DNA of 60,818 bases. Origin: Verrucomicrobiota bacterium. GTDB lineage: Bacteria; Verrucomicrobiota; Verrucomicrobiia; Opitutales; UBA953. Made by a program: the position numbers and the translations under genes. The notes under the pieces were generated by a model. The model saw nothing but the letters and a program-made list of their open reading frames with translations, ran no database searches and was not told where the DNA came from. Position 1 is the first letter of the stretch. Every line of letters starts with the position of its first letter. The stretch is from positions 1 through 60,818 of the forward strand of contig JAURJZ010000080.1 in the NCBI GenBank assembly GCA_030831965.1. Reading direction: 5' to 3'. Positions 1 to 60,818 of this stretch are shown here, piece after piece.

Positions 1-1
1 C

Positions 2-736
2 GCGACGGCGGCGGCCCTGACGCGGCGCGGCTTCGCCCCCGGCAGCGTGGTGGTCTGCGACGGCGACAGCCGGCGGATGCGGCGCGCGGGTTTCCTCCCG
101 CTGAACCCGCTTGAGCCCGCGCGACTCGGCGAGCTGCCCGTGAGGGCCTGGGACCTGGAATGCCAGGCCTGGGCGGCGGACGACCGCTACGCCTACGAGA
201 ACCCGGTGCCGCCCGCGCCCGGGGCCGAGCTGCCGGGATGGCACAGCCCGCGGCGCAGCCTGCTGCCCCGACCGCTGGCGGAGGAGTTCGACTTCTGGGT
301 GCACCTGCCGGTGGCGACGGACTCGGCCGACCTGGGCGTGCATGGGGCGGTGGCCTGCGCCTCGCTGGGCAACGCGACGAACACGGCTCGCTTCGCGGGC
401 AACCCGCGCAACGCGGCGATGGCGGCGATCGAGATGGCGGCTTGGCCGGCGGTCGACGCCCGCCGCGCGATCACGCTGATGTCCCTCGAGCGCTTCCAGA
501 TCCGGGGAGGTCCCGCCTTCGACGCTGGCTGGATGCGCTCGGAGCGCACGCTGCTGGGCAGCGCCAACCCGCTGATTCTCGACCAGGTCGCGCTGCTGCG
601 GATCCGGGCGGCGCGGGGCGAGGGGCCGGACGCGGGCGGCGAGCCCGCGCTGTTCCAGGCGGCGGCGGGAGGGGGCGCGACGCTCGGCCCGGCGAGGCCG
701 GCGGACGTGACGCTCGTGCGGCTGGGCGAGCGCTAA
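2..736 (+). CDS. DUF362-like protein, 3' part only
   Basis: The frame is open from base 2, and the residues before the first possible GTG start (base 47) read like normal protein, so the gene begins left of the window and 244 residues are visible. The middle part (DFWVHLPVAT, then a Gly/Asn-rich stretch) and the later GGPAFDAGW...LLGSANPLILDQVAL region resemble DUF362 proteins, a family of unknown function often linked to redox or iron-sulfur proteins. No cysteine cluster is seen in the visible part. It ends 20 bases from the stop of the convergent malate dehydrogenase gene. The family call rests on motif memory only, so a different family is possible. Confidence 0.6.
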   Translation, partial: ATAAALTRRGFAPGSVVVCDGDSRRMRRAGFLPLNPLEPARLGELPVRAWDLECQAWAADDRYAYENPVPPAPGAELPGWHSPRRSLLPRPLAEEFDFWVHLPVATDSADLGVHGAVACASLGNATNTARFAGNPRNAAMAAIEMAAWPAVDARRAITLMSLERFQIRGGPAFDAGWMRSERTLLGSANPLILDQVALLRIRAARGEGPDAGGEPALFQAAAGGGATLGPARPADVTLVRLGER

Positions 737-756
737 GGACGCCGGCGAGGGCGACC

Positions 757-1764
757 TCAGAGGGCGACGCCGAGCGCCTCGGCGGCGGTGGCGCGCTCCT
801 CGAGCAGCTCCTGCTCGGTGAGGGCGACCTTCTCGCGGGCGAAGGCGTCGAGCTCGAGCCCTTGGACGATCTCCCAGGAGCCGTCGGCCTTGGTGCGGAC
901 GGGGTAGCCGAAGAGGATGCCGGGCTTCACGCCGTAGTCGCCCTTGGAGAGGACGGCGACGGAGTGCCAGTCGCCCTCGGGGGTGGGGAAGTGGAGGCTG
1001 CGCAGGGTGTCGAGCGCGGCGTTGGCGGCGGAGGCGGCGGAGGAGGCGCCCCGGGCCTTGATGACGGCGGCGCCGCGCTGCTGGACGGCGGGCACGAAGG
1101 TGTCGCGCAGCCAGGCATGGTCGGGGATGGCGGCGGTGGCGGGGCGGCCGCCGAGGGTGGCGTGGGCGAAGGCGGGGAACTGGGTGGAGGAGTGGTTGCC
1201 CCAGATGCCGACGCGGCGGACGGCGGAGACGTGGACGCCGGCCTTGGCGGCGAGCATGGCCTTGGCGCGGTTCTCGTCGAGCCGGGTCATGGCGAAGACG
1301 TTCTCGGGGCGGAGCTTGCCGGCGCGGAGCGCGATGAGGGCGTTGGTGTTGCAGGGATTGCCGACGACGAGGACGCGGACGCCGGGCTTGGCGCTGCGGC
1401 CGATGGCCTCGCCCTGGCCGACGAAGATCCTGCCGTTGATGCCGAGGAGGTCCTTGCGCTCCATGCCGGCCTTGCGGGGGACGGCGCCGATGAGGAGGCA
1501 CCAGTCGGCGTCCCTGAAGCCGGCGTCGAGGTCGCCGGTGGCGACGACGTCGGCGAGGAGCGGGAAGGCGGCGTCCTCGAGCTCCATGACGACGCCCTTG
1601 AGGGCGTCGAGGCCGGGCCCGACCTCGATGAGGTTGAGGGCGACGGGCTGGTCGGGCCCGAAGACGGCGCCGGAGGCCAGGCGGAAGATGGCGGCGTAGC
1701 CGATGTTGCCGGCGGCGCCGGTGACGGCGACGCGGATGGGAGGTCGGGAGGTCGCGGAAGCCAT
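757..1764 (-). CDS. mdh: Malate dehydrogenase (NAD-dependent)
   Basis: This cytosolic TCA-cycle enzyme interconverts malate and oxaloacetate using NAD. The 335-residue product has the nucleotide-binding loop GAAGNIG at residues 16-22, substrate arginines near 97 and 103, the VGNPCNTNA segment near 134-142, and the catalytic Asp163/His191 pair ([11 protein letters not shown] and [12 protein letters not shown]). The GIWGNHSS signature and overall length match the 'type 2' malate dehydrogenases rather than lactate dehydrogenases. The ATG at 1764 is chosen because the Rossmann fold begins only about 10 residues later; the frame stays open far upstream but that part is the shadow of other genes. 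It is the last gene of the long minus-strand block. Confidence 0.95.
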
Positions 1765-1807
1765 GGGGCATCCAACCCTGCGGCGGGAACCGGGGGAAGG
1801 AAAAACC

Positions 1808-2506
1808 TCAGAGCGGAAGCTCGCCCTGGCCGAGGGAGGCGTCGGTGCCGGCGGCGGCGGAGTCGGCGAGAAGGCGGCCGAGGCGGTCGGAGGCGGAGGG
1901 AGCGAGGGCGAGGAGGACGAGGGCGGCGGCGAGGGCGTCGAAACCGGCGGCGTGGTAGCGGCGGCGGCCCGGAGGGCAGAGGCGCTCGGCCTCGGCGGCG
2001 AGGCGCGGCGCGAGGCCGAGGCGCTCGACGAGGGGCTCGAGCGAGTAATCGGCGAGGCCGGGCCGGCGGAGGCGGGCGAGCGCGAGGGTGTCGATCCATG
2101 GGCCCCACTCGGCGCGGGCCTCGGCGGTCTCGGCGACGGCGGGCACGGCGGAGGGGTGGGGCCAGGTGGCGGCGAGGAGGCGGGCCTCGACGGAGGCTTG
2201 GTGCGCGGCGAGGAGGCCGCTGGCGCGGAGGGACAGGAAGTCCTGCCAGCGGGACTCGAAGGGCCGCTCGCCGCGCAGGTCGGACTCGGCCAGCCCGTGG
2301 CAGCGGGTTTCCTCGGCGGGGATGCCGGCGCGGGGGGCGCATCGGCCGGTGAGGAGGCTGACGACGCGGCCGCCGAGGAGGGTGACGGCGCCGAACTCGA
2401 CGACGCCGGTGCGGGGGCCGCCCTCGAAGTCGAGGACGTGCACCGGAACCTCGGTCCAGGGCTGGCGGGGATCGGCCAAGTCAGAGCGAGGCGTAGAGCT
2501 GGCCAA
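1808..2506 (-). CDS. 3'-5' exonuclease, DnaQ-like (DEDDh) family
   Basis: A putative DNA or RNA 3'-5' exonuclease of 232 residues. The ExoI motif is VLDFEGG (Asp26, Glu28) and the ExoIII motif is [10 protein letters not shown] near residue 190, giving the His-x4-Asp pair of DEDDh enzymes. The ExoII region ([14 protein letters not shown]) keeps the His but has Glu in the place of the usual Asp, so activity is not certain. No polymerase or BRCT domain is attached. The listed start is a TTG that overlaps the preceding gene's end by 26 bases; another TTG at 2479 or a GTG at 2443 would also keep the catalytic domain. It lies between a glycoside hydrolase and mdh. Confidence 0.75.
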
Positions 2507-3314
2507 GCTCGGTCAGGGAGCCGTCGGCCTTGGTCAGGGCGCTGGTGCCGAGGGGAGCGGAGGTGGGCGAGGAGGGGAACCAGGCGTGGCGCTCGAGGCA
2601 CTCGAGCGCCTCGAGCTTGGGGAAGACCTTGCGCATGAAGTCGGCGACCTGGGCCGGCTTGAACCGGTTCTGCTCGGCGGCCTTGGCGTTCCAGTCGCCG
2701 ACGGCGTACTCGGTGATCCAGACGGGGCGGTTGCCGAACATCCCGGAGACGTTGCGGACGCGGCCGACGAGGCCGTCGGGGTCGGGTCCGCCGTAGGAGT
2801 GCATGCAGATGAAGTCGACGCGGAGCCTGCGCTCCTCGACGCCCCTCATGAAGGCCTTCATCCAATCGCGGTCGGGATGGACGCAGCCGGGGGAGCCGAG
2901 GCGGAGGCCGGTGCGCATGAGGACGGGCCAGACGTCGAGCACGCGCTCGACGCTGAGGTTGGACTGGTCGTGCTGGTCGGGCTCGTTGAAGCCGAGGAGG
3001 GTGCCGATGCCCTGGGCCTTGGCCTGGGCGGCGGCGGCGGCGATCTGGGCGTCCTGGCCCCAGTAGCCCCAGACCATCGGGGTGAAATCGATTTCCTTGG
3101 GCAGCAGCTCGGGTCGCTCGGCGCCCCAGGTGTAGATCCAGCGGGGCTTGAGGCGCTGGACGGACGGAAGCCACTTGCCGTCCTTTTTCGCGACGAGGCA
3201 CAGCCCCTTCTTGCGGAGGGGCTTGGGGGCGGGCGGGGCGACCTGGGCGCCGACGGCGGCGGCGAGGGCGAGGGCGCCGGAGAGGGTGAGGAATTCCTTT
3301 CGGTCCATCCGCAT
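2481..3314 (-). CDS. Secreted glycoside hydrolase, Asl1/GH128-like
   Basis: A 277-residue probable exported beta-glucan-type hydrolase. The N-terminus [20 protein letters not shown] looks like a signal peptide with a weak twin-arginine-like pattern (RK before FLTLSG). The mature part has the TIM-barrel signatures of the Asl1/GH128 family: WIYTWG, a strand ending GFNEPDQ (acid/base Glu), FICMHSYGG, and [12 protein letters not shown] (nucleophile Glu). Family members cleave beta-1,3-glucan, but the substrate here is not shown. The start at 3314 is used because the hydrophobic leader begins there; a second ATG lies at 3308. The open frame extends upstream only as non-coding-like sequence. Confidence 0.8.
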
Positions 3315-3346
3315 GAGACAGCGGGCAAGGTCCCGGGTTGCGGCGG

Positions 3347-5878
3347 CTAGCGCCACTCGTGCCGGGGATAGCGGCCGCGGAGGTCCTTGCGGACCTGCTC
3401 GTAGGAGCCTTTCCAGAAGGCGTCGAGGTCGGTGGTCCTCTGGACGGTGCGGCGGGCGGGGGACTGGATGCAGACGACAAGGGGGACGCGTCCGCCGCAG
3501 ACGCGGAGGCGGGAGCCGGGGACGTCGTAGAGTTCCTGGACGGTGGCCTCGATCTCGGCGGTGCCGTCGGGGTTGTAGGTGATGCGGGCGGGGTGCTTCC
3601 TGCGGGGGAGCTCGAGGCGCTCGGGGCACTGGGAGTCGAGGGCGAGGGCCTGCTCATGGGTGAGCCAGCCGCGGACGCTGGGCATGACGGGGCGGTCGCG
3701 GATGTCGCGGTGCGAGGTGGCGCCGGCGCAGACCTCCTCGATGACGAGGCGGCGGGCGGCGTCGTCGAAGGTCGGGATGGCGAGCTCGGGGGCGTGGCGG
3801 GCGAGGAAGTTGGCGCGGGCGATCCAGGCGTCGACGGCGGCGTCCCACCGGTCGAGGGCGAGGCGGCCGGCGACGACCTCGGCGGCGAGGAGGCGGCTGG
3901 CCTCGTCGGAGGGCGCGTCGTCGCGCTCCCTGGACTCGAGGACGAGGTCGCGGAAGCGGCGCTCGACGCGGGTGACGACGCGGCGGAGGGCCGGGTCGTA
4001 GCGGGGCGCGGCGACCTCGTGGAAGTCGCCGGGGAAGAGGTCGCGGAGCCAGGCCTCCTCGACCGCGGTGGCGAGGGCGAGGAGGGTGACGACCTGGCCG
4101 CGCACCTGCACCTCCTCCATCTCGGCGGCGACGAGGAGGCGGGCGTCGCGGACGCAGGTCTCGCGGCGCAGCTCGCCCTTGCGGCCGTGGGCGACGGCGC
4201 AGCGGAGGGTGCCGGCGTCGAGGCGGACGGCGATGCGGTCGGAATGGCCGAGGAGGAGGCAGCGGCGGACGGCGTCGGGGTCGGCCGGCGGCGTCTCGGT
4301 GGGCAGCCCCTGCCCGCGGGCGATGCGGAGGAACTGCTGGGCGGCGCGCTCGGCCTCGCGGGCGCCCTGGGCGTGGATGCCGAGGCGGTCGCAGGCGTCG
4401 GGATCGAAGCGGAGCTCGGCGGCGCGGGCGAGGAGGGCGAGGCGCAGGTGGAAGTCGGACCCCGGCGGGCAAGTCACGGCGTCGCGCGCGGCCTCCACCG
4501 AGGCGTCGACGTTGCGCAGGAGGATGTCCCTGCCCTGCTCGAGGCCGGCGATGCGGGCGACCTCGGGGACGCAGGCGAGCTCGCCGGCGGCGAGGAGCAT
4601 GCGGGCGAGGCGGGGATGGGCGGGGAACGCGGCCATGCGCCGGCCGAGCGGGGTGATGTCGCCTTCCGCACCGAGGGCGCCGAGGTCGGCGAGGGTGGCC
4701 CGGGCGCGCTCGACGGCGCGGGGCTCGGGCGGCTCGAACCAGGGGAAGTCGGCGGCGTCGCCCCAGCCGCCGGCGCGGAGCAGGAGGAGGGTCTCGCAGA
4801 GGTCGACGCGGCGGATCTCGGGGGTTTGGCGGGCGGGTCGGGCCTCGTGCTCGGAGCGGGACCAGAGGCGGACGCAGCGGCCGGGCCCGGTGCGGCCGGC
4901 GCGGCCGGCGCGCTGCTCGGCGGAGGCCTGGGACACGGGCTCGGTCAGGAGGGTGTCGATGCCGCGGACAGGGTCGAAGCGGGCGACGCGGGCGAGGCCG
5001 GCGTCGACCACGGCGCGAATGCCGGGGAGGGTGAGGGAGGTCTCGGCGACGTTGGTGGCGACGACGACCTTGCGGGTGTCGCCGGCGCGGACGGCGCGGT
5101 CCTGCTCGTCGGCGGGCAGGTCGCCGTGGAGGGGGAGGAGGTCGACGCCGCGGCACTCGGGCGCGTTGCGGAGGAGGCCGAGGGTGCGGCTGATCTCGTG
5201 GGCGCCGGGCATGAAGACGAGGATGTCGCCCGCGGGTTCCTCGCGAAGGAGCCGGCGCACCTGCTCGGCGGCGGGTTCCCAGGGCCAGCGGCCGGCGACC
5301 TTGGGGGTGGCGACGTTCTCGATGGCGACGGGATGGGCGCGGCCGTCGGCGGCGAGGGTGACGGCGTCGCCGAGCCAAGCGGCGAGGGTGTCGGTGTCGA
5401 GCGTGGCGGACATGGCCACGAGGAGGAGGTCGGGCCGCTCGGCGGACTGGAGGCGGCGGGCGAGGGCCAGGGCGACGTCGGCGTGGAGGTTGCGCTCGTG
5501 GAACTCGTCGAAGACGACGGCGCCGACGCCGCGCAGGGCGGGGTCGGCGGCCATCTGGCGGAGGAGGAGGGCCTCGGTGACGAACTTGATGCGGGTGGCG
5601 GCGGACTCGACGCGGTCGAAGCGGATCTGATAGCCGACCTCGTCGCCAAGGCGGCCGCCGCGCTCGGCGGCGATGCGGGCGGCGAGGAGCCGGGCGGCGA
5701 TGCGCCGGGGCTGGAGGACGACGACCTGGCCGTGGACGAGGCCGAGGTCGACGAGCATCTGGGGAACCTGGGTGGACTTGCCGGAGCCGGTGGGGGCGCG
5801 GAGGACGAGGCGGCGGGTGCGGGCGCAGGCCTCGCGGAGGGGCTCGCGGAGAGCCTCGATGGGGAGGCCGGAGCTCAT
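3347..5878 (-). CDS. hrpB: ATP-dependent RNA helicase HrpB
   Basis: A DExH-box helicase of 843 residues, the normal HrpB size. It has the Walker A loop APTGSGKST at 28-36, the DEFH box at 124-127 followed by ERN, motif III SATLDT, motif [12 protein letters not shown], and motif [14 protein letters not shown]. The C-terminal HrpB-specific region follows ([31 protein letters not shown], then [19 protein letters not shown] at the extreme end). The molecular target of HrpB is poorly defined in bacteria. It overlaps the upstream phosphoesterase gene by four bases (ATGA), which suggests coupled translation. Confidence 0.95.
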
Positions 5879-6327
5879 CGGACGTCGAGTTCGACGATCT
5901 CGGCGGCGGGCTCGCCCGGACCGAGGGTGAGGATGGCCACCGTGACGGGGAGGCGGAAGCGGCGGGGGCCGGCGGAGCCGGGATTGACTCGGAGGGGGCC
6001 GGCGGCGTCGCGGCGGACGAGGGGTTGGTGGGTGTGGCCGGTGACGACGATGTCGGGCCGGTGGGCGGGCTCGTCGACGGCTCGGTGGCCGTGGTGGAGG
6101 AGGATGCGGAAATTGCCGGCGAGGTGGACGCGCTCGAGGGGGAGCGCGGGGAGGTCGTCGCAGTTGCCGGCGACGGCGACGGTCGGGGCGAGGTCGCCGA
6201 GGACGTCGAGCAGGTCGGCCTCGCCGATGTCGCCCGCGTGCAGGATGGCGTCGCACCCCTCGAGGGCGACGAGGGCCTGCGGGCGCAGGAGCCCGTGGGT
6301 GTCCGCGATCAGGCCGATGCGCGTCAT
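5875..6327 (-). CDS. YfcE/MJ0936-type metallophosphoesterase
   Basis: A 150-residue calcineurin-like phosphoesterase. The metal-binding motifs are in order: ADTHG near the N-terminus, HAGDIG, AGNCDD, LLHHGH and TGHTHQP, followed by NPGSAGPRR, which is typical of the YfcE family. Relatives hydrolyse phosphodiesters in vitro, but a physiological substrate is rarely known. ATG start at 6327. It sits between dnaX and hrpB, overlapping hrpB by four bases. Confidence 0.9.
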   Translation of the reverse strand: MTRIGLIADTHGLLRPQALVALEGCDAILHAGDIGEADLLDVLGDLAPTVAVAGNCDDLPALPLERVHLAGNFRILLHHGHRAVDEPAHRPDIVVTGHTHQPLVRRDAAGPLRVNPGSAGPRRFRLPVTVAILTLGPGEPAAEIVELDVR

Positions 6328-6337
6328 GGCCTCGGGC

Positions 6338-7858
6338 TCAGCGCGGGCGGCGGAGGGCGCCGGGCTTGAGGGGACGCAGCTGGGAGAACTCCGCGCCGAG
6401 GGATTCCTTGAGGCGGGCGCGGACGCCGGGGGGGATGGCGCCGAGGGCTTGGTCGAACTCGGGTGTGCCGGGGCGGGCGGGCGGCGTCTCGGGAACGGCC
6501 TTGGGTGCGGACGCGGTCGACGGCTCGGGCCAGGCCTCGGCGGGAGGCGCGTCGAAGGCCTCCCCCGTGTCGAGCGCCTCGTCGGGCGGGCCGTCGGAGA
6601 CGGGCTGGCTTGCCGCCTCGGCGCGGGGGGCGGGCGGCGTCGGGGCGGGCCTGGCGGGCGAGCCCGCGGGAGGCGGGGTCCCTATTTTTTTTTGGCCGGG
6701 CTCCCGGGGGAGTCCGTTGGCGGCGGCGCTGAGGTCGCGGATGAGCGCGTCGACGGATCGGTGTCGGGTCTGCTCGGCGGCCTTGAGGAGGGTGACCTCG
6801 AAGACGGCGCGGGGGGAGAGGCCGTGGCGGAGGGAGGCCTCGGCCTGCTGGAGGGTGTCGAGCATGCGCACGAGCGTGTCGGACCCGAGCTCGGCGCCGA
6901 GGCGGGCGCTGCGGCCGCCGGAGCGGGCGGCGTCGAGCATGGCGTCGCGGACGTGGGACTGGAGGTCGGCGTGGATGCGGAGAAGGTCGCGCCCGTCGGC
7001 GTGGAAGCGGTCGGCGAGGGCGAGGAGGGCGGGCGCGTCGGCCTTGGCGAGGGCGGCGGCGAGGTCCTGGAGCTCGCGCGCGGAGGCGAGGCCGTAGATG
7101 TCGAGCACGTCCTTCTCGGCGACCTTCTTGCCGGCGAAGGCGATGATCTGGTCGAGGATGGACTGGGAGTCGCGCATGCCGCCCTGGGCGAGGCGGGCGA
7201 TGGCGAGGAGGGCCTCGCGGTCGGCCTGGATGCCGTCGGCCTTGACGATGGCCTCGAGGCGGTCGGCGATGAGCGCGTCGGGGATGGGCTGGAACTCGAG
7301 GCGCTGGCAGCGGGAGACAATGGTCTCGAGGACCTTGTCGGACTCGGTGGTGGCGAAGATGAACTTCACCCAGGGCGGGGGCTCCTCGATGGTCTTGAGG
7401 AGGGCGTTGAAGGCGTCCTTGCTCAGCTGGTGGACCTCGTCGATGATGAAGACCTTGAACCGGCCGGCGGGGCGGACCTGGCAGGCCTCGCGGATGGACT
7501 TGGCGTCTTCGATGCCGCGGTTGGAGGCGGCGTCGATCTCGACGACGTCGAGGTAGGACCCCTGCTCGATCTCGCGGCAGACGGGGTCGTCGGGGTCGAA
7601 GTCGGCCTTGGGGCCGCCCTCGCAGCAGAGCGCCTTGGCGAGGATGCGCGCGGTGGTGGTCTTGCCGGTGCCGCGGGGCCCGACGAAGAGGTAGGCGTGC
7701 GCGATGCGGCCGCCGCGGATGGCGTTGCCGAGGGTGCGGACGATGTGCTGCTGGCCGACGATCTCGCCGAAGGCGCGGGGGCGCCAGCGGCGGGCGATGA
7801 CCTGGAAGGCGGGTTCGGGCACTGGCCGGAGCGTGGCGCGGGCGGGGGCGGGTGTCAA
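6338..7858 (-). CDS. dnaX: DNA polymerase III subunit gamma/tau
   Basis: The clamp-loader ATPase of the replicative polymerase. The product is 506 residues. The AAA+ core has YLFVGPRGTGKTTTA (Walker A 60-67), FIIDEVHQLS (Walker B), FATTE (sensor 1) and the clamp-loader SRC motif in IVSRCQRLEF. The zinc site is degenerate: only the outer cysteines (C78/C79 and C94) of the usual four remain. After the conserved core a Pro/Ala-rich linker starts right at a run of nine A residues (codons 389-392), the position where other bacteria produce the short gamma form. The listed start is TTG; a GTG at 7822 would remove 12 residues and still leave the conserved AFQVIARRWRP start. Confidence 0.93.
   Translation of the reverse strand: MTPAPARATLRPVPEPAFQVIARRWRPRAFGEIVGQQHIVRTLGNAIRGGRIAHAYLFVGPRGTGKTTTARILAKALCCEGGPKADFDPDDPVCREIEQGSYLDVVEIDAASNRGIEDAKSIREACQVRPAGRFKVFIIDEVHQLSKDAFNALLKTIEEPPPWVKFIFATTESDKVLETIVSRCQRLEFQPIPDALIADRLEAIVKADGIQADREALLAIARLAQGGMRDSQSILDQIIAFAGKKVAEKDVLDIYGLASARELQDLAAALAKADAPALLALADRFHADGRDLLRIHADLQSHVRDAMLDAARSGGRSARLGAELGSDTLVRMLDTLQQAEASLRHGLSPRAVFEVTLLKAAEQTRHRSVDALIRDLSAAANGLPREPGQKKIGTPPPAGSPARPAPTPPAPRAEAASQPVSDGPPDEALDTGEAFDAPPAEAWPEPSTASAPKAVPETPPARPGTPEFDQALGAIPPGVRARLKESLGAEFSQLRPLKPGALRRPR
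6685..6693 (-). promoter_or_regulatory. A9 slippage/frameshift site in dnaX
   Basis: The dnaX message reads GGC CAA AAA AAA ATA GGG here, a run of nine A in an otherwise strongly GC-rich gene. Loss of one A, gain of two, or a +1 ribosomal shift puts TAG (6684-6682) directly after the lysine codons and ends the protein at residue 391, which would be a gamma-like form. A gain of one A or a -1 shift stays open for over 100 codons as far as I can read. Thermus thermophilus dnaX is the known precedent for transcriptional slippage on A9. Confidence 0.65.
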
Positions 7859-7868
7859 CGGCCCCGGC

Positions 7869-9419
7869 TCACTCCCACTCGATGGTGGACGGCGGCTTGG
7901 AGGAGATGTCGTAGACGACGCGGTTGAAACCCTTGACCTCGTTGATGACGCGGGAGGAGACCTTGCGGAGGAAGTCGTGGGGGAGGTGGGCCCAGTCGGC
8001 CGTCATGGCGTCGGACGAGGTGACGGCGCGGAGGGCGCAGACGTGGTCGTAGGTGCGCTCGTCGCCCATCACGCCGACGGTGCGGACGGGGAGGAAGACG
8101 GCGAAGGCCTGCCAGACCTTGTCGTAGAGGCCGGAGGCGCGGAGCTCGTCGATGAAGATGGCGTCGGCCTGGCGGAGGACGTCGAGGCGCTCGCGGGTGA
8201 TCTCGCCGCAGACGCGGACGGCGAGGCCGGGGCCGGGGAAGGGGTGGCGCCAGACCATCGGCTTGGGTAGGCCGAGGGCCTCGCCGAGGGCGCGGACCTC
8301 GTCCTTGAAGAGCTCGCGCAGGGGCTCGAGGAGGCGGAGCTTCATGCGCTTGGGCAGGCCGCCCACGTTGTGGTGGCTCTTGATGGTGGCGGCGGGGTTG
8401 CCGTCGATGGCGACGGACTCGATGATGTCGGGGTAGAGGGTGCCTTGGGCGAGGAACTCGACCTTGCCGCGGCGGCGGATCTTGGCGACCTCCGCGTCGA
8501 AGACGCGGATGAACTCGTGGCCGATGATCTTGCGCTTGCGCTCGGGGTCGGTGACGCCGCGGAGCTTGCGCAGGAAGCGGTCGGAGGCGTCGACCACGCG
8601 GAGGTCGACCTTGAAGCGGCCGCGGAACATGCGCTCGACCTGCTCGCGCTCGCCGAGGCGGAGCAGGCCGTTGTCGACGAAGACGCAGGTGAGCTGGCGG
8701 CCGACGGCCTTCTGGATGAGGGCGGCGGCGACGGAGGAGTCGACCCCGCCGGAGAGGCCGAGGATGACGTGGGACTTGCCGACCTGGGCGCGGATCTGGC
8801 GGATGGCGGCGCCGGCGTAGTCCTCCATCACCCAGTCGGGGCGGCAGCGGCAGATGCGGAAGAGGAAGTTGCGGAGGATGTCCATCCCGCGCTCGGAATG
8901 GGCGACCTCGGGGTGGAACTGGATGCCGTAGAAGCGCCGGGCGGCGTCCTGCACCACGGCGTGCTCGGAGTTCTCGGTGCTGGCGACGGCCCGGAAGCCC
9001 CGGGGCAGCCGCGCGACCTTGTCGCCGTGGGAGTTCCAGACGCGGAGGGGGCCGCGGAGGCCGTGGAGCAGGTCGGAGCCGGCGCGGAAGCGGAGGGTGC
9101 CGTGGCCGTACTCGCGGTGGGCGGACGGGGCGACCTTGCCGCCGAGCATCTCGCCCATCAGCTGGACGCCGTAGCAGATGCCGAGGACGGGCACGCCGAG
9201 GGCGAAGACGGCGGGATCGGGGCGGGGCGAGCCCTTGGCGCGGACGCTGGCGGGGCCGCCGGAGAGGATGACGCCGCGGACGCCGTCGGCGCGGAGCGTG
9301 GCGGCGTCGACGCCGAACGGGTAGATGCGGGAGTGGACGCGGCACTCGCGGATGCGCCGGGCGATGACCTGGGTGTACTGGGACCCGAAATCGAGGACGG
9401 CGATGGTCTGGTTGGCCAT
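7869..9419 (-). CDS. guaA: GMP synthase (glutamine-hydrolysing)
   Basis: Converts XMP to GMP with ATP and glutamine, the last step of guanine nucleotide synthesis. The 516-residue product has the class I amidotransferase domain first ([10 protein letters not shown], the nucleophile elbow GICYGVQLM, then GIQFHPEV). The PP-loop ATP pyrophosphatase follows ([16 protein letters not shown]), then the dimerisation domain with the conserved end [21 protein letters not shown] at 9419 fits the family start [12 protein letters not shown]; the longer open frame upstream is the shadow of the zinc-ribbon gene. It lies ten bases before dnaX. Confidence 0.97.
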
Positions 9420-9444
9420 GGGGAGGAGGGGAGGATGGGGGCGT

Positions 9445-9678
9445 TCAGAAGCGGAGGCGAACATTGTTCGCCCCGCAGCCCGGGCAGGGGGCCTCCTCGC
9501 GGAGGCGGGGCCGGGAGTAGGTGCGCCCGCAGCGGGTGCAGGCGAAGGCGGAGCGGAGGCGGCGGGGGTCGGCGAGCAGGGCCTCGCGGCGGTCGTACCA
9601 CACCCAGGCACCGAGGAGGAGGGCGCAGCCCAGGCCGGCGACGAGGGCGAGGAAGGTTCCGAGCTCAACGGGGATCAT
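9445..9678 (-). CDS. Small membrane protein with zinc ribbon
   Basis: A 77-residue protein of unknown function. An N-terminal transmembrane helix (about residues 7-28, ending [11 protein letters not shown]) is followed by a two-knuckle zinc ribbon, C47-x2-C50 and C65-x2-C68. It lies between rplQ and guaA, on the same strand and 69 bases after rplQ, so it may be cotranscribed with the alpha operon. The intact cysteine pairs and fit to the gap support a real gene. I recognise no named family. Confidence 0.7.
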
Positions 9679-9747
9679 CGGGAAGACGGCGGCGGACGCG
9701 CCCGCGGGAGGCGGGCGCGTCCGGGAGGGCCGGGCGGGCGCCGCGAC

Positions 9748-10203
9748 TCAGGCCTGGGCCGGGGCGGCCTCGGGGGCCTTGGCCTTGCGGGCGCGGGGCT
9801 TGGGCTTGGCGGGGGCGACGTCGTCCTTGCCCACCAGCTCGATCAGCGCGGTCTCGGCGGCGTCGCCGCGGCGGGCGTCGAGCTTGTAGATGCGGGTGTA
9901 GCCGCCCTTGCGGTTGGCGAAGGCCGCGGCGCGCTCCTTGAAGAGGAGCGAGACGGCGGTCTCGTCGCGGACGCGGGAAAGGGCGAGGCGGTAGTAGTGC
10001 AGGCGGACCGAGGGGGAGCCGGCGGCGACGCCCTTCTTCGCCAGGGTGATGATCTTCTCGACGAAGGGCCGGACGGCCCGGGCGCGCGACAGGGTGGTGC
10101 GGATGCGCGCGTGGGTGATGAGCTGGGCGGCGAGGTTGGCGACGAGCGAGAGGCGGTGCTCCTTCTTGACCCCGAGGGTGTGGCGGTGGCTGCGGTGGCG
10201 CAT
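9748..10203 (-). CDS. rplQ: 50S ribosomal protein L17
   Basis: Large-subunit protein near the peptide exit tunnel. The 151-residue product starts with the conserved MRHRSHRHTLG and has LITHARIRTTLSRAR and GGYTRIYKL. It has an extra C-terminal tail rich in Ala, Pro and Lys (about the last 25 residues) beyond the usual length. It is the last ribosomal gene of the cluster, 21 bases after rpoA, as in most bacteria. Confidence 0.97.
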   Translation of the reverse strand: MRHRSHRHTLGVKKEHRLSLVANLAAQLITHARIRTTLSRARAVRPFVEKIITLAKKGVAAGSPSVRLHYYRLALSRVRDETAVSLLFKERAAAFANRKGGYTRIYKLDARRGDAAETALIELVGKDDVAPAKPKPRARKAKAPEAAPAQA

Positions 10204-10224
10204 GGCGTGGGGGTTGTCGGGGGA

Positions 10225-11226
10225 TCAGTTGGACGCGCCCTTGTCCATGAGGCGCTCGAGGCCGGTCATCCCGAGGGAGAGGCCGAGCTGCTCGAGCTTC
10301 TGCTTGATCTCGTTGAGGGACTTCTTGCCGAAGTTGCGGTACTTGAGCATCTCCTGCTCGGTCTTCATGGCGAGGGAGCCGACCGTGGTGATGTTGGCGT
10401 TGTTGAGGCAGTTGGCGGCGCGGACGGAGAGCTCAATCTCGTTGACCGACATGTTGAGCAGGTTGCGGAGGCGGTTCTGGTCGTCGGCCTCCTCGCGGGC
10501 CTTGGACTCGAACTCGATCTCGGTGCCGGCCACGCCGTTGAACACCTCGAGGTGCTTGCTCAGGATGGCGGAGGCCTCCTTGAGGGCCTCGTCGGGGGAG
10601 ATGCGGCCGTCGGTGGTCACCTCGAGGACGAGGCGGTCGTAGTCGGTCTTCTGGCCCTCGCGGGAGTTCTCGACCGCGTAGCGGACGGAGGTGACGGGGG
10701 AGAAGAGGGCGTCGATGGGGATGACGCCGATGGTCTGCTCGGCCGACTTGTTCTCCTCGGCGGAGGACCAGCTGCGGCCGACCTTGATCTCGAGCTCCGC
10801 GGTGAAGCGGCGCTTGCGGTCGAGGGTGCAGAGGACGAGCTCGGGGTTGACCAGGGTGAGCCCGGCGGGGAGCTGGATGTCGGACGCCTTGATGGCGCCG
10901 GCCTTGTTGACGTCGATCGAGGCCTTGAAGTCCTCGCGGCGGTCGTGGCGGATGAGGACCTTCTTGAGGTTGAGGACGATCTCGGTCACGTCCTCGACCA
11001 CGCCCTCGAGGGGCTGGAACTCGTGGGAGACGCCCTCGATCTTGACCGAGGCGATGGCCGCGCCCTCGACGGAGCCGAGGAGCACGCGGCGGAGGGAGTT
11101 GCCGATGGTGTGTCCGAAGCCCGTCTCGAAGGGCTCGGCGGTGTAGCGGGCGTGGTGGGCGGACGAGCCGGACTCGTCCTTGCGAAGCTTGTTGGGCAGC
11201 TGGAACTTTCCGAGGCGCTTGGGCAT
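10225..11226 (-). CDS. rpoA: DNA-directed RNA polymerase subunit alpha
   Basis: Scaffold subunit for RNA polymerase assembly and contact point for UP elements and activators. The 333-residue product has the N-terminal assembly domain (PFETGFGHTIGNSLRRVLL, EGVVEDVTEIVLNLK). After a linker comes the C-terminal domain with LSVRAANCLNNANI and GKKSLNEIKQKL, so both domains are complete. ATG at 11226 gives the family start MPKRLGKFQLP; the frame is open further upstream only by chance. It lies between rpsD and rplQ, the standard alpha-operon order. Confidence 0.98.
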   Translation of the reverse strand: MPKRLGKFQLPNKLRKDESGSSAHHARYTAEPFETGFGHTIGNSLRRVLLGSVEGAAIASVKIEGVSHEFQPLEGVVEDVTEIVLNLKKVLIRHDRREDFKASIDVNKAGAIKASDIQLPAGLTLVNPELVLCTLDRKRRFTAELEIKVGRSWSSAEENKSAEQTIGVIPIDALFSPVTSVRYAVENSREGQKTDYDRLVLEVTTDGRISPDEALKEASAILSKHLEVFNGVAGTEIEFESKAREEADDQNRLRNLLNMSVNEIELSVRAANCLNNANITTVGSLAMKTEQEMLKYRNFGKKSLNEIKQKLEQLGLSLGMTGLERLMDKGASN

Positions 11227-11257
11227 GGCGTTGGGTGGGTTTTGGGTTGGTTTCGGG

Positions 11258-11866
11258 TCAGCGGCTGTAGAACTCGACGATGACCTGGACATTGACCTCG
11301 GTGGGCAGCTCCTCCTTGGCGGGCTCGCGGACGACGGTGCCGCGGAGCTGGTCGGGGGAGGCCGCGAGCCAGCCGGGGACGGCGCGCGACTGGTTCTCCT
11401 CGGCGGCGCGGGTGGCGAGCTGCTTGGAGGAGGCGCGGTCGCGGACGGCGACCTCGTCGCCGGTCTGGACGGCGTAGCTGGAGATGTCGACCTTGTGGCC
11501 GTTGACGCGGACGTGGCCGTGGCCGACGAACTGGCGGGCGGCGGCGCGGCTGGAGGCGAAGCCGAGGCGGTAGATGACGTTGTCGAGACGGGTCTCGAGG
11601 ATGCGGAGGAAATTCTCGCCGGCGACGCCGCCCAGGCGCTTGGCGCGGGCGAAGGCGAGCCGGAACTGGCGCTCGTTCAGGCCGTACATGAAGCGGAGCT
11701 GCTGCTTCTCGGCGAGGCCCTGGCCGTACTCGGAGACCTTGCGGCCGCGGGTCTGGCCGTGGACGCCCGGGGGGTAGGGCTTGCGCTCCTCGCCCTTGGA
11801 GGTGGGCAGGAGGGCCTTGTTGAACCGGCGGTTGATCTTGGTGGTGGGTCCGGTGTAGCGGGACAT
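11258..11866 (-). CDS. rpsD: 30S ribosomal protein S4
   Basis: Primary 16S-binding protein that starts assembly of the 30S body. The product is 202 residues with the S4 RNA-binding domain (ETRLDNVIYRLGFASSRAAARQ... GHVRVNGHKVDI). The N-terminal region has no cysteines, so this is the zinc-free form. In E. coli, S4 represses its own operon; here a GC-perfect hairpin lies in the 92-base gap just upstream. Confidence 0.98.
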   Translation of the reverse strand: MSRYTGPTTKINRRFNKALLPTSKGEERKPYPPGVHGQTRGRKVSEYGQGLAEKQQLRFMYGLNERQFRLAFARAKRLGGVAGENFLRILETRLDNVIYRLGFASSRAAARQFVGHGHVRVNGHKVDISSYAVQTGDEVAVRDRASSKQLATRAAEENQSRAVPGWLAASPDQLRGTVVREPAKEELPTEVNVQVIVEFYSR

Positions 11867-11909
11867 CGCGGTGGTTGCTTTGGGTGGTGTTGGGTGGCGT
11901 TGGATGCTC

Positions 11910-11935
11910 CCGTCCGGCTTGCCATCCCCGGACGG
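11910..11935 (-). promoter_or_regulatory. RNA hairpin between rpsK and rpsD
   Basis: A perfect 8-bp inverted repeat (CCGTCCGG and CCGGACGG) with a 10-nt loop, in the 92-base leader directly before rpsD. There is no T run after it on the transcribed strand, so it does not look like a simple terminator. Possible roles are S4 autoregulation, RNA processing or mRNA stability; the sequence alone does not decide. Confidence 0.5.
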
Positions 11936-11958
11936 TCAGTTGGCGGCGCGACGCGCGG

Positions 11959-12510
11959 TCAGACGCGGCGGCGCTTCGGCGGACGGCACCCGTTGTGGGG
12001 GATGGGGGTCGTGTCGACGATGGAAAGGATGTTGAGGCCGAGGAGGGAGAGGGCGCGGATGGCGCTGTCGCGCCCCATGCCGGGACCGCGGACGCGGACG
12101 GCGACGTCCTTCAGGCCATGGGCCATGGCGGCCTTGGCGGCCTCCTGGCAGACGACCTGCGCGGCGTAGGCGGTGGACTTGCGGGAGCCGCGGAAGGCGT
12201 GGCGGCCGGCGCTGCCCCAGGAGACGACGTTGCCGTTGGGGTCGGTGAAGGTGACCTTGGTGTTGTTGAAGGTGGCGAGGATGTGGCAGACGCCGGAGAC
12301 GATGTTCTTCGAGCCCTTGGCGCGGCGGACCTTGATCTCGCCGATCTCGTCGCCGAGGAGGGAGGCGGCGGTGACCTCCTGCTTCTCGCCGGCGGCGGCG
12401 GGGGCCGCGGCGTCGGCGGGAGCCGCGGGGGCGGCGGCCTCGGCGGCGGGGGCCGCGGCGGGCTTGGCCTTGCGGGCGGGCTTGTCGGTCTTGGGGGTCT
12501 CGTCGCTCAT
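11959..12510 (-). CDS. rpsK: 30S ribosomal protein S11 with long N-terminal extension
   Basis: Platform protein of the 30S subunit. The conserved part has [49 protein letters not shown] and [20 protein letters not shown]. The protein is 183 residues, about 55 longer than usual. The excess is an N-terminal stretch of almost only Ala, Pro, Lys, Asp and Glu before the conserved core. The frame has no nearer good ATG, so the extension appears genuine. Confidence 0.95.
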
Positions 12511-12531
12511 CGGGAAGGGATCGGTCGGGAA

Positions 12532-12924
12532 TTACTTGGCCGCGGCGGGGGCGGCGGCGGAGGCCACGCCGACCGTCTTGCGCTTGCCCTTGCGGGTGCG
12601 GGCGTTGGTGCGGGTGCGCTGGCCCCGGACGGGCAGGCCGCGGAAATGGCGGAGGCCGCGGTAGGACTTGATGGCCTGGAGGCGCTTGAGGTCCTGGGCG
12701 ATCTCGCGGCGGAGGTCGCCCTCGCAGCGCCAGCCCTCGCGGACGATCATGTCGACGATCTTGTTGAGCTGCTCCTCGGTGAGCTCGCTGGCGCGCATCT
12801 CGGGGCGGAAGCCGAGGGTCTGGCAGATGAGCGTGGCGCGCTGGGGACCCACGCCGTAGATGTAGCGGAGCGAGTACTCGACCTTCTTGTTGTTGGGGAT
12901 GTCGACGCCGAGGATGCGGGGCAT
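12532..12924 (-). CDS. rpsM: 30S ribosomal protein S13
   Basis: Head protein of the 30S subunit that contacts L5 and tRNA. The 130-residue product has the start [19 protein letters not shown], then [13 protein letters not shown] and [22 protein letters not shown] short Ala-rich tail ([10 protein letters not shown]) follows the usual basic end. rpmJ and infA, which often precede it, are missing from the 86-base gap to map. Confidence 0.97.
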
Positions 12925-12969
12925 GAGGGTCTTCCGGAGGTGCGGGTGGGAGGTGGAGGAAAAGGGTCG

Positions 12970-12984
12970 AAAGTTGCTAACTTT
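12970..12984. promoter_or_regulatory. 15-bp palindrome between map and rpsM
   Basis: A perfect AAAGTT-GCT-AACTTT palindrome in the 86-base gap before rpsM, the most AT-rich spot of that region. It could be an operator for an alpha-operon promoter or a small RNA hairpin. No clear -35/-10 pair could be placed. Confidence 0.3.
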
Positions 12985-13010
12985 GGGGGGCCAAGGGAAG
13001 CCTAAAATAC

Positions 13011-13772
13011 CTAGGGGAGGGTGAGGATTTCGACCCCCCCTTCGGTGATGAGGACGGTGTGCTCGAAATGGGCGGCGGGCGAGCCGTCGCGGGTCCGGGC
13101 GGTCCAGCCGTCGGGGTCCATGGCGATCTTGGGGGAGCCGAGGGTGATCATGGGTTCGATGGCCAGGGCCATGCCGGGCAGGAGGCGGGGGCCGACCCCC
13201 TTTTTGCCCCAATTGGGCACCTGGGGCTCCTCATGCATGCGGCGGCCGACCCCGTGGCCGACGAATTCCCGCACGATGCCGAGGCCGAGGGGTTGGACGG
13301 TGCCCTGGATGGCGGCGGAGATGTCGCCGACGTTGCCGCCGGGGCGGGCGGCCTGGATGCCGGCGGCGAGGGCGGACTCGGTGGCGGCGCAGAGGCGGAG
13401 GAGGGGCTCGGGGACGGCGCCGACGGGGACGGTGGCGGCGTTGTCGCCGATGAAGCCGTCCTTGCGGACGACGACGTCGAGCGAGACCAGGTCGCCCTCC
13501 CGGAGGACGCGGCCGGGATGGCCGATGCCGTGGACGACCTCGTCGTTGACGGAGATGCAGACGCGGCCCGGGTAGGTGAGGCGGCCGACGACATAGCCGA
13601 GGCAGGCGCTCTCGCAGCCGTGAAGGGACATGAGGTCGCCGGCGGCGGCGTCGAGCTGGCCGGTGGTGACGCCGGGGGCGACGCGGCGGCGCAGGTCGGC
13701 GAGGACGCGGGCCGCGGCGCGGCCGGCGGCGCGCATGCCGTCGACGTCGCCCTGGCTGCGGAGGTCGATCAT
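13011..13772 (-). CDS. map: Methionine aminopeptidase, type I
   Basis: Removes the initiator methionine from new proteins. The 253-residue product has the five metal ligands of the pita-bread fold: two Asp in [18 protein letters not shown], His in [12 protein letters not shown], Glu in AIEPM, and Glu in HFEHTVLIT. It begins 16 bases after the secY stop, the common secY-map order. There is no N-terminal zinc finger, which is normal for type Ia enzymes. Confidence 0.97.
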
Positions 13773-13788
13773 CGGCCGCGGGAGCGGC

Positions 13789-15318
13789 CTAGCCGAGGAG
13801 CTGGCCCCAGTGGCCGGCGGCCCAGGCGAGGAGGCCGAGGACGAAGAGCGCGAGGCAGGCGGCGCCGAGGGAGCCGGGGCCGGTGGCGTCGGGGGAGGCG
13901 GGGCGGCGGGGCGGCGGCGGCGTGGCGACGCCCCCCACCCTGCCCTTCTTGAGGAAGCCGTCGTAGTGGCTCTGGAGGAGGAAGGTCTCGACCTGGCGCA
14001 TGGTGTCGAGCATGACGCCGACGGTGATGAGGCCGCCGGTGCCGCCGAGGAAGCTCGCGAGGCGCGCGGGGAAATCGAGCTTGTACATGAACAAGTCGGG
14101 CAGCAGCGCGATGATGAGGAGGAAGAGGGAGCCGGCGACGGTCAGCCGGGTCATGACGAAGTCGAGGAACATCGCGGTGGGCTCGCCCGGACGGACGCCG
14201 ACCACGTAGCCGTTGTTCTTCTTGAGGTCGTCCGCGATCTGGACCGGCCGGAACATGATGGAGATCCAGAAGTAGCTGAAGCCGAAGATGAGGGCCGAGA
14301 GCAGCGCGTAGTGCAGGACGGTCGGGTACTGGATGACGTCGGCCCACTCGGCGAGGAAGCCGACGGTCGGGAAGTTGCTCGCCAGGGGGCGGAGCAGCAT
14401 GGGCGGGAAGGCGATGATGGCGCCGGCGAAGATGACGGGCATGACCCCGGCGTAGTTGACCTTGAGGGGAAGGTAGGTGCTCTGCCCGCCGTAGACCTTG
14501 CGGCCGACCATGCGCTGGGCGTACTGGACGGGGATCTTCCGGACGGCCTGGTTGAGGGCGACCATCGCGGCGGTCACGAGGAGGAAGAGGACGGCCATGC
14601 CCACGGCCTTCTCGGGCCCGTGCTGGGTGGCGCCGCTGCCGACCGCGCCGCCGAAGGCGATGGCGGAGAAGGAGCGGAAGGCGCCGGGCAGGTCGGCGAG
14701 GATGCCGATGGTGATGAGGATCGAGGTGCCGTTGCCGATGCCGCGCTGGGTGATCTGCTCGCCCAGCCAGAGCATGATGATGGAGCCGGCGGTGAGCAGG
14801 GCGACGCCGAGGGCGACGAAGAGGGCCTGGTTCTCCATCACGACGATGACGCCGCGGAAGTCGGAGCCGAGCCCGAGGGCGGAGCCGACCGACTGGGGAT
14901 TGCAGAAGGCGCCGAGCAGCAGCGAGGACTGGACGAGCGCGATGAGGATGGTGAGGTAGCGCGTGTACTGCGCGATCTTCTGGCGGCCGACCTCGCCCTC
15001 CTGCTGGAGGCGGGCGAGCGAGGGCACCACGGCGGTCATCAGCTGGAGGATGATGGAGGCGCTGATGTAGGGCATGATCCCCAGCGAGAAGATGGCGCCC
15101 TTGAGGAGCGCCCCGCCGGTGAACATGTTGTACATCGCCACGACCCCGCCGGCGGTGTTGTCCGCCATCTGCTGGTAGTACTGCAGGATGTCGCGCGGGT
15201 CGACGCCCGGCAGGGGGATGTTCGCCCCGATGCGGGCGACGAAGACGAGGGTGACGGTCGCGAGGATGCGGGCCCGGAGCTCCGGGATGCGCCAGCAGTT
15301 GGCGAGCGTCGCGAGCAT
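13789..15318 (-). CDS. secY: Preprotein translocase subunit SecY
   Basis: The channel subunit of the Sec translocon in the inner membrane. The 509-residue product has the ten expected transmembrane helices, with the plug-region segment GANIPLPGVD, SLGIMPYISASIILQL, and the cytoplasmic loop near QRMVGRKVYGGQSTYLPLK. The canonical end (QSHYDGFLKKG) is followed by about 58 extra residues: a Pro/Arg-rich linker, then an additional hydrophobic helix (SLGAACLALFVLGLLAW). The added helix is unusual for SecY. Confidence 0.96.
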   Translation of the reverse strand: MLATLANCWRIPELRARILATVTLVFVARIGANIPLPGVDPRDILQYYQQMADNTAGGVVAMYNMFTGGALLKGAIFSLGIMPYISASIILQLMTAVVPSLARLQQEGEVGRQKIAQYTRYLTILIALVQSSLLLGAFCNPQSVGSALGLGSDFRGVIVVMENQALFVALGVALLTAGSIIMLWLGEQITQRGIGNGTSILITIGILADLPGAFRSFSAIAFGGAVGSGATQHGPEKAVGMAVLFLLVTAAMVALNQAVRKIPVQYAQRMVGRKVYGGQSTYLPLKVNYAGVMPVIFAGAIIAFPPMLLRPLASNFPTVGFLAEWADVIQYPTVLHYALLSALIFGFSYFWISIMFRPVQIADDLKKNNGYVVGVRPGEPTAMFLDFVMTRLTVAGSLFLLIIALLPDLFMYKLDFPARLASFLGGTGGLITVGVMLDTMRQVETFLLQSHYDGFLKKGRVGGVATPPPPRRPASPDATGPGSLGAACLALFVLGLLAWAAGHWGQLLG

Positions 15319-15334
15319 CAGGGCCCGGTCGGGT

Positions 15335-15793
15335 TCACTCCGGCTTGGCCTCGCCGCCGAGGAGGACGACCTTGCCGCCGGCCTTCTCGATCTTGGCCTT
15401 GGCCGAGGCCGAGACCGCGTGGGCGGTCACGGTGACGGCGCGGGTGATCTCGCCGTTGCCGAGGACCTTGAGCAGGGCGTCGGCGGAGCGGACAAGGGAC
15501 TGGGCGGCGAGCTCGGCGGGGCCGAGCTTGGCGCCCTCGGCGGCCTCGAGGTCGGCGACGTTGACCACGGCGAAGTCGACGCGGTTGATGTTGCGGAAGC
15601 CGCGGTGGGGCAGGCGCCGGTAGAGGGGCATCTGGCCGCCCTCGAAGCCGGGGCGGTGGCCGCCGCCGGAGCGGGCCTTCATGCCCTTGTGGCCGCGGCC
15701 GCTGGTCTTGCCGTGGCCGGAACCCCGGCCGCAGCCGAGGCGCTTGTGGCGGTGGGTGGCGCCCTTGATGTGGGGGAGAGCGTGGAGCTTCAT
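15335..15793 (-). CDS. rplO: 50S ribosomal protein L15
   Basis: Large-subunit protein that joins late in 50S assembly. The 152-residue product has the Gly-rich N-terminal region (RLGCGRGSGHGKTSGRGHKG, GGHRPGFEGGQMPLYRRLP) and the C-terminal fold ending KIEKAGGKVVLLGG. It directly follows rpsE with only four bases between, so rpmD (L30), normally found here, is absent. Confidence 0.97.
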   Translation of the reverse strand: MKLHALPHIKGATHRHKRLGCGRGSGHGKTSGRGHKGMKARSGGGHRPGFEGGQMPLYRRLPHRGFRNINRVDFAVVNVADLEAAEGAKLGPAELAAQSLVRSADALLKVLGNGEITRAVTVTAHAVSASAKAKIEKAGGKVVLLGGEAKPE

Positions 15794-15797
15794 GGTG

Positions 15798-16409
15798 TCA
15801 TTGGGCCGCGCGGATGGCGCGGATGTTCTCGAGGGTGCGGAGCTTGGCCAGGCCGTCGAGGGTCGCCTTGACGACCGCGGCGGGGTTCTGGGAGCCGAGG
15901 GACTTGGAGAGGACGTCGCGGAGGCCGACGACCTCGAGGACGGCGCGGACGCCGCCGCCGGCGATCAGGCCGGTGCCGGGGGCGGCCGGGCGGAGGAGGA
16001 CGACGCCGCCGTCGCAGCGGCCGATGACCTCGTGGGGAATGGTGTTGCCGCGGGTGTTGACGGGCTTGAGCGCGCGGTGGGCGCGGTCGGTGCCCTTGCG
16101 GATGGCGTCGGGGACCTCCTTGGCCTTGCCGTAGCCCACGCCGACGCGGCCCTTGCCGTCGCCGGCGACGACGAGCGCCGCGAAGTTGAAGCGGCGGCCG
16201 CCCTTGGTGGCCTTGCTGCAGCGGTTGATGTGGACGACCTTCTCGTTGTAGGGGGAGGCGGGGCGGTCGTCGCGGCGGGGAGGACGGGGCCCGCGGCGCT
16301 GGCCGCCGGGACCGGGACGGCCGCGGCCGTCGCCGCGGGGGCCGCGGGCGGCGTCAGGCGCCGCGGCAGTGGCGGCGGCGGGGGCGGCTTCGGGAGGGTT
16401 TTCGCTCAT
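15798..16409 (-). CDS. rpsE: 30S ribosomal protein S5 with N-terminal extension
   Basis: 30S protein needed for translational accuracy and mRNA helicase activity. The core is typical: [49 protein letters not shown] is found in order, then [21 protein letters not shown] and [16 protein letters not shown]. It is 203 residues because about 50 low-complexity residues (Ala/Pro, then Gly/Arg) precede the core. ATG at 16409. Confidence 0.96.
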
Positions 16410-16426
16410 GAGAGGTGCGGGGGGCT

Positions 16427-16804
16427 TCAGAAGGCGAGGCCGGCCTGGCGGGCGGCGTCGGAGAACGCCTTGACGGTGCCGTGGTAGGCGCGGGAACCGC
16501 GGTCGAGGACGACGGCGGTGATGCCCTTCTTGCGCGCGCGCTCGCCGAACGCCTTGCCGAAGGCGGTGGCGCCGGCGGCGTTGGGCCGGAGCTTGGCGGC
16601 GCGGAACTCCTTCTCGGTGGTGCTGGCGGCGGCGAGGGTGGCGCCCTTGTCGTCGTCCACGGCCTGGGCGTGGATGTGCAGGTGGGTGAACTTGATCGCG
16701 AGGCGGGGGCGCTCGGCGGTGCCGCGGATGCGCTTGCGGAGGCGCAGCCGGCGCTTGGCGGCGAGGGCGTGCTTGCGGGAAACCTTGGTGGCGGGCTTGC
16801 TCAT
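16427..16804 (-). CDS. rplR: 50S ribosomal protein L18
   Basis: 5S rRNA-binding protein of the central protuberance. The 125-residue product has [29 protein letters not shown] and the C-terminal [30 protein letters not shown] at 16804; the open frame upstream is antisense-like shadow. Confidence 0.96.
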
Positions 16805-16815
16805 GGGAACGTGGC

Positions 16816-17349
16816 TTAGGCCGTCTTCTTGCCTTCCTTGCGGCGGATGAACTGGCCGACGATGCGGACGCCCTTGCCCTTGTAGGGCTCGACGGGATAG
16901 TAGCTGTAGATGTCGGCGGCGACCTGGCCAACGAGGTGGCGGTCGGGGCCGGTGATCTCGATCTTCACGTTCTCGGTCACGGTGACCTTCACGCCGGCGG
17001 GCAGCTTGTAGAGGATGGGGTGCGAGTAGCCGAGGACGAGGTCCAGGGTGTCGCCCTTGAGGAGGGCCTTGAAGCCGACGCCCTCGATCTCGAGGTTCTT
17101 CTTGTAGCCGGTGGCGCAGCCCTCGACCATGTTGCGGACGATGGCGCGGGCGGTGCCGTGGAGGGCGCCGGAGAGCCGGTCGTCGCCTTGGCGGACGACG
17201 CGGACCTGGTTGCCCTCGAGGGTGAACCCGACGCCGCGGAAGGAGCGGGCGAGCTTGCCCTTGGGGCCCTCGACGCTGACGTGGTCGCCGTTGACGGCGA
17301 CCTTGACCCCGGCGGGGACGGTGATGGGTTGTTTGCCGATTCGGCTCAT
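16816..17349 (-). CDS. rplF: 50S ribosomal protein L6
   Basis: 50S protein near the factor-binding site. The 177-residue product starts [17 protein letters not shown] and has [24 protein letters not shown] and [22 protein letters not shown] near the end, all diagnostic of L6. Standard length and position. Confidence 0.98.
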
Positions 17350-17373
17350 GGCGTGTTGGGCGTTGGGGGGCGG

Positions 17374-17772
17374 TTACCAGACCTTGGCGAGGAGCTCGCC
17401 GGAGACCTTCTGGCGGCGGCACTCGGCGTCGGTGAGGATGCCGCGGGAGGTGGTGACGATGGTGATGCCCATGCCCCCGATGACCTTGGGGACGTCGGCG
17501 ACGCCGGCGTAGCGGCGGCGTCCGGGGGAGGACAGGCGCTCGATGCCGGTGATGGCGGGGGCGCCGGAGACGTACTTGAGGCTGACCTCGAGGACGGGGA
17601 GCTTGTCGCGCTCGGCCTTGCGGTAGCCGGCGATGTAGCCGGACTGGGCGAGGGTGCGGGCGACCTCCTCGCGGAGGCGGGACCACTGGACGGTCACGGC
17701 GGCGCGCTGGGCCTTGGAGCCGTTGCGGATGGCGGTCAGGAAATCGCCGAGGGTGTCGGAGGATGCGGACAT
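17374..17772 (-). CDS. rpsH: 30S ribosomal protein S8
   Basis: Primary 16S-binding protein of the central domain. The 132-residue product has the start SSDTLGDFLTAIRNG and the C-terminal RRRYAGVADVPKVIGGMGITIVTTSRGILTDAECRR region, typical of S8. In E. coli, S8 is the repressor of the spc operon; no target hairpin was identified here. Confidence 0.97.
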   Translation of the reverse strand: MSASSDTLGDFLTAIRNGSKAQRAAVTVQWSRLREEVARTLAQSGYIAGYRKAERDKLPVLEVSLKYVSGAPAITGIERLSSPGRRRYAGVADVPKVIGGMGITIVTTSRGILTDAECRRQKVSGELLAKVW

Positions 17773-17780
17773 GGGGAGGG

Positions 17781-18086
17781 TTACCAGGAGGCCTTGGTCA
17801 CGCCGGGAATCTGGCCGGCGAGGGCGAGCTCGCGGAAGGTGAGGCGGGAGAGGCCGAACTTGCGCAGGTAGGCGCGGGGACGGCCGGAGATGCCGCAGCG
17901 GTTCTTGAGGCGGACCTTGGAGCCGTTGCGGGGGAGCTTGGCGAGCTTGCTCTGGGCGGCGTAGAAGGCCTCCTCGGTGACCTTGGGGTCGGCGAGGACC
18001 TTCTTGAGCTCGGCGCGCTTGGCGGCGTGCTTGGCGACGAGGCGCTCGCGCTTGAGCTGGCGTTGGATGACGGACTGCTTGGCCAT
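17781..18086 (-). CDS. rpsN: 30S ribosomal protein S14, zinc-free form
   Basis: 30S head protein. At 101 residues with no CxxC pairs this is the long zinc-independent form. It has [21 protein letters not shown] and the conserved C-terminal [13 protein letters not shown]-like segment (here [20 protein letters not shown]). ATG at 18086, eight bases after rplE. Confidence 0.97.
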
Positions 18087-18094
18087 GGGTAAGG

Positions 18095-18685
18095 TCAGGC
18101 TTGGGCGGGGGCGGCCTCGGCGGCCTTGGCCGCGACGGCGCGGAAGGGCATGCCGAGGAGGCGCAGGAGCTCGCGGGCCTCGTCGTCGGACGAGGCGGTG
18201 GTGACGATGGAGATGTCGAGGCCGATGTTGGCGCGCTGGGAGCCGTCGGCCTGGGTCTCGGGGAAGATGGTGTGGTCGGTGATGCCGAGGGAGTAGTTGC
18301 CCTGGCCGTCGAGGCGGTTGGAGACGCCGCGGAAGTCGCGGATCATCGGGAGGGCGATGAGCGTGAGGCGGGCGAGGAAGTCCCACATGCGGGCGCCGCG
18401 GAGGGTGACGGTGCAGCCGAGGGGCATGCCCTCGCGGACCTTGAAGTTGGAGACGCTCTTGCGGGCCTTGGTCACGACGGGCTTCTGGCCGGCGAGCTTG
18501 GTGATTTCCTTGACCACCTCGGCGGTGTGGGCCTTGTCGGCCTCGGCGTCGAAGGCGGAGTTGAGGACGATCTTGACCAGGGTGGGCACCTGGTGGGGAT
18601 TGGCGTAGCCGCGCGACTTGCGCAGCTCGGGCACGACCTTCTCGAGGTAGCGCTGCTTGAGGTAGGGGACTTGGGCCTTGGCCAT
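18095..18685 (-). CDS. rplE: 50S ribosomal protein L5
   Basis: 5S rRNA-binding protein that bridges to S13. The 196-residue product has LVKIVLNS, [17 protein letters not shown] [32 protein letters not shown] in order, and the [20 protein letters not shown] segment. It ends in an Ala-rich tail ([12 protein letters not shown]) beyond the usual end. Confidence 0.97.
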
Positions 18686-18701
18686 GGGAGTGAGGGTGGG
18701 G

Positions 18702-18971
18702 TCAGCGGGTCTTGGCGGCCGGGCGCTTGGCGCGGCGGGCGTCCCAGAGGGAGGCGAGCATGACGTTGGAGCGGGCGAGGGGGGCGGCCTTCTCGGTGAT
18801 GCCGCCCGAGCCGTCCTCGGCGCGCTTGAGGTGGCGCTTGACGAGGTTGACGCCCTCGAGCGTGACGCGCTCGGCGCCGCGGTCGTAGGCGACGACCTTG
18901 GCGCGCTTGCCCTTGTGGGCGCCGGCGATGACGACGACCTCGTCGGTGATCTTGATGTCGGTCTTGGGCAT
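18702..18971 (-). CDS. rplX: 50S ribosomal protein L24
   Basis: Assembly-initiating 50S protein near the tunnel exit. The 89-residue product has the KOW motif (VVVIAGAHKGKRAKVV) and the following VTLEGVNLVKRHLK. It is somewhat shorter than typical L24 (about 100 residues) because the C-terminal part is reduced. It lies between rplN and rplE as expected. Confidence 0.95.
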   Translation of the reverse strand: MPKTDIKITDEVVVIAGAHKGKRAKVVAYDRGAERVTLEGVNLVKRHLKRAEDGSGGITEKAAPLARSNVMLASLWDARRAKRPAAKTR

Positions 18972-18976
18972 GGCGT

Positions 18977-19342
18977 TCAGAGAACCTCGGGGGCGAGGGA
19001 GATGATCTTCATGAAGTTCTTGCCGCGGAGCTCGCGGGCGACGGGCCCGAAGATGCGGGTGCCGCGGGGGTTGCCGTTGGCGTCGAGGAGGACGACCGCG
19101 TTGCTGTCGAAGCGGAGGTAGCTCCCGTCCGCGCGGCGGATGGGGGCCTTGGTCCGGACGATGACGGCGCGGGAGACGGTGCCCTTCTTGGCGGTGGCGT
19201 CGGGGGTCGAGTCCTTGATGGAGCAGACGATGACGTCGCCGATGCCGGCGGTGTCGGTCAGCTGGCCGATGCGGCGGATCATGGCCACGGTCTTGGCGCC
19301 GGTGTTGTCGGCGACGTCGAGGCGGGTGAGGAGCTGGATCAT
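18977..19342 (-). CDS. rplN: 50S ribosomal protein L14
   Basis: Highly conserved 50S protein at the subunit interface. The 121-residue product has [48 protein letters not shown] in order, and the [24 protein letters not shown] end. Normal length. Confidence 0.98.
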
Positions 19343-19371
19343 GGCGGGGGCCGGTCAGGGGATGGCGGGGG

Positions 19372-19656
19372 TCACTCGGCCTGGCCGAGGGCGACCTTGG
19401 CGGACTCGACGACGCGGATGACGCGCCAGCGCTTCAGCTTGGAGAGGGGGCGGGTCTGGGTGATCTCCACGGCGTCGCCGGGCTTGCAGGCGTTGGCCTC
19501 GTCGTGGGCGTGCAGCATGGTGCGGCGCTTGACCTCCTGGCCGTAGAGCGGGTGGGGGGTCTTGTAGAGGTACGCGACCTTGATGGTCTTGTCGCCCGAG
19601 CGGGAGACGACGACGCCGGTGAGCGTCTTGCGGTGGGTGCGGTTGGCTTCGGACAT
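19372..19656 (-). CDS. rpsQ: 30S ribosomal protein S17
   Basis: 16S-binding protein with an OB fold. The 94-residue product has HRKTLTGVVVSRSGDKTIKV, KRRTMLHAHDEANACKPGD, TRPLSKLKRWRV. ATG at 19656, eleven bases after rpmC. Confidence 0.97.
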   Translation of the reverse strand: MSEANRTHRKTLTGVVVSRSGDKTIKVAYLYKTPHPLYGQEVKRRTMLHAHDEANACKPGDAVEITQTRPLSKLKRWRVIRVVESAKVALGQAE

Positions 19657-19667
19657 CGGAAGGGTTC

Positions 19668-19883
19668 TCAGGCCTGCTTCTGGCGCAGGAGGGTGCGGCA
19701 GCGGGCGACCTCGCGCCGGAGGGCGCGGAGGCGGGCCGGGTTCTCGATCCCTCCGGTGGCCTTGCGCAGGCGGAGCTGGAGGAGCTCGTCGCCGGCCTCG
19801 CGGACGCGCTTCTCGAGCTCGGCCGGGGCGAGCGGGCGCAGGGCGGCCGCGGGGGAGGTCTTGCCAGGGGTGAACTTCGGCAT
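19668..19883 (-). CDS. rpmC: 50S ribosomal protein L29
   Basis: Small helical 50S protein at the tunnel exit, a binding site for trigger factor. The 71-residue product has LAPAELEKRVREAGDELLQLRLRKATG and NPARLRALRREVARCRTLLRQ in order. It lies in the standard rplP-rpmC-rpsQ order. ATG at 19883. Confidence 0.95.
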   Translation of the reverse strand: MPKFTPGKTSPAAALRPLAPAELEKRVREAGDELLQLRLRKATGGIENPARLRALRREVARCRTLLRQKQA

Positions 19884-19921
19884 GGAAAAGGGGTGGATAA
19901 GGGTCTCGGCGGGGCTTGTTA

Positions 19922-20350
19922 TCAATACTTTTCGAGCTCCTCGCGGGCCACGAAGCGGCAGCGGACCTGGAGCTTGGTGTCGGCCAGGCGCATGGCCTCG
20001 CGGGCCGCGGCGACGGGGACGCCGCCGACCTCGAAGAGCATGGTGCCGGGCTTGACGACGGCGACGTAGTATTCCACACCGCCCTTGCCGGAACCCATGC
20101 GAACCTCGGCGGGCTTGCGGGTGACGGGGGTGTGGGGGAAGATGCGCATCCACATCTTGCCCTTGCGCTTGAGGGCGCGGGAGATGGCGATGCGGGCGGC
20201 CTCGATCTGGTTGGCGCGGATGCGGGCCCGGTCAAGGGACTGGATGCCGAAGTCGCCGAAAGCGAGGGTGTTGCACGCGGTGGCGTTGCCGCGGATGCGG
20301 CCCTTCTTGGCTTTGCGCCAGGCGGTGCGGGAGGGTTGGAGATTGGCCAT
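19922..20350 (-). CDS. rplP: 50S ribosomal protein L16
   Basis: 50S protein that helps position A-site tRNA. The 142-residue product has GNATACNTLAFGDFGIQSLD, ARIRANQIEAARIAISRALKRKG, MWMRIFPHTPVTRKPAEVRMGSGKGG and the usual C-terminal helix. Normal length. Confidence 0.98.
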   Translation of the reverse strand: MANLQPSRTAWRKAKKGRIRGNATACNTLAFGDFGIQSLDRARIRANQIEAARIAISRALKRKGKMWMRIFPHTPVTRKPAEVRMGSGKGGVEYYVAVVKPGTMLFEVGGVPVAAAREAMRLADTKLQVRCRFVAREELEKY

Positions 20351-20374
20351 GGGGGCTGCGAGGGTGGGCGGGGA

Positions 20375-21013
20375 TCAGAACTCGGATTCCTTGGTGCAGA
20401 TCCAGCACTTGATGCCGAGCTTGCCGTAGAGGGTGCGGGCCTCGGCGAATCCGTAGTCGATGTTCTCGCGGAGGGTGTGGAGGGGGACGCGGCCGACGCG
20501 GGCGGACTCGACGCGGGCGATCTCGGCGCCGCCGAGGCGGCCGCCGAGGCGGAGGCGGATGCCGTCGGCGCCCATCGACATCGTGGTCTGGACGGCCTTC
20601 TTCATGGCGCGCCGGAAGGAGATGCGGCGCTCAAGCTGGAGGGCGATGTTCTCGGCCACGAGCTGGGCGACGAGGTCGGGACGGCGGACCTCGTTGACCT
20701 CGAGGGCGATGTCGCCCTCCTTGCGGCCGGCGACCTGGGCGATCTCGACGCGGAGGTTCTTCAGGTCGTCGCCCTTGCGGCCGATGACCATGCCGGGGCG
20801 GGCGGTCCAGATGCGGACGCGGACCTTGGAGCCGGCGCGCTCGATGAAGATGCGGGGCACGGCGGCCTGGCGCAGGCGGTCCTTGAGGAACTCGCGGATG
20901 CGGTAGTCCTCGCGGAGGAGGCCCGGGAAGGTGCGCTTGTCGGCGAACCAGCGGGATTCCCAGTTGCGGCGGACCGCGAGGCGGAAGCCGGTCGGATTGA
21001 CTTTCTGTCCCAT
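20375..21013 (-). CDS. rpsC: 30S ribosomal protein S3
   Basis: 30S head protein at the mRNA entry channel. The 212-residue product has MGQKVNPTGFRLAVRRNWES, a KH domain with GMVIGRKGDDLKNLR, and the C-terminal RLGGRLGGAEIARVESARVGRVPLHTLRENIDYGFAEARTLYGKLGIKCWI end in order. Normal length. Confidence 0.98.
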   Translation of the reverse strand: MGQKVNPTGFRLAVRRNWESRWFADKRTFPGLLREDYRIREFLKDRLRQAAVPRIFIERAGSKVRVRIWTARPGMVIGRKGDDLKNLRVEIAQVAGRKEGDIALEVNEVRRPDLVAQLVAENIALQLERRISFRRAMKKAVQTTMSMGADGIRLRLGGRLGGAEIARVESARVGRVPLHTLRENIDYGFAEARTLYGKLGIKCWICTKESEF

Positions 21014-21030
21014 GAGAGTGCGAGGGGTTG

Positions 21031-21363
21031 TTACTTGGCGGCGAGGACCACCTTGACGTGGCTCATCGAGCGGAGGATGGGGTGGGCGGAGCCGCGGGCG
21101 GCGGGGCGGAAGCGCTTGATGGCCGGCCCTTGGTTGACGGTGGCGGAGAGGACGACGAGGCCGGCCGAGCTCAGGTTGTGGTTGTTCTCGGCGTTGGCGA
21201 TGGCGCTGGCCAGGGTCTTGGAGATGATGCGCGCGGACTTGCGCGGGATGAAGCGCAGGAGCTGCAGGGCCTCCTCGGCGGGCATGCCCTGGATCTGGCG
21301 GGCGACATCCCGGACCTTGCCGGGGGACATCCGGGCGTAGCGGGTGGTGGCTTGGACGTTCAT
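21031..21363 (-). CDS. rplV: 50S ribosomal protein L22
   Basis: 50S protein whose hairpin lines the exit tunnel. The 110-residue product has YARMSPGKVRDVARQIQG, AENNHNLSS and a shortened C-terminal hairpin (KRFRPAARGSAHPILRSMSHV). It is separated from rpsS, its usual immediate neighbour, by an extra 110-residue gene. Confidence 0.96.
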   Translation of the reverse strand: MNVQATTRYARMSPGKVRDVARQIQGMPAEEALQLLRFIPRKSARIISKTLASAIANAENNHNLSSAGLVVLSATVNQGPAIKRFRPAARGSAHPILRSMSHVKVVLAAK

Positions 21364-21373
21364 GAGGGTGGGT

Positions 21374-21706
21374 TCAGATGCGGGGATTGGCCCGGGCCTC
21401 GGCGCGGTCGCCGGGGCGGAGCGCCTCGCCGGGAGCGAGGTCGAGGACGAGGGCGACGGCGCGGGTCTCGCGGGACTCGGCGACGATGAGCCGGGCGACG
21501 GCCCGGCCGGCGCGGGTCACGCCGCAGACCATGCCGGGCCGGATGCCCTGGGCGTGGCCGCCGGCGAGCACGACGAGGTCGGCCGCCTCGCCGGGCAGGA
21601 CCGCGGCGACGTCGACCGCGCCGGTGGCGACCGCCGGGCCGGGCGCAGGCTCCGCCGCGCCGAGGGGGGCGAGGAGGAGGCAGAGGCTGGCGGCGAGGCG
21701 GTTCAT
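21374..21706 (-). CDS. Small exported protein inserted in the S10 operon
   Basis: A 110-residue protein of unknown function lying between rpsS and rplV. It fills an otherwise 350-base gap in a tightly packed cluster, with 7 and 10 bases to its neighbours, so it is probably cotranscribed with the ribosomal genes. The N-terminus (MNRLAASLCLLLAPLGAAEP) is a signal peptide. The mature part has a repeated Gly-x-Arg-Pro-Gly pattern (GIRPGMVCGVTRAGRAVARL and ALRPGDRAEARAN) resembling the small beta-barrel at the C-terminus of FlgT-like envelope proteins. Codon use is as GC-rich as the neighbours. No ribosomal family fits. The function is unknown. Confidence 0.72.
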   Translation of the reverse strand: MNRLAASLCLLLAPLGAAEPAPGPAVATGAVDVAAVLPGEAADLVVLAGGHAQGIRPGMVCGVTRAGRAVARLIVAESRETRAVALVLDLAPGEALRPGDRAEARANPRI

Positions 21707-21713
21707 CGGGGGA

Positions 21714-21989
21714 TCACTCGACCTTCTTGGAAGGCTGGGTGTGCTGCTTGAAGGTGCGGGTCGGGGCGAACTCGCCGAGCTTGTGCCCGACCATGTTCTC
21801 CGTGACGTAGACGGGGACGAAGGTCTTGCCGTTGTGGACCTCGAGGTTCACGCCGACGAACACCGGGGTGACGGTGGAGCGGCGGGACCAGGTCTTGATC
21901 GGCTTGCGGTTGCCGGCCTTCTGCGCGGCCTCGACCTTCTCCATCAGGGGAGGGTCGACGAAGAAGCCTTTCTTGCGGGAGCGTGCCAT
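21714..21989 (-). CDS. rpsS: 30S ribosomal protein S19
   Basis: 30S head protein that binds S13. The 91-residue product starts [19 protein letters not shown] and has [47 protein letters not shown] in order. ATG at 21989. Confidence 0.98.
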
Positions 21990-22012
21990 GGTGCGGGTGC
22001 GGTTCTGAGGGG

Positions 22013-22873
22013 TCAGGCGGACTTCACCTTCCGGCCGTTGCGGCGGACGATGATCTGCGAGTTGGTGGTCTTCGACTTGGTGCGGGTCGGGAAGTGCTTG
22101 GCGAGCTGGCCCCACGGCGAGCGCGGGTGCTGGCGACCGCCGCCGCCCTTGGACTTGCCCTGGCCGCCGCCGTTGGGGTGGTCGACGGGGTTCATGACCA
22201 TGCCGCGGACGCGGGGACGGCGCCCCTTCCAGCGGTTGCGGCCGGCCTTGCCGAGGGAGTTGTTGTGGTGGTCGACATTGCCGACCAGGCCGACGGTGGC
22301 GCGGCAGTCGGCGTTGAGGTAGCGCTGCTCGCCGGAAGGCATGCGCAGGATGGCGCGGTCGCCCTCGAGGCCGAGGAGCTGGGCGTAGGCGCCAGCGCCC
22401 CGGGCGAGCTGGGCGCCCTTGCCGGGCTGCATCTCGATGGCGTGGATGAAGGTGGCGGGGGCGATCAGGCGGAGGGGCAGCGACAGGCCGGGGACGAGGG
22501 TCTCCTGGGGGGTGTTGGTGCTGAGCACGGTGTCGCCGACCTTGAGGCCGTCGGGCGCGAGGATGTAGGCCTGCTCGCCGTCGGCGTAGGCGAGGAGGGC
22601 GAGGTGGGCGGTGCGGTTGGGATCGTACTCCAGGCGGACGACCTTGGCGGGCGCGTCGAGGCGGGCGCGGCGGAAGTCGACCTTGCGGAAGAGGCGCTTG
22701 TGGCCTCCGCCGCGTCGGCGGGAGGTGATGCGGCCGTAGCAGTTGCGGCCCTTGGCGCGGTGCACGCTCTCGACGAGCTCCTTGACGGGGCTGCCGTTGT
22801 GCAGGCCCTCGGTCCGGTTCCGGACGAGGAAGCGGGTGCCGGGGGTGATGGGGCGGTGGTTGATCAGGGCCAT
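22013..22873 (-). CDS. rplB: 50S ribosomal protein L2
   Basis: 50S protein near the peptidyl-transferase centre. The 286-residue product has [41 protein letters not shown], then [12 protein letters not shown] and the catalytic-centre loop [18 protein letters not shown] with the conserved His. About ten residues longer than average. Confidence 0.98.
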
Positions 22874-22886
22874 GGCGGTGCCGGTG

Positions 22887-23174
22887 TCAGGCGAAGGAGA
22901 TGGTGTCGCCCTTCTTCAGGGTGACGATGGCGCGGCGGGTGTCGGTCTCGCGGTAGACGCTGCCGCCGGAGAGGCGGGAGCGGCGGACCTTGCCCTTGCG
23001 GACGAGGATGTTGACCTTGGTCACGGTGACCTTGAAGGCGGCCTCGACGGCGGCCTTGACTTGGCGGCGGTCGGCGCCGGGGACGAGGTCGAAGACGTAG
23101 CGGCCCTCGGTGGCGAGGCCGGTGGCCTTCTCCGTGAGCACGGGGCGGGCGAGGACCTGGGAAGCGGGTTTCAT
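22887..23174 (-). CDS. rplW: 50S ribosomal protein L23
   Basis: Exit-site protein that docks trigger factor and SRP. The 95-residue product has RPVLTEKATGLATEGRYVFDL, RRQVKAAVEAAFKVTVTKVN and the C-terminal RRAIVTLKKGDTISF. Standard length and position between rplD and rplB. Confidence 0.96.
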   Translation of the reverse strand: MKPASQVLARPVLTEKATGLATEGRYVFDLVPGADRRQVKAAVEAAFKVTVTKVNILVRKGKVRRSRLSGGSVYRETDTRRAIVTLKKGDTISFA

Positions 23175-23181
23175 GGCGGGT

Positions 23182-23808
23182 TCAGTTGGCGGCGCGGGCG
23201 AGGACCAGCTCGAGGGCCTTCTCGGAGATGACCACGTTGCCGTGGCGCACCAGGTCGAGGGCGTTGAGGTTGGTCGAGTTGGCGAAGGCGGCGCGGGCGA
23301 CGTTGCGGCTGGCGCGGCGGACGGGCTCGGCCCAGGCGGCGTCGACGAGGAGGACGCGGCGCTCGCCGGGGCTCACCTTGTCGAGCACGCGGACAAAGGA
23401 CTTGGTCTTGGGCTGGGCGACCTCGAAGCGCTCGATGACGGAGAGGCCGCCGGCGGAGGCGAGGTCGAAGAGGGCGCGGCCGAGGGCCTTGCGGCGCTGG
23501 GTGGCGGGGATGGCCTTGGACCAGTCGCGGGGGCGGGGGCCGAAGACGACGCCGCCCTTGTAGAGCTGGGGGGCGCGCTTGTCGCCGTGGCGGGAGCCGC
23601 CGGAGCCCTTCTGGGGGAGCATCTTCTTGCCCGAACCGGCGACCTCGCCGTAGTTCTTGGCCTTGGCGTTGCCCTGGCGGCGGTTGGCTTGGTAGCCGAT
23701 GACGGCCTGCTTGAGCAGGGCGACGGCGCTGTCGCCCTCGAAGGCGGGGATGGCGAAGTCGCGCTCCCCGGCGGGGGAGCCATCGGCCTTGTGGAACTTG
23801 AGCTTCAT
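23182..23808 (-). CDS. rplD: 50S ribosomal protein L4
   Basis: 50S protein with a loop in the exit tunnel; in E. coli it represses the S10 operon. The 208-residue product has YQANRRQGNAKAKNYGEVAGSGKKMLPQKGSGGSRHGDKRAPQ in order (the tunnel loop), then FGPRPRDWSKAIPATQRRKAL and a Rossmann-like C-terminal part. Normal length. Confidence 0.97.
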   Translation of the reverse strand: MKLKFHKADGSPAGERDFAIPAFEGDSAVALLKQAVIGYQANRRQGNAKAKNYGEVAGSGKKMLPQKGSGGSRHGDKRAPQLYKGGVVFGPRPRDWSKAIPATQRRKALGRALFDLASAGGLSVIERFEVAQPKTKSFVRVLDKVSPGERRVLLVDAAWAEPVRRASRNVARAAFANSTNLNALDLVRHGNVVISEKALELVLARAAN

Positions 23809-23830
23809 GTGCGTGCGTGCGGGTTCGGGT

Positions 23831-24463
23831 TCACTTCGCCTTCTTGGCCTGGCGGACGAGGACGATCTCGCCGTTGGCGCCGGGGAGGCTGCCCTTGATG
23901 AGGATGAGGTTCTTCTCCGCGAGGACCTGGACGACGCGCAGGTTCTGGGAGGTGCGGCGGACGTTGCCCATGTGGCCGGGCATGCGCTTGCCCTTGAAGA
24001 CGTGGCCCGGGGTCTGGCGCATGCCGATGGAGCCGACGCGGCGGTGCATCATGTGGCCGTGGGTGTCGGGCTGGCCGGCCATGTTGTGGCGCTTCATCAC
24101 GCCCTGGAAGCCGCGGCCCTTGACGGTGCCGATGACGTCGACCATCTGGCCGGGGGCGAAGGTCTCGACGGTGAGGACGTCGCCGACCTTGTGGGCGGAC
24201 TCGCCGTCGAGGCGGATCTCGGAGAGGTGGGAGAGGGCGCCGGCGCCGGCCTTGCGGAGGTGGCCGAGCTCGGGCTGGGAGAGGCGGTGCTCCTTCTGGA
24301 CGCCGAAGCCGATCTGGACGGCGTGGTAGCCGTCCTTGGCCGCGGTCTTGACCTGGGTGACGGGACAGGGGCCGGCCTGCACCACGGTCACGGGGACGAG
24401 GTTGTTCTCGCCGTCGTAGACCTGGGTCATGCCGATTTTCTTGCCGATGAGGTGGAGTTTCAT
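23831..24463 (-). CDS. rplC: 50S ribosomal protein L3
   Basis: Early-assembly 50S protein that reaches the peptidyl-transferase centre. The 210-residue product has MKLHLIGKKIGMTQVYDGEN, VIGTVKGRGFQGVMKRHNMAG and the central extension SIGMRQTPGHVFKGKRMPGHMGN with the Gln usually methylated in E. coli. It is preceded by a 131-base non-coding gap after rpsJ. Confidence 0.97.
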   Translation of the reverse strand: MKLHLIGKKIGMTQVYDGENNLVPVTVVQAGPCPVTQVKTAAKDGYHAVQIGFGVQKEHRLSQPELGHLRKAGAGALSHLSEIRLDGESAHKVGDVLTVETFAPGQMVDVIGTVKGRGFQGVMKRHNMAGQPDTHGHMMHRRVGSIGMRQTPGHVFKGKRMPGHMGNVRRTSQNLRVVQVLAEKNLILIKGSLPGANGEIVLVRQAKKAK

Positions 24464-24594
24464 GATCGCTAAGAGGCAGGTGGCGGGGGCGCCGTTGGTC
24501 GGGGGCCTGCGTTAGGCTTCGGATGTCCTTGCGGAACCTTGGGCTTGGCGCGGGCAGGGGGACCTGCGTTGGGGGTTGCGGTTGAGGGTTGGGG
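24464..24594 (-). promoter_or_regulatory. 131-base leader between rpsJ and rplC
   Basis: The largest non-coding gap inside the ribosomal cluster. On the transcribed strand a short direct repeat, AACGCAGG followed by C-rich sequence, occurs twice about 75 bases apart. No ORF, terminator T run or clear promoter is seen. It could hold an RNA target for L4 or L3 feedback, or simply an internal promoter. Confidence 0.3.
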
Positions 24595-24903
24595 TTAGGC
24601 GGTGATGTTGACCTGGACGCCGGTCGGCAGGTTGAGCTTCTTCAGCTCGTCGACGGTCTGGGCGTTGGGCTCGTGGATCTCGATGAGCCGCTTGTGGGTG
24701 CGCAGCTCGAACTGGTCCATCGACTTCTTGTCGACGTGGGGCGAGCGGTTGACGGTCCAGACCTCGTGGGTGGTGGGCAGGGGCACGGGGCCGGCGACGG
24801 TGGCGCCGGTGCGCTTCGCGGTGTCGACGATCTCCGTGGCGGAGTGGTCGACGAGGCGGTAGTCGAAGCCTTGGAGCTTGATGCGGATCTTGGTGCGGGC
24901 CAT
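24595..24903 (-). CDS. rpsJ: 30S ribosomal protein S10
   Basis: 30S head protein, also a NusG/NusB antitermination partner. The 102-residue product has [60 protein letters not shown] in order. It follows fusA directly (14 bases), so tuf is not between them. Confidence 0.98.
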
Positions 24904-24917
24904 CGGGAAGGGAGGGG

Positions 24918-27086
24918 TTAGGTGCGGGCGGGGGCGCGGGTGGAGGTCTCGACCACGTGCTTGAGCACCTGGGCGGGCACCTGCTCGTAGTTGGCGGGCT
25001 CCATCGTGTAGGAGGCGCGGCCCTTGGAGAGGGAGCGGACGTCGGTGGCGTAGCCGAACATCTCGGCGAGCGGGACGCGGGCGTCGATGGTGCAGAGGTT
25101 GTTCTTGGTCTCCATGCCCTGGATCTGGCCGCGGCGGCGGTTGAGGTCGCCCATGATGTCGCCCTGGTACTCCTCGGGGGTGACGACCTCGACCTTCATG
25201 ATCGGCTCGAGCAGGATGGGCTTGGCCTCCTTCATCGCCTCCTTGAAGGCGAAGATGCCGGCCATCTTGAAGGCGAGCTCGTTGGAGTCGACCTCGTGGA
25301 AGGAGCCGAAGACAATGCGGGCGCGGAAGTTGATCACCGGGTAGCCGGCGATGGTGCCGTTGTTGGAGGCCTCGAGGATGCCCTCGGTGGCGGGCTTGAT
25401 GAACTCCTTGGGGATGACGCCGCCGACGATCTCGTTGATGACCTCCTCGCCCTTGGCGCCCTCCTCGCGGCCGGCGACGGGGTTGGGCTCGAGCTTGATC
25501 TCGACGTGGCCGTACTGGCCGCGCCCGCCGGACTGGCGGATGAACTTGCCCACGCCCTCGGCGGGGGTGTTGATGGTCTCGCGGTAGGAGATCTGGGGCT
25601 TGCCCGACTTGGCTTCGACCTTGAACTCGCGCTTCAGGCGGTCGACGATGATCTCGAGGTGGAGCTCGCCCATGCCGGAGATGAGTGTCTGGCCGGTCTC
25701 GGGGTTGGAGGTGACGCGGAAGGTGGGGTCCTCCTGGGCGAGGCGCTGGAGGCCGATGGAGAGCCGCTCGGAGTCGCCCTTCGAGTTGGGCTCGATGGAC
25801 ATCGAGATGACGGGGTCGGCGAAGGTGGTCTTCTCGAGGATGAGGTCGTCCTCGGCGGTGAGGGTGTCGCCGGTGGCGATGTCCTTCGGCCCGATGATGG
25901 CGCAGATGTCGCCCGAGTAGGCGACGTCGATCTCCTCGCGGTCCATGGCGCGCAGGAGGACGATGCGCGAGATGCGCTCGTTCTTGCGGGTGCGGGGATT
26001 GTAGAGGGCCTCGCCCTTCTTAAGCTGGCCGCGGTAGACGCGGTAGAAGACGAGCTGGCCGACGTGGGGGTCGGACCAGAGCTTGAAGCAGAGGCCGGTG
26101 ACCTTGGCCTTGTCGTCGGGGCCGATGGCGATCTCCTTGTCGCCGTCGTCGACGAAGGCGCGCTGCGGGCGCATGTCGACGGGCGAGGGCAGGAAGTCGA
26201 CGACGCAGTCGAGGAGCATCTGCACGCCCTTGTTCTTGAAGGCGGAGCCGGGGATGACGCCGATGAACTTGAGGGAGAGGGTGGCCTTGCGGATGCCGGT
26301 GCGCATCTCGTCGATGGTCACGTCCTGGCCGTCGAGGTACTTGGCCGCGAGGGTGTCGTCGAAGTCGGCGAGGGCCTCGATGAGCTTGGTGCGCCACTGC
26401 TTGGCCTCGGCCTTCTGCCCCTCGGGGATGTCGACCGTGTGGTACTTCATCCCCTTGGGATCGGTCTCGTCGTAGACGTAGGCGACGTTCTTGACCAGGT
26501 CGATCATGCCCTTGAACTCCTCGCCCTGGCCGATGGGGATGAAGAGGGGGTGGGCGTTGCCCTTGAGCTTCTCGCGGATGTCGTCGACCGCGCCGAAGAA
26601 GTCGGCGCCGGTGCGGTCCATCTTGTTGACGAAGGCGACGCGGGGGACGCCGTACTTGTTCATCTGGCGCCAGACCGTCTCGGACTGGGGCTGGACGCCG
26701 GCCACGGCGCAGAAGACGGCGACCGCGCCGTCGAGCACGCGGAGCGAGCGCTCCACCTCGGCGGTGAAGTCGACGTGGCCCGGGGTGTCGATGATGTTGA
26801 TCCGGTGGTCGATGTTGGCGAAGTGGCCCTCCTTCGTCTTCCAGCCGGCGGAGATGGCGGCGGCGGTGATGGTGATGCCGCGCTCGCGCTCCTGCTCCTT
26901 CCAGTCGGTGGTGGCGGTGCCGTCGTGGACCTCGCCCATCTTGTGGACGACGCCGGTGTAGAAGAGGATGCGCTCGGTCGTGGTGGTCTTGCCCGCGTCG
27001 ATGTGGGCGGCGATGCCAATGTTGCGGGTGTGCTCCAGCGGGAACTTGCGGCCGGCGGCGTTGAGCTGGGAAAGGGCGGTGGACAT
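24918..27086 (-). CDS. fusA: Elongation factor G
   Basis: GTPase that drives tRNA-mRNA translocation on the ribosome. The 722-residue product has G1 AHIDAGKT (27-34), the switch region [12 protein letters not shown]3 DTPGH (100-104) and G4 NKMD. All later domains are present, ending with [19 protein letters not shown]. It is the canonical translocation-type factor by its place between rpsG and rpsJ. ATG at 27086. Confidence 0.98.
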
Positions 27087-27122
27087 GGCGGCGGGCGCGG
27101 GGACGGGGACGGGACGGGGGGC

Positions 27123-27596
27123 TTACCAGCGGAGGTGCGCGAAGGCCTTGTTGGCCTGGGCCATCTTGTGGGTCTCCTCGCGCTTCTTCACCACGTTGCC
27201 GGTGTTGTTGTAGGCGTCGACGAGCTCGGCGGCGAGGGCGGCCTCCATCGTGGTGCCCTTGCGGCCCTGGGCGGCGGCGACCAGCCAGCGGAGGGCCATA
27301 GAGTTCTGGCGCTCAAGGGAGATCTCGACGGGGACCTGGTAGGTGGCGCCGCCGACGCGGCGGCTCTTGACCTCGAGCTTGGGCCGGCAGTTCTCGAGGG
27401 CGCCGAGCAGCAGCTCGACCGCGTTGCCCTTCTCGAGCTTCTCGCTGACCTTGGAGATGGCGCCGTAGACGAGGCGCTCGGCGAGCGAGCGCTTGCCGCT
27501 CTTCATGACGACGTTGATCAGCTGGCTGACCAGGGGGCTCCCGTAGAGGGCGTCCGGCTGGTGGGCTCGCTTGGTGGCTCGGCGGCGACGGGACAT
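27123..27596 (-). CDS. rpsG: 30S ribosomal protein S7
   Basis: Primary 16S-binding protein of the 30S head. The 157-residue product has MSRRRRATKRAHQPDALYGSPLV, INVVMKSGKRSLAERLVYGA, PKLEVKSRRVGGATYQVPVE and the C-terminal HKMAQANKAFAHLRW. Normal length. Confidence 0.98.
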   Translation of the reverse strand: MSRRRRATKRAHQPDALYGSPLVSQLINVVMKSGKRSLAERLVYGAISKVSEKLEKGNAVELLLGALENCRPKLEVKSRRVGGATYQVPVEISLERQNSMALRWLVAAAQGRKGTTMEAALAAELVDAYNNTGNVVKKREETHKMAQANKAFAHLRW

Positions 27597-27614
27597 GGTG
27601 CGAAGGGGGCGGGG

Positions 27615-28001
27615 TCAGGCGGCCTTGGCGGCCTTGGGGCGCTTCACGCCGTACTTGGAGCGGGAGCGGCGGCGCTTCTCGACGCCGGAGCAGTCGAGCG
27701 GGCCGCGCACGATGTGGTAGCGCACGCCAGGAAGGTCCTTCACGCGGCCGCCGCGGACGAGGACGACGGAGTGCTCCTGGAGCTTGTGGCCCTCGTCGGG
27801 AATGTAGCAGATGACCTCCATGCCGTTGGTCAGGCGAACCTTGGCGACCTTGCGCTGGGCCGAGTTGGGCTTCTTGGGCGTGCGCGTCATCACCTGCGTG
27901 CAGACGCCGCGCTTGAAGGGGCCGCCGGCGAGCGCGGGCGACTTCGACTTGCCCTTGGGCTGGACGCGGGGCTGGCGGATGAGCTGGTTGATGGTGGGCA
28001 T
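27615..28001 (-). CDS. rpsL: 30S ribosomal protein S12
   Basis: Decoding-centre protein. The 128-residue product starts [20 protein letters not shown] and has [20 protein letters not shown] and [15 protein letters not shown]. The lysines at the two classic streptomycin-resistance positions are unchanged, so wild-type sensitivity is expected for this protein. ATG at 28001; the frame is open 20 codons further but without the family sequence. It is the first gene of the cluster. Confidence 0.98.
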
Positions 28002-28033
28002 GGTGCCGTGTTTTGCGGAGAAAAGAGCGTTGG

Positions 28034-28061
28034 GGCATAGGACTCCCAACCCCTCGTGCAA
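28034..28061 (-). promoter_or_regulatory. Candidate sigma70 promoter for the rpsL operon
   Basis: Reading toward rpsL, TTGCAC and TATGCC are separated by 16 bases, about 33 bases before the start codon, with an AT-rich stretch (AAAATGTTAAAATCC) upstream that could act as an UP element. The region 28002-28172 is the divergent gap between rpsL and the TPR gene. A GTTGGG/CCCAAC inverted repeat overlaps the -10 box. Confidence 0.4.
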
Positions 28062-28172
28062 GCGGAAAATAGCGGGATTTTAACATTTTGCGCGAGGGCC
28101 TCGGGAAGCCTCCCAGCCGCAGGCGCTTTTTCTAGCGACATCGTCGATCGAAACCGCAAGGTGACGCCTCCG

Positions 28173-29942
28173 ATGCGACGCCTCGTCTGCCTCCTGCTCC
28201 TCGGCTTGGCATTGCCCTCCGACGCCCAGACTTCCGCAGGAACCTCACCCACCCCCTCCCCCGCGCCCGCGGCTCCGTCCAAAAGGGAAATCGACCCCGA
28301 GCCGATTCTTCTGCTGGGCATGCCTGTAACCCAGGGGAAGGCAGCCACGCTCGATTATGTCGCCAAAATAAGCGAAAAAACCGCGTTAATTGAGGATCCT
28401 GTCCTACGCTCCGGGGTCCGTCTGACCTTGGCAGCCATCCAGGCGGAGCCTGAAAACGCCGCAGCCATCCGACAGCGCCACCTGGCCTCAATTGCCGGTT
28501 ACTTCGTGGAAGTGGGCAAAAAGCACCTCGACGACGGCGACACCCCGACGGCGCTTCAAGCGGCCCAGCTAGCCCTCAAATGTAATCCAACAAATGTACG
28601 GGTTAAGCTCTTTTATGCCGACCTTTTGCATAGGCGATTGGGGCAAACTGAAGAAGCTATCTCATTGCTCAAGAACGGGATAAGGTTTTCGACGCCTTTT
28701 GATGTGGCCGACCGGGCGCTCCTGGAGCGCTACGGCCAGCTTCTTCAGGCACGGCATGAGGACGCAACAGTGGTCGATGTTTTCTCTAAAATATTATCAA
28801 TCAACGATTTAGATTCTGAAACCCGGTCTGCTGCCGCCGGGCAACTTGCCACTTCTCTCTACTGGACGGGTCGATACCCCGAGGCGGTGGCGACGATTGA
28901 ACAGTACCGCATCGACCGGACGGCCAACGGTGTCATGCTCCATGCCTTGGCCCTCTTCGACGGTGGTCGCATCCAGCAGGCCTTCAGCCTACTGGAGAAC
29001 CGGGTGGCCGACTTCAAGGGTCCGGAGCGGGATGCCATCCTCGGCCAGCACGGCCGCCTGCTGCTGCTGGCGAAGCAACCGCGGCAGGCCCTCTCCATCC
29101 TGAACGACCGGATCTCGCTCGACGCCTCGAACGGGTTCCTTCGCGTGCAGCGGCTGGCGGTGCTGTCGAAGCTCGGCCAGGCGGAGGACTTCGACCGCGA
29201 GCTCCAGTCGATCCTCCAGCGGCACGCCGACAACGACGCCGTGATGCTCGCCCTCGCCAACTTCGCCTCCCAGCGGGGGGCGAGCGCCATCTGCGAGACC
29301 CTGGCCAACCTCGCGATCGCCAAGGGCTACGACACCGCCACCTTCAGCGCGCTGCACCTGGAGTCGCTCATCCGCGCGGGCCGACCCGACCTCGCCATCC
29401 GCACCTACCAGAACATCAACCGCGCCCAGCCGACGCACTTCCGCTCCAACCAGGCGATGGTGCAGGCCCTGCTCGGCATCGCCCATCACCTGCGGCCCAA
29501 GGCGAACGCCGCGGCGGAGACGGCCGACCGCAGCATCGCCGACAAGCACCTTGAGGCCTTCCTGGCGGAACTGCCCGGGCCCGAGGCCTACCGCTCGGTC
29601 GCGCGCCATCTCGCGGAGGGCGGGGCGGCCGAGCCCGCCGCCAGGGTCCTGGCCCAGGGAGTCCGGCTCAATCCCTGGCACTCCCAGCTGAGGGCGGATT
29701 GGATCTCGGCCCGCATCCTCGCCGGGCAGGCGGACGCGCGGGGCACGCGCCGGTCGCTGGCGGACGAGGCGGAGAGCCTGCTGGCGGGTCGCCGCCCCAT
29801 CCCGACGGTCTGGGGCGACCTGCTGGCCTGGCTGCGCAGCGAGGCGGGGGACATCGCGCCCGAGCGACGGCGCAGGCTGGAGGCGGCGCTCACCCCGCTT
29901 GTCCGCCCCGACCTTGACAAGGACGCCTTCCTCGGGCGCTGA
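28173..29942 (+). CDS. Secreted TPR-repeat protein
   Basis: A 589-residue protein of unknown function. The N-terminus MRRLVCLLLLGLALPSDAQ is a signal peptide, followed by a Thr/Pro/Ala linker. The rest is alpha-helical and repeat-like, with recognisable TPR units such as TALQAAQLALKCNPTNVRVK, GRYPEAVATIEQYR and KQPRQALSILNDRI. ATG at 28173 is preceded by AAGGTGA, a good ribosome-binding site, unlike the ribosomal genes. The first 700 bases (about 28320-28860) are much richer in A and T than the rest of the gene and the window. It overlaps sufE by one base and may be the first gene of the plus-strand run. Confidence 0.85.
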   Translation: MRRLVCLLLLGLALPSDAQTSAGTSPTPSPAPAAPSKREIDPEPILLLGMPVTQGKAATLDYVAKISEKTALIEDPVLRSGVRLTLAAIQAEPENAAAIRQRHLASIAGYFVEVGKKHLDDGDTPTALQAAQLALKCNPTNVRVKLFYADLLHRRLGQTEEAISLLKNGIRFSTPFDVADRALLERYGQLLQARHEDATVVDVFSKILSINDLDSETRSAAAGQLATSLYWTGRYPEAVATIEQYRIDRTANGVMLHALALFDGGRIQQAFSLLENRVADFKGPERDAILGQHGRLLLLAKQPRQALSILNDRISLDASNGFLRVQRLAVLSKLGQAEDFDRELQSILQRHADNDAVMLALANFASQRGASAICETLANLAIAKGYDTATFSALHLESLIRAGRPDLAIRTYQNINRAQPTHFRSNQAMVQALLGIAHHLRPKANAAAETADRSIADKHLEAFLAELPGPEAYRSVARHLAEGGAAEPAARVLAQGVRLNPWHSQLRADWISARILAGQADARGTRRSLADEAESLLAGRRPIPTVWGDLLAWLRSEAGDIAPERRRRLEAALTPLVRPDLDKDAFLGR

Positions 29943-30367
29943 TGCCCCCGATGACGCTCGCGGAAAAGCGCGCCGCCCTGGTCGCCGAGCTGGCGCCCTT
30001 CGAGGATCCGCACGAGCGGTTCCAGTACATCATCGACCGGGCCAAGGGGGCCCCGGGCCTGCCCGCGGAGTTCAAGGTGCCGAGCCTCCTCATCGAGGGG
30101 TGCACCTCGAACCTCTGGCTTCACCCGACGGTCGAGGCGGGAGCCTGCCGCTTCCGCTGCGACGCCGACTCGCTCATCACCAAGGGCGTGGCGACCTTGG
30201 TCTGCGAGCTCTACGACGGGGCGAGCCCCGCGGAGGTCGCGGCGACCGACGCTGATTTCCTCTCCGAGGTCGGCGTGACCCAGCACCTCTCGCCCAACCG
30301 CCGCAACGGCCTGTCCAACCTCGTCGCGCGGATCCGGGCCTTCGGCCGGCACGCGACGGGGGCCTGA
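29942..30367 (+). CDS. sufE: SufE-family cysteine desulfuration protein
   Basis: Accepts sulfur from a cysteine desulfurase (SufS) for Fe-S cluster assembly. The 141-residue product has the active-site cysteine C54 in LIEGCTSNLWL, then DADSLITKGVATLVCELYDG and SEVGVTQHLSPNRRNGLSNL, all typical of SufE. The first ATG overlaps the previous stop (TGATG); an ATG nine bases later is equally possible. No sufS or other suf gene is in the window. Confidence 0.93.
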   Translation: MPPMTLAEKRAALVAELAPFEDPHERFQYIIDRAKGAPGLPAEFKVPSLLIEGCTSNLWLHPTVEAGACRFRCDADSLITKGVATLVCELYDGASPAEVAATDADFLSEVGVTQHLSPNRRNGLSNLVARIRAFGRHATGA

Positions 30368-30413
30368 GGGGACTCGGCTTGCCCCGGGCCGACAAACCCT
30401 TCCACTCCCGCCC

Positions 30414-31358
30414 ATGGAGAACGCAGCGCGCCATGACCGCGGACCGGACCGGTTCCTGCTCGGCCTCTGCGCCCTCGCCCTCGCCTGGGCCATCGTGGTC
30501 TTCCAGGCCGGCGGCTTCACCACCTCGATCGGCGCCGGCATGGCCTTCCTCGACTGGCCCCTCTCCAACGGCTCGGTCAACCCGCCGGGCTGGCTGACCG
30601 ACCTCGACATGTTCGCCGAGCATTCCCACCGGCTCGCGGCCGCGAAATTCGGCCTGATCCTCGCCGGCGTGGCCTTGGCGCACCGCCTGCGCGAGCCGCG
30701 CGCCCCCGTCCGCCTCGCGGCCTACGCCCTCGCCGGCCTGGTGGTGGTCCAGGGCATGCTGGGCGGGCTGCGCGTGCTCCTCGACCAACAGAACACCGGG
30801 GCGGAGCACAACCTCGGGGGCGTCGGCTTCGGCATCGCCCATGCCGTGACCGCGCAGCTGACCGTGGCGCTTCTCGCCTGCCTCACCCTCGCCCACACGC
30901 GTTCCTGGCGGGCGGACCGGGCGCCGGCGCCGCGGCCGCTGCGCCTCGCCGCCGCCGCCGCGCCGGCGCTCCTGCTTGCGGTGATGATCGCCGGCGCGGC
31001 GATGCGCCAGAACCGCGTCACGCTCTGGGCCGCGGACGGCGGCGCGCTTTTCCTCCCCGACCAAGGCGAGGGCTGGGTCTGGGCGGTCAACGCGGCTCAC
31101 CGCGCCGGCGCGTGGGCGGCCGCCGCCGGCGTGGCCTGGCTCGTGGTCGCCGCCTGGCGGGCCGGCGCGCCGAGGCTGCTCCCCTCCGTGGTCGCCGGGG
31201 CGCTCGCGCTGCAGCTGGCGCTCGGCATCCTCGCCATCGGCCTGCCCGCCAACCCGCATGTGCGCACCGTGCACGTGATCATCGGGGCGGTCCTCTTCTC
31301 CGGCACCTGCGCGCTCGCCTTGCCGCACCTGCGCCGCGCGGCGCCCGCACCGGCATGA
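30414..31358 (+). CDS. ctaA: Heme A synthase (CtaA/COX15)
   Basis: Oxidises the C8 methyl of heme O to make heme A for aa3-type cytochrome oxidase. The 314-residue membrane protein has about eight transmembrane helices. Conserved histidines are present in AEHSHRLAAAK, FGIAHAVTAQL, AVNAAHRAGAW and VRTVHVIIGAV, the heme-ligand pattern of the family. GGFTTSIGAGMAFLDWPL near the start matches the family's first loop. It overlaps ctaB by four bases (ATGA). Confidence 0.94.
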   Translation: MENAARHDRGPDRFLLGLCALALAWAIVVFQAGGFTTSIGAGMAFLDWPLSNGSVNPPGWLTDLDMFAEHSHRLAAAKFGLILAGVALAHRLREPRAPVRLAAYALAGLVVVQGMLGGLRVLLDQQNTGAEHNLGGVGFGIAHAVTAQLTVALLACLTLAHTRSWRADRAPAPRPLRLAAAAAPALLLAVMIAGAAMRQNRVTLWAADGGALFLPDQGEGWVWAVNAAHRAGAWAAAAGVAWLVVAAWRAGAPRLLPSVVAGALALQLALGILAIGLPANPHVRTVHVIIGAVLFSGTCALALPHLRRAAPAPA

Positions 31359-32215
31359 GCGGGAGGGCCTACTGGGAGCTGACCAAGCCCCGCCTCTCCC
31401 TCCTCGCGGTCCTGACCGCGGTGGCGGGCTACCTCGCGGCCGTGCCGGGAGGAGGCGCCTCCTGGACCGCGCTCGGCTGGCTGACGCTTGGCACGGCGCT
31501 GGCCGCGGGCGCCTGCGGGGCGCTCAACCAATGGATGGAGCGCGGCCCGGACGCGCGGATGCGCCGAACCGCGGGCCGCCCCCTCCCCTCCGGCGCGCTT
31601 CGCCCCCGCCAGGCGCTTGTCTTCGGCTCGGTCCTGCTCGCCGCCGGACTGGCCGCGGTCGGCCACGGCGCGAACTTCGCCGCGATGGCCATGACCGCGG
31701 CGACGGCGGTCACCTACCTGTTCCTTTACACGCCGCTGAAGTGCCGCACACCTTGGTGCACGGTGGCAGGCTCGCTGCCCGGCGCGCTTCCCGTGCTCAT
31801 CGGTTCGGCGGCCCGGACCGGCACGGTGGGGGCCTTCGATCTGGCGATCTTCTCCCTCCTGTTCTGCTGGCAGGTCCCGCATTTCATGGGCCTGGCCGTT
31901 CTCTGGCGCGACGACTACGCGGCCGGGGGATTCCGCGTGGCGACGGTGGACGACCCGAGCGGCGGGTCGGCCGCGCGGCAATCCTCGCTCTTCCTCGCGG
32001 GGACCCTGGCCGCCTCGGCCGCGCCCGTCCTGCTCGACCCCTCGCTCGTCGCCTACGCGGCGGTGGCCGTGCTGGCCGGAATCGGCTTCGCCCGGCTGGG
32101 CCTGCGCTTCCACCAAGGGGGCACCCGGGCCGGGGCCGCGCGGCCGTTCTTCCTCTACTCGCTCCTCTACCTGCCGCTGGTGCTGCTCGCGCTGGTGCTC
32201 GACCGGATGTTCTGA
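31355..32215 (+). CDS. ctaB: Protoheme IX farnesyltransferase (heme O synthase)
   Basis: Adds a farnesyl group to heme B, giving heme O, the substrate of the preceding CtaA. The 286-residue UbiA-type membrane protein has YWELTKPRLSLLAVLT, the first Asp-rich motif in NQWMERGPDARMRRTAGRPLPSG, YTPLKCRTPWCTVAGSLPGALPVLIG, and WRDDYAAGGFRV as the second Asp motif. ATG at 31355 overlaps the ctaA stop. The ctaA-ctaB pair implies an aa3-type oxidase encoded elsewhere. Confidence 0.95.
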   Translation: MSGRAYWELTKPRLSLLAVLTAVAGYLAAVPGGGASWTALGWLTLGTALAAGACGALNQWMERGPDARMRRTAGRPLPSGALRPRQALVFGSVLLAAGLAAVGHGANFAAMAMTAATAVTYLFLYTPLKCRTPWCTVAGSLPGALPVLIGSAARTGTVGAFDLAIFSLLFCWQVPHFMGLAVLWRDDYAAGGFRVATVDDPSGGSAARQSSLFLAGTLAASAAPVLLDPSLVAYAAVAVLAGIGFARLGLRFHQGGTRAGAARPFFLYSLLYLPLVLLALVLDRMF

Positions 32216-32217
32216 CG

Positions 32218-32778
32218 ATGGACAAGGCCGCCCTGCGCTCCGCCATGCGCGCCCGCCGCCGGGCGCTTGGCGAGGCCGCGCTGCGCGAGGCGGAGGCGCG
32301 CGCGGCCGCGGCGTTGATCGCCCACGCGTGCTGGCGGTCGGCCCGCACGGTCGGGCTCCACGCGGCGACGCGCGGCGAGCTGCCGACAGACCTGCTGCTC
32401 GCCGCCGCCCTCGCCGCCGGCAAGCGGGTCGCCCTGCCCCGCCAGTCGCCCGGCGGCATGGAGTTTCGGCTGGCGTCGAGCCCGGCGGAGCTGGCGACCG
32501 GTCCCCACGGCATACCGGAGCCGTCGGCCCAGGCGAGCGCGGTCGCCCCGGCCGACCTCGACCTTGTCCTCGCGCCCGGGCTGGCCTTCGACCGGCTCGG
32601 CAACCGGCTCGGCCAAGGCGGCGGGGATTACGACCGCCTGTTGGCGATGCTGCCCGCCGGAACGGCGACCGTGGGCTGGTGCCACGACTTCCAGCTGGTC
32701 GAGCGGGTGCCGACCGAGCCGCACGACCGGAGGGTGGGCTGGCTTGGCGCGCCCTCGGGCCTGCTGCGGGCGGGCTGA
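32218..32778 (+). CDS. 5-formyltetrahydrofolate cyclo-ligase
   Basis: ATP-dependent enzyme that returns 5-formyl-THF to the active one-carbon pool as 5,10-methenyl-THF. The 186-residue product starts MDKAALRSAMRARRRAL (substrate-binding basic segment) and has the family C-terminal signature DLVLAPGLAFDRLGNRLGQGGGDYDRLL, with the ATP-binding Gly-rich loop. It begins two bases after the ctaB stop. Length is normal for the YgfA/MTHFS family. Confidence 0.95.
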   Translation: MDKAALRSAMRARRRALGEAALREAEARAAAALIAHACWRSARTVGLHAATRGELPTDLLLAAALAAGKRVALPRQSPGGMEFRLASSPAELATGPHGIPEPSAQASAVAPADLDLVLAPGLAFDRLGNRLGQGGGDYDRLLAMLPAGTATVGWCHDFQLVERVPTEPHDRRVGWLGAPSGLLRAG

Positions 32779-32826
32779 GCGGGCTGCTTGCCAAGCCGGC
32801 CGATTCCCCTCCGTTGGCGGGTTTCC

Positions 32827-38391
<5,565 letters not shown>

Positions 38392-38449
38392 GACGCCTGG
38401 CAATCGCCACCCGCCGCCTCGCCCGGAGGAAAGCCCAACCTCGCCCGCC

Positions 38450-40603
38450 ATGTCCACCCCCCGCCGCATCCCGCCGCGCCGACCGCAGCCCTACCGGCCG
38501 CCGCAGGTCCCGAAGGGGGACGGCTCCGCCGACGGCTACGCCTCGCTGCTGCTCATACCCCTGGTCGCGGTCGTCGGCTTCCTTGCCTGGGATGAGTATC
38601 AGGAGCGCGTCGACAAGGCCAGGACCGAGGGTCGCGCCTACAGCCTGATCGACGACCTGCTTGGCAAGGAGCCCGGGCCGGTCGCGCCCGTCGCCGTCGC
38701 CCCGGAGCCGGCCAAGCCGGTGGCGCCCGAGGCCGGGCCTGTCGTCGTGGCCGAGGCCAAGCCCAAGGACCAGGGACCGGTCCACACCGAGACCTCGGAG
38801 GACGACACCGCCTACTCGTTCATCGGCCCCGCCCTGACCGACCGGGCGACGCGGGAAAAGCTCCTCGCCGACACGGCCGCGCGCGTCGCCGACGGCCGCT
38901 GGGAAGTCCATGCCTCCCGCCTTGAGCGGGGGCTGGTGCCCGCCCTCAAGGCGACCACCCGGTCGGGCGGCGCCAAGCGCTACGACCGGCTTTGGCAGAG
39001 CCCCCACTTCACGCTCGGCGCGATGCAGGCCGCGTTCATCCGCCGCGCCGGGCCGGACAGGCTCCGCGCGCTGACCCGCGACAACGAGCCCGCGGCCGAC
39101 TTCCTCCGCGAGCTGACCGCGCGTCCCGAGGCGCTCGAGGCCTGGCTCGCCACGGTGAAGCCCGAGGACGATGTCGTCGCCGGCCTCCGCACCTGGGCCA
39201 AGCTCTGGGAGGACGACCGGCCCGAGCTCCGCTGGCGAAACCTCAACCTGCAGGTCGCCATGGCCGTGGTCTACGACCGGCCGATGCACTGGCGGCGCCT
39301 CGTCCGCGAGGCCAACCCCATCGATCCGCTCCGGCGCTACCGCTGGTACCGCGACCATGACCAGGCCAACCGGCTCGAGACGCGGCTCACCCAGCTCTCG
39401 CCGGAGGAGCTCGTCTGGGTCGTCGCCGCCGACGTCTCCGAGGAGGAGATGGACTGGACGCTGCGGGAGCTCCGCCGGCTGAAGCAGGAGGGCTGGGGCT
39501 CGACCTACGGGATGATCAAGTACCGGATGGACTTCGTCACCGGGGGCAAGCCGACGGGTCCCGACTACACCGACGGCTCGCTGGCGGACATCCTCAAGTG
39601 CGGCGGCATCTGCATGCACCAGGGCCACTTCGCCACCAGCACCGCCCGCGCCATGGGCATCCCGGCGGCGTACGTGACGGGCGAGGGGAACCGCGGCGGC
39701 CACGCCTGGTTCGCCTACCTCTCCGACCGCGGCGAGTGGAACATGGACACCGGACGCTACGGCGACGGCTACTCCTGCGGCATGACCGGCGACCCCCAGA
39801 CGGGCAAGGCCGTGCCGGAGTTCATGGTCGAGCTCCTGGGCGACAAGCAGCGCCGCTCGGGCGCCGCCGCCGCCGCGCGCCGCCTGCTCCTCATCTCCGG
39901 CTTCTACGGGCAGCGCGCCGAGGATGAGCTGCGCCGCGAGACCCTCGCCCAGGCGGTGGAGACGGCCGACCGGTTCCTGCCCGCCTGGGAAGCCTACGCG
40001 GACGCCCTCGGGGAGAAGGACGCCAAGACCCCCCTCGCCACGTGGAAGTCGGTGGTGAAGGGCATCCGCTCCGCCTTCGACAAGTGGCCCGACCTGCGTC
40101 TCCTGGCCGATGAGCTGGAGGCGCGCCACATCGCCCCGACCTGGACGGACAACGAGGCGATCACCGCCCTCCGCGGCCAGTACTATCGCCTCGCCAAGGA
40201 GCACCCCGACCGGATGGACCTGATCCTGAAGGCGGTCCACCGGCAGGCGGCCCACTGGACGTCGAAGGGCCCGCAGCACGCCGACCGCGTGCGCAACCTG
40301 TACCGCGACGTGATGCGCGACCACGCCGAGCACCTGCCGACCTTCAAGGCGGCCCTCGAGGGCTACTACCTGTCGGTCAAGGGCGACAAGGAGCGCGAGA
40401 TCTTCTTCCTCAACGACCTCGAGCGCACCTACAAGCGCAAGCTCGAGGGCGAGGGCGACGTCTTCCGGATGAAGACCGTCGCCAGCCTGCTCGGCGCGAT
40501 GAGGGAGTACTACGAGCGCATCGGCCAGACCGAGCGCTTCCGCCGGCTCGAGCGCGATCAGGAGGAGATCGCCCGCAAGCTCGAGAAACTGAAGAAGCAA
40601 TGA
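38450..40603 (+). CDS. Membrane-anchored transglutaminase-like protein
   Basis: A 717-residue protein of unknown role. A short basic cytoplasmic tail is followed by one transmembrane helix (about residues 31-46, SLLLIPLVAVVGFLAW), then a Pro/Ala/Val linker and a large outer domain. A transglutaminase-type cysteine-protease core is visible: the Cys in KCGGICMHQGHFATSTARAMGIP, the His in GNRGGHAWFAYL and the Asp in WNMDTGRY. The last 200 residues are helical and charged. Such domains act as peptidases, amidases or are inactive scaffolds; the substrate cannot be told. It overlaps pdxJ by four bases. Confidence 0.8.
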   Translation: MSTPRRIPPRRPQPYRPPQVPKGDGSADGYASLLLIPLVAVVGFLAWDEYQERVDKARTEGRAYSLIDDLLGKEPGPVAPVAVAPEPAKPVAPEAGPVVVAEAKPKDQGPVHTETSEDDTAYSFIGPALTDRATREKLLADTAARVADGRWEVHASRLERGLVPALKATTRSGGAKRYDRLWQSPHFTLGAMQAAFIRRAGPDRLRALTRDNEPAADFLRELTARPEALEAWLATVKPEDDVVAGLRTWAKLWEDDRPELRWRNLNLQVAMAVVYDRPMHWRRLVREANPIDPLRRYRWYRDHDQANRLETRLTQLSPEELVWVVAADVSEEEMDWTLRELRRLKQEGWGSTYGMIKYRMDFVTGGKPTGPDYTDGSLADILKCGGICMHQGHFATSTARAMGIPAAYVTGEGNRGGHAWFAYLSDRGEWNMDTGRYGDGYSCGMTGDPQTGKAVPEFMVELLGDKQRRSGAAAAARRLLLISGFYGQRAEDELRRETLAQAVETADRFLPAWEAYADALGEKDAKTPLATWKSVVKGIRSAFDKWPDLRLLADELEARHIAPTWTDNEAITALRGQYYRLAKEHPDRMDLILKAVHRQAAHWTSKGPQHADRVRNLYRDVMRDHAEHLPTFKAALEGYYLSVKGDKEREIFFLNDLERTYKRKLEGEGDVFRMKTVASLLGAMREYYERIGQTERFRRLERDQEEIARKLEKLKKQ

Positions 40604-41346
40604 GCCGCGTCCGGCTGGGGGTCAACGTGGACCACGCCGCCACGGTCCGGCAGGCCCGCTACCGCGGGGAGCACCTCTCGCCCCACGCCGAGCCGGACCT
40701 CGCCGCGTTCGCCGCCGAGGCGATGGCCGGCGGGGCCGACGGCATCACCGTGCACCTCCGGGAGGATCGCCGCCACCTCCAGGACTCGGACCTTCCGGCC
40801 CTGATGGCCCTGCCCGGGTGCCGGCTCAACCTGGAGATGGCGTGCACCGGCGAGATGGCGGAGCTGGCCGCGCGGCTGCGCCCGGCGGCCGCCTGCCTCG
40901 TCCCGGAGTCGCGCGCGGAGGTGACGACGGAGGGCGGGCTGGACGCGTCCGGCCAGCTGGCGCGGGTCCGCGCGACCACGGCGGCGCTGGCCGCCGCGGG
41001 CATCGAGGTCTCGCTCTTCATCGACCCCGTGCCGGCGCAGGTCGAGGCGGCCAGGGCCGCGGGCGCGCCCGTCATCGAGCTCCACACCGGCCGCTGGGCG
41101 CGCGCCTTCGGCGTCGACGCCGCGACCGCGGCGGCCGAGCTCGCCCGGCTGGAGTCGGCCGCGCGGCAGGCGAGCGCCCTCGGGCTGGTCGTCAACGCGG
41201 GGCACGGGGTCAATTACCGCAACGCGCGCGTCATCCGCGGCCTGCCTTTCCTCAACGAGCTCAACATCGGCCACAGCATCGTGGCCCGCTCGCTCCTGGT
41301 CGGCGCGCGCGCGGCCGTCGGCGAGATGCGCGCGGCCCTCGGCTGA
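40600..41346 (+). CDS. pdxJ: Pyridoxine 5'-phosphate synthase
   Basis: Condenses 1-deoxyxylulose 5-phosphate with 3-amino-2-oxopropyl phosphate, the ring-closing step of DXP-dependent vitamin B6 synthesis. The 248-residue TIM barrel has LGVNVDHAATVRQARY, DGITVHLREDRRHLQDSD, LNLEMACTGEM, LVPESRAEVTTEGGLD and NAGHGVNYRN, all family signatures with the expected His and Glu residues. ATGA overlap with the upstream gene; acpS starts one base after its stop, an arrangement also seen in proteobacteria. Confidence 0.98.
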   Translation: MSRVRLGVNVDHAATVRQARYRGEHLSPHAEPDLAAFAAEAMAGGADGITVHLREDRRHLQDSDLPALMALPGCRLNLEMACTGEMAELAARLRPAAACLVPESRAEVTTEGGLDASGQLARVRATTAALAAAGIEVSLFIDPVPAQVEAARAAGAPVIELHTGRWARAFGVDAATAAAELARLESAARQASALGLVVNAGHGVNYRNARVIRGLPFLNELNIGHSIVARSLLVGARAAVGEMRAALG

Positions 41347-41347
41347 G

Positions 41348-41746
41348 ATGGAAAGCGCGGCCGCCAACCTCCTCGGCATCGGGGCCGACCTGTGCGCGGT
41401 GGCGCGCCTGGCCGCCGCGCGGGCGCGGCACGGCCAGGCCTTCCTCGACAAGGTGTTCACCGCCGCCGAGCAGGCGGACTGCCTCGGGCGGGGCGACCCC
41501 GACGCCTCCCTCGCCGCGCGCTGGGCGGCCAAGGAGGCCGTCAGCAAGGCCTTGGGCTGCGGCATCGGGCCCGAGCTCGGGCTGACCTCGGTCGAGGTCG
41601 TGACCGATCCCGCGACGGGCGCGCCCTCCGTCCGGCTCGACGCGCTGGGCAAGCGGACGCTCCGGTCGCGCGGGGGCCGCCGCATCCTCATCTCGCTCTC
41701 CCACGACGGCGGGATGGCCCTCGCGACCGCCGCCGTCCTCTCCTGA
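41348..41746 (+). CDS. acpS: Holo-[acyl-carrier-protein] synthase
   Basis: Transfers 4'-phosphopantetheine from CoA to acyl carrier protein. The 132-residue product has the metal-binding Asp in GIGADLCAVARL and the Glu in RWAAKEAVSKALGCG, then ISLSHDGGMALATA at the end. Normal AcpS size. It sits in the conserved pdxJ-acpS order. Confidence 0.95.
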   Translation: MESAAANLLGIGADLCAVARLAAARARHGQAFLDKVFTAAEQADCLGRGDPDASLAARWAAKEAVSKALGCGIGPELGLTSVEVVTDPATGAPSVRLDALGKRTLRSRGGRRILISLSHDGGMALATAAVLS

Positions 41747-41748
41747 GC

Positions 41749-43239
41749 ATGGCCGGCCTGCTTCCCGTGATGAGCTACGCCGAGCTGGCGGCGGCGGAGC
41801 GCTCCTGGTTGCGCCGCCATCCCGGCCGGGACTGGGCGCTCATGCGGCGGGCGGCCGCCGCGGTCGCCGCGGAGGCGCGCCGCGCCCTCGACCGCGAGCC
41901 GAGGACGGTGCTGGTCCTCGCGGGCAAGGGGCGCAACGGGGCCGACGCGGTGCTGGCCGGCCTCATCCTGGCCGGACGCTCCGGCAAGCTCACCGTGGCC
42001 CTGGCGGAGGCGGGCGTGGCAGCCGGGCTTCCGACCCGCGCGCTCGGCCTTGCCAAGCGACGACGGGGCGCCCGGGTCATGGGCTGGCGGGAGGCCCTGC
42101 GACTCGCGCCGGGGGCCGACATCGTGCTGGACGGCATCCTCGGCTCGGGCTTCCGCGCCCCCCTCGCCCCCGAGCTGCGCGCGCTCATCCGGGCGGCCGC
42201 GCGACTGCGAGGGTTGCGGGTCGCGGTCGACGTGCCGAGCGGGTGCGGGGACGGCACCGACGGCCCCTGCCTCGGGGCGGACCTCACCGTGTCGCTCGGC
42301 TGCCTCAAGCGACCCCTTCTCCGCGCGCGCGTGGCGGCGAAGGCCGGAAGAATCCGCGTGGCGGACCTCGGGCTCCCGCTGCCAGCCGCGGCGGAATGCT
42401 CCGCCACATCCGAGGTCCTCGCGCCGCTGGCCGCCGCGCGCGACGCGCGCAGCGAGAAGCGCCGCCAGGGCAGGATCCTCATCGTCGGCGGCTCCCGGGG
42501 CATGCCGGGCGCGGTCGTGATGAACACGCGCGCCTGCCTCGAGGCCGGGGCCGGGCTGGTGAGCGTCGTGGCGCCCGCGGCGCTGCAGGCGGCGGCGACG
42601 CTGGCGCTGCCCGAGGCCATGTGGATGGCGCAGGGCGACCGCGCGACGGCGCGCCGGATGCGCGAGCTGGCCGCCACCGCCGACGTCACGCTCGTCGGCA
42701 GCGGGCTCGGCCCATCCGGGCTGAGCCTGGCCCGAGCCGCCGCCCGGACCATCCGGGGCGTCGCCATCCTCGACGCCGACGCGCTCCGCCCGGGGATCGT
42801 CCGGGCCGCCGGCAAGGCCGCGGCCCGCGTGCTCCTGCCGCACGCCGGCGAGTTCCTCCGCCTGGGAGGCGCCGCGGCCACGCCGGGCGAGGCCTTGCGC
42901 CTGGCCCGGCGGCTTCGCTCCCTGGTCGTGCTCAAGGGCCCGCTGACCTGCGTGACCGACGGGACAAGGCTCGTCCACATCCCGCACGGCGGACCCGTGC
43001 TCGCCCGCGGCGGCAGCGGCGACCTGCTGGCGGGAATGGCGGCCGCCGTCGTCGCCGCGCGCGCGGCGCTCGGCCTCGACCTGCTCGGCGCGGTGACGGC
43101 CGCCGCGACCTGGCATGGCGCCGCGGCCGACGAGGTGGCGGGCGAGCGGGGGGAAACCGTGGTGCGAACCACCCAGCTGCTCGGTGGGCTTTTGCCTGCC
43201 TTGCGCCGGGCGGGCGGCCCGGGGTCGGCTCCGGCATGA
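41749..43239 (+). CDS. nnr: Bifunctional NAD(P)H-hydrate epimerase/dehydratase
   Basis: Repairs hydrated NADH and NADPH: the N-terminal domain epimerises, the C-terminal domain dehydrates with ADP or ATP. The 496-residue product has the YjeF-N motifs LVLAGKGRNGADAVLAG (a variant of GxGNNGGDG) and VDVPSGCGDGTDG. These are followed by the carbohydrate-kinase-like part with IVGGSRGMPGA, LLPHAGEFLRL, VVLKGPLTCV and GGSGDLLAGM. The degenerate first loop suggests checking epimerase activity. ATG two bases after the acpS stop; overlaps dprA by four bases. Confidence 0.93.
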   Translation: MAGLLPVMSYAELAAAERSWLRRHPGRDWALMRRAAAAVAAEARRALDREPRTVLVLAGKGRNGADAVLAGLILAGRSGKLTVALAEAGVAAGLPTRALGLAKRRRGARVMGWREALRLAPGADIVLDGILGSGFRAPLAPELRALIRAAARLRGLRVAVDVPSGCGDGTDGPCLGADLTVSLGCLKRPLLRARVAAKAGRIRVADLGLPLPAAAECSATSEVLAPLAAARDARSEKRRQGRILIVGGSRGMPGAVVMNTRACLEAGAGLVSVVAPAALQAAATLALPEAMWMAQGDRATARRMRELAATADVTLVGSGLGPSGLSLARAAARTIRGVAILDADALRPGIVRAAGKAAARVLLPHAGEFLRLGGAAATPGEALRLARRLRSLVVLKGPLTCVTDGTRLVHIPHGGPVLARGGSGDLLAGMAAAVVAARAALGLDLLGAVTAAATWHGAAADEVAGERGETVVRTTQLLGGLLPALRRAGGPGSAPA

Positions 43240-44321
43240 GCCTGCCCGAGCACCCCGACGACCAACGCCTCCTCCTCAACGCCCTGCCCGGGATAGGGCC
43301 GGTGGCGGCCCGTCGCCTGGCCGAGGCCTTTGGCGGCGACCTCGGTCGCGCGCTGCGCGCCACGCGCGAGGAGCTGCTCGCGGTGAGGGGAATCGGACCG
43401 GCGGCCGCGGACACCCTCGGCGCGGCCCGCTTTGACTGGCGGGGCGAGCGCGAGCGAGCCGCGCGGCTCGGCCTGCGCATCCTCACGGCCGGGCAGCCAG
43501 GGTGGCCCGAGGCGCTGGACGAGCTGTGGGACCCTCCCTTGGCCCTCTATGCGGAGGGGCCCGCGGCGCCCTGCCGGCGCGCCGTGGCCATGGTCGGCAC
43601 CCGGCGTTGCACACCCTACGGCGAGGGCATGGCGCGGGCGATGGCGGCGGACCTGGCGCGGGCGGGCTGGTGGGTGGTGAGCGGCTTGGCGCTCGGCATC
43701 GACCGCGCGGCGCACGAGGGCGCGCTGGAGGGCGGCGGGCGCACCGCCGCGGTCCTGGGCCACGGGCTCGACCAGACGCACCCGCGGGAGGCGCGGGCAT
43801 TGAGGCGCCGCATCGCGGAGACGGGCGCGGTGCTGTCGGAATTCCCGCTGGGACGCCAGCCCGACCGGCAAAGCTTCCCCCAGCGCAACCGGCTGGTCGC
43901 CGCCCTGAGCCGCGCGGTCGTGGTCGTGGAGACGGACCTGGGGGGCGGAAGCCAGATAACCGCTCGCTTCGCGGGCGAGCTGGGTCGCGCGCTCTGCGCG
44001 GTGCCGGGGCGCGCGGACAGCCCCGCGAGCCGGGGCTGCCACGCCTTGATCCGCGACGGCGCGACGCTTGTCACCGGCGCGGACCAGATTCTCGAGGAGC
44101 TGGGCGAGGCTCCCGTGGGGACGGGCGGCGCGCCCGGGGGCGAGCGCGGGGACCCCGAGCCGGAGCTGATGCGCCACTTCGCCGGCGGCTGTGTCCATGA
44201 CGCGGAGACGCTGGCGGCGGCGGCGGGATGCAGGGCCGACGAGGCGGCGGCCTGGCTAACGCTGATGGAGATCGAGGGACGGCTGCGCCGCCGGCTCGAC
44301 GGCAGGCACGAGAAGGCCTGA
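43236..44321 (+). CDS. dprA: DNA-processing protein DprA
   Basis: Loads RecA on incoming single-stranded DNA during natural transformation. The 361-residue product has an N-terminal helix-hairpin-helix part (LNALPGIGPVAARRL, VRGIGPAAADTL). The Rossmann-like DprA core follows, with VGTRRCTPYGEGMARAMAADLARAGWWVVSGLALGIDRAAHEGAL in order, then LGHGLDQTHP, SEFPLGRQPDRQSFPQRNRLVA and VVETDLGGGSQITARFA. A C-terminal winged-helix part completes it. ATGA overlap with nnr; converges on the next gene with two bases between stops. Confidence 0.96.
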   Translation: MSLPEHPDDQRLLLNALPGIGPVAARRLAEAFGGDLGRALRATREELLAVRGIGPAAADTLGAARFDWRGERERAARLGLRILTAGQPGWPEALDELWDPPLALYAEGPAAPCRRAVAMVGTRRCTPYGEGMARAMAADLARAGWWVVSGLALGIDRAAHEGALEGGGRTAAVLGHGLDQTHPREARALRRRIAETGAVLSEFPLGRQPDRQSFPQRNRLVAALSRAVVVVETDLGGGSQITARFAGELGRALCAVPGRADSPASRGCHALIRDGATLVTGADQILEELGEAPVGTGGAPGGERGDPEPELMRHFAGGCVHDAETLAAAAGCRADEAAAWLTLMEIEGRLRRRLDGRHEKA

Positions 44322-44323
44322 GC

Positions 44324-44959
44324 TCAGCGATTGCCCGAGTCCGGGGGGACGTCGGTCGACAGCCGAAAGCCGCCCATCCAGTCGATCACCGCCTTGGCCT
44401 TGGCGAGCACATCGCGAGCCGGGCCGCCCACCCGGGCGCGCAGGCCCTCGCCCTCGGAGGCGGCGAACCCCAGGGAGGGACGGCCCATGCGCTCCGCCTG
44501 CCAAAGCGCCCGCCTCACGTGCCATTCCTGCGAGACGAAGATGAGCGGCTGCCGGGGAATATGGGCCGCGGCCCGCGCGACCGAGTCGAGGGTGCGCAGG
44601 CCGTGGGGATCGCGGTGAATGGGAAGGGTGACGCCGCGGCGCAGGAGCTCGGCGCGCATGGCCTCGGCCTGCTCCGGTGTGCCCGAGACGACCAGGGCCG
44701 ACACGCGGCCGCCCGAGGCCAGGCGGGCCGCCGCATCGAGACGCGGGTGATAAAGCCGGGTAGGCTGTCCGTCCTCGGGATAGAACTCGGAGATGCCGAG
44801 CACGACGCCAACCGCGCCCTCGGGGGCTTGTCCGGGCTCAACCAGAAACCTGCCCTCGCCCGCGGCATTGACCCAGAGGTTTGAGGCGAAAAGGAAGAGA
44901 CCAACCGCGCCCAATCCCGCCAAAGCCAAGCGCAGCAATGTTCGCTTAAAATTGGACAT
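44324..44959 (-). CDS. SanA-like DUF218 membrane protein
   Basis: A 211-residue inner-membrane protein with one N-terminal helix (about residues 8-30) and a periplasmic DUF218 domain. Family motifs are VVLGISEFYPEDGQPT, LYHPRLDAAARL, ALVVSGTPEQAEAM, GLRTLDSVARA and FVSQEWHVRRALWQAERMG, close to E. coli SanA, which affects envelope permeability and vancomycin sensitivity. Biochemical function is unknown. It diverges from the NtrC-type regulator gene across an AT-rich gap. Confidence 0.85.
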   Translation of the reverse strand: MSNFKRTLLRLALAGLGAVGLFLFASNLWVNAAGEGRFLVEPGQAPEGAVGVVLGISEFYPEDGQPTRLYHPRLDAAARLASGGRVSALVVSGTPEQAEAMRAELLRRGVTLPIHRDPHGLRTLDSVARAAAHIPRQPLIFVSQEWHVRRALWQAERMGRPSLGFAASEGEGLRARVGGPARDVLAKAKAVIDWMGGFRLSTDVPPDSGNR

Positions 44960-45079
44960 TTCTTTGAGTTAATCCCTTTTCTTTATCATAGACAATCCTT
45001 CCCAAGGGCTGTTTTTGTCTAATTTTAGCCAAAATCTGGATTGTCCTCCTTTAGGCATCCGAAATGCTGACTATCAGGC
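44960..45079. promoter_or_regulatory. Divergent AT-rich promoter region with inverted repeat
   Basis: This 120-base gap is far more AT-rich than its surroundings. GACAATCC (44991-44998) and GGATTGTC (45038-45045) form a perfect inverted repeat 39 bases apart. Read outward, each gene has GGATTGTC pointing toward it. On the minus strand the repeat abuts TATGAT, a good -10 box for the SanA-like gene. The layout suggests a shared operator, perhaps for the adjacent regulator. No sigma54 -24/-12 site was recognised. Confidence 0.5.
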
Positions 45080-46582
<1,503 letters not shown>

Positions 46583-46586
46583 CCGG

Positions 46587-47216
46587 ATGCTGCGCCCCAC
46601 AGCCCTCCTCGTCCTCCTCGCCGCCCCGTTGCTCGCCGCCGAGGAGCCGGAACCCCAGGTGATCTTCGACGGCAAGTCGCTTGCCGGATGGAAGGCCTCG
46701 GGCGACGACAAGGGGTCGTTCCGCGCGGCCGACGGCGTGCTCGAGGTGCGCGGCGGCCGCGGCCACCTCTTCTACGTGGGACCCGACGGCAAGGCGGAGT
46801 TCCGCAACTTCGAGCTGACCGCCCAGGTCCGGACCCACCCCAAGGGCAACTCGGGCATCTACTTCCACACCCGCTACCAGGAAAGCGGCTGGCCCGCCGC
46901 CGGCTACGAGGCGCAGGTCAACGCCAGCCACCAGGACCGGCGCAAGACCGGGGGCCTCTACGCGGTGGCCGACGTGATGGACACGCCGCCCGCGCCGGAC
47001 GGCGAGTGGTTCGAGTACCGCATCCGGGTCGAGGGGAGGCGCATTCGCGTGTGGATCAACGGCAAGCCCACCACGGACTTCACCGAACCCGAGGGATGGA
47101 AGCCTCCGGCGGGCATGGATGGCCGGCGGCTCGGTTCCGGCACGTTCGCGCTGCAGGCGCACGACCCGGGGTGCAAGATCGACTATCGCGACATCCGGGT
47201 GCGGCGCCTGCCCTGA
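46587..47216 (+). CDS. Secreted DUF1080 (3-keto-disaccharide hydrolase) protein
   Basis: A 209-residue exported protein with signal peptide MLRPTALLVLLAAPLLAAE. The DUF1080 concanavalin-like fold shows as FDGKSLAGWKASG, GKAEFRNFELTAQVR, GNSGIYFHTRY, GYEAQVNAS, GEWFEYRIRVEGRRIRVWINGKPTTDF, and the end FALQAHDPGCKIDYRDIRVR. The family is very common in Planctomycetes and Verrucomicrobia; some members cleave 3-keto-glycosides. Starts four bases after the regulator stop. Confidence 0.9.
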   Translation: MLRPTALLVLLAAPLLAAEEPEPQVIFDGKSLAGWKASGDDKGSFRAADGVLEVRGGRGHLFYVGPDGKAEFRNFELTAQVRTHPKGNSGIYFHTRYQESGWPAAGYEAQVNASHQDRRKTGGLYAVADVMDTPPAPDGEWFEYRIRVEGRRIRVWINGKPTTDFTEPEGWKPPAGMDGRRLGSGTFALQAHDPGCKIDYRDIRVRRLP

Positions 47217-47222
47217 GCGGGC

Positions 47223-48095
47223 TCAAGGCCCCAGGATGAGGTCGCACGCCGCGATCAACCGCGCGCGGATCGGCGCGGCGGCCTCGGCCAGCGCGCGCTG
47301 GGCGGCCTCGTAGTCGGCGCGGCCCTCGGGGGTCTCGACGCGGATGGGCTCGAGGCCGAGGGCGCGCAGGTCGTAGGGGCTCGCCCGCATGTCGGTCTCG
47401 CGCGCCCGAAGGGCGAGGTCGAAGGCGTCGGCGGCCAGCTCGGAGGGGACCAGCTGCCTCAGCTTCATGGCCCACTTGTAGAGGTCCATGTTCACGTGGA
47501 TGCAGCCCGGCTGCTCGTTGGCAAGCCGGCCGGCGAGGTCGGGCTGGAGGCGGTTGAGCGGGCGCGCCTCCGGGGTGAAGAACCGGAAGGCGTCGAAGTG
47601 GCCGCAGCGCACCGGCATCGACGCCACCACGGCGTCGGTCCCCTCGGCGCCGAGGCGCAGGGGCCAGGCGGCGTGGCGGCGGGCCTCGGCCGATCGGTAG
47701 ACCATCGCCCACTCGTGGAGGCCGAAGCAGCCGTGGAAGGCGGGGCGGGCGGCGACGGCGGCGCAGAGGTCGCGGATGAAGCGGGCGAGGCGGAGCGCGG
47801 TCGCGTCGCGCTCCGCCTCGGCCACGCGCAGGACGGCGCCATCGCACGACCACCAGCCCTCGCCCTCGGGCGCGGCCGCGCCCTCGAGCGCGGCGCCCCA
47901 GCCCGGCGACCAGCGGCGGAGGGCGCCGATGCGGAAGGGGTAGTAGGTGAAGAGGAAGTCCTCGACGGGATGGGCGAGGCAGGCCGCGGCGCGCGCGCGG
48001 CGGGCGGCGGTGAGACGGTCGACGCGGGCATGGTGGTCGGCGCGCCGCGACTCCCACCGCAGCCGGGGCTCGGCGCTCGCGGTCGTCGGCGGCAT
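47223..48095 (-). CDS. Protein of a family annotated as 3-methyladenine DNA glycosylase
   Basis: A 290-residue protein with motifs I associate with a family in actinobacteria often labelled '3-methyladenine DNA glycosylase': HPVEDFLFTYYPFR, LRRWSPGWGAALEGA, FHGCFGLHEWAMVY, RCGHFDAFRFFTPEARPLN, EQPGCIHVNMDLYKWAMKL and ETDMRASPYDL. I see no helix-hairpin-helix or other known glycosylase signature, so the label is doubtful. Its start overlaps the stop of the gamma-carbonic-anhydrase-like gene by one base, suggesting an operon of two. ATG at 48095. Confidence 0.6.
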   Translation of the reverse strand: MPPTTASAEPRLRWESRRADHHARVDRLTAARRARAAACLAHPVEDFLFTYYPFRIGALRRWSPGWGAALEGAAAPEGEGWWSCDGAVLRVAEAERDATALRLARFIRDLCAAVAARPAFHGCFGLHEWAMVYRSAEARRHAAWPLRLGAEGTDAVVASMPVRCGHFDAFRFFTPEARPLNRLQPDLAGRLANEQPGCIHVNMDLYKWAMKLRQLVPSELAADAFDLALRARETDMRASPYDLRALGLEPIRVETPEGRADYEAAQRALAEAAAPIRARLIAACDLILGP

Positions 48096-48652
48096 CAGTG
48101 CCAGCGCGCGTGGTGGGAGGCCACGACGATGTACTTCTCCGCCCAGCCGGGGAGGGCGGCCTGCTCCTCGGCGGACAGGGCGCGGACGACCTTGGCCGGC
48201 GACCCAAGGACGAGCGAGCCGGGCGGGATGACGGTGCCCTTGGTGACCAGGGCGCCGGCGCCCACGATCGAGCGGGCGCCCACCTTGCAGCCGTCGAGCA
48301 GGGTGGCGTGCATGCCGATGAGGCACTCGTCACCCACCTCGCAGGCGTGGATCATGGCCAGGTGCCCGACCGTCACACGGTCGCCGATGCGGGCGGGCAG
48401 CCCGTCGGCAACATGGACGACGGCGCCGTCCTGGATGTTGGAGCCTTGCCCGACCGAGATCAGCTCGATGTCCCCCCGCAGGACCGCGCAGGGCCAGATG
48501 CTGGACTTCGCCCCGACGGTCACCGCCCCCTCCACCACGGCGCGGGGGTGAACGAAGGCCGAGGGATGCAGCTCGGGCCCCTTGGACAGGTTGCGGTCCA
48601 GGCGCGCCCGGAGGTCGTCCGGAGGGGTCGGGGGGGCCTGGAAGGGGTTCAT
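48095..48652 (-). CDS. Gamma-carbonic anhydrase-like hexapeptide protein
   Basis: A 185-residue left-handed beta-helix protein. The hexapeptide ladder is clear (SIWPCAVLRGDIELISVGQGSNIQDGAVVHV in order, then RIGDRVTVGHLAMIHACEVGDECLIGMHATLLDG). The three histidines in VVHVADG, VGHLAMIH and the following turn sit where the zinc ligands of gamma-class carbonic anhydrases lie. Relatives include PaaY and YrdA, some without proven activity. ATG at 48652; the frame upstream is open but unlike the family. Confidence 0.85.
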   Translation of the reverse strand: MNPFQAPPTPPDDLRARLDRNLSKGPELHPSAFVHPRAVVEGAVTVGAKSSIWPCAVLRGDIELISVGQGSNIQDGAVVHVADGLPARIGDRVTVGHLAMIHACEVGDECLIGMHATLLDGCKVGARSIVGAGALVTKGTVIPPGSLVLGSPAKVVRALSAEEQAALPGWAEKYIVVASHHARWH

Positions 48653-48756
48653 GGGGCTAGGGTGAAGCCCGCAACGGGCTCTCCAAGGCGAAAACCTCGG
48701 CAAAAAACCCCTTGCCAAGCCAGCCCGGGTTCCTTTGCTCCGACCTTCCGCCCGCC

Positions 48757-49071
48757 ATGAAGGCCACGATTCTAACCTCCGGTCGCCAGTTCACCGTCAA
48801 GCAAGGCGACATCCTCACCATCAACCTCCTCCCGGAGTCGAAGGAGGGCGACACCATCACCTTCGACCAGGTGGTCTTCCTCGGCGAGGGCGCGGGCGCC
48901 AAGGTCGGCACCCCCACCGTCGCGGGCGCCAAGGTCACGGCCAAGCTCCTGGAGAACAAGCGCGGCGAGAAGATCCGCATCTTCAAGCATCGCCGCCGCA
49001 AGAACTACTACCGCCGACGCGGCCATCGCCAGGAGCTCTCGGTCGTCAAGATCGAGTCCATCCAGGGCTGA
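48757..49071 (+). CDS. rplU: 50S ribosomal protein L21
   Basis: 50S protein bound to 23S rRNA. The 104-residue product has MKATILTSGRQFTVKQGD, FDQVVFLGEGAGAKVGTPTV and KIRIFKHRRRKNYYRRRGHRQ near the end, the L21 signature. No Shine-Dalgarno sequence precedes ATG 48757; the leader is pyrimidine-rich. It forms the usual pair with rpmA. Confidence 0.97.
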   Translation: MKATILTSGRQFTVKQGDILTINLLPESKEGDTITFDQVVFLGEGAGAKVGTPTVAGAKVTAKLLENKRGEKIRIFKHRRRKNYYRRRGHRQELSVVKIESIQG

Positions 49072-49098
49072 ACCTTCCCAATCCCTCACTGAACTGCC

Positions 49099-49365
49099 AT
49101 GGCAACGAAGAAAGGCGGCGGCACCTCCTCCAACGGCCGCGACTCCACCTCCAAGCGCCTGGGCGTGAAGCTCTACGGCGGCGAGTTCGCCTCCGCGGGC
49201 TCCATCCTTCTTCGCCAGCGCGGCACCAAGATGCGCGCGGGCCGCAATGTCGGCATGGGCCGCGACCACACCCTGTTCGCGCTCAAGGACGGCATCGTGA
49301 AGTGGGACCGCGAGCACCGCTCGGTGCAGGTCGTCCCCACGGCCAACGCCAGCTGCGGCATCTGA
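49099..49365 (+). CDS. rpmA: 50S ribosomal protein L27
   Basis: 50S protein whose N-terminus reaches the peptidyl-transferase centre. The 88-residue product starts [20 protein letters not shown] and has [41 protein letters not shown] in order. The N-terminus directly matches the mature form, with no cleavable firmicute-type leader. obgE, often next, is not here; a terminator follows. Confidence 0.98.
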
Positions 49366-49385
49366 ACGCCTCCCTGGCGCTCGAC

Positions 49386-49411
49386 AAACCCCGCCCTCGG
49401 CGGGGTTTTTT
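49386..49411 (+). terminator. Rho-independent terminator after rpmA
   Basis: A GC-rich stem (AAACCCCGCC and GGCGGGGTTT) with a 3-nt loop is followed by a run of T, 20 bases after the rpmA stop. It is the clearest intrinsic terminator in the window and should end the rplU-rpmA transcript. Confidence 0.88.
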
Positions 49412-49471
49412 GTCGTCCAGGGCGCACTCCGGGGCTGGCGAAGCGGCGGCAAAGGCGTCAGTCTCGCTCGC

Positions 49472-49930
49472 ATGAGCCCCCTCGCCCTGCCCCCCTCCGC
49501 CGACCGCAATCACCACCTGGCCCGCGTCATCGGGGGCGTCGGCTCCGTGCTGCTCGGGCTCGGCGCGACGGGCCCCTTGGTCAGCGTCGGCGTCGGCCCG
49601 CTGGCGAAGACCATCACCTTCAGCCTGGTCTCCGAGCCGCGGGTGTACGTGCTGGTCGCCATCGCCGCGGCCACCTTGGCGCTGGCGGTGCGAGGCCTCA
49701 CCCGCTGGTTCGCCTGGGGCGCCGCGGCCATCCTCGCGACCTTTCTCTCCATGGTCTCCCTGGGCGGGAAGAGCAGCGTCGAGATGCCGGGGTGGGTGAG
49801 CGACGCGCTGTCCGGCATCGCAAAGGGAGCGATGAACCTGGTCACCTTCCATTACGGGGCGCCCTGTCTCGCCCTGGGCATCCTGCTGATTCTGGGCGTG
49901 GGCGCCTGGCGCTGCCGGTCGGCCAACTGA
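49472..49930 (+). CDS. Small multi-pass membrane protein, unknown
   Basis: A 152-residue protein with about four hydrophobic segments: near residues 17-37, 56-75, 80-97 and 130-146. A short amphipathic loop (SVEMPGWVSDALSGIAKGAMN) lies before the last helix. No named family is recognised. It follows the rpmA terminator and its stop lies just before that of the convergent Dabb gene, so it is probably transcribed alone. Confidence 0.75.
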   Translation: MSPLALPPSADRNHHLARVIGGVGSVLLGLGATGPLVSVGVGPLAKTITFSLVSEPRVYVLVAIAAATLALAVRGLTRWFAWGAAAILATFLSMVSLGGKSSVEMPGWVSDALSGIAKGAMNLVTFHYGAPCLALGILLILGVGAWRCRSAN

Positions 49931-49933
49931 GCC

Positions 49934-50230
49934 TCAGTCGAAGTCGTAGATCAGGACCTTCGTCCAGAACTCCTTGCAGTTGTCGACGAAGGCCTGGTGG
50001 GTCGGGTGCACCTGGTAGGCGTCGTGCGCGGCCATGTCGGGGAACACGAGGTTGAGGCCGAAGGAGTAGGTGCGCTCGATGACCGGGCGGTCGGTCGAGG
50101 CAGGGGTGCCGACATGGAACTTGGCCAGGCCGGGGATGGAGCCGAGGGCGCGGAGACGCGTCTCGAACTCGGCGCGCTGGGCCGCGGTGAGGTCGGGCTT
50201 GAGCCAGAAGAGGACGACGTGGGAGAGCAT
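49934..50230 (-). CDS. Dabb (stress-responsive A/B barrel) protein
   Basis: A 98-residue dimeric alpha-beta-barrel protein of unknown substrate. Family features are the start MLSHVVLFWLKPDLTAAQ, the central RTYSFGLNLVFPDMAAHDAYQVHPTHQAFV in order, and the C-terminal aromatic strand VLIYDFD. Relatives include plant stress proteins and small oxygenases or cyclases. ATG at 50230; the open frame upstream covers repeat sequence and is not counted. Confidence 0.88.
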   Translation of the reverse strand: MLSHVVLFWLKPDLTAAQRAEFETRLRALGSIPGLAKFHVGTPASTDRPVIERTYSFGLNLVFPDMAAHDAYQVHPTHQAFVDNCKEFWTKVLIYDFD

Positions 50231-50274
50231 GGTGGGCGAGGTCGGGGAGCGGGGTGCGAGACAGGGAGACAGAT

Positions 50275-50436
50275 GGATGAAAGGGGGAAGGGATGAAAGG
50301 ATGAAACGACAGGGGGATGGCTCGCGGATTCGCGCAGACGCCTTGGCCACATCCAGGAGCCGGCGAACGAGCCCCCCTTCCGGTTCCGGCCGCCCGCCGC
50401 CTCCCTTCATCCTTTCATCTTTTCATCCCTTCATCC
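50275..50436. repeat. 162-bp element with 31-nt inverted ends
   Basis: Two 31-base arms, 50275-50305 and 50406-50436, are inverted copies matching at 26 of 31 positions. Each is built from GGATGAA (TTCATCC) units: three clear copies on the left and three plus one variant on the right. The 100 bases between have no gene. The whole lies in the 269-base gap between the Dabb gene and rsmG. It looks like a miniature inverted-repeat or REP/BIME-type element; no target-site duplication was found by eye. Confidence 0.6.
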
Positions 50437-50499
50437 ATTAATTCCCGGCCTCGCCCCCTCGCTCCTCGCACCCCGTTCCCCGCTCCTCGCTCCTCCCTC

Positions 50500-51162
50500 A
50501 TGGACCGCCTGATTCCCATCTTCCCCGAGGTGCCTGCCGAGGCCTGGGACAAGCTGCGGGCGATGGCCGCCCTGCACCGGGAATGGAACGAGAAGGTCAA
50601 CCTGGTCTCGCGCAAGGACATCGAGAATCTCGAGTGGCACCACTATGCGCCGTGCGTGGCGGCGATCCGCTTCCTCAAGCTGATGAACGGCGCCCGGGTG
50701 ATCGACGTCGGCACGGGCGGCGGCTTCCCCGGGCTGATCCTCGCCGTGCTCTACCCCCAGGCGCACCTCACGCTGGTGGACTCCGTGGGCAAGAAGGCGG
50801 CGTGCGTGGAGGACATCGCCAAGCGGCTCGGTCTCGGGAATGTCGAGGTGCGCAACGCCCGCGCCGAGACGCTCCGCCACGAGCACGACTTCGTCACCGG
50901 CCGCGCCGTGGCGAGCATGCCCGAGTTCGTCGCCCACACCCGCCAGCTCGTGCGGCCGGGGGCCAAGCACTCCCTGCCCAACGGCATCCTCTACTGGCAG
51001 GGCGGCGACCCCGAGTCGGAGCTCGCCGGCCTCGGCATCAGGCCCAGCCACACGCTGGAGCTGCAGCCCCTGCTCGGCGGCGACGAGAAGTTCTTCCAGA
51101 AGCGCCTCGTGCTCTACCGCGCCCAGGACCTCGTGCGCGCGAAGAAGCCGCCGGCGCCCTGA
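50500..51162 (+). CDS. rsmG: 16S rRNA (guanine-N7) methyltransferase RsmG
   Basis: Methylates G527 of 16S rRNA (E. coli numbering); its loss gives low-level streptomycin resistance. The 220-residue product has LHREWNEKVNLVSRKDIENL, the SAM-binding motif RVIDVGTGGGFPGLILAV, LTLVDSVGKKAACVEDIAKRLGL, and RAVASMPEFV. ATG at 50500; the frame extends upstream into the repeat element but that part is not protein-like. No mnmG or parAB neighbours are seen, unlike the usual origin-proximal setting. Confidence 0.95.
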   Translation: MDRLIPIFPEVPAEAWDKLRAMAALHREWNEKVNLVSRKDIENLEWHHYAPCVAAIRFLKLMNGARVIDVGTGGGFPGLILAVLYPQAHLTLVDSVGKKAACVEDIAKRLGLGNVEVRNARAETLRHEHDFVTGRAVASMPEFVAHTRQLVRPGAKHSLPNGILYWQGGDPESELAGLGIRPSHTLELQPLLGGDEKFFQKRLVLYRAQDLVRAKKPPAP

Positions 51163-51336
51163 GCGCGCCACCCGTCCCGAAGCCGCCCGCCGGGACGAGG
51201 GGCTTCATCTATCGGCGAAGAGGGCCGGCCAAAGGCGCGATTTTTCGTGGTTTTTTCGCAGGGTCCCATCCCGAATGCGCCTCGGGCGCAGCATCTAACA
51301 TTTGACCCGAAGGCAGGAAAGACGCGATAAATCCCC

Positions 51337-53991
51337 ATGCGATTCGCCCTGCCCCTCCTGATCGCCGCGGCCTCGGCCTCCGCCCAGTTCGCCGCCAACG
51401 AGCTGTCCTACATCGACCGCATCGGACTGACCAGCGCCGACTACACCGGCACCGGCGGGCTCCAGAAGGTCACGAGCAACTTCCCGAACGTCATCACCTC
51501 GACGGGCTTCACCACCTACGGCTTGGTCACCGGCACCTCGGCCCAGTACAACGGCGGCGGCACCCAGATCGGCAACGGGGCCTGGGTCGCCGACACCCTC
51601 ACCGCCACCACCCGGCAGATCGGCTTCTTCAGCGGCACGGAGTTCACCGACAACAACGGGGGGAGGACCTCGTCGCACGATTCCTTCGCCTCGAGCAGCA
51701 TGGTCGTCGCCGGACAGGCCCCGCGCTATCTCCTGGGCACCTCGACTCGCTACAACGGCGGCCCAACGGGCAAGGGAGGCGTCGCCTGGATTTACGATTG
51801 GCAGGCCAACACCCAGACGCGCCTGGGGCTCACGACGCCGGACATGACCAACGGCGATGGCTTCTACAGCTCCTATCTCAGCCAAAACAGCCCCGGCGCC
51901 GTCATCGGCGGCTCGACCTACCTCCTGGGCCGCAACTCAATCTCCGTCCTCGTCGGTGGCAGCAACTACATGGGCGAGGCGGTCTGGCTGCACAACCTCG
52001 GCACCGGGACGACCACCCGGCTCGGCTTCACGACGGGGGAATTCGCCCAGTCGGGCGGCGACTTCGGACCCAACTCCGTCGAGTTCGGGATCGAGTCAGG
52101 CAGGGTGCTGGGCCAATCGGGCCTGCTGAACGCCGGGAAAAGCTTCGGGGGGACGGACAGCTGGGTGCACGACATCGCGACTGGCACGACCACGCTGATC
52201 GGCCTGCGCGGCGGCATCTACGAGGCCGCGCCCACAACCTCGCTGCGCAACTACGGCCGCCACCGGCTCGCCGGCAAGATCGGCGGGACCACCGACTTCT
52301 ACGACAACGGCGCCTATGGATCCCACACCTGGGTTTACGACATCGCCACCGACACCACGACGAAGATCGGGCTGATGGGCGCCGCCTACGAGGGCTGGGG
52401 CACCAGCTCAAGCAACGGGCAGAAGATCATGGGCACCCGCATCGTCCGCAACGCCGCCGGGGACACCTTCAACTACCTCCACGGCACAGCCGGCACCAGC
52501 TTCACGACCGGGGACGCCTGGCTGCACAACGTGGACACCGGCGCCAACCTCGCGCTGGTTCCGACCGGGGACATCTACACGCTCTCGAGCGGGCTGCGCA
52601 CCAGCAACTACGTCAGCTCCACCGGCTGGAATTCCGTGGGCGGCATCAGCACCGCCAGCTTCGGCCTGGCCACCTCCTACACCCTGGTGAACGACGCGCG
52701 CACGGCGGCCGCCTTCGACCGCGTGGCCATCCTGGCCTGGACTCCCGACCTCGGCGTGTTCCGGGTCGGGCTGTTCACCGGCTCGGAATTCGTCTCCAGC
52801 TCCGGGGCGATGAGCTCATCCATTCCCCCTTCGAGCGGCGCCTCCTTCGGTCTCGTCGAGGCCGAGGCGGGCTGGATGGCGGGGACATCGGCCCGCTACA
52901 ACGGCGGGGCGGGCCAGGTTGGCCAGGCCGCCTGGCTGGCGAGCCTCATCTCCGGCCAGACCTACCGCGTCGGCCTCTGGAACGGGGCGGACGGCCTGAC
53001 CGGCAACGAATTCGCCAGTTCGGGCGGCATCCAGCATTCCGAGTTCTCCAACCAATCCCAGACCCGCGGCATCTCCCGTCGCTACAACGGCGGCGCCTCC
53101 CAGGTCGGCCAGGCCGCCTGGGTGAAGGTCGGCGGGACCGGCACCCTTGCCGCCGCCCACGCGGCCGCTCCCGTCACCGCGCGGGTCGGCCTCTGGAACG
53201 GAACCGGCGGCCTGTCGGGCAATGAGTTCACGCATGCCGACGGCACCCAGCACTCCGAGTTCGGGTTCCTCTTCGGGGACGGATCAGTCGTGCACGGCCT
53301 CTCCCGTCGCTACAATGGCGGATCGGCCCAACTGGGACAGGCCGCGTGGGTGGCGGATCGACGCGTCGGCTCCACGCTGCGGGTCGGACTCACCGACGAC
53401 CTGCACACGGCCGACAACGGCACCCAAAGCAGCGCCGTGTCGGTGAGCGGCCTGGCCTCGGCGGCCAGCGGCATCATCTCCTGGGGCACCTCGGCGCGCT
53501 ACAACGGCGACTCGGCGGTCGGCCAGACGGCCTGGTACCTGGACACGCTGACGAACTTCTCCAAGGAGATCGCCATCGATGTCCGCGCGGGCGACGGCTA
53601 CTCGTTCAACACCATCGGGGGCACGGCGACCCGCGGTACCGAGTTCATGATCTACGGGACCTACGAGCGCCTCGACAACGCCGGCGCGTCGCTGGGCACC
53701 TACGTGTACCTCTGGTCGCAGGCCGGAGGCGTGGTCGAGCTTGACATCGACCTGGGCGGCTTCGCCGCCGATGACATCACGGCGGCGGCTGTCTCCCGCT
53801 ACCTGAACACCCTCGACACACCGGTGTTCGTCGGCACGGGCCTCGTCGACGGCGTCACCGGCTCCACCTCCAACTGGATCGTGGCCGTCGGCGCCACCCC
53901 CGTCCCCGAACCCTCCACCTACGGCCTGATCCTCGGCGGCCTCGCCCTGGCCGGCGCGGCGGCGCGGCGGAGGACGCGGAAGGCGGCCTAG
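51337..53991 (+). CDS. Repeat-built PEP-CTERM secreted protein
   Basis: An 884-residue exported protein of unknown role. The signal peptide MRFALPLLIAAASASAQF is followed by imperfect repeats. Each repeat centres on a Tyr-Asn-Gly-Gly core with a following Gly-x-x-x-Trp (RYNGG...GQAAWVAD) and then a TRxGL(x)NGxEFT-like strand. Clear copies lie near residues 69, 137, 519, 581, 657 and 719, with weaker ones between. The spacing of 60-75 residues in the C-terminal part suggests a beta-propeller or solenoid. The tail VPEPSTYGLILGGLALAG plus a basic end is a PEP-CTERM sorting signal, handled by an exosortase encoded elsewhere. AGGAAAG lies before the ATG. Confidence 0.9.
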   Translation: MRFALPLLIAAASASAQFAANELSYIDRIGLTSADYTGTGGLQKVTSNFPNVITSTGFTTYGLVTGTSAQYNGGGTQIGNGAWVADTLTATTRQIGFFSGTEFTDNNGGRTSSHDSFASSSMVVAGQAPRYLLGTSTRYNGGPTGKGGVAWIYDWQANTQTRLGLTTPDMTNGDGFYSSYLSQNSPGAVIGGSTYLLGRNSISVLVGGSNYMGEAVWLHNLGTGTTTRLGFTTGEFAQSGGDFGPNSVEFGIESGRVLGQSGLLNAGKSFGGTDSWVHDIATGTTTLIGLRGGIYEAAPTTSLRNYGRHRLAGKIGGTTDFYDNGAYGSHTWVYDIATDTTTKIGLMGAAYEGWGTSSSNGQKIMGTRIVRNAAGDTFNYLHGTAGTSFTTGDAWLHNVDTGANLALVPTGDIYTLSSGLRTSNYVSSTGWNSVGGISTASFGLATSYTLVNDARTAAAFDRVAILAWTPDLGVFRVGLFTGSEFVSSSGAMSSSIPPSSGASFGLVEAEAGWMAGTSARYNGGAGQVGQAAWLASLISGQTYRVGLWNGADGLTGNEFASSGGIQHSEFSNQSQTRGISRRYNGGASQVGQAAWVKVGGTGTLAAAHAAAPVTARVGLWNGTGGLSGNEFTHADGTQHSEFGFLFGDGSVVHGLSRRYNGGSAQLGQAAWVADRRVGSTLRVGLTDDLHTADNGTQSSAVSVSGLASAASGIISWGTSARYNGDSAVGQTAWYLDTLTNFSKEIAIDVRAGDGYSFNTIGGTATRGTEFMIYGTYERLDNAGASLGTYVYLWSQAGGVVELDIDLGGFAADDITAAAVSRYLNTLDTPVFVGTGLVDGVTGSTSNWIVAVGATPVPEPSTYGLILGGLALAGAAARRRTRKAA

Positions 53992-54025
53992 CACAGGGGC
54001 ACGGCTGCACAGGGGCACAGGGGCA
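53991..54025. repeat. Three copies of GCACAGGGGCA
   Basis: Three copies of an 11-base unit start at 53991, 54007 and 54015 (the last two overlap), immediately after the PEP-CTERM stop codon. The rest of the 231-base gap to metH holds no recognisable gene; no SAM, SAH or cobalamin riboswitch could be made out by eye. Confidence 0.5.
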
Positions 54026-54222
54026 CGGGAGGTTGAAGCGTTTTCGGAGAAACCGCCGTGCCCAAACGGGTGTCGGGGCGCGGCAGGATATGATTTCGCG
54101 AACCGACAGGACCCACTAGCCGGCCGAAGGTCCTCCGCGGACAGCGCCGGCCCGCTTGCCCGCCAAACCCTATGACCCAACCCCCTCCTTGACGGTGGCG
54201 GGGGGCTGGGCAGGGTGGAGGG

Positions 54223-57911
<3,689 letters not shown>

Positions 57912-57915
<4 letters not shown>

Positions 57916-58235
57916 GCGACCGGGCCAAGCTGGTTGGCGCCGTCGGCGAGACCGACGCCGACGCCGTCCTGCGCCTGCTCGACGGCCTCCCCCTCTGCGC
58001 GCTGGTCGAGGCGGCGGACGCCTCGGGCCAGGATTGGCCCGAGTGGGCGCGCGCCGCCGCCATCCTCCAGCGCTGGACCGAGGCCCGCGGCGTCGACGCG
58101 GGCTGCCGCCGCAAGCTCGGCTACCTGAGCTGCGCCGCCGAGGGGACCAAGTCCGTCCCGGCCGCCATGCGCCCGACGCTCCGCCGGGCGGTGGAGGATT
58201 TCCTGGCCACCCACGGCCTGGACCCGTCGGCATGA
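57912..58235 (+). CDS. Small protein of unknown function after metH
   Basis: A 107-residue, probably cytoplasmic and mostly helical protein. No signal peptide, membrane helix or known motif is seen. It is locked between metH and the next gene by ATGA overlaps at both ends, so all three are likely translated from one message. A recurring Trp/Ala-rich helix ([20 protein letters not shown]) is the only striking feature. The function is not recognised. Confidence 0.65.
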
Positions 58236-59629
58236 CGCCTCGCCTCGCCGCCGCGCTGCTCGCCGCCTGGGCCGCCCAACTCGGCGCAACCGACGTGCTC
58301 CTGCACGCCACGCGCGCCGAGCCCGCGCGGGGCCTCAGGGTTTTCCAACCCGCCGAGCTGACCGCCCTGCACGTCACGGCGGAGCTGGGAGAGCCGCCGA
58401 CCCTTCGCTGGCAAGCCGATGTGCCGCGCGACGGGGAGTACCGGATCCGGCTGCTGGCGAGATGCCGGACCGCGGGAGTCGTTCCCGTGATCCGCGTCGG
58501 CTCCTCCGCCGAGGTCCGGGCGGGAGGGGCGCTGCCGCGGGACTGGGACCGGATCGAGATGGGGACGTTGCGCCTGACCGCGGGCAGGCGCGAGGTCGCG
58601 CTTCGGCTTGAGCCGACGGGGTCCGCGAGGGGCGAGGCCGAGCTGCAGGCCGTCGAGCTCGACGAGGCGGGCCGCGCGGCGGCGGATGCCGCCCGCGCCG
58701 CCGCCGCGCGAGCCGACACCTCCTGGCTGCGCAAGGCCGGCTTCGGCGTGATGCTCCACTGGACACGCGAGGCCGCCCCCGCGCAGGGACCCCGCAAGCC
58801 GTACGCGGACGCGGTGAGGGACCTCGACGCGACGGCCCTGGCCGCGAGGCTCGCCGCCACCGGGGCGGGCTTCGCGGTGTTCGCGACGTCGCACACCCAC
58901 CAGGACTTCCCCGCGCCCCTGGCGTCGCTGGAAAGGGCGCTGCCCGGCCGCGCCGCCCCGCGGGACTTGGTGGCGGACTTGGCGGGCGCGCTTGGCCAAA
59001 GGGGGATGCGCCTGATGCTCTACCATCACCCGGGGTCGCCGGCGGACCGGGATTGGGTCCGGGTATCCGGCCTGCTCGAGCGCGACAAGGGGAGGCATTT
59101 CGCCCTTTGGCAGGCGATTATCGCGGAGGCCGGCGAGCGCTACGGCGAGCGGCTCGCAGGCTGGTGGTTCGACGACGGCGCGAGCGGGTTCCACGCCCGA
59201 CAGGCGCCCTGGGAGGCTCTTCACCGCGCGGCCCGCGCCGGCAATCCCGCGAGGCTGGTGGGCTTCAATTCCTGGGAGCTGCCCTCGGCGACGGATTGGC
59301 AGGATTTCGACTGCGGCGAGGGGCTCCGGGACCCCCGAGGGCGCGAGGGAAGGCTGCGCGACAACGACGACGGGATCTACCGTTCCTCCTCCCGACGCGG
59401 CCAGCAGGCGACGGCCTGCGTGATGCTGGAGAACGACTGGCTGCACCGGGAAAGGGGTCGGATGCCCTCGCCGCCGACGTGGTCCGAGGCGGGGTTGCGC
59501 AACTTCCTCGCAAGGTCGCGCCAAACCGGCCTGGTGCCCATTCTCAACCTGGAGGTCACCCAGGAAGGCCTGCTCGGACCGGAGTCGGTGGAGCTGGTTC
59601 GCCGCGCCTCGCGCGACCCCGCCCGCTAG
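58232..59629 (+). CDS. Secreted GH29-like (alpha-L-fucosidase fold) protein
   Basis: A 465-residue exported protein. The signal peptide [19 protein letters not shown] is followed by a beta-rich module (about 20-150, LRWQADVPRDGEYRIRLLARC) like a carbohydrate-binding domain. The C-terminal part resembles GH29: WLRKAGFGVMLHW, GFAVFATSHTHQDFPAP, RGMRLMLYHHPG and AGWWFDDGASGF (nucleophile-region Asp pair). Fucosidase activity is plausible but several family residues are changed, so this is a fold-level call. ATGA overlap with the small gene upstream. Confidence 0.75.
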   Translation: MTPRLAAALLAAWAAQLGATDVLLHATRAEPARGLRVFQPAELTALHVTAELGEPPTLRWQADVPRDGEYRIRLLARCRTAGVVPVIRVGSSAEVRAGGALPRDWDRIEMGTLRLTAGRREVALRLEPTGSARGEAELQAVELDEAGRAAADAARAAAARADTSWLRKAGFGVMLHWTREAAPAQGPRKPYADAVRDLDATALAARLAATGAGFAVFATSHTHQDFPAPLASLERALPGRAAPRDLVADLAGALGQRGMRLMLYHHPGSPADRDWVRVSGLLERDKGRHFALWQAIIAEAGERYGERLAGWWFDDGASGFHARQAPWEALHRAARAGNPARLVGFNSWELPSATDWQDFDCGEGLRDPRGREGRLRDNDDGIYRSSSRRGQQATACVMLENDWLHRERGRMPSPPTWSEAGLRNFLARSRQTGLVPILNLEVTQEGLLGPESVELVRRASRDPAR

Positions 59630-59680
59630 GCGGAGGGATTGCGATTTGACCAGGGATGCGTCCGGGCTAGCCTGTGGGCG

Positions 59681-60346
59681 ATGAAAACCCCCATCCTCGC
59701 CCTCGCCGCCCTCGTCGCCGCCTCCGTCCATGCCGCTCCCGAGGAGGCGCGGAAGGACCTCGGCATCCTCGTCTACGCGGTCGGCGGCACGGGCGGCATC
59801 GGCGCCGGCGTCGGCTACCACATCAACGACTTCCTCTCCATCCGGGGCGAGATCGCGAACTACAGCTACGACGACACTGTCAGCGAGTCGGGCGTCGACT
59901 GGAACGGCGAGCTCGAGCTCGCCACCAAGGGTGTCTACCTCGACATCAAGCCCTTCGCCGGCAGCTTCCGCATCACCGCGGGCTTCAACGCCTCCAGCCA
60001 CACCCTGGCCCAGGTCACCGCCGTTCCCGCGCCCGGCAGCACCATCGAGCTGAACGGCACCAGCTACACCGTGCAAGGCGGGGAGAGCGTGAGCGGCGCC
60101 ATCGCCTACGACTCGCGCCCCTACCTGGGCGTCGGCTGGGGCCTGGCCCGCGACGGCTTCACGGTGGGGCTCGACGTCGGGGTGGAAATCGGGCGCCCCT
60201 CGGTCAACCTCTCGGCAACCACCAACGTCGGGAGCCCCCTGGACGCCGCGGTCCTCGCCGGCGAGCTCGCCGCCGAGACCGAGCAGATCCGGGACGACCT
60301 CGAGCTCTACCCGGTCGTCAAGATCTCGGTCGGCTACAGTTTCTGA
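59681..60346 (+). CDS. Outer-membrane beta-barrel protein
   Basis: A 221-residue exported protein with signal peptide MKTPILALAALVAASVHA. The mature part alternates polar and hydrophobic residues in short strands (GILVYAVGGTGGIGAGVGYHIND, LSIRGEIANYSY, GVYLDIKPFAGSFRITAGFN, YLGVGWGLARDGFTVGLDVGVEIG). It ends with an aromatic C-terminal strand KISVGYSF whose final Phe is the usual outer-membrane assembly signal. ATG at 59681; no ligand or role is shown. Confidence 0.8.
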   Translation: MKTPILALAALVAASVHAAPEEARKDLGILVYAVGGTGGIGAGVGYHINDFLSIRGEIANYSYDDTVSESGVDWNGELELATKGVYLDIKPFAGSFRITAGFNASSHTLAQVTAVPAPGSTIELNGTSYTVQGGESVSGAIAYDSRPYLGVGWGLARDGFTVGLDVGVEIGRPSVNLSATTNVGSPLDAAVLAGELAAETEQIRDDLELYPVVKISVGYSF

Positions 60347-60392
60347 CGCCGGGGACGGCGAAACCCGCGGCGCGCCTGGCTGTCTAGCAGGC

Positions 60393-60818
60393 GTGCCCCG
60401 GATCACCCCAGCCAGGACCGGCGTCGCGGCCACCCTTGCCGGGCTGGCCGTCGCCGGCCTGTCGTCGTGCGGCGAGGCGAAGCTGCCGGTTGACTTCAAC
60501 GCGGAGGTGCGGCCCATCCTCTCGGAGAACTGCCTTTACTGCCACGGCCCCGACGCGGCGAAGCGGGAGGGCGACCTCCGGCTCGACCTGCGGGCCGACG
60601 CCGTGGCGGCCAAGGCCATCGTGCCGGGCGACCCCGGCGCCAGCGAGCTCATCCGGCGCCTCGAGACCACGGACCCCGACGACATCATGCCCCCGCCGGA
60701 CTCCCACCGGAAGGTGACGGCCGCGCAACGGGACACCCTGCGGCGCTGGATCGCCGAGGGCGCCGTCTACCGCGACCACTGGGCGTACGTCGCCCCGGTC
60801 CGCCCCAAGCCCCCCGAG
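60393..60818 (+). CDS. Planctomycete-type cytochrome c lipoprotein (DUF1549 family), 5' part
   Basis: The frame is open to the window edge, giving 142 residues. Starting at GTG 60393, a lipobox-like segment (AGLSSC-GE) is followed by a planctomycete cytochrome c domain: VDFNAEVRPILSENCLYCHGPD with the heme motif CLYCH, RLDLRADAV, and PGDPGASELIRRL...DDIMPPPDSHRKVT. The end DHWAYVAPVRP is the junction that normally leads into DUF1549 and DUF1553. These large proteins are abundant in Planctomycetes and Verrucomicrobia and their role is unsettled. The start codon is not certain. Confidence 0.85.
   Translation, partial: MPRITPARTGVAATLAGLAVAGLSSCGEAKLPVDFNAEVRPILSENCLYCHGPDAAKREGDLRLDLRADAVAAKAIVPGDPGASELIRRLETTDPDDIMPPPDSHRKVTAAQRDTLRRWIAEGAVYRDHWAYVAPVRPKPPE

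Follow-up and report, generated by a model that had tools for sequence, protein, structure and literature searches.

The dnaX gene in the window, the whole stretch of 60,818 nucleotides of Verrucomicrobiota DNA that was analysed, carries a run of nine A residues that is probably a site of programmed transcriptional slippage. Stimulated by a hairpin in the RNA, the polymerase would leave out one base in part of the messages, and the gene would yield gamma from A8 transcripts beside tau from A9. The original prediction had proposed slippage giving gamma beside tau, and this stands as the best reading, supported by the runs of the relatives and by the alternation of the frame written in their genomes. 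The signs that point to it are the run itself, the stop behind it, the hairpin of the family, the alternating genomic frame, and a common tail. The hairpin, the alternation across the order and the reading of the conserved stop as the mark of a one-base deletion go beyond the original prediction. The coordinates of these features are collected in Table 1.

Table 1. Features of the dnaX locus (positions in the window)
Feature	Positions	Strand	Source or remark
dnaX in the tau frame, 506 aa, start codon TTG	6338..7858	minus	ORF finder; TIGR02397 dnaX_nterm, 375 bits
Clamp-loader core as a whole	6767..7756	minus	Pfam
delta2/AAA+ domain, residues 35-192	within 6767..7756	minus	PF13177
ATPase lid, residues 197-243	within 6767..7756	minus	PF22608
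gamma/tau domain III, residues 246-364	within 6767..7756	minus	PF12169
Hairpin in family register (RNA)	6697..6716	minus	7 pairs, one A-C mismatch; loop 6705-6708
Spacer of 3 nt between hairpin and run	6694-6696	minus	
GGAG in 3' arm of hairpin, possible internal Shine-Dalgarno element	6701..6704	minus	
A9 slip site (putative)	6685..6693	minus	
TAG that closes gamma when the run has lost one A or gained two	6682..6684	minus	
Tau-specific tail, C-terminal motif LGAEFSQLR common to relatives	6338..6684	minus	without Pfam match

The A-run in dnaX and its rarity

The nine A residues lie on the minus strand, at the place in dnaX given by the original prediction. From codon 388 the gene reads GGC CAA AAA AAA ATA GGG, and the run begins in codon 389, 25 codons past the end of domain III (residue 364), beyond which no Pfam match was found in dnaX. 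These borders agree with the predicted placement between the clamp-loader core and the tau tail.

Translated in silico, the gene gives 506 residues with A9 (tau), 391 residues ending in GQKK with A8 (gamma), 392 residues with A11, and 511 residues with A10. In the last case ~120 codons are open past the run, with an unrelated sequence. The two products expected earlier (a gamma closed by TAG after the loss of one A, and the longer tau) were reproduced in this way, and so was the -1 frame said to be open for more than 100 codons. Since the deletion frame meets its stop at once, A8 fits as the useful transcript. The E. coli type of -1 ribosomal frameshifting, here on A AAA AAA, is hardly credible: the gene is the same, Lys codons are present, and a Shine-Dalgarno-like GGAG lies upstream, but the frame that such a shift would enter is the one left open for ~120 codons, and the 60 nt downstream of the run give no structure signal (z of -0.35 for the six sites of the window's genus, g1, against mononucleotide shuffles). 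On these two points the earlier preference for slippage over such a shift is upheld.

The gene is flanked on the minus strand by a Metallophos_2 phosphoesterase (5875-6327) and, judged by eye, by genes that resemble a GMP synthase (7869-9668) and a DEAH-type helicase (3347-6256). An open frame of 1529 codons runs on the plus strand (3338-7927), antisense to dnaX and the neighbouring genes, and is probably a by-product of the high G+C content.

The window has no other stretch of at least 7 A or 7 T residues, and for AAAAAAAA 0.02 occurrences are expected from shuffles. In the 1,851,602-base assembly, with both strands counted, the dnaX run is the sole A9, against an expectation of ~0.14 calculated from the A and AA frequencies of the window; nine A residues are indeed exceptional in this DNA, as had been claimed. 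Each of the six g1 genomes contains exactly one A9 (strands pooled), which therefore is the dnaX site, while the composition of the dnaX locus would give 4-13 of them in four of the six. In the sister genus g5 a single A9 is present in 33 of 55 genomes. The four family genomes without a dnaX match contain no A9 (G035, G048, G075) or three (G072). The g2 genomes have 9 to 41 A9 matches, a longer run being counted more than once, and the g4 genomes (G016-G023) have 24 to 568, with over 100 in six of the eight, again with repeated counting of longer runs. The avoidance of long A-runs seems to be relaxed in g4, unlike in the window's genus.

Conservation of the run and variation of the genomic frame

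The comparison of dnaX across relatives that had been proposed with the original prediction found the run kept. In g1 it is A9 at the same codons in all six genomes, followed by TAA or TAG, although the G+C content of the dnaX loci as fetched ranges from 0.50 to 0.745. In the family (79 genomes, four of them without a dnaX match) all 75 dnaX sites read with A8-A11, namely 61 with A9, 10 with A10, three with A11 and one with A8; the sister genus g5 has A9 in 48 of 51 sites. Beyond the family, 43 of 46 distinct sites from 18 families of the order carry A9-A13, and no A-run of 7 or longer was found at the other three (L125, L127, L153). These 46 sites were chosen from 207 matching genomes (L118 and L122 are one gene, and L118 was dropped); the families f6, f7, f13, f18, f19 and f25-f28 lay outside the sample. 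In the class outside the order, a run near the boundary was found in none of 20 sites, taken from the best-scoring places listed. A motif pattern scan of the genome contigs returned 98 stretches, of which 64 adjoin a DnaX match and 33 do not, while L259, at a contig end, reads as dnaX. To judge from the relatives' sequences, the A9 is no assembly error.

In three g5 assemblies (L068-L070) the run is A10 or A11 within an otherwise A9 context, which would put tau off the genomic frame; this could be drift tolerated by slippage, or an assembly error. These three could also be taken to speak for a contingency tract, phase-variable at the level of DNA, or for a run without function. Such an explanation is very unlikely in view of the constancy of A9 in g1 and g5 and of its avoidance elsewhere in the g1 genomes.

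Directly after the run, the deletion frame has TAA or TAG in 6/6 sites of g1, 47/50 of g5 and 7/9 of g2. The stop of the insertion frame, ~120 codons away in the window species, is often reached within 2-28 codons in relatives. The distance to the stop in the third frame has a median of 11 codons for the 72 sites with a hairpin and 4 for the 45 others, with phylogeny ignored, so the link between longer distances and hairpin sites is suggestive only.

The frame written in the genome is that of tau in all six g1 sites, in 47 of the 50 g5 sites assessed and in eight of nine g2 sites; with a single exception, these tau-frame sites have an immediate stop in the deletion frame. Elsewhere the genome holds the gamma frame. 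There tau requires a one-base deletion in five of eight g4 sites, in all four f17 sites and in two f20 sites (L115, L150), and a one-base insertion in f11, f14, f24, f3, f4 and the three run-bearing f21 sites. Genus g4 by itself shows all three frame states (L075 with others, L076 with L079, and L086). A DnaX tree, for which 108 rows were kept after g5 had been thinned, requires 14 or more changes of frame state for the 85 sites. The tau frame was set by the longest-frame rule, except for L007, L008 and L073, where it was set to frame 0. Whichever frame is written, the tau tail ends in related motifs in many families (LGAEFTALR in g5, FRAKFIAVKR in f14, FKGSLTQVRH in f11); the motif was not found in the last 45 residues of f17 or L067. 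The tail of L067 is short and looks as if frameshifted inside.

The alternation of the genomic frame between tau and gamma fits slippage of RNA polymerase better than ribosomal frameshifting, because a site of ribosomal shifting would need to change its direction again and again, which a polymerase making transcripts of several lengths need not do. From opposite shift directions in one gene, the GeneTack authors, in the part of their paper that was available, likewise inferred transcriptional realignment (PMC3711429).

The upstream hairpin and the proposed mechanism

A hairpin of 7-10 bp, ending 1-3 nt 5' of the run, is predicted in the window's family and in some others. A common pairing register was found in g1, g5, seven of nine g2 sites, f20 and f23, with 9-10 of ten pairs formed in g5, 8-10 in the fitting g2 sites, f20 and f23, and 7 in g1. 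The hairpin of the window species has an energy of -10.0 kcal/mol in this register. Taken by itself, this species gives no significant hairpin (p = 0.24 with synonymous shuffles and 0.095 with windows of the gene as the reference); L074 was excluded from these single-site energy tests. No hairpin in the register was found for L077 (A11), L143 (A13) and many A10 relatives, and g3 and g4 have different hairpins close to the run.

For covariation, 27 distinct sequences were used, picked for fitting the register (without f1 g3, g4, L077, L080, f16 and the A10 families). In this set 87.8% of the cells are paired, against 84.3% in shuffles, and covariation scores 0.165, compared with 0.125 (sd 0.009) in shuffles, none of which reached the observed value in 500 trials. 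Eight cells are changed on both sides, which 2/500 shuffles match; the number of pairs changed on both sides (3) and the number of pair types are not above shuffles, being reached in 98/500 and 479/500, respectively. When the partner arm is slid, pairing falls to 17-51%.

As pairing is already favoured by the peptide GLPxExGQKK, stability in windows of ten codons was tested against synonymous shuffles. In 41 genomes less than 90% identical (without L073, L077, L089, L090 and the groups lacking the register hairpin), the three windows whose last codon is 388, 389 or 390 reach z values of -8.5, -8.8 and -11.7, respectively, and are the fourth, second and first most stable of 372, where z assumes independence and the ranks do not. 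The windows ending at codons 381-386 have strongly positive z values, from +5 to +9. A second stable RNA window (z -8.6, third lowest of 372) covers codons 364-373, at 6740-6769. Of 385 windows scored for synonymous conservation, the five highest fall at the site. Four of them contain the A codons; the fifth in rank covers upstream codons only and scores 0.68 (the gene mean being 0.49), although its codons 382 and 384 are below that mean. As read from these alignments and foldings, the hairpin is preserved in the family beyond the protein constraint.

A terminator formed by hairpin and run is rejected by the anatomy, since on the coding strand the hairpin is followed by A residues and on the other strand the T-run comes before the hairpin. 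A scan of positions 6200-7900 with Rfam gave no known frameshift element, only one chance match far below the cut-off.

The preservation of the hairpin bears on whether it has a role. In plain slippage of the Thermus type, the A-run alone would slip both ways. The A10 relatives without the register hairpin keep two frames too, and for slippage on the Thermus A9 no need for structure has been demonstrated. We nevertheless regard this explanation as unlikely, given that a hairpin is preserved exactly here beyond what the protein demands and that, in the window species, the insertion frame runs for ~120 codons before a stop. A relation of the hairpin to the direction of the shift is suggested by the sites where tau is off the genomic frame: 15 of the 16 deletion-type sites have a hairpin near the run, as do 11 of the 24 insertion-type ones (Fisher p = 0.002, with phylogeny ignored and the cut-off chosen after the energies had been seen). 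Among four independent pairs, agreement with this relation was seen 1.7 times and contradiction never, which is too few to count.

The 3' arm of the hairpin contains GGAG in all six g1 and all 50 g5 sites. Together with the re-pairing allowed by AAA then AUA, this makes programmed +1 ribosomal frameshifting possible: when AAA occupies the P site and AUA the A site, the tRNA-Lys would re-pair one base forward and the stop would enter the A site, stimulated by the refolding hairpin or by GGAG. In the accessible part of one paper, upstream hairpins and internal Shine-Dalgarno sequences are described as stimulating +1 shifts on 70S ribosomes (PMC6321510). A ribosomal +1 shift is compatible with the g1 and g5 sites but improbable on the whole, because relatives keep a hairpin without the GGAG-like sequence (0/1 in g3, 0/8 in g4, 0/1 in f23, 3/6 in f20) and the direction needed for tau or gamma flips among relatives, even inside g4; moreover, 9-13 A residues would exceed the need of such a shift.

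In hairpin-stimulated slippage of the polymerase, the copying of nine A residues would make the RNA-DNA hybrid consist wholly of weak rA:dT pairs; the hybrid measures 9-10 bp according to the available text of PMC5009743, a length matched by A9. The hairpin would fold just behind this hybrid and favour the slipping of the RNA forward by one base, so that part of the messages would have A8. Normal translation of an A8 message would meet the stop right after the run and give gamma of 391 residues, and A9 messages would give tau of 506. We infer that the slip occurs during transcription, that deletion is the useful direction and outweighs insertion, that the hairpin drives the deletion, and that both tau and gamma are made. 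The insertion sequence IS1447 slips both ways about equally, and therefore a bias towards deletion is not given by the anatomy alone.

More broadly, it is quite possible, though we put it at a little under even, that a housekeeping gene here uses a nascent-RNA hairpin for a mainly one-way one-base deletion at a set rate to obtain two replication proteins, and that run length, hairpin and genomic frame trade off against one another across the order, which would thus form a natural series. Hairpin-driven polymerase slippage has been described, in the sources at hand, for insertion sequences; if it also acts at a conserved site in dnaX, it would count among the normal means by which cells set a protein ratio. 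The order would offer a comparative test of slippage direction, with and without a hairpin, from A8 to A13, and with tau or gamma in the genomic frame. For annotation, gene callers see one of the two dnaX products, and a dnaX whose genomic frame is that of gamma would be taken for a truncated gene.

Comparison with known systems

In E. coli, dnaX gives the same two products by a -1 ribosomal frameshift with a downstream stem-loop, at the level of translation. The shift proposed here is opposite in direction and is preceded, not followed, by the predicted structure.

Slippage in Thermus dnaX, A10 dnaX genes with two frames and hairpin-driven slippage in insertion sequences are already known, as far as the sources could be consulted. 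Among open-licence papers we found none on slippage or frameshifting in dnaX of Opitutales, although the A10 figure of GeneTack may include members of the order, nor, in the accessible portions of that literature, a mention of a hairpin preceding the slip site in dnaX. The closest case by gene is Thermus thermophilus dnaX, where slippage occurs on A9 (Larsen et al. 2000, as reported in PMC1088944 and PMC5009743), one or more A residues are gained, and stops lie in both other frames. As in the present gene, A9 is near the gamma/tau boundary, the genomic frame is that of tau, and gamma arises from an altered number of A residues. Going by these reports, Thermus mainly gains A residues, whereas here the conserved immediate stop is in the deletion frame, and the insertion frame of the window species, unlike that of Thermus, is open for ~120 codons. 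A hairpin precedes the run here; for Thermus this comparison is with the published description only. The A10 dnaX genes that GeneTack lists with two reading frames (PMC3711429) are of the same type as the A10 relatives in the order, where tau needs a shift, and no hairpin is mentioned for them in the available part of that paper.

By mechanism, the closest parallels are insertion sequences. In the Roseiflexus IS630 element, a hairpin adjacent to the slip motif on its 5' side leads to transcripts lacking one base (Penno et al. 2015, as summarised in PMC5009743). The position of the hairpin and the usefulness of a one-base deletion are alike; according to that summary, the element differs in having a T5C5 motif, in being mobile and in having been demonstrated by experiment, whereas the present case concerns a putative slip site of A9 in a housekeeping gene. 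In IS1447 of Clostridium thermocellum, A9 follows a predicted stem-loop, as here, and A8 transcripts give the full product. From the accessible text, 9 of 52 cDNA clones had A8 and 8 had A10, with neither in 30 genomic clones (PMC6211511). Unlike in the present proposal, A8 and A10 are thus about equally frequent in IS1447, where a role of the stem-loop is putative.

Follow-up and report, generated by a model that had tools for sequence, protein, structure and literature searches.

Few bacterial gene pairs are as stable as rpsS and rplV, which encode the ribosomal proteins S19 and L22 and which nearly all bacteria keep adjacent. Small six-stranded barrels are common. Two described proteins with barrels of this kind come closest to the product of the gene reported here, namely the periplasmic rod-shape scaffold MreC (PF04085) and FlgT of the Vibrio flagellar H/T-ring, with its C-terminal barrel (PF16538). 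In E. coli, the periplasmic part of MreC consists of a coiled coil and two six-stranded barrels; it dimerises and forms filament-like arrays (PMC8804602). We analysed a stretch of 60,818 nucleotides, referred to below as the window, from a Verrucomicrobiota bacterium of the order Opitutales (GCA_030831965.1, contig JAURJZ010000080.1), in which a gene that we call X separates rpsS from rplV.

X occupies positions 21374..21706 of the minus strand and encodes a protein of 110 amino acids, with an ATG start codon and a TGA stop codon that is included in these coordinates. Upstream of it on the same strand lies rpsS (21714..21989, assigned by sequence and synteny), which is preceded by rplB (22013..22873; L2, clear by sequence and placed by synteny in the fetched loci). 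Downstream, also on the minus strand, lie rplV (21031..21363; Pfam Ribosomal_L22, E = 3.4e-36) and the next gene of the S10 operon, rpsC (20375..21013; S3, Pfam Ribosomal_S3_C). The rpsS stop codon is followed by X after 7 nt, and X by the rplV start codon after 10 nt, confirming both the 110-residue ORF with this spacing and the neighbours that the initial annotation had described. In most loci, X is separated from its neighbours by a few to tens of nucleotides, and in four congeneric species (L003–L006), its start codon overlaps the rpsS stop codon as ATGA (offset −1). In the rpsS–X–rplV part of the operon, neither a promoter-like site nor a terminator-like site on the minus strand was found. 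As in the ribosomal neighbours, the third codon positions of X are 96% GC, and its leader is C-rich without a clear Shine–Dalgarno sequence. Throughout the S10-operon genes at 20375–27086 of the window, C-rich stretches were observed before the start codons, with no Shine–Dalgarno sequence. In its strand, its tight spacing, and its conserved place between rpsS and rplV, X has the location of an S10-operon gene, and from the spacing, we infer that it is transcribed in the S10 operon and translated from the message that carries S19 and L22.

In terms of known families, the window protein had no match in sequence searches of Pfam, NCBIfam, and the PDB, and no Pfam or NCBIfam family reached its cut-off for X in either of the two forms described below. 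Profile searches with the X family returned only chance-level matches (S1, FeoA, KIF2A-like, and others). In the literature searched, we found no report of a gene separating rpsS from rplV in Verrucomicrobia. As a candidate, we considered the PVC signature protein described by Gupta et al. (PMC3444138), which is a different protein of 53–80 amino acids.

A first search of 57 related genomes identified a homologue of X in every one of the 36 further family genomes; several other families of the order also had homologues. A later and larger search covered 277 genomes of the order and obtained matches in 155; of the roughly 50 family genomes, a single one (G237, 85% complete) did not match. All 30 loci fetched first contained X at the rpsS–rplV junction; one locus (L027) that was below the tblastn cut-off in the first fetch was recovered later and is counted among the X loci. 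For the order in total, 44 fetched loci had X between rpsS and rplV. Every fetched family locus had an open frame at the same junction. The main test proposed in the initial annotation, a search for homologues at the same position in other Verrucomicrobiota, gave a positive outcome in many members of the phylum. Across the order, the identity of X drops to 20–30%, yet its reading frame is kept, as are the predicted export signal at the N-terminus and a Gly-rich core. With an intact ORF, homologues at the same junction throughout the fetched family loci, and purifying selection in most pairs, X is a real gene, and more than a chance ORF.

More than 100 loci, spread over two or more classes of the phylum, had X at the junction. 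With L22 as bait, we reached 16 named loci, from several orders, in which X lies between rpsS and rplV; they belong to Opitutales, Verrucomicrobiales (including a Roseibacillus MAG), and Chthoniobacterales. The same arrangement was present in 39 of 39 further loci that had both ends readable and had been chosen by X, and in nine loci outside the class but within the phylum. A few X loci in these counts represent the same species twice. In the flanks fetched for L072, L091, L098, L101, L219, L225, L232, and L233, no rpsS was found before rplV; the named ones among these loci are Victivallales or Lentisphaeria. At L091 and L098, X was missing as well, whereas at six loci of this kind, including one Victivallales MAG and one Lentisphaeria MAG, X still ended just before rplV. 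When 29 families of the class were sampled by S19, that is, regardless of X, nine contained X, 18 had an rpsS–rplV gap of 8–56 nt, and two had larger gaps of 161 and 562 nt with no recognisable X. These last two loci (L240 of family f39, 161 nt, and L261 of family f48, 562 nt) possibly contain decayed remnants of X. In 50 rpsS–rplV junctions of other phyla, X was found in none, and the gaps were 8–135 nt.

In the lineages without X, rpsS and rplV are mostly separated by a few dozen bases at most, and this repeated clean absence is most simply read as loss. Many lineages of the class are without X, so it is not indispensable. A TraDIS essentiality screen of Verrucomicrobium spinosum has been published (PMC12283558). 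The barrel profile described below matched 220 of the 237 genomes of the class, a count that overstates the occurrence of X because a membrane-anchored paralog matches as well. Over 96 loci, the identities of the X barrel and of L22 were correlated (Spearman 0.59; Mantel null maximum, 0.12), which indicates that the inheritance of X has been mostly vertical.

X occurs in two forms. The short form, found in the window's order, has a median length of 116 amino acids and consists of a predicted export signal and a barrel, whereas the long form of other orders and classes has a median length of 261 amino acids (about 240–290) and consists of a predicted export signal, a coiled coil, and the same barrel, as reflected in its hydrophobic N-terminus, long helices, and C-terminal six-stranded barrel. 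The short and long barrels aligned with hhalign values of 98.9–99.1% and, as judged by this profile alignment, are clearly homologous; by sequence, the form in the window's order is one in which the coiled coil is missing and the barrel has been kept. Only this short form was visible to the initial annotation, which was made from the window alone. The same phylum also contains a family of paralogs with a coiled coil and the same barrel as X (hhalign 97.7–99.4%), which differ from X in having an uncleaved N-terminal membrane helix and genes outside the S10 operon. In the families without X, the paralog is the remaining copy. In the window's own genome, a paralog adjoins pgi, the gene for glucose-6-phosphate isomerase (G000:C59:51299-51469, L201), and pgi-adjoining paralogs were also observed at L039, L047, L192, and L200 of the Opitutales. 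Tandem pairs of paralogs, located away from the ribosomal operon, were observed at L224, L226, and L228 in other classes of the phylum, and also at L229 and L230 (family f30) and L231 (family f51).

The predicted Sec signal peptide of X in the window covers about residues 1–18 (MNRLAASLCLLLAPLGAA; 21653..21706, minus strand), with an inferred cleavage site, and was called from hydropathy and an AXA-like rule only. A strongly hydrophobic N-terminal core was present in 68 of 69 short forms, and an AXA-like site followed it in all, so that the signal peptide first proposed for the window protein can be regarded as a predicted export signal conserved among the short forms. One relative (L020) has a lipobox-like N-terminus. 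Given this conserved prediction, the product of X would be exported by Sec. The location in a ribosomal operon, and a short stretch that aligned with ribosomal protein S1 (profile E = 0.3, not significant), would also fit a cytoplasmic, ribosome-associated protein whose hydrophobic N-terminus does not direct export. We regard this as very unlikely, because a hydrophobic N-terminus and an AXA-like site occur in nearly all homologues, the form in L020 is lipobox-like, and paralogs of the same architecture are membrane-anchored.

For the short form, AlphaFold2 predicted a confident six-stranded small beta-barrel over residues 30–106 (21389..21619, minus strand), with block pLDDT values of 95–98 over residues 31–100, and the same region matched the C-terminal barrel of the long form by profile. 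The model of the full long-form chain was moderate (mean pLDDT 76; pTM 0.38). When the models were compared with the PDB, the best match of the short form was FlgT (E = 8.7e-3), followed by the N-terminal barrels of F1-ATPase, and the long form matched FlgT (E = 4.9e-5) and Listeria MreC (E = 3.3e-3, rank 9). An MreC/FlgT-like six-stranded barrel fold for X is thus well supported by the predicted structures. The likeness to FlgT tentatively noted in the initial annotation persists at this level, FlgT being the top PDB match of the model, but it does not extend to membership of the FlgT family, and the MreC barrel matches too. Pfam matches of FlgT_C to the X family were sub-threshold (E = 0.02–0.04), and the FlgT_C cut-off was never reached: an A1 member gave E = 0.037, and a long form scored 15.6 bits where the cut-off is 27. 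FlgI, the P-ring protein, was found in one of the 17 X-bearing genomes tested, and because X is present in genomes without FlgI, it is not a flagellar FlgT. The top fold match could still be taken to indicate a flagellar ring protein of the FlgT type, an exceedingly unlikely identity that is contradicted by the 16 genomes without FlgI, by the sub-threshold FlgT_C matches, and by the lack of any counterpart of the other FlgT domains.

In a profile comparison with MreC of the same genomes, the long-form barrel aligned to the first barrel of MreC. The scores against this first barrel were 28–34 for the long forms and paralogs, and 20 column-shuffled controls scored ≤19. The short-form barrel alone gave a marginal result (8% probability, score 23.7, with controls up to 19.4). 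The NCBIfam MreC model aligned in the right register but was sub-threshold (E = 0.0016; 17.7 bits, with the cut-off at 343), and Pfam MreC (PF04085) had no match to X. A separate, true MreC was encoded in 13 of the 15 X genomes tested, including the window's own, and MreB in 17 of 17. The identification of X as MreC itself was rejected, because MreC is encoded separately, the family cut-offs are far off, and X has one barrel. In two genomes of family f30 (G303 and G412), MreB and the S10-operon barrel protein were present, and there was no MreC match (PF04085); the tandem paralogs of this family might be stand-ins for MreC in these genomes.

The dN/dS of X was 0.10–0.33 in most within-genus pairs. 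In the closest pair of the window (L001/L002), it was near 1 (0.94; for the barrel, pN/pS gave about 0.71), and 96% third-position GC limits synonymous change in this pair. The X proteins of this pair differ at about 30% of their residues, whereas rplV, rpsC, and rpsS show 2–3% nonsynonymous change, and weaker constraint on X in the window's own lineage is possible. Such fast protein evolution, together with the overlap of the X start with the rpsS stop in some species and the position of X directly before rplV even without rpsS upstream, would suit a main effect in cis, in which the polysome is tethered to the membrane, or rplV translation is tuned, by the synthesis of a signal peptide midway along the message, and the protein matters little. 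This explanation is improbable, although less so than the other alternatives discussed here: the conserved part of X is a folded barrel with invariant Gly, joined by a coiled coil in the long forms, neither of which a tether needs; dN/dS is 0.1–0.3 in most other pairs; and the paralogs, whose architecture is the same, have their genes outside this operon. The low constraint in the nearest pair and the several lineages cleanly without X might also point to a functionless hitchhiker, kept because disruption of the operon is costly. We assign this only a slim chance: two or more classes have kept X, with dN/dS low in most pairs, and because the clean absences show that X can be removed, its retention elsewhere implies selection.

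The explanation that we prefer, albeit tentatively, is that X represents an undescribed family of exported MreC/FlgT-like barrel proteins that is co-expressed with the S10 operon, has a scaffold role, and has a dosage that follows ribosome production. The location, the conservation, the two forms, and the barrel fold on which it builds were obtained computationally. Outside the cytoplasm, a barrel in the style of MreC and FlgT would serve as a module for protein binding. The coiled coil of the long form would oligomerise the protein and so produce an MreC-like scaffold, by analogy with MreC, and in the short form of the window's order, the barrel alone may be a scaffold or an adaptor. Given its place between rpsS and rplV, the amount of X made should track ribosome production, if its expression is not otherwise adjusted. 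The link between growth rate and an envelope function suggested in the initial annotation is likewise conjectural. A bolder version, which we consider doubtful, is that much of the phylum builds an envelope scaffold from the ribosomal operon, in the form of an exported MreC-like protein with coiled coil and barrel and with a dose set by ribosome synthesis, that envelope growth is stoichiometrically coupled to translation capacity in this way, and that the window's order does so with the barrel only. With its position at a stable junction, its two forms, its clean absences, and its lack of a family name, X is an unexplained feature of the Verrucomicrobiota, and the present analysis joins a set of hypothetical proteins into one family. 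If the dose of X does follow the operon, it would tie the cell envelope to ribosome production in a concrete and testable way.

Compared with the ribosomal proteins of the S10 operon, X shares their operon, strand, tight spacing, and mostly vertical inheritance, but differs in being predicted to be exported and in evolving fast, with a mean barrel identity of 29% against 61% for L22. Compared with FlgT, the likeness consists of the best PDB fold match and is confined to about 80 residues of barrel; the other FlgT domains are missing from X, which also has no flagellar context. Compared with MreC, the long forms have the same order of membrane or export signal, coiled coil, and six-stranded barrel. 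MreC has two barrels, whereas X has one in both models; the signal of most X proteins is likely a cleaved one rather than an anchor; and X is located in the S10 operon rather than beside mreB.
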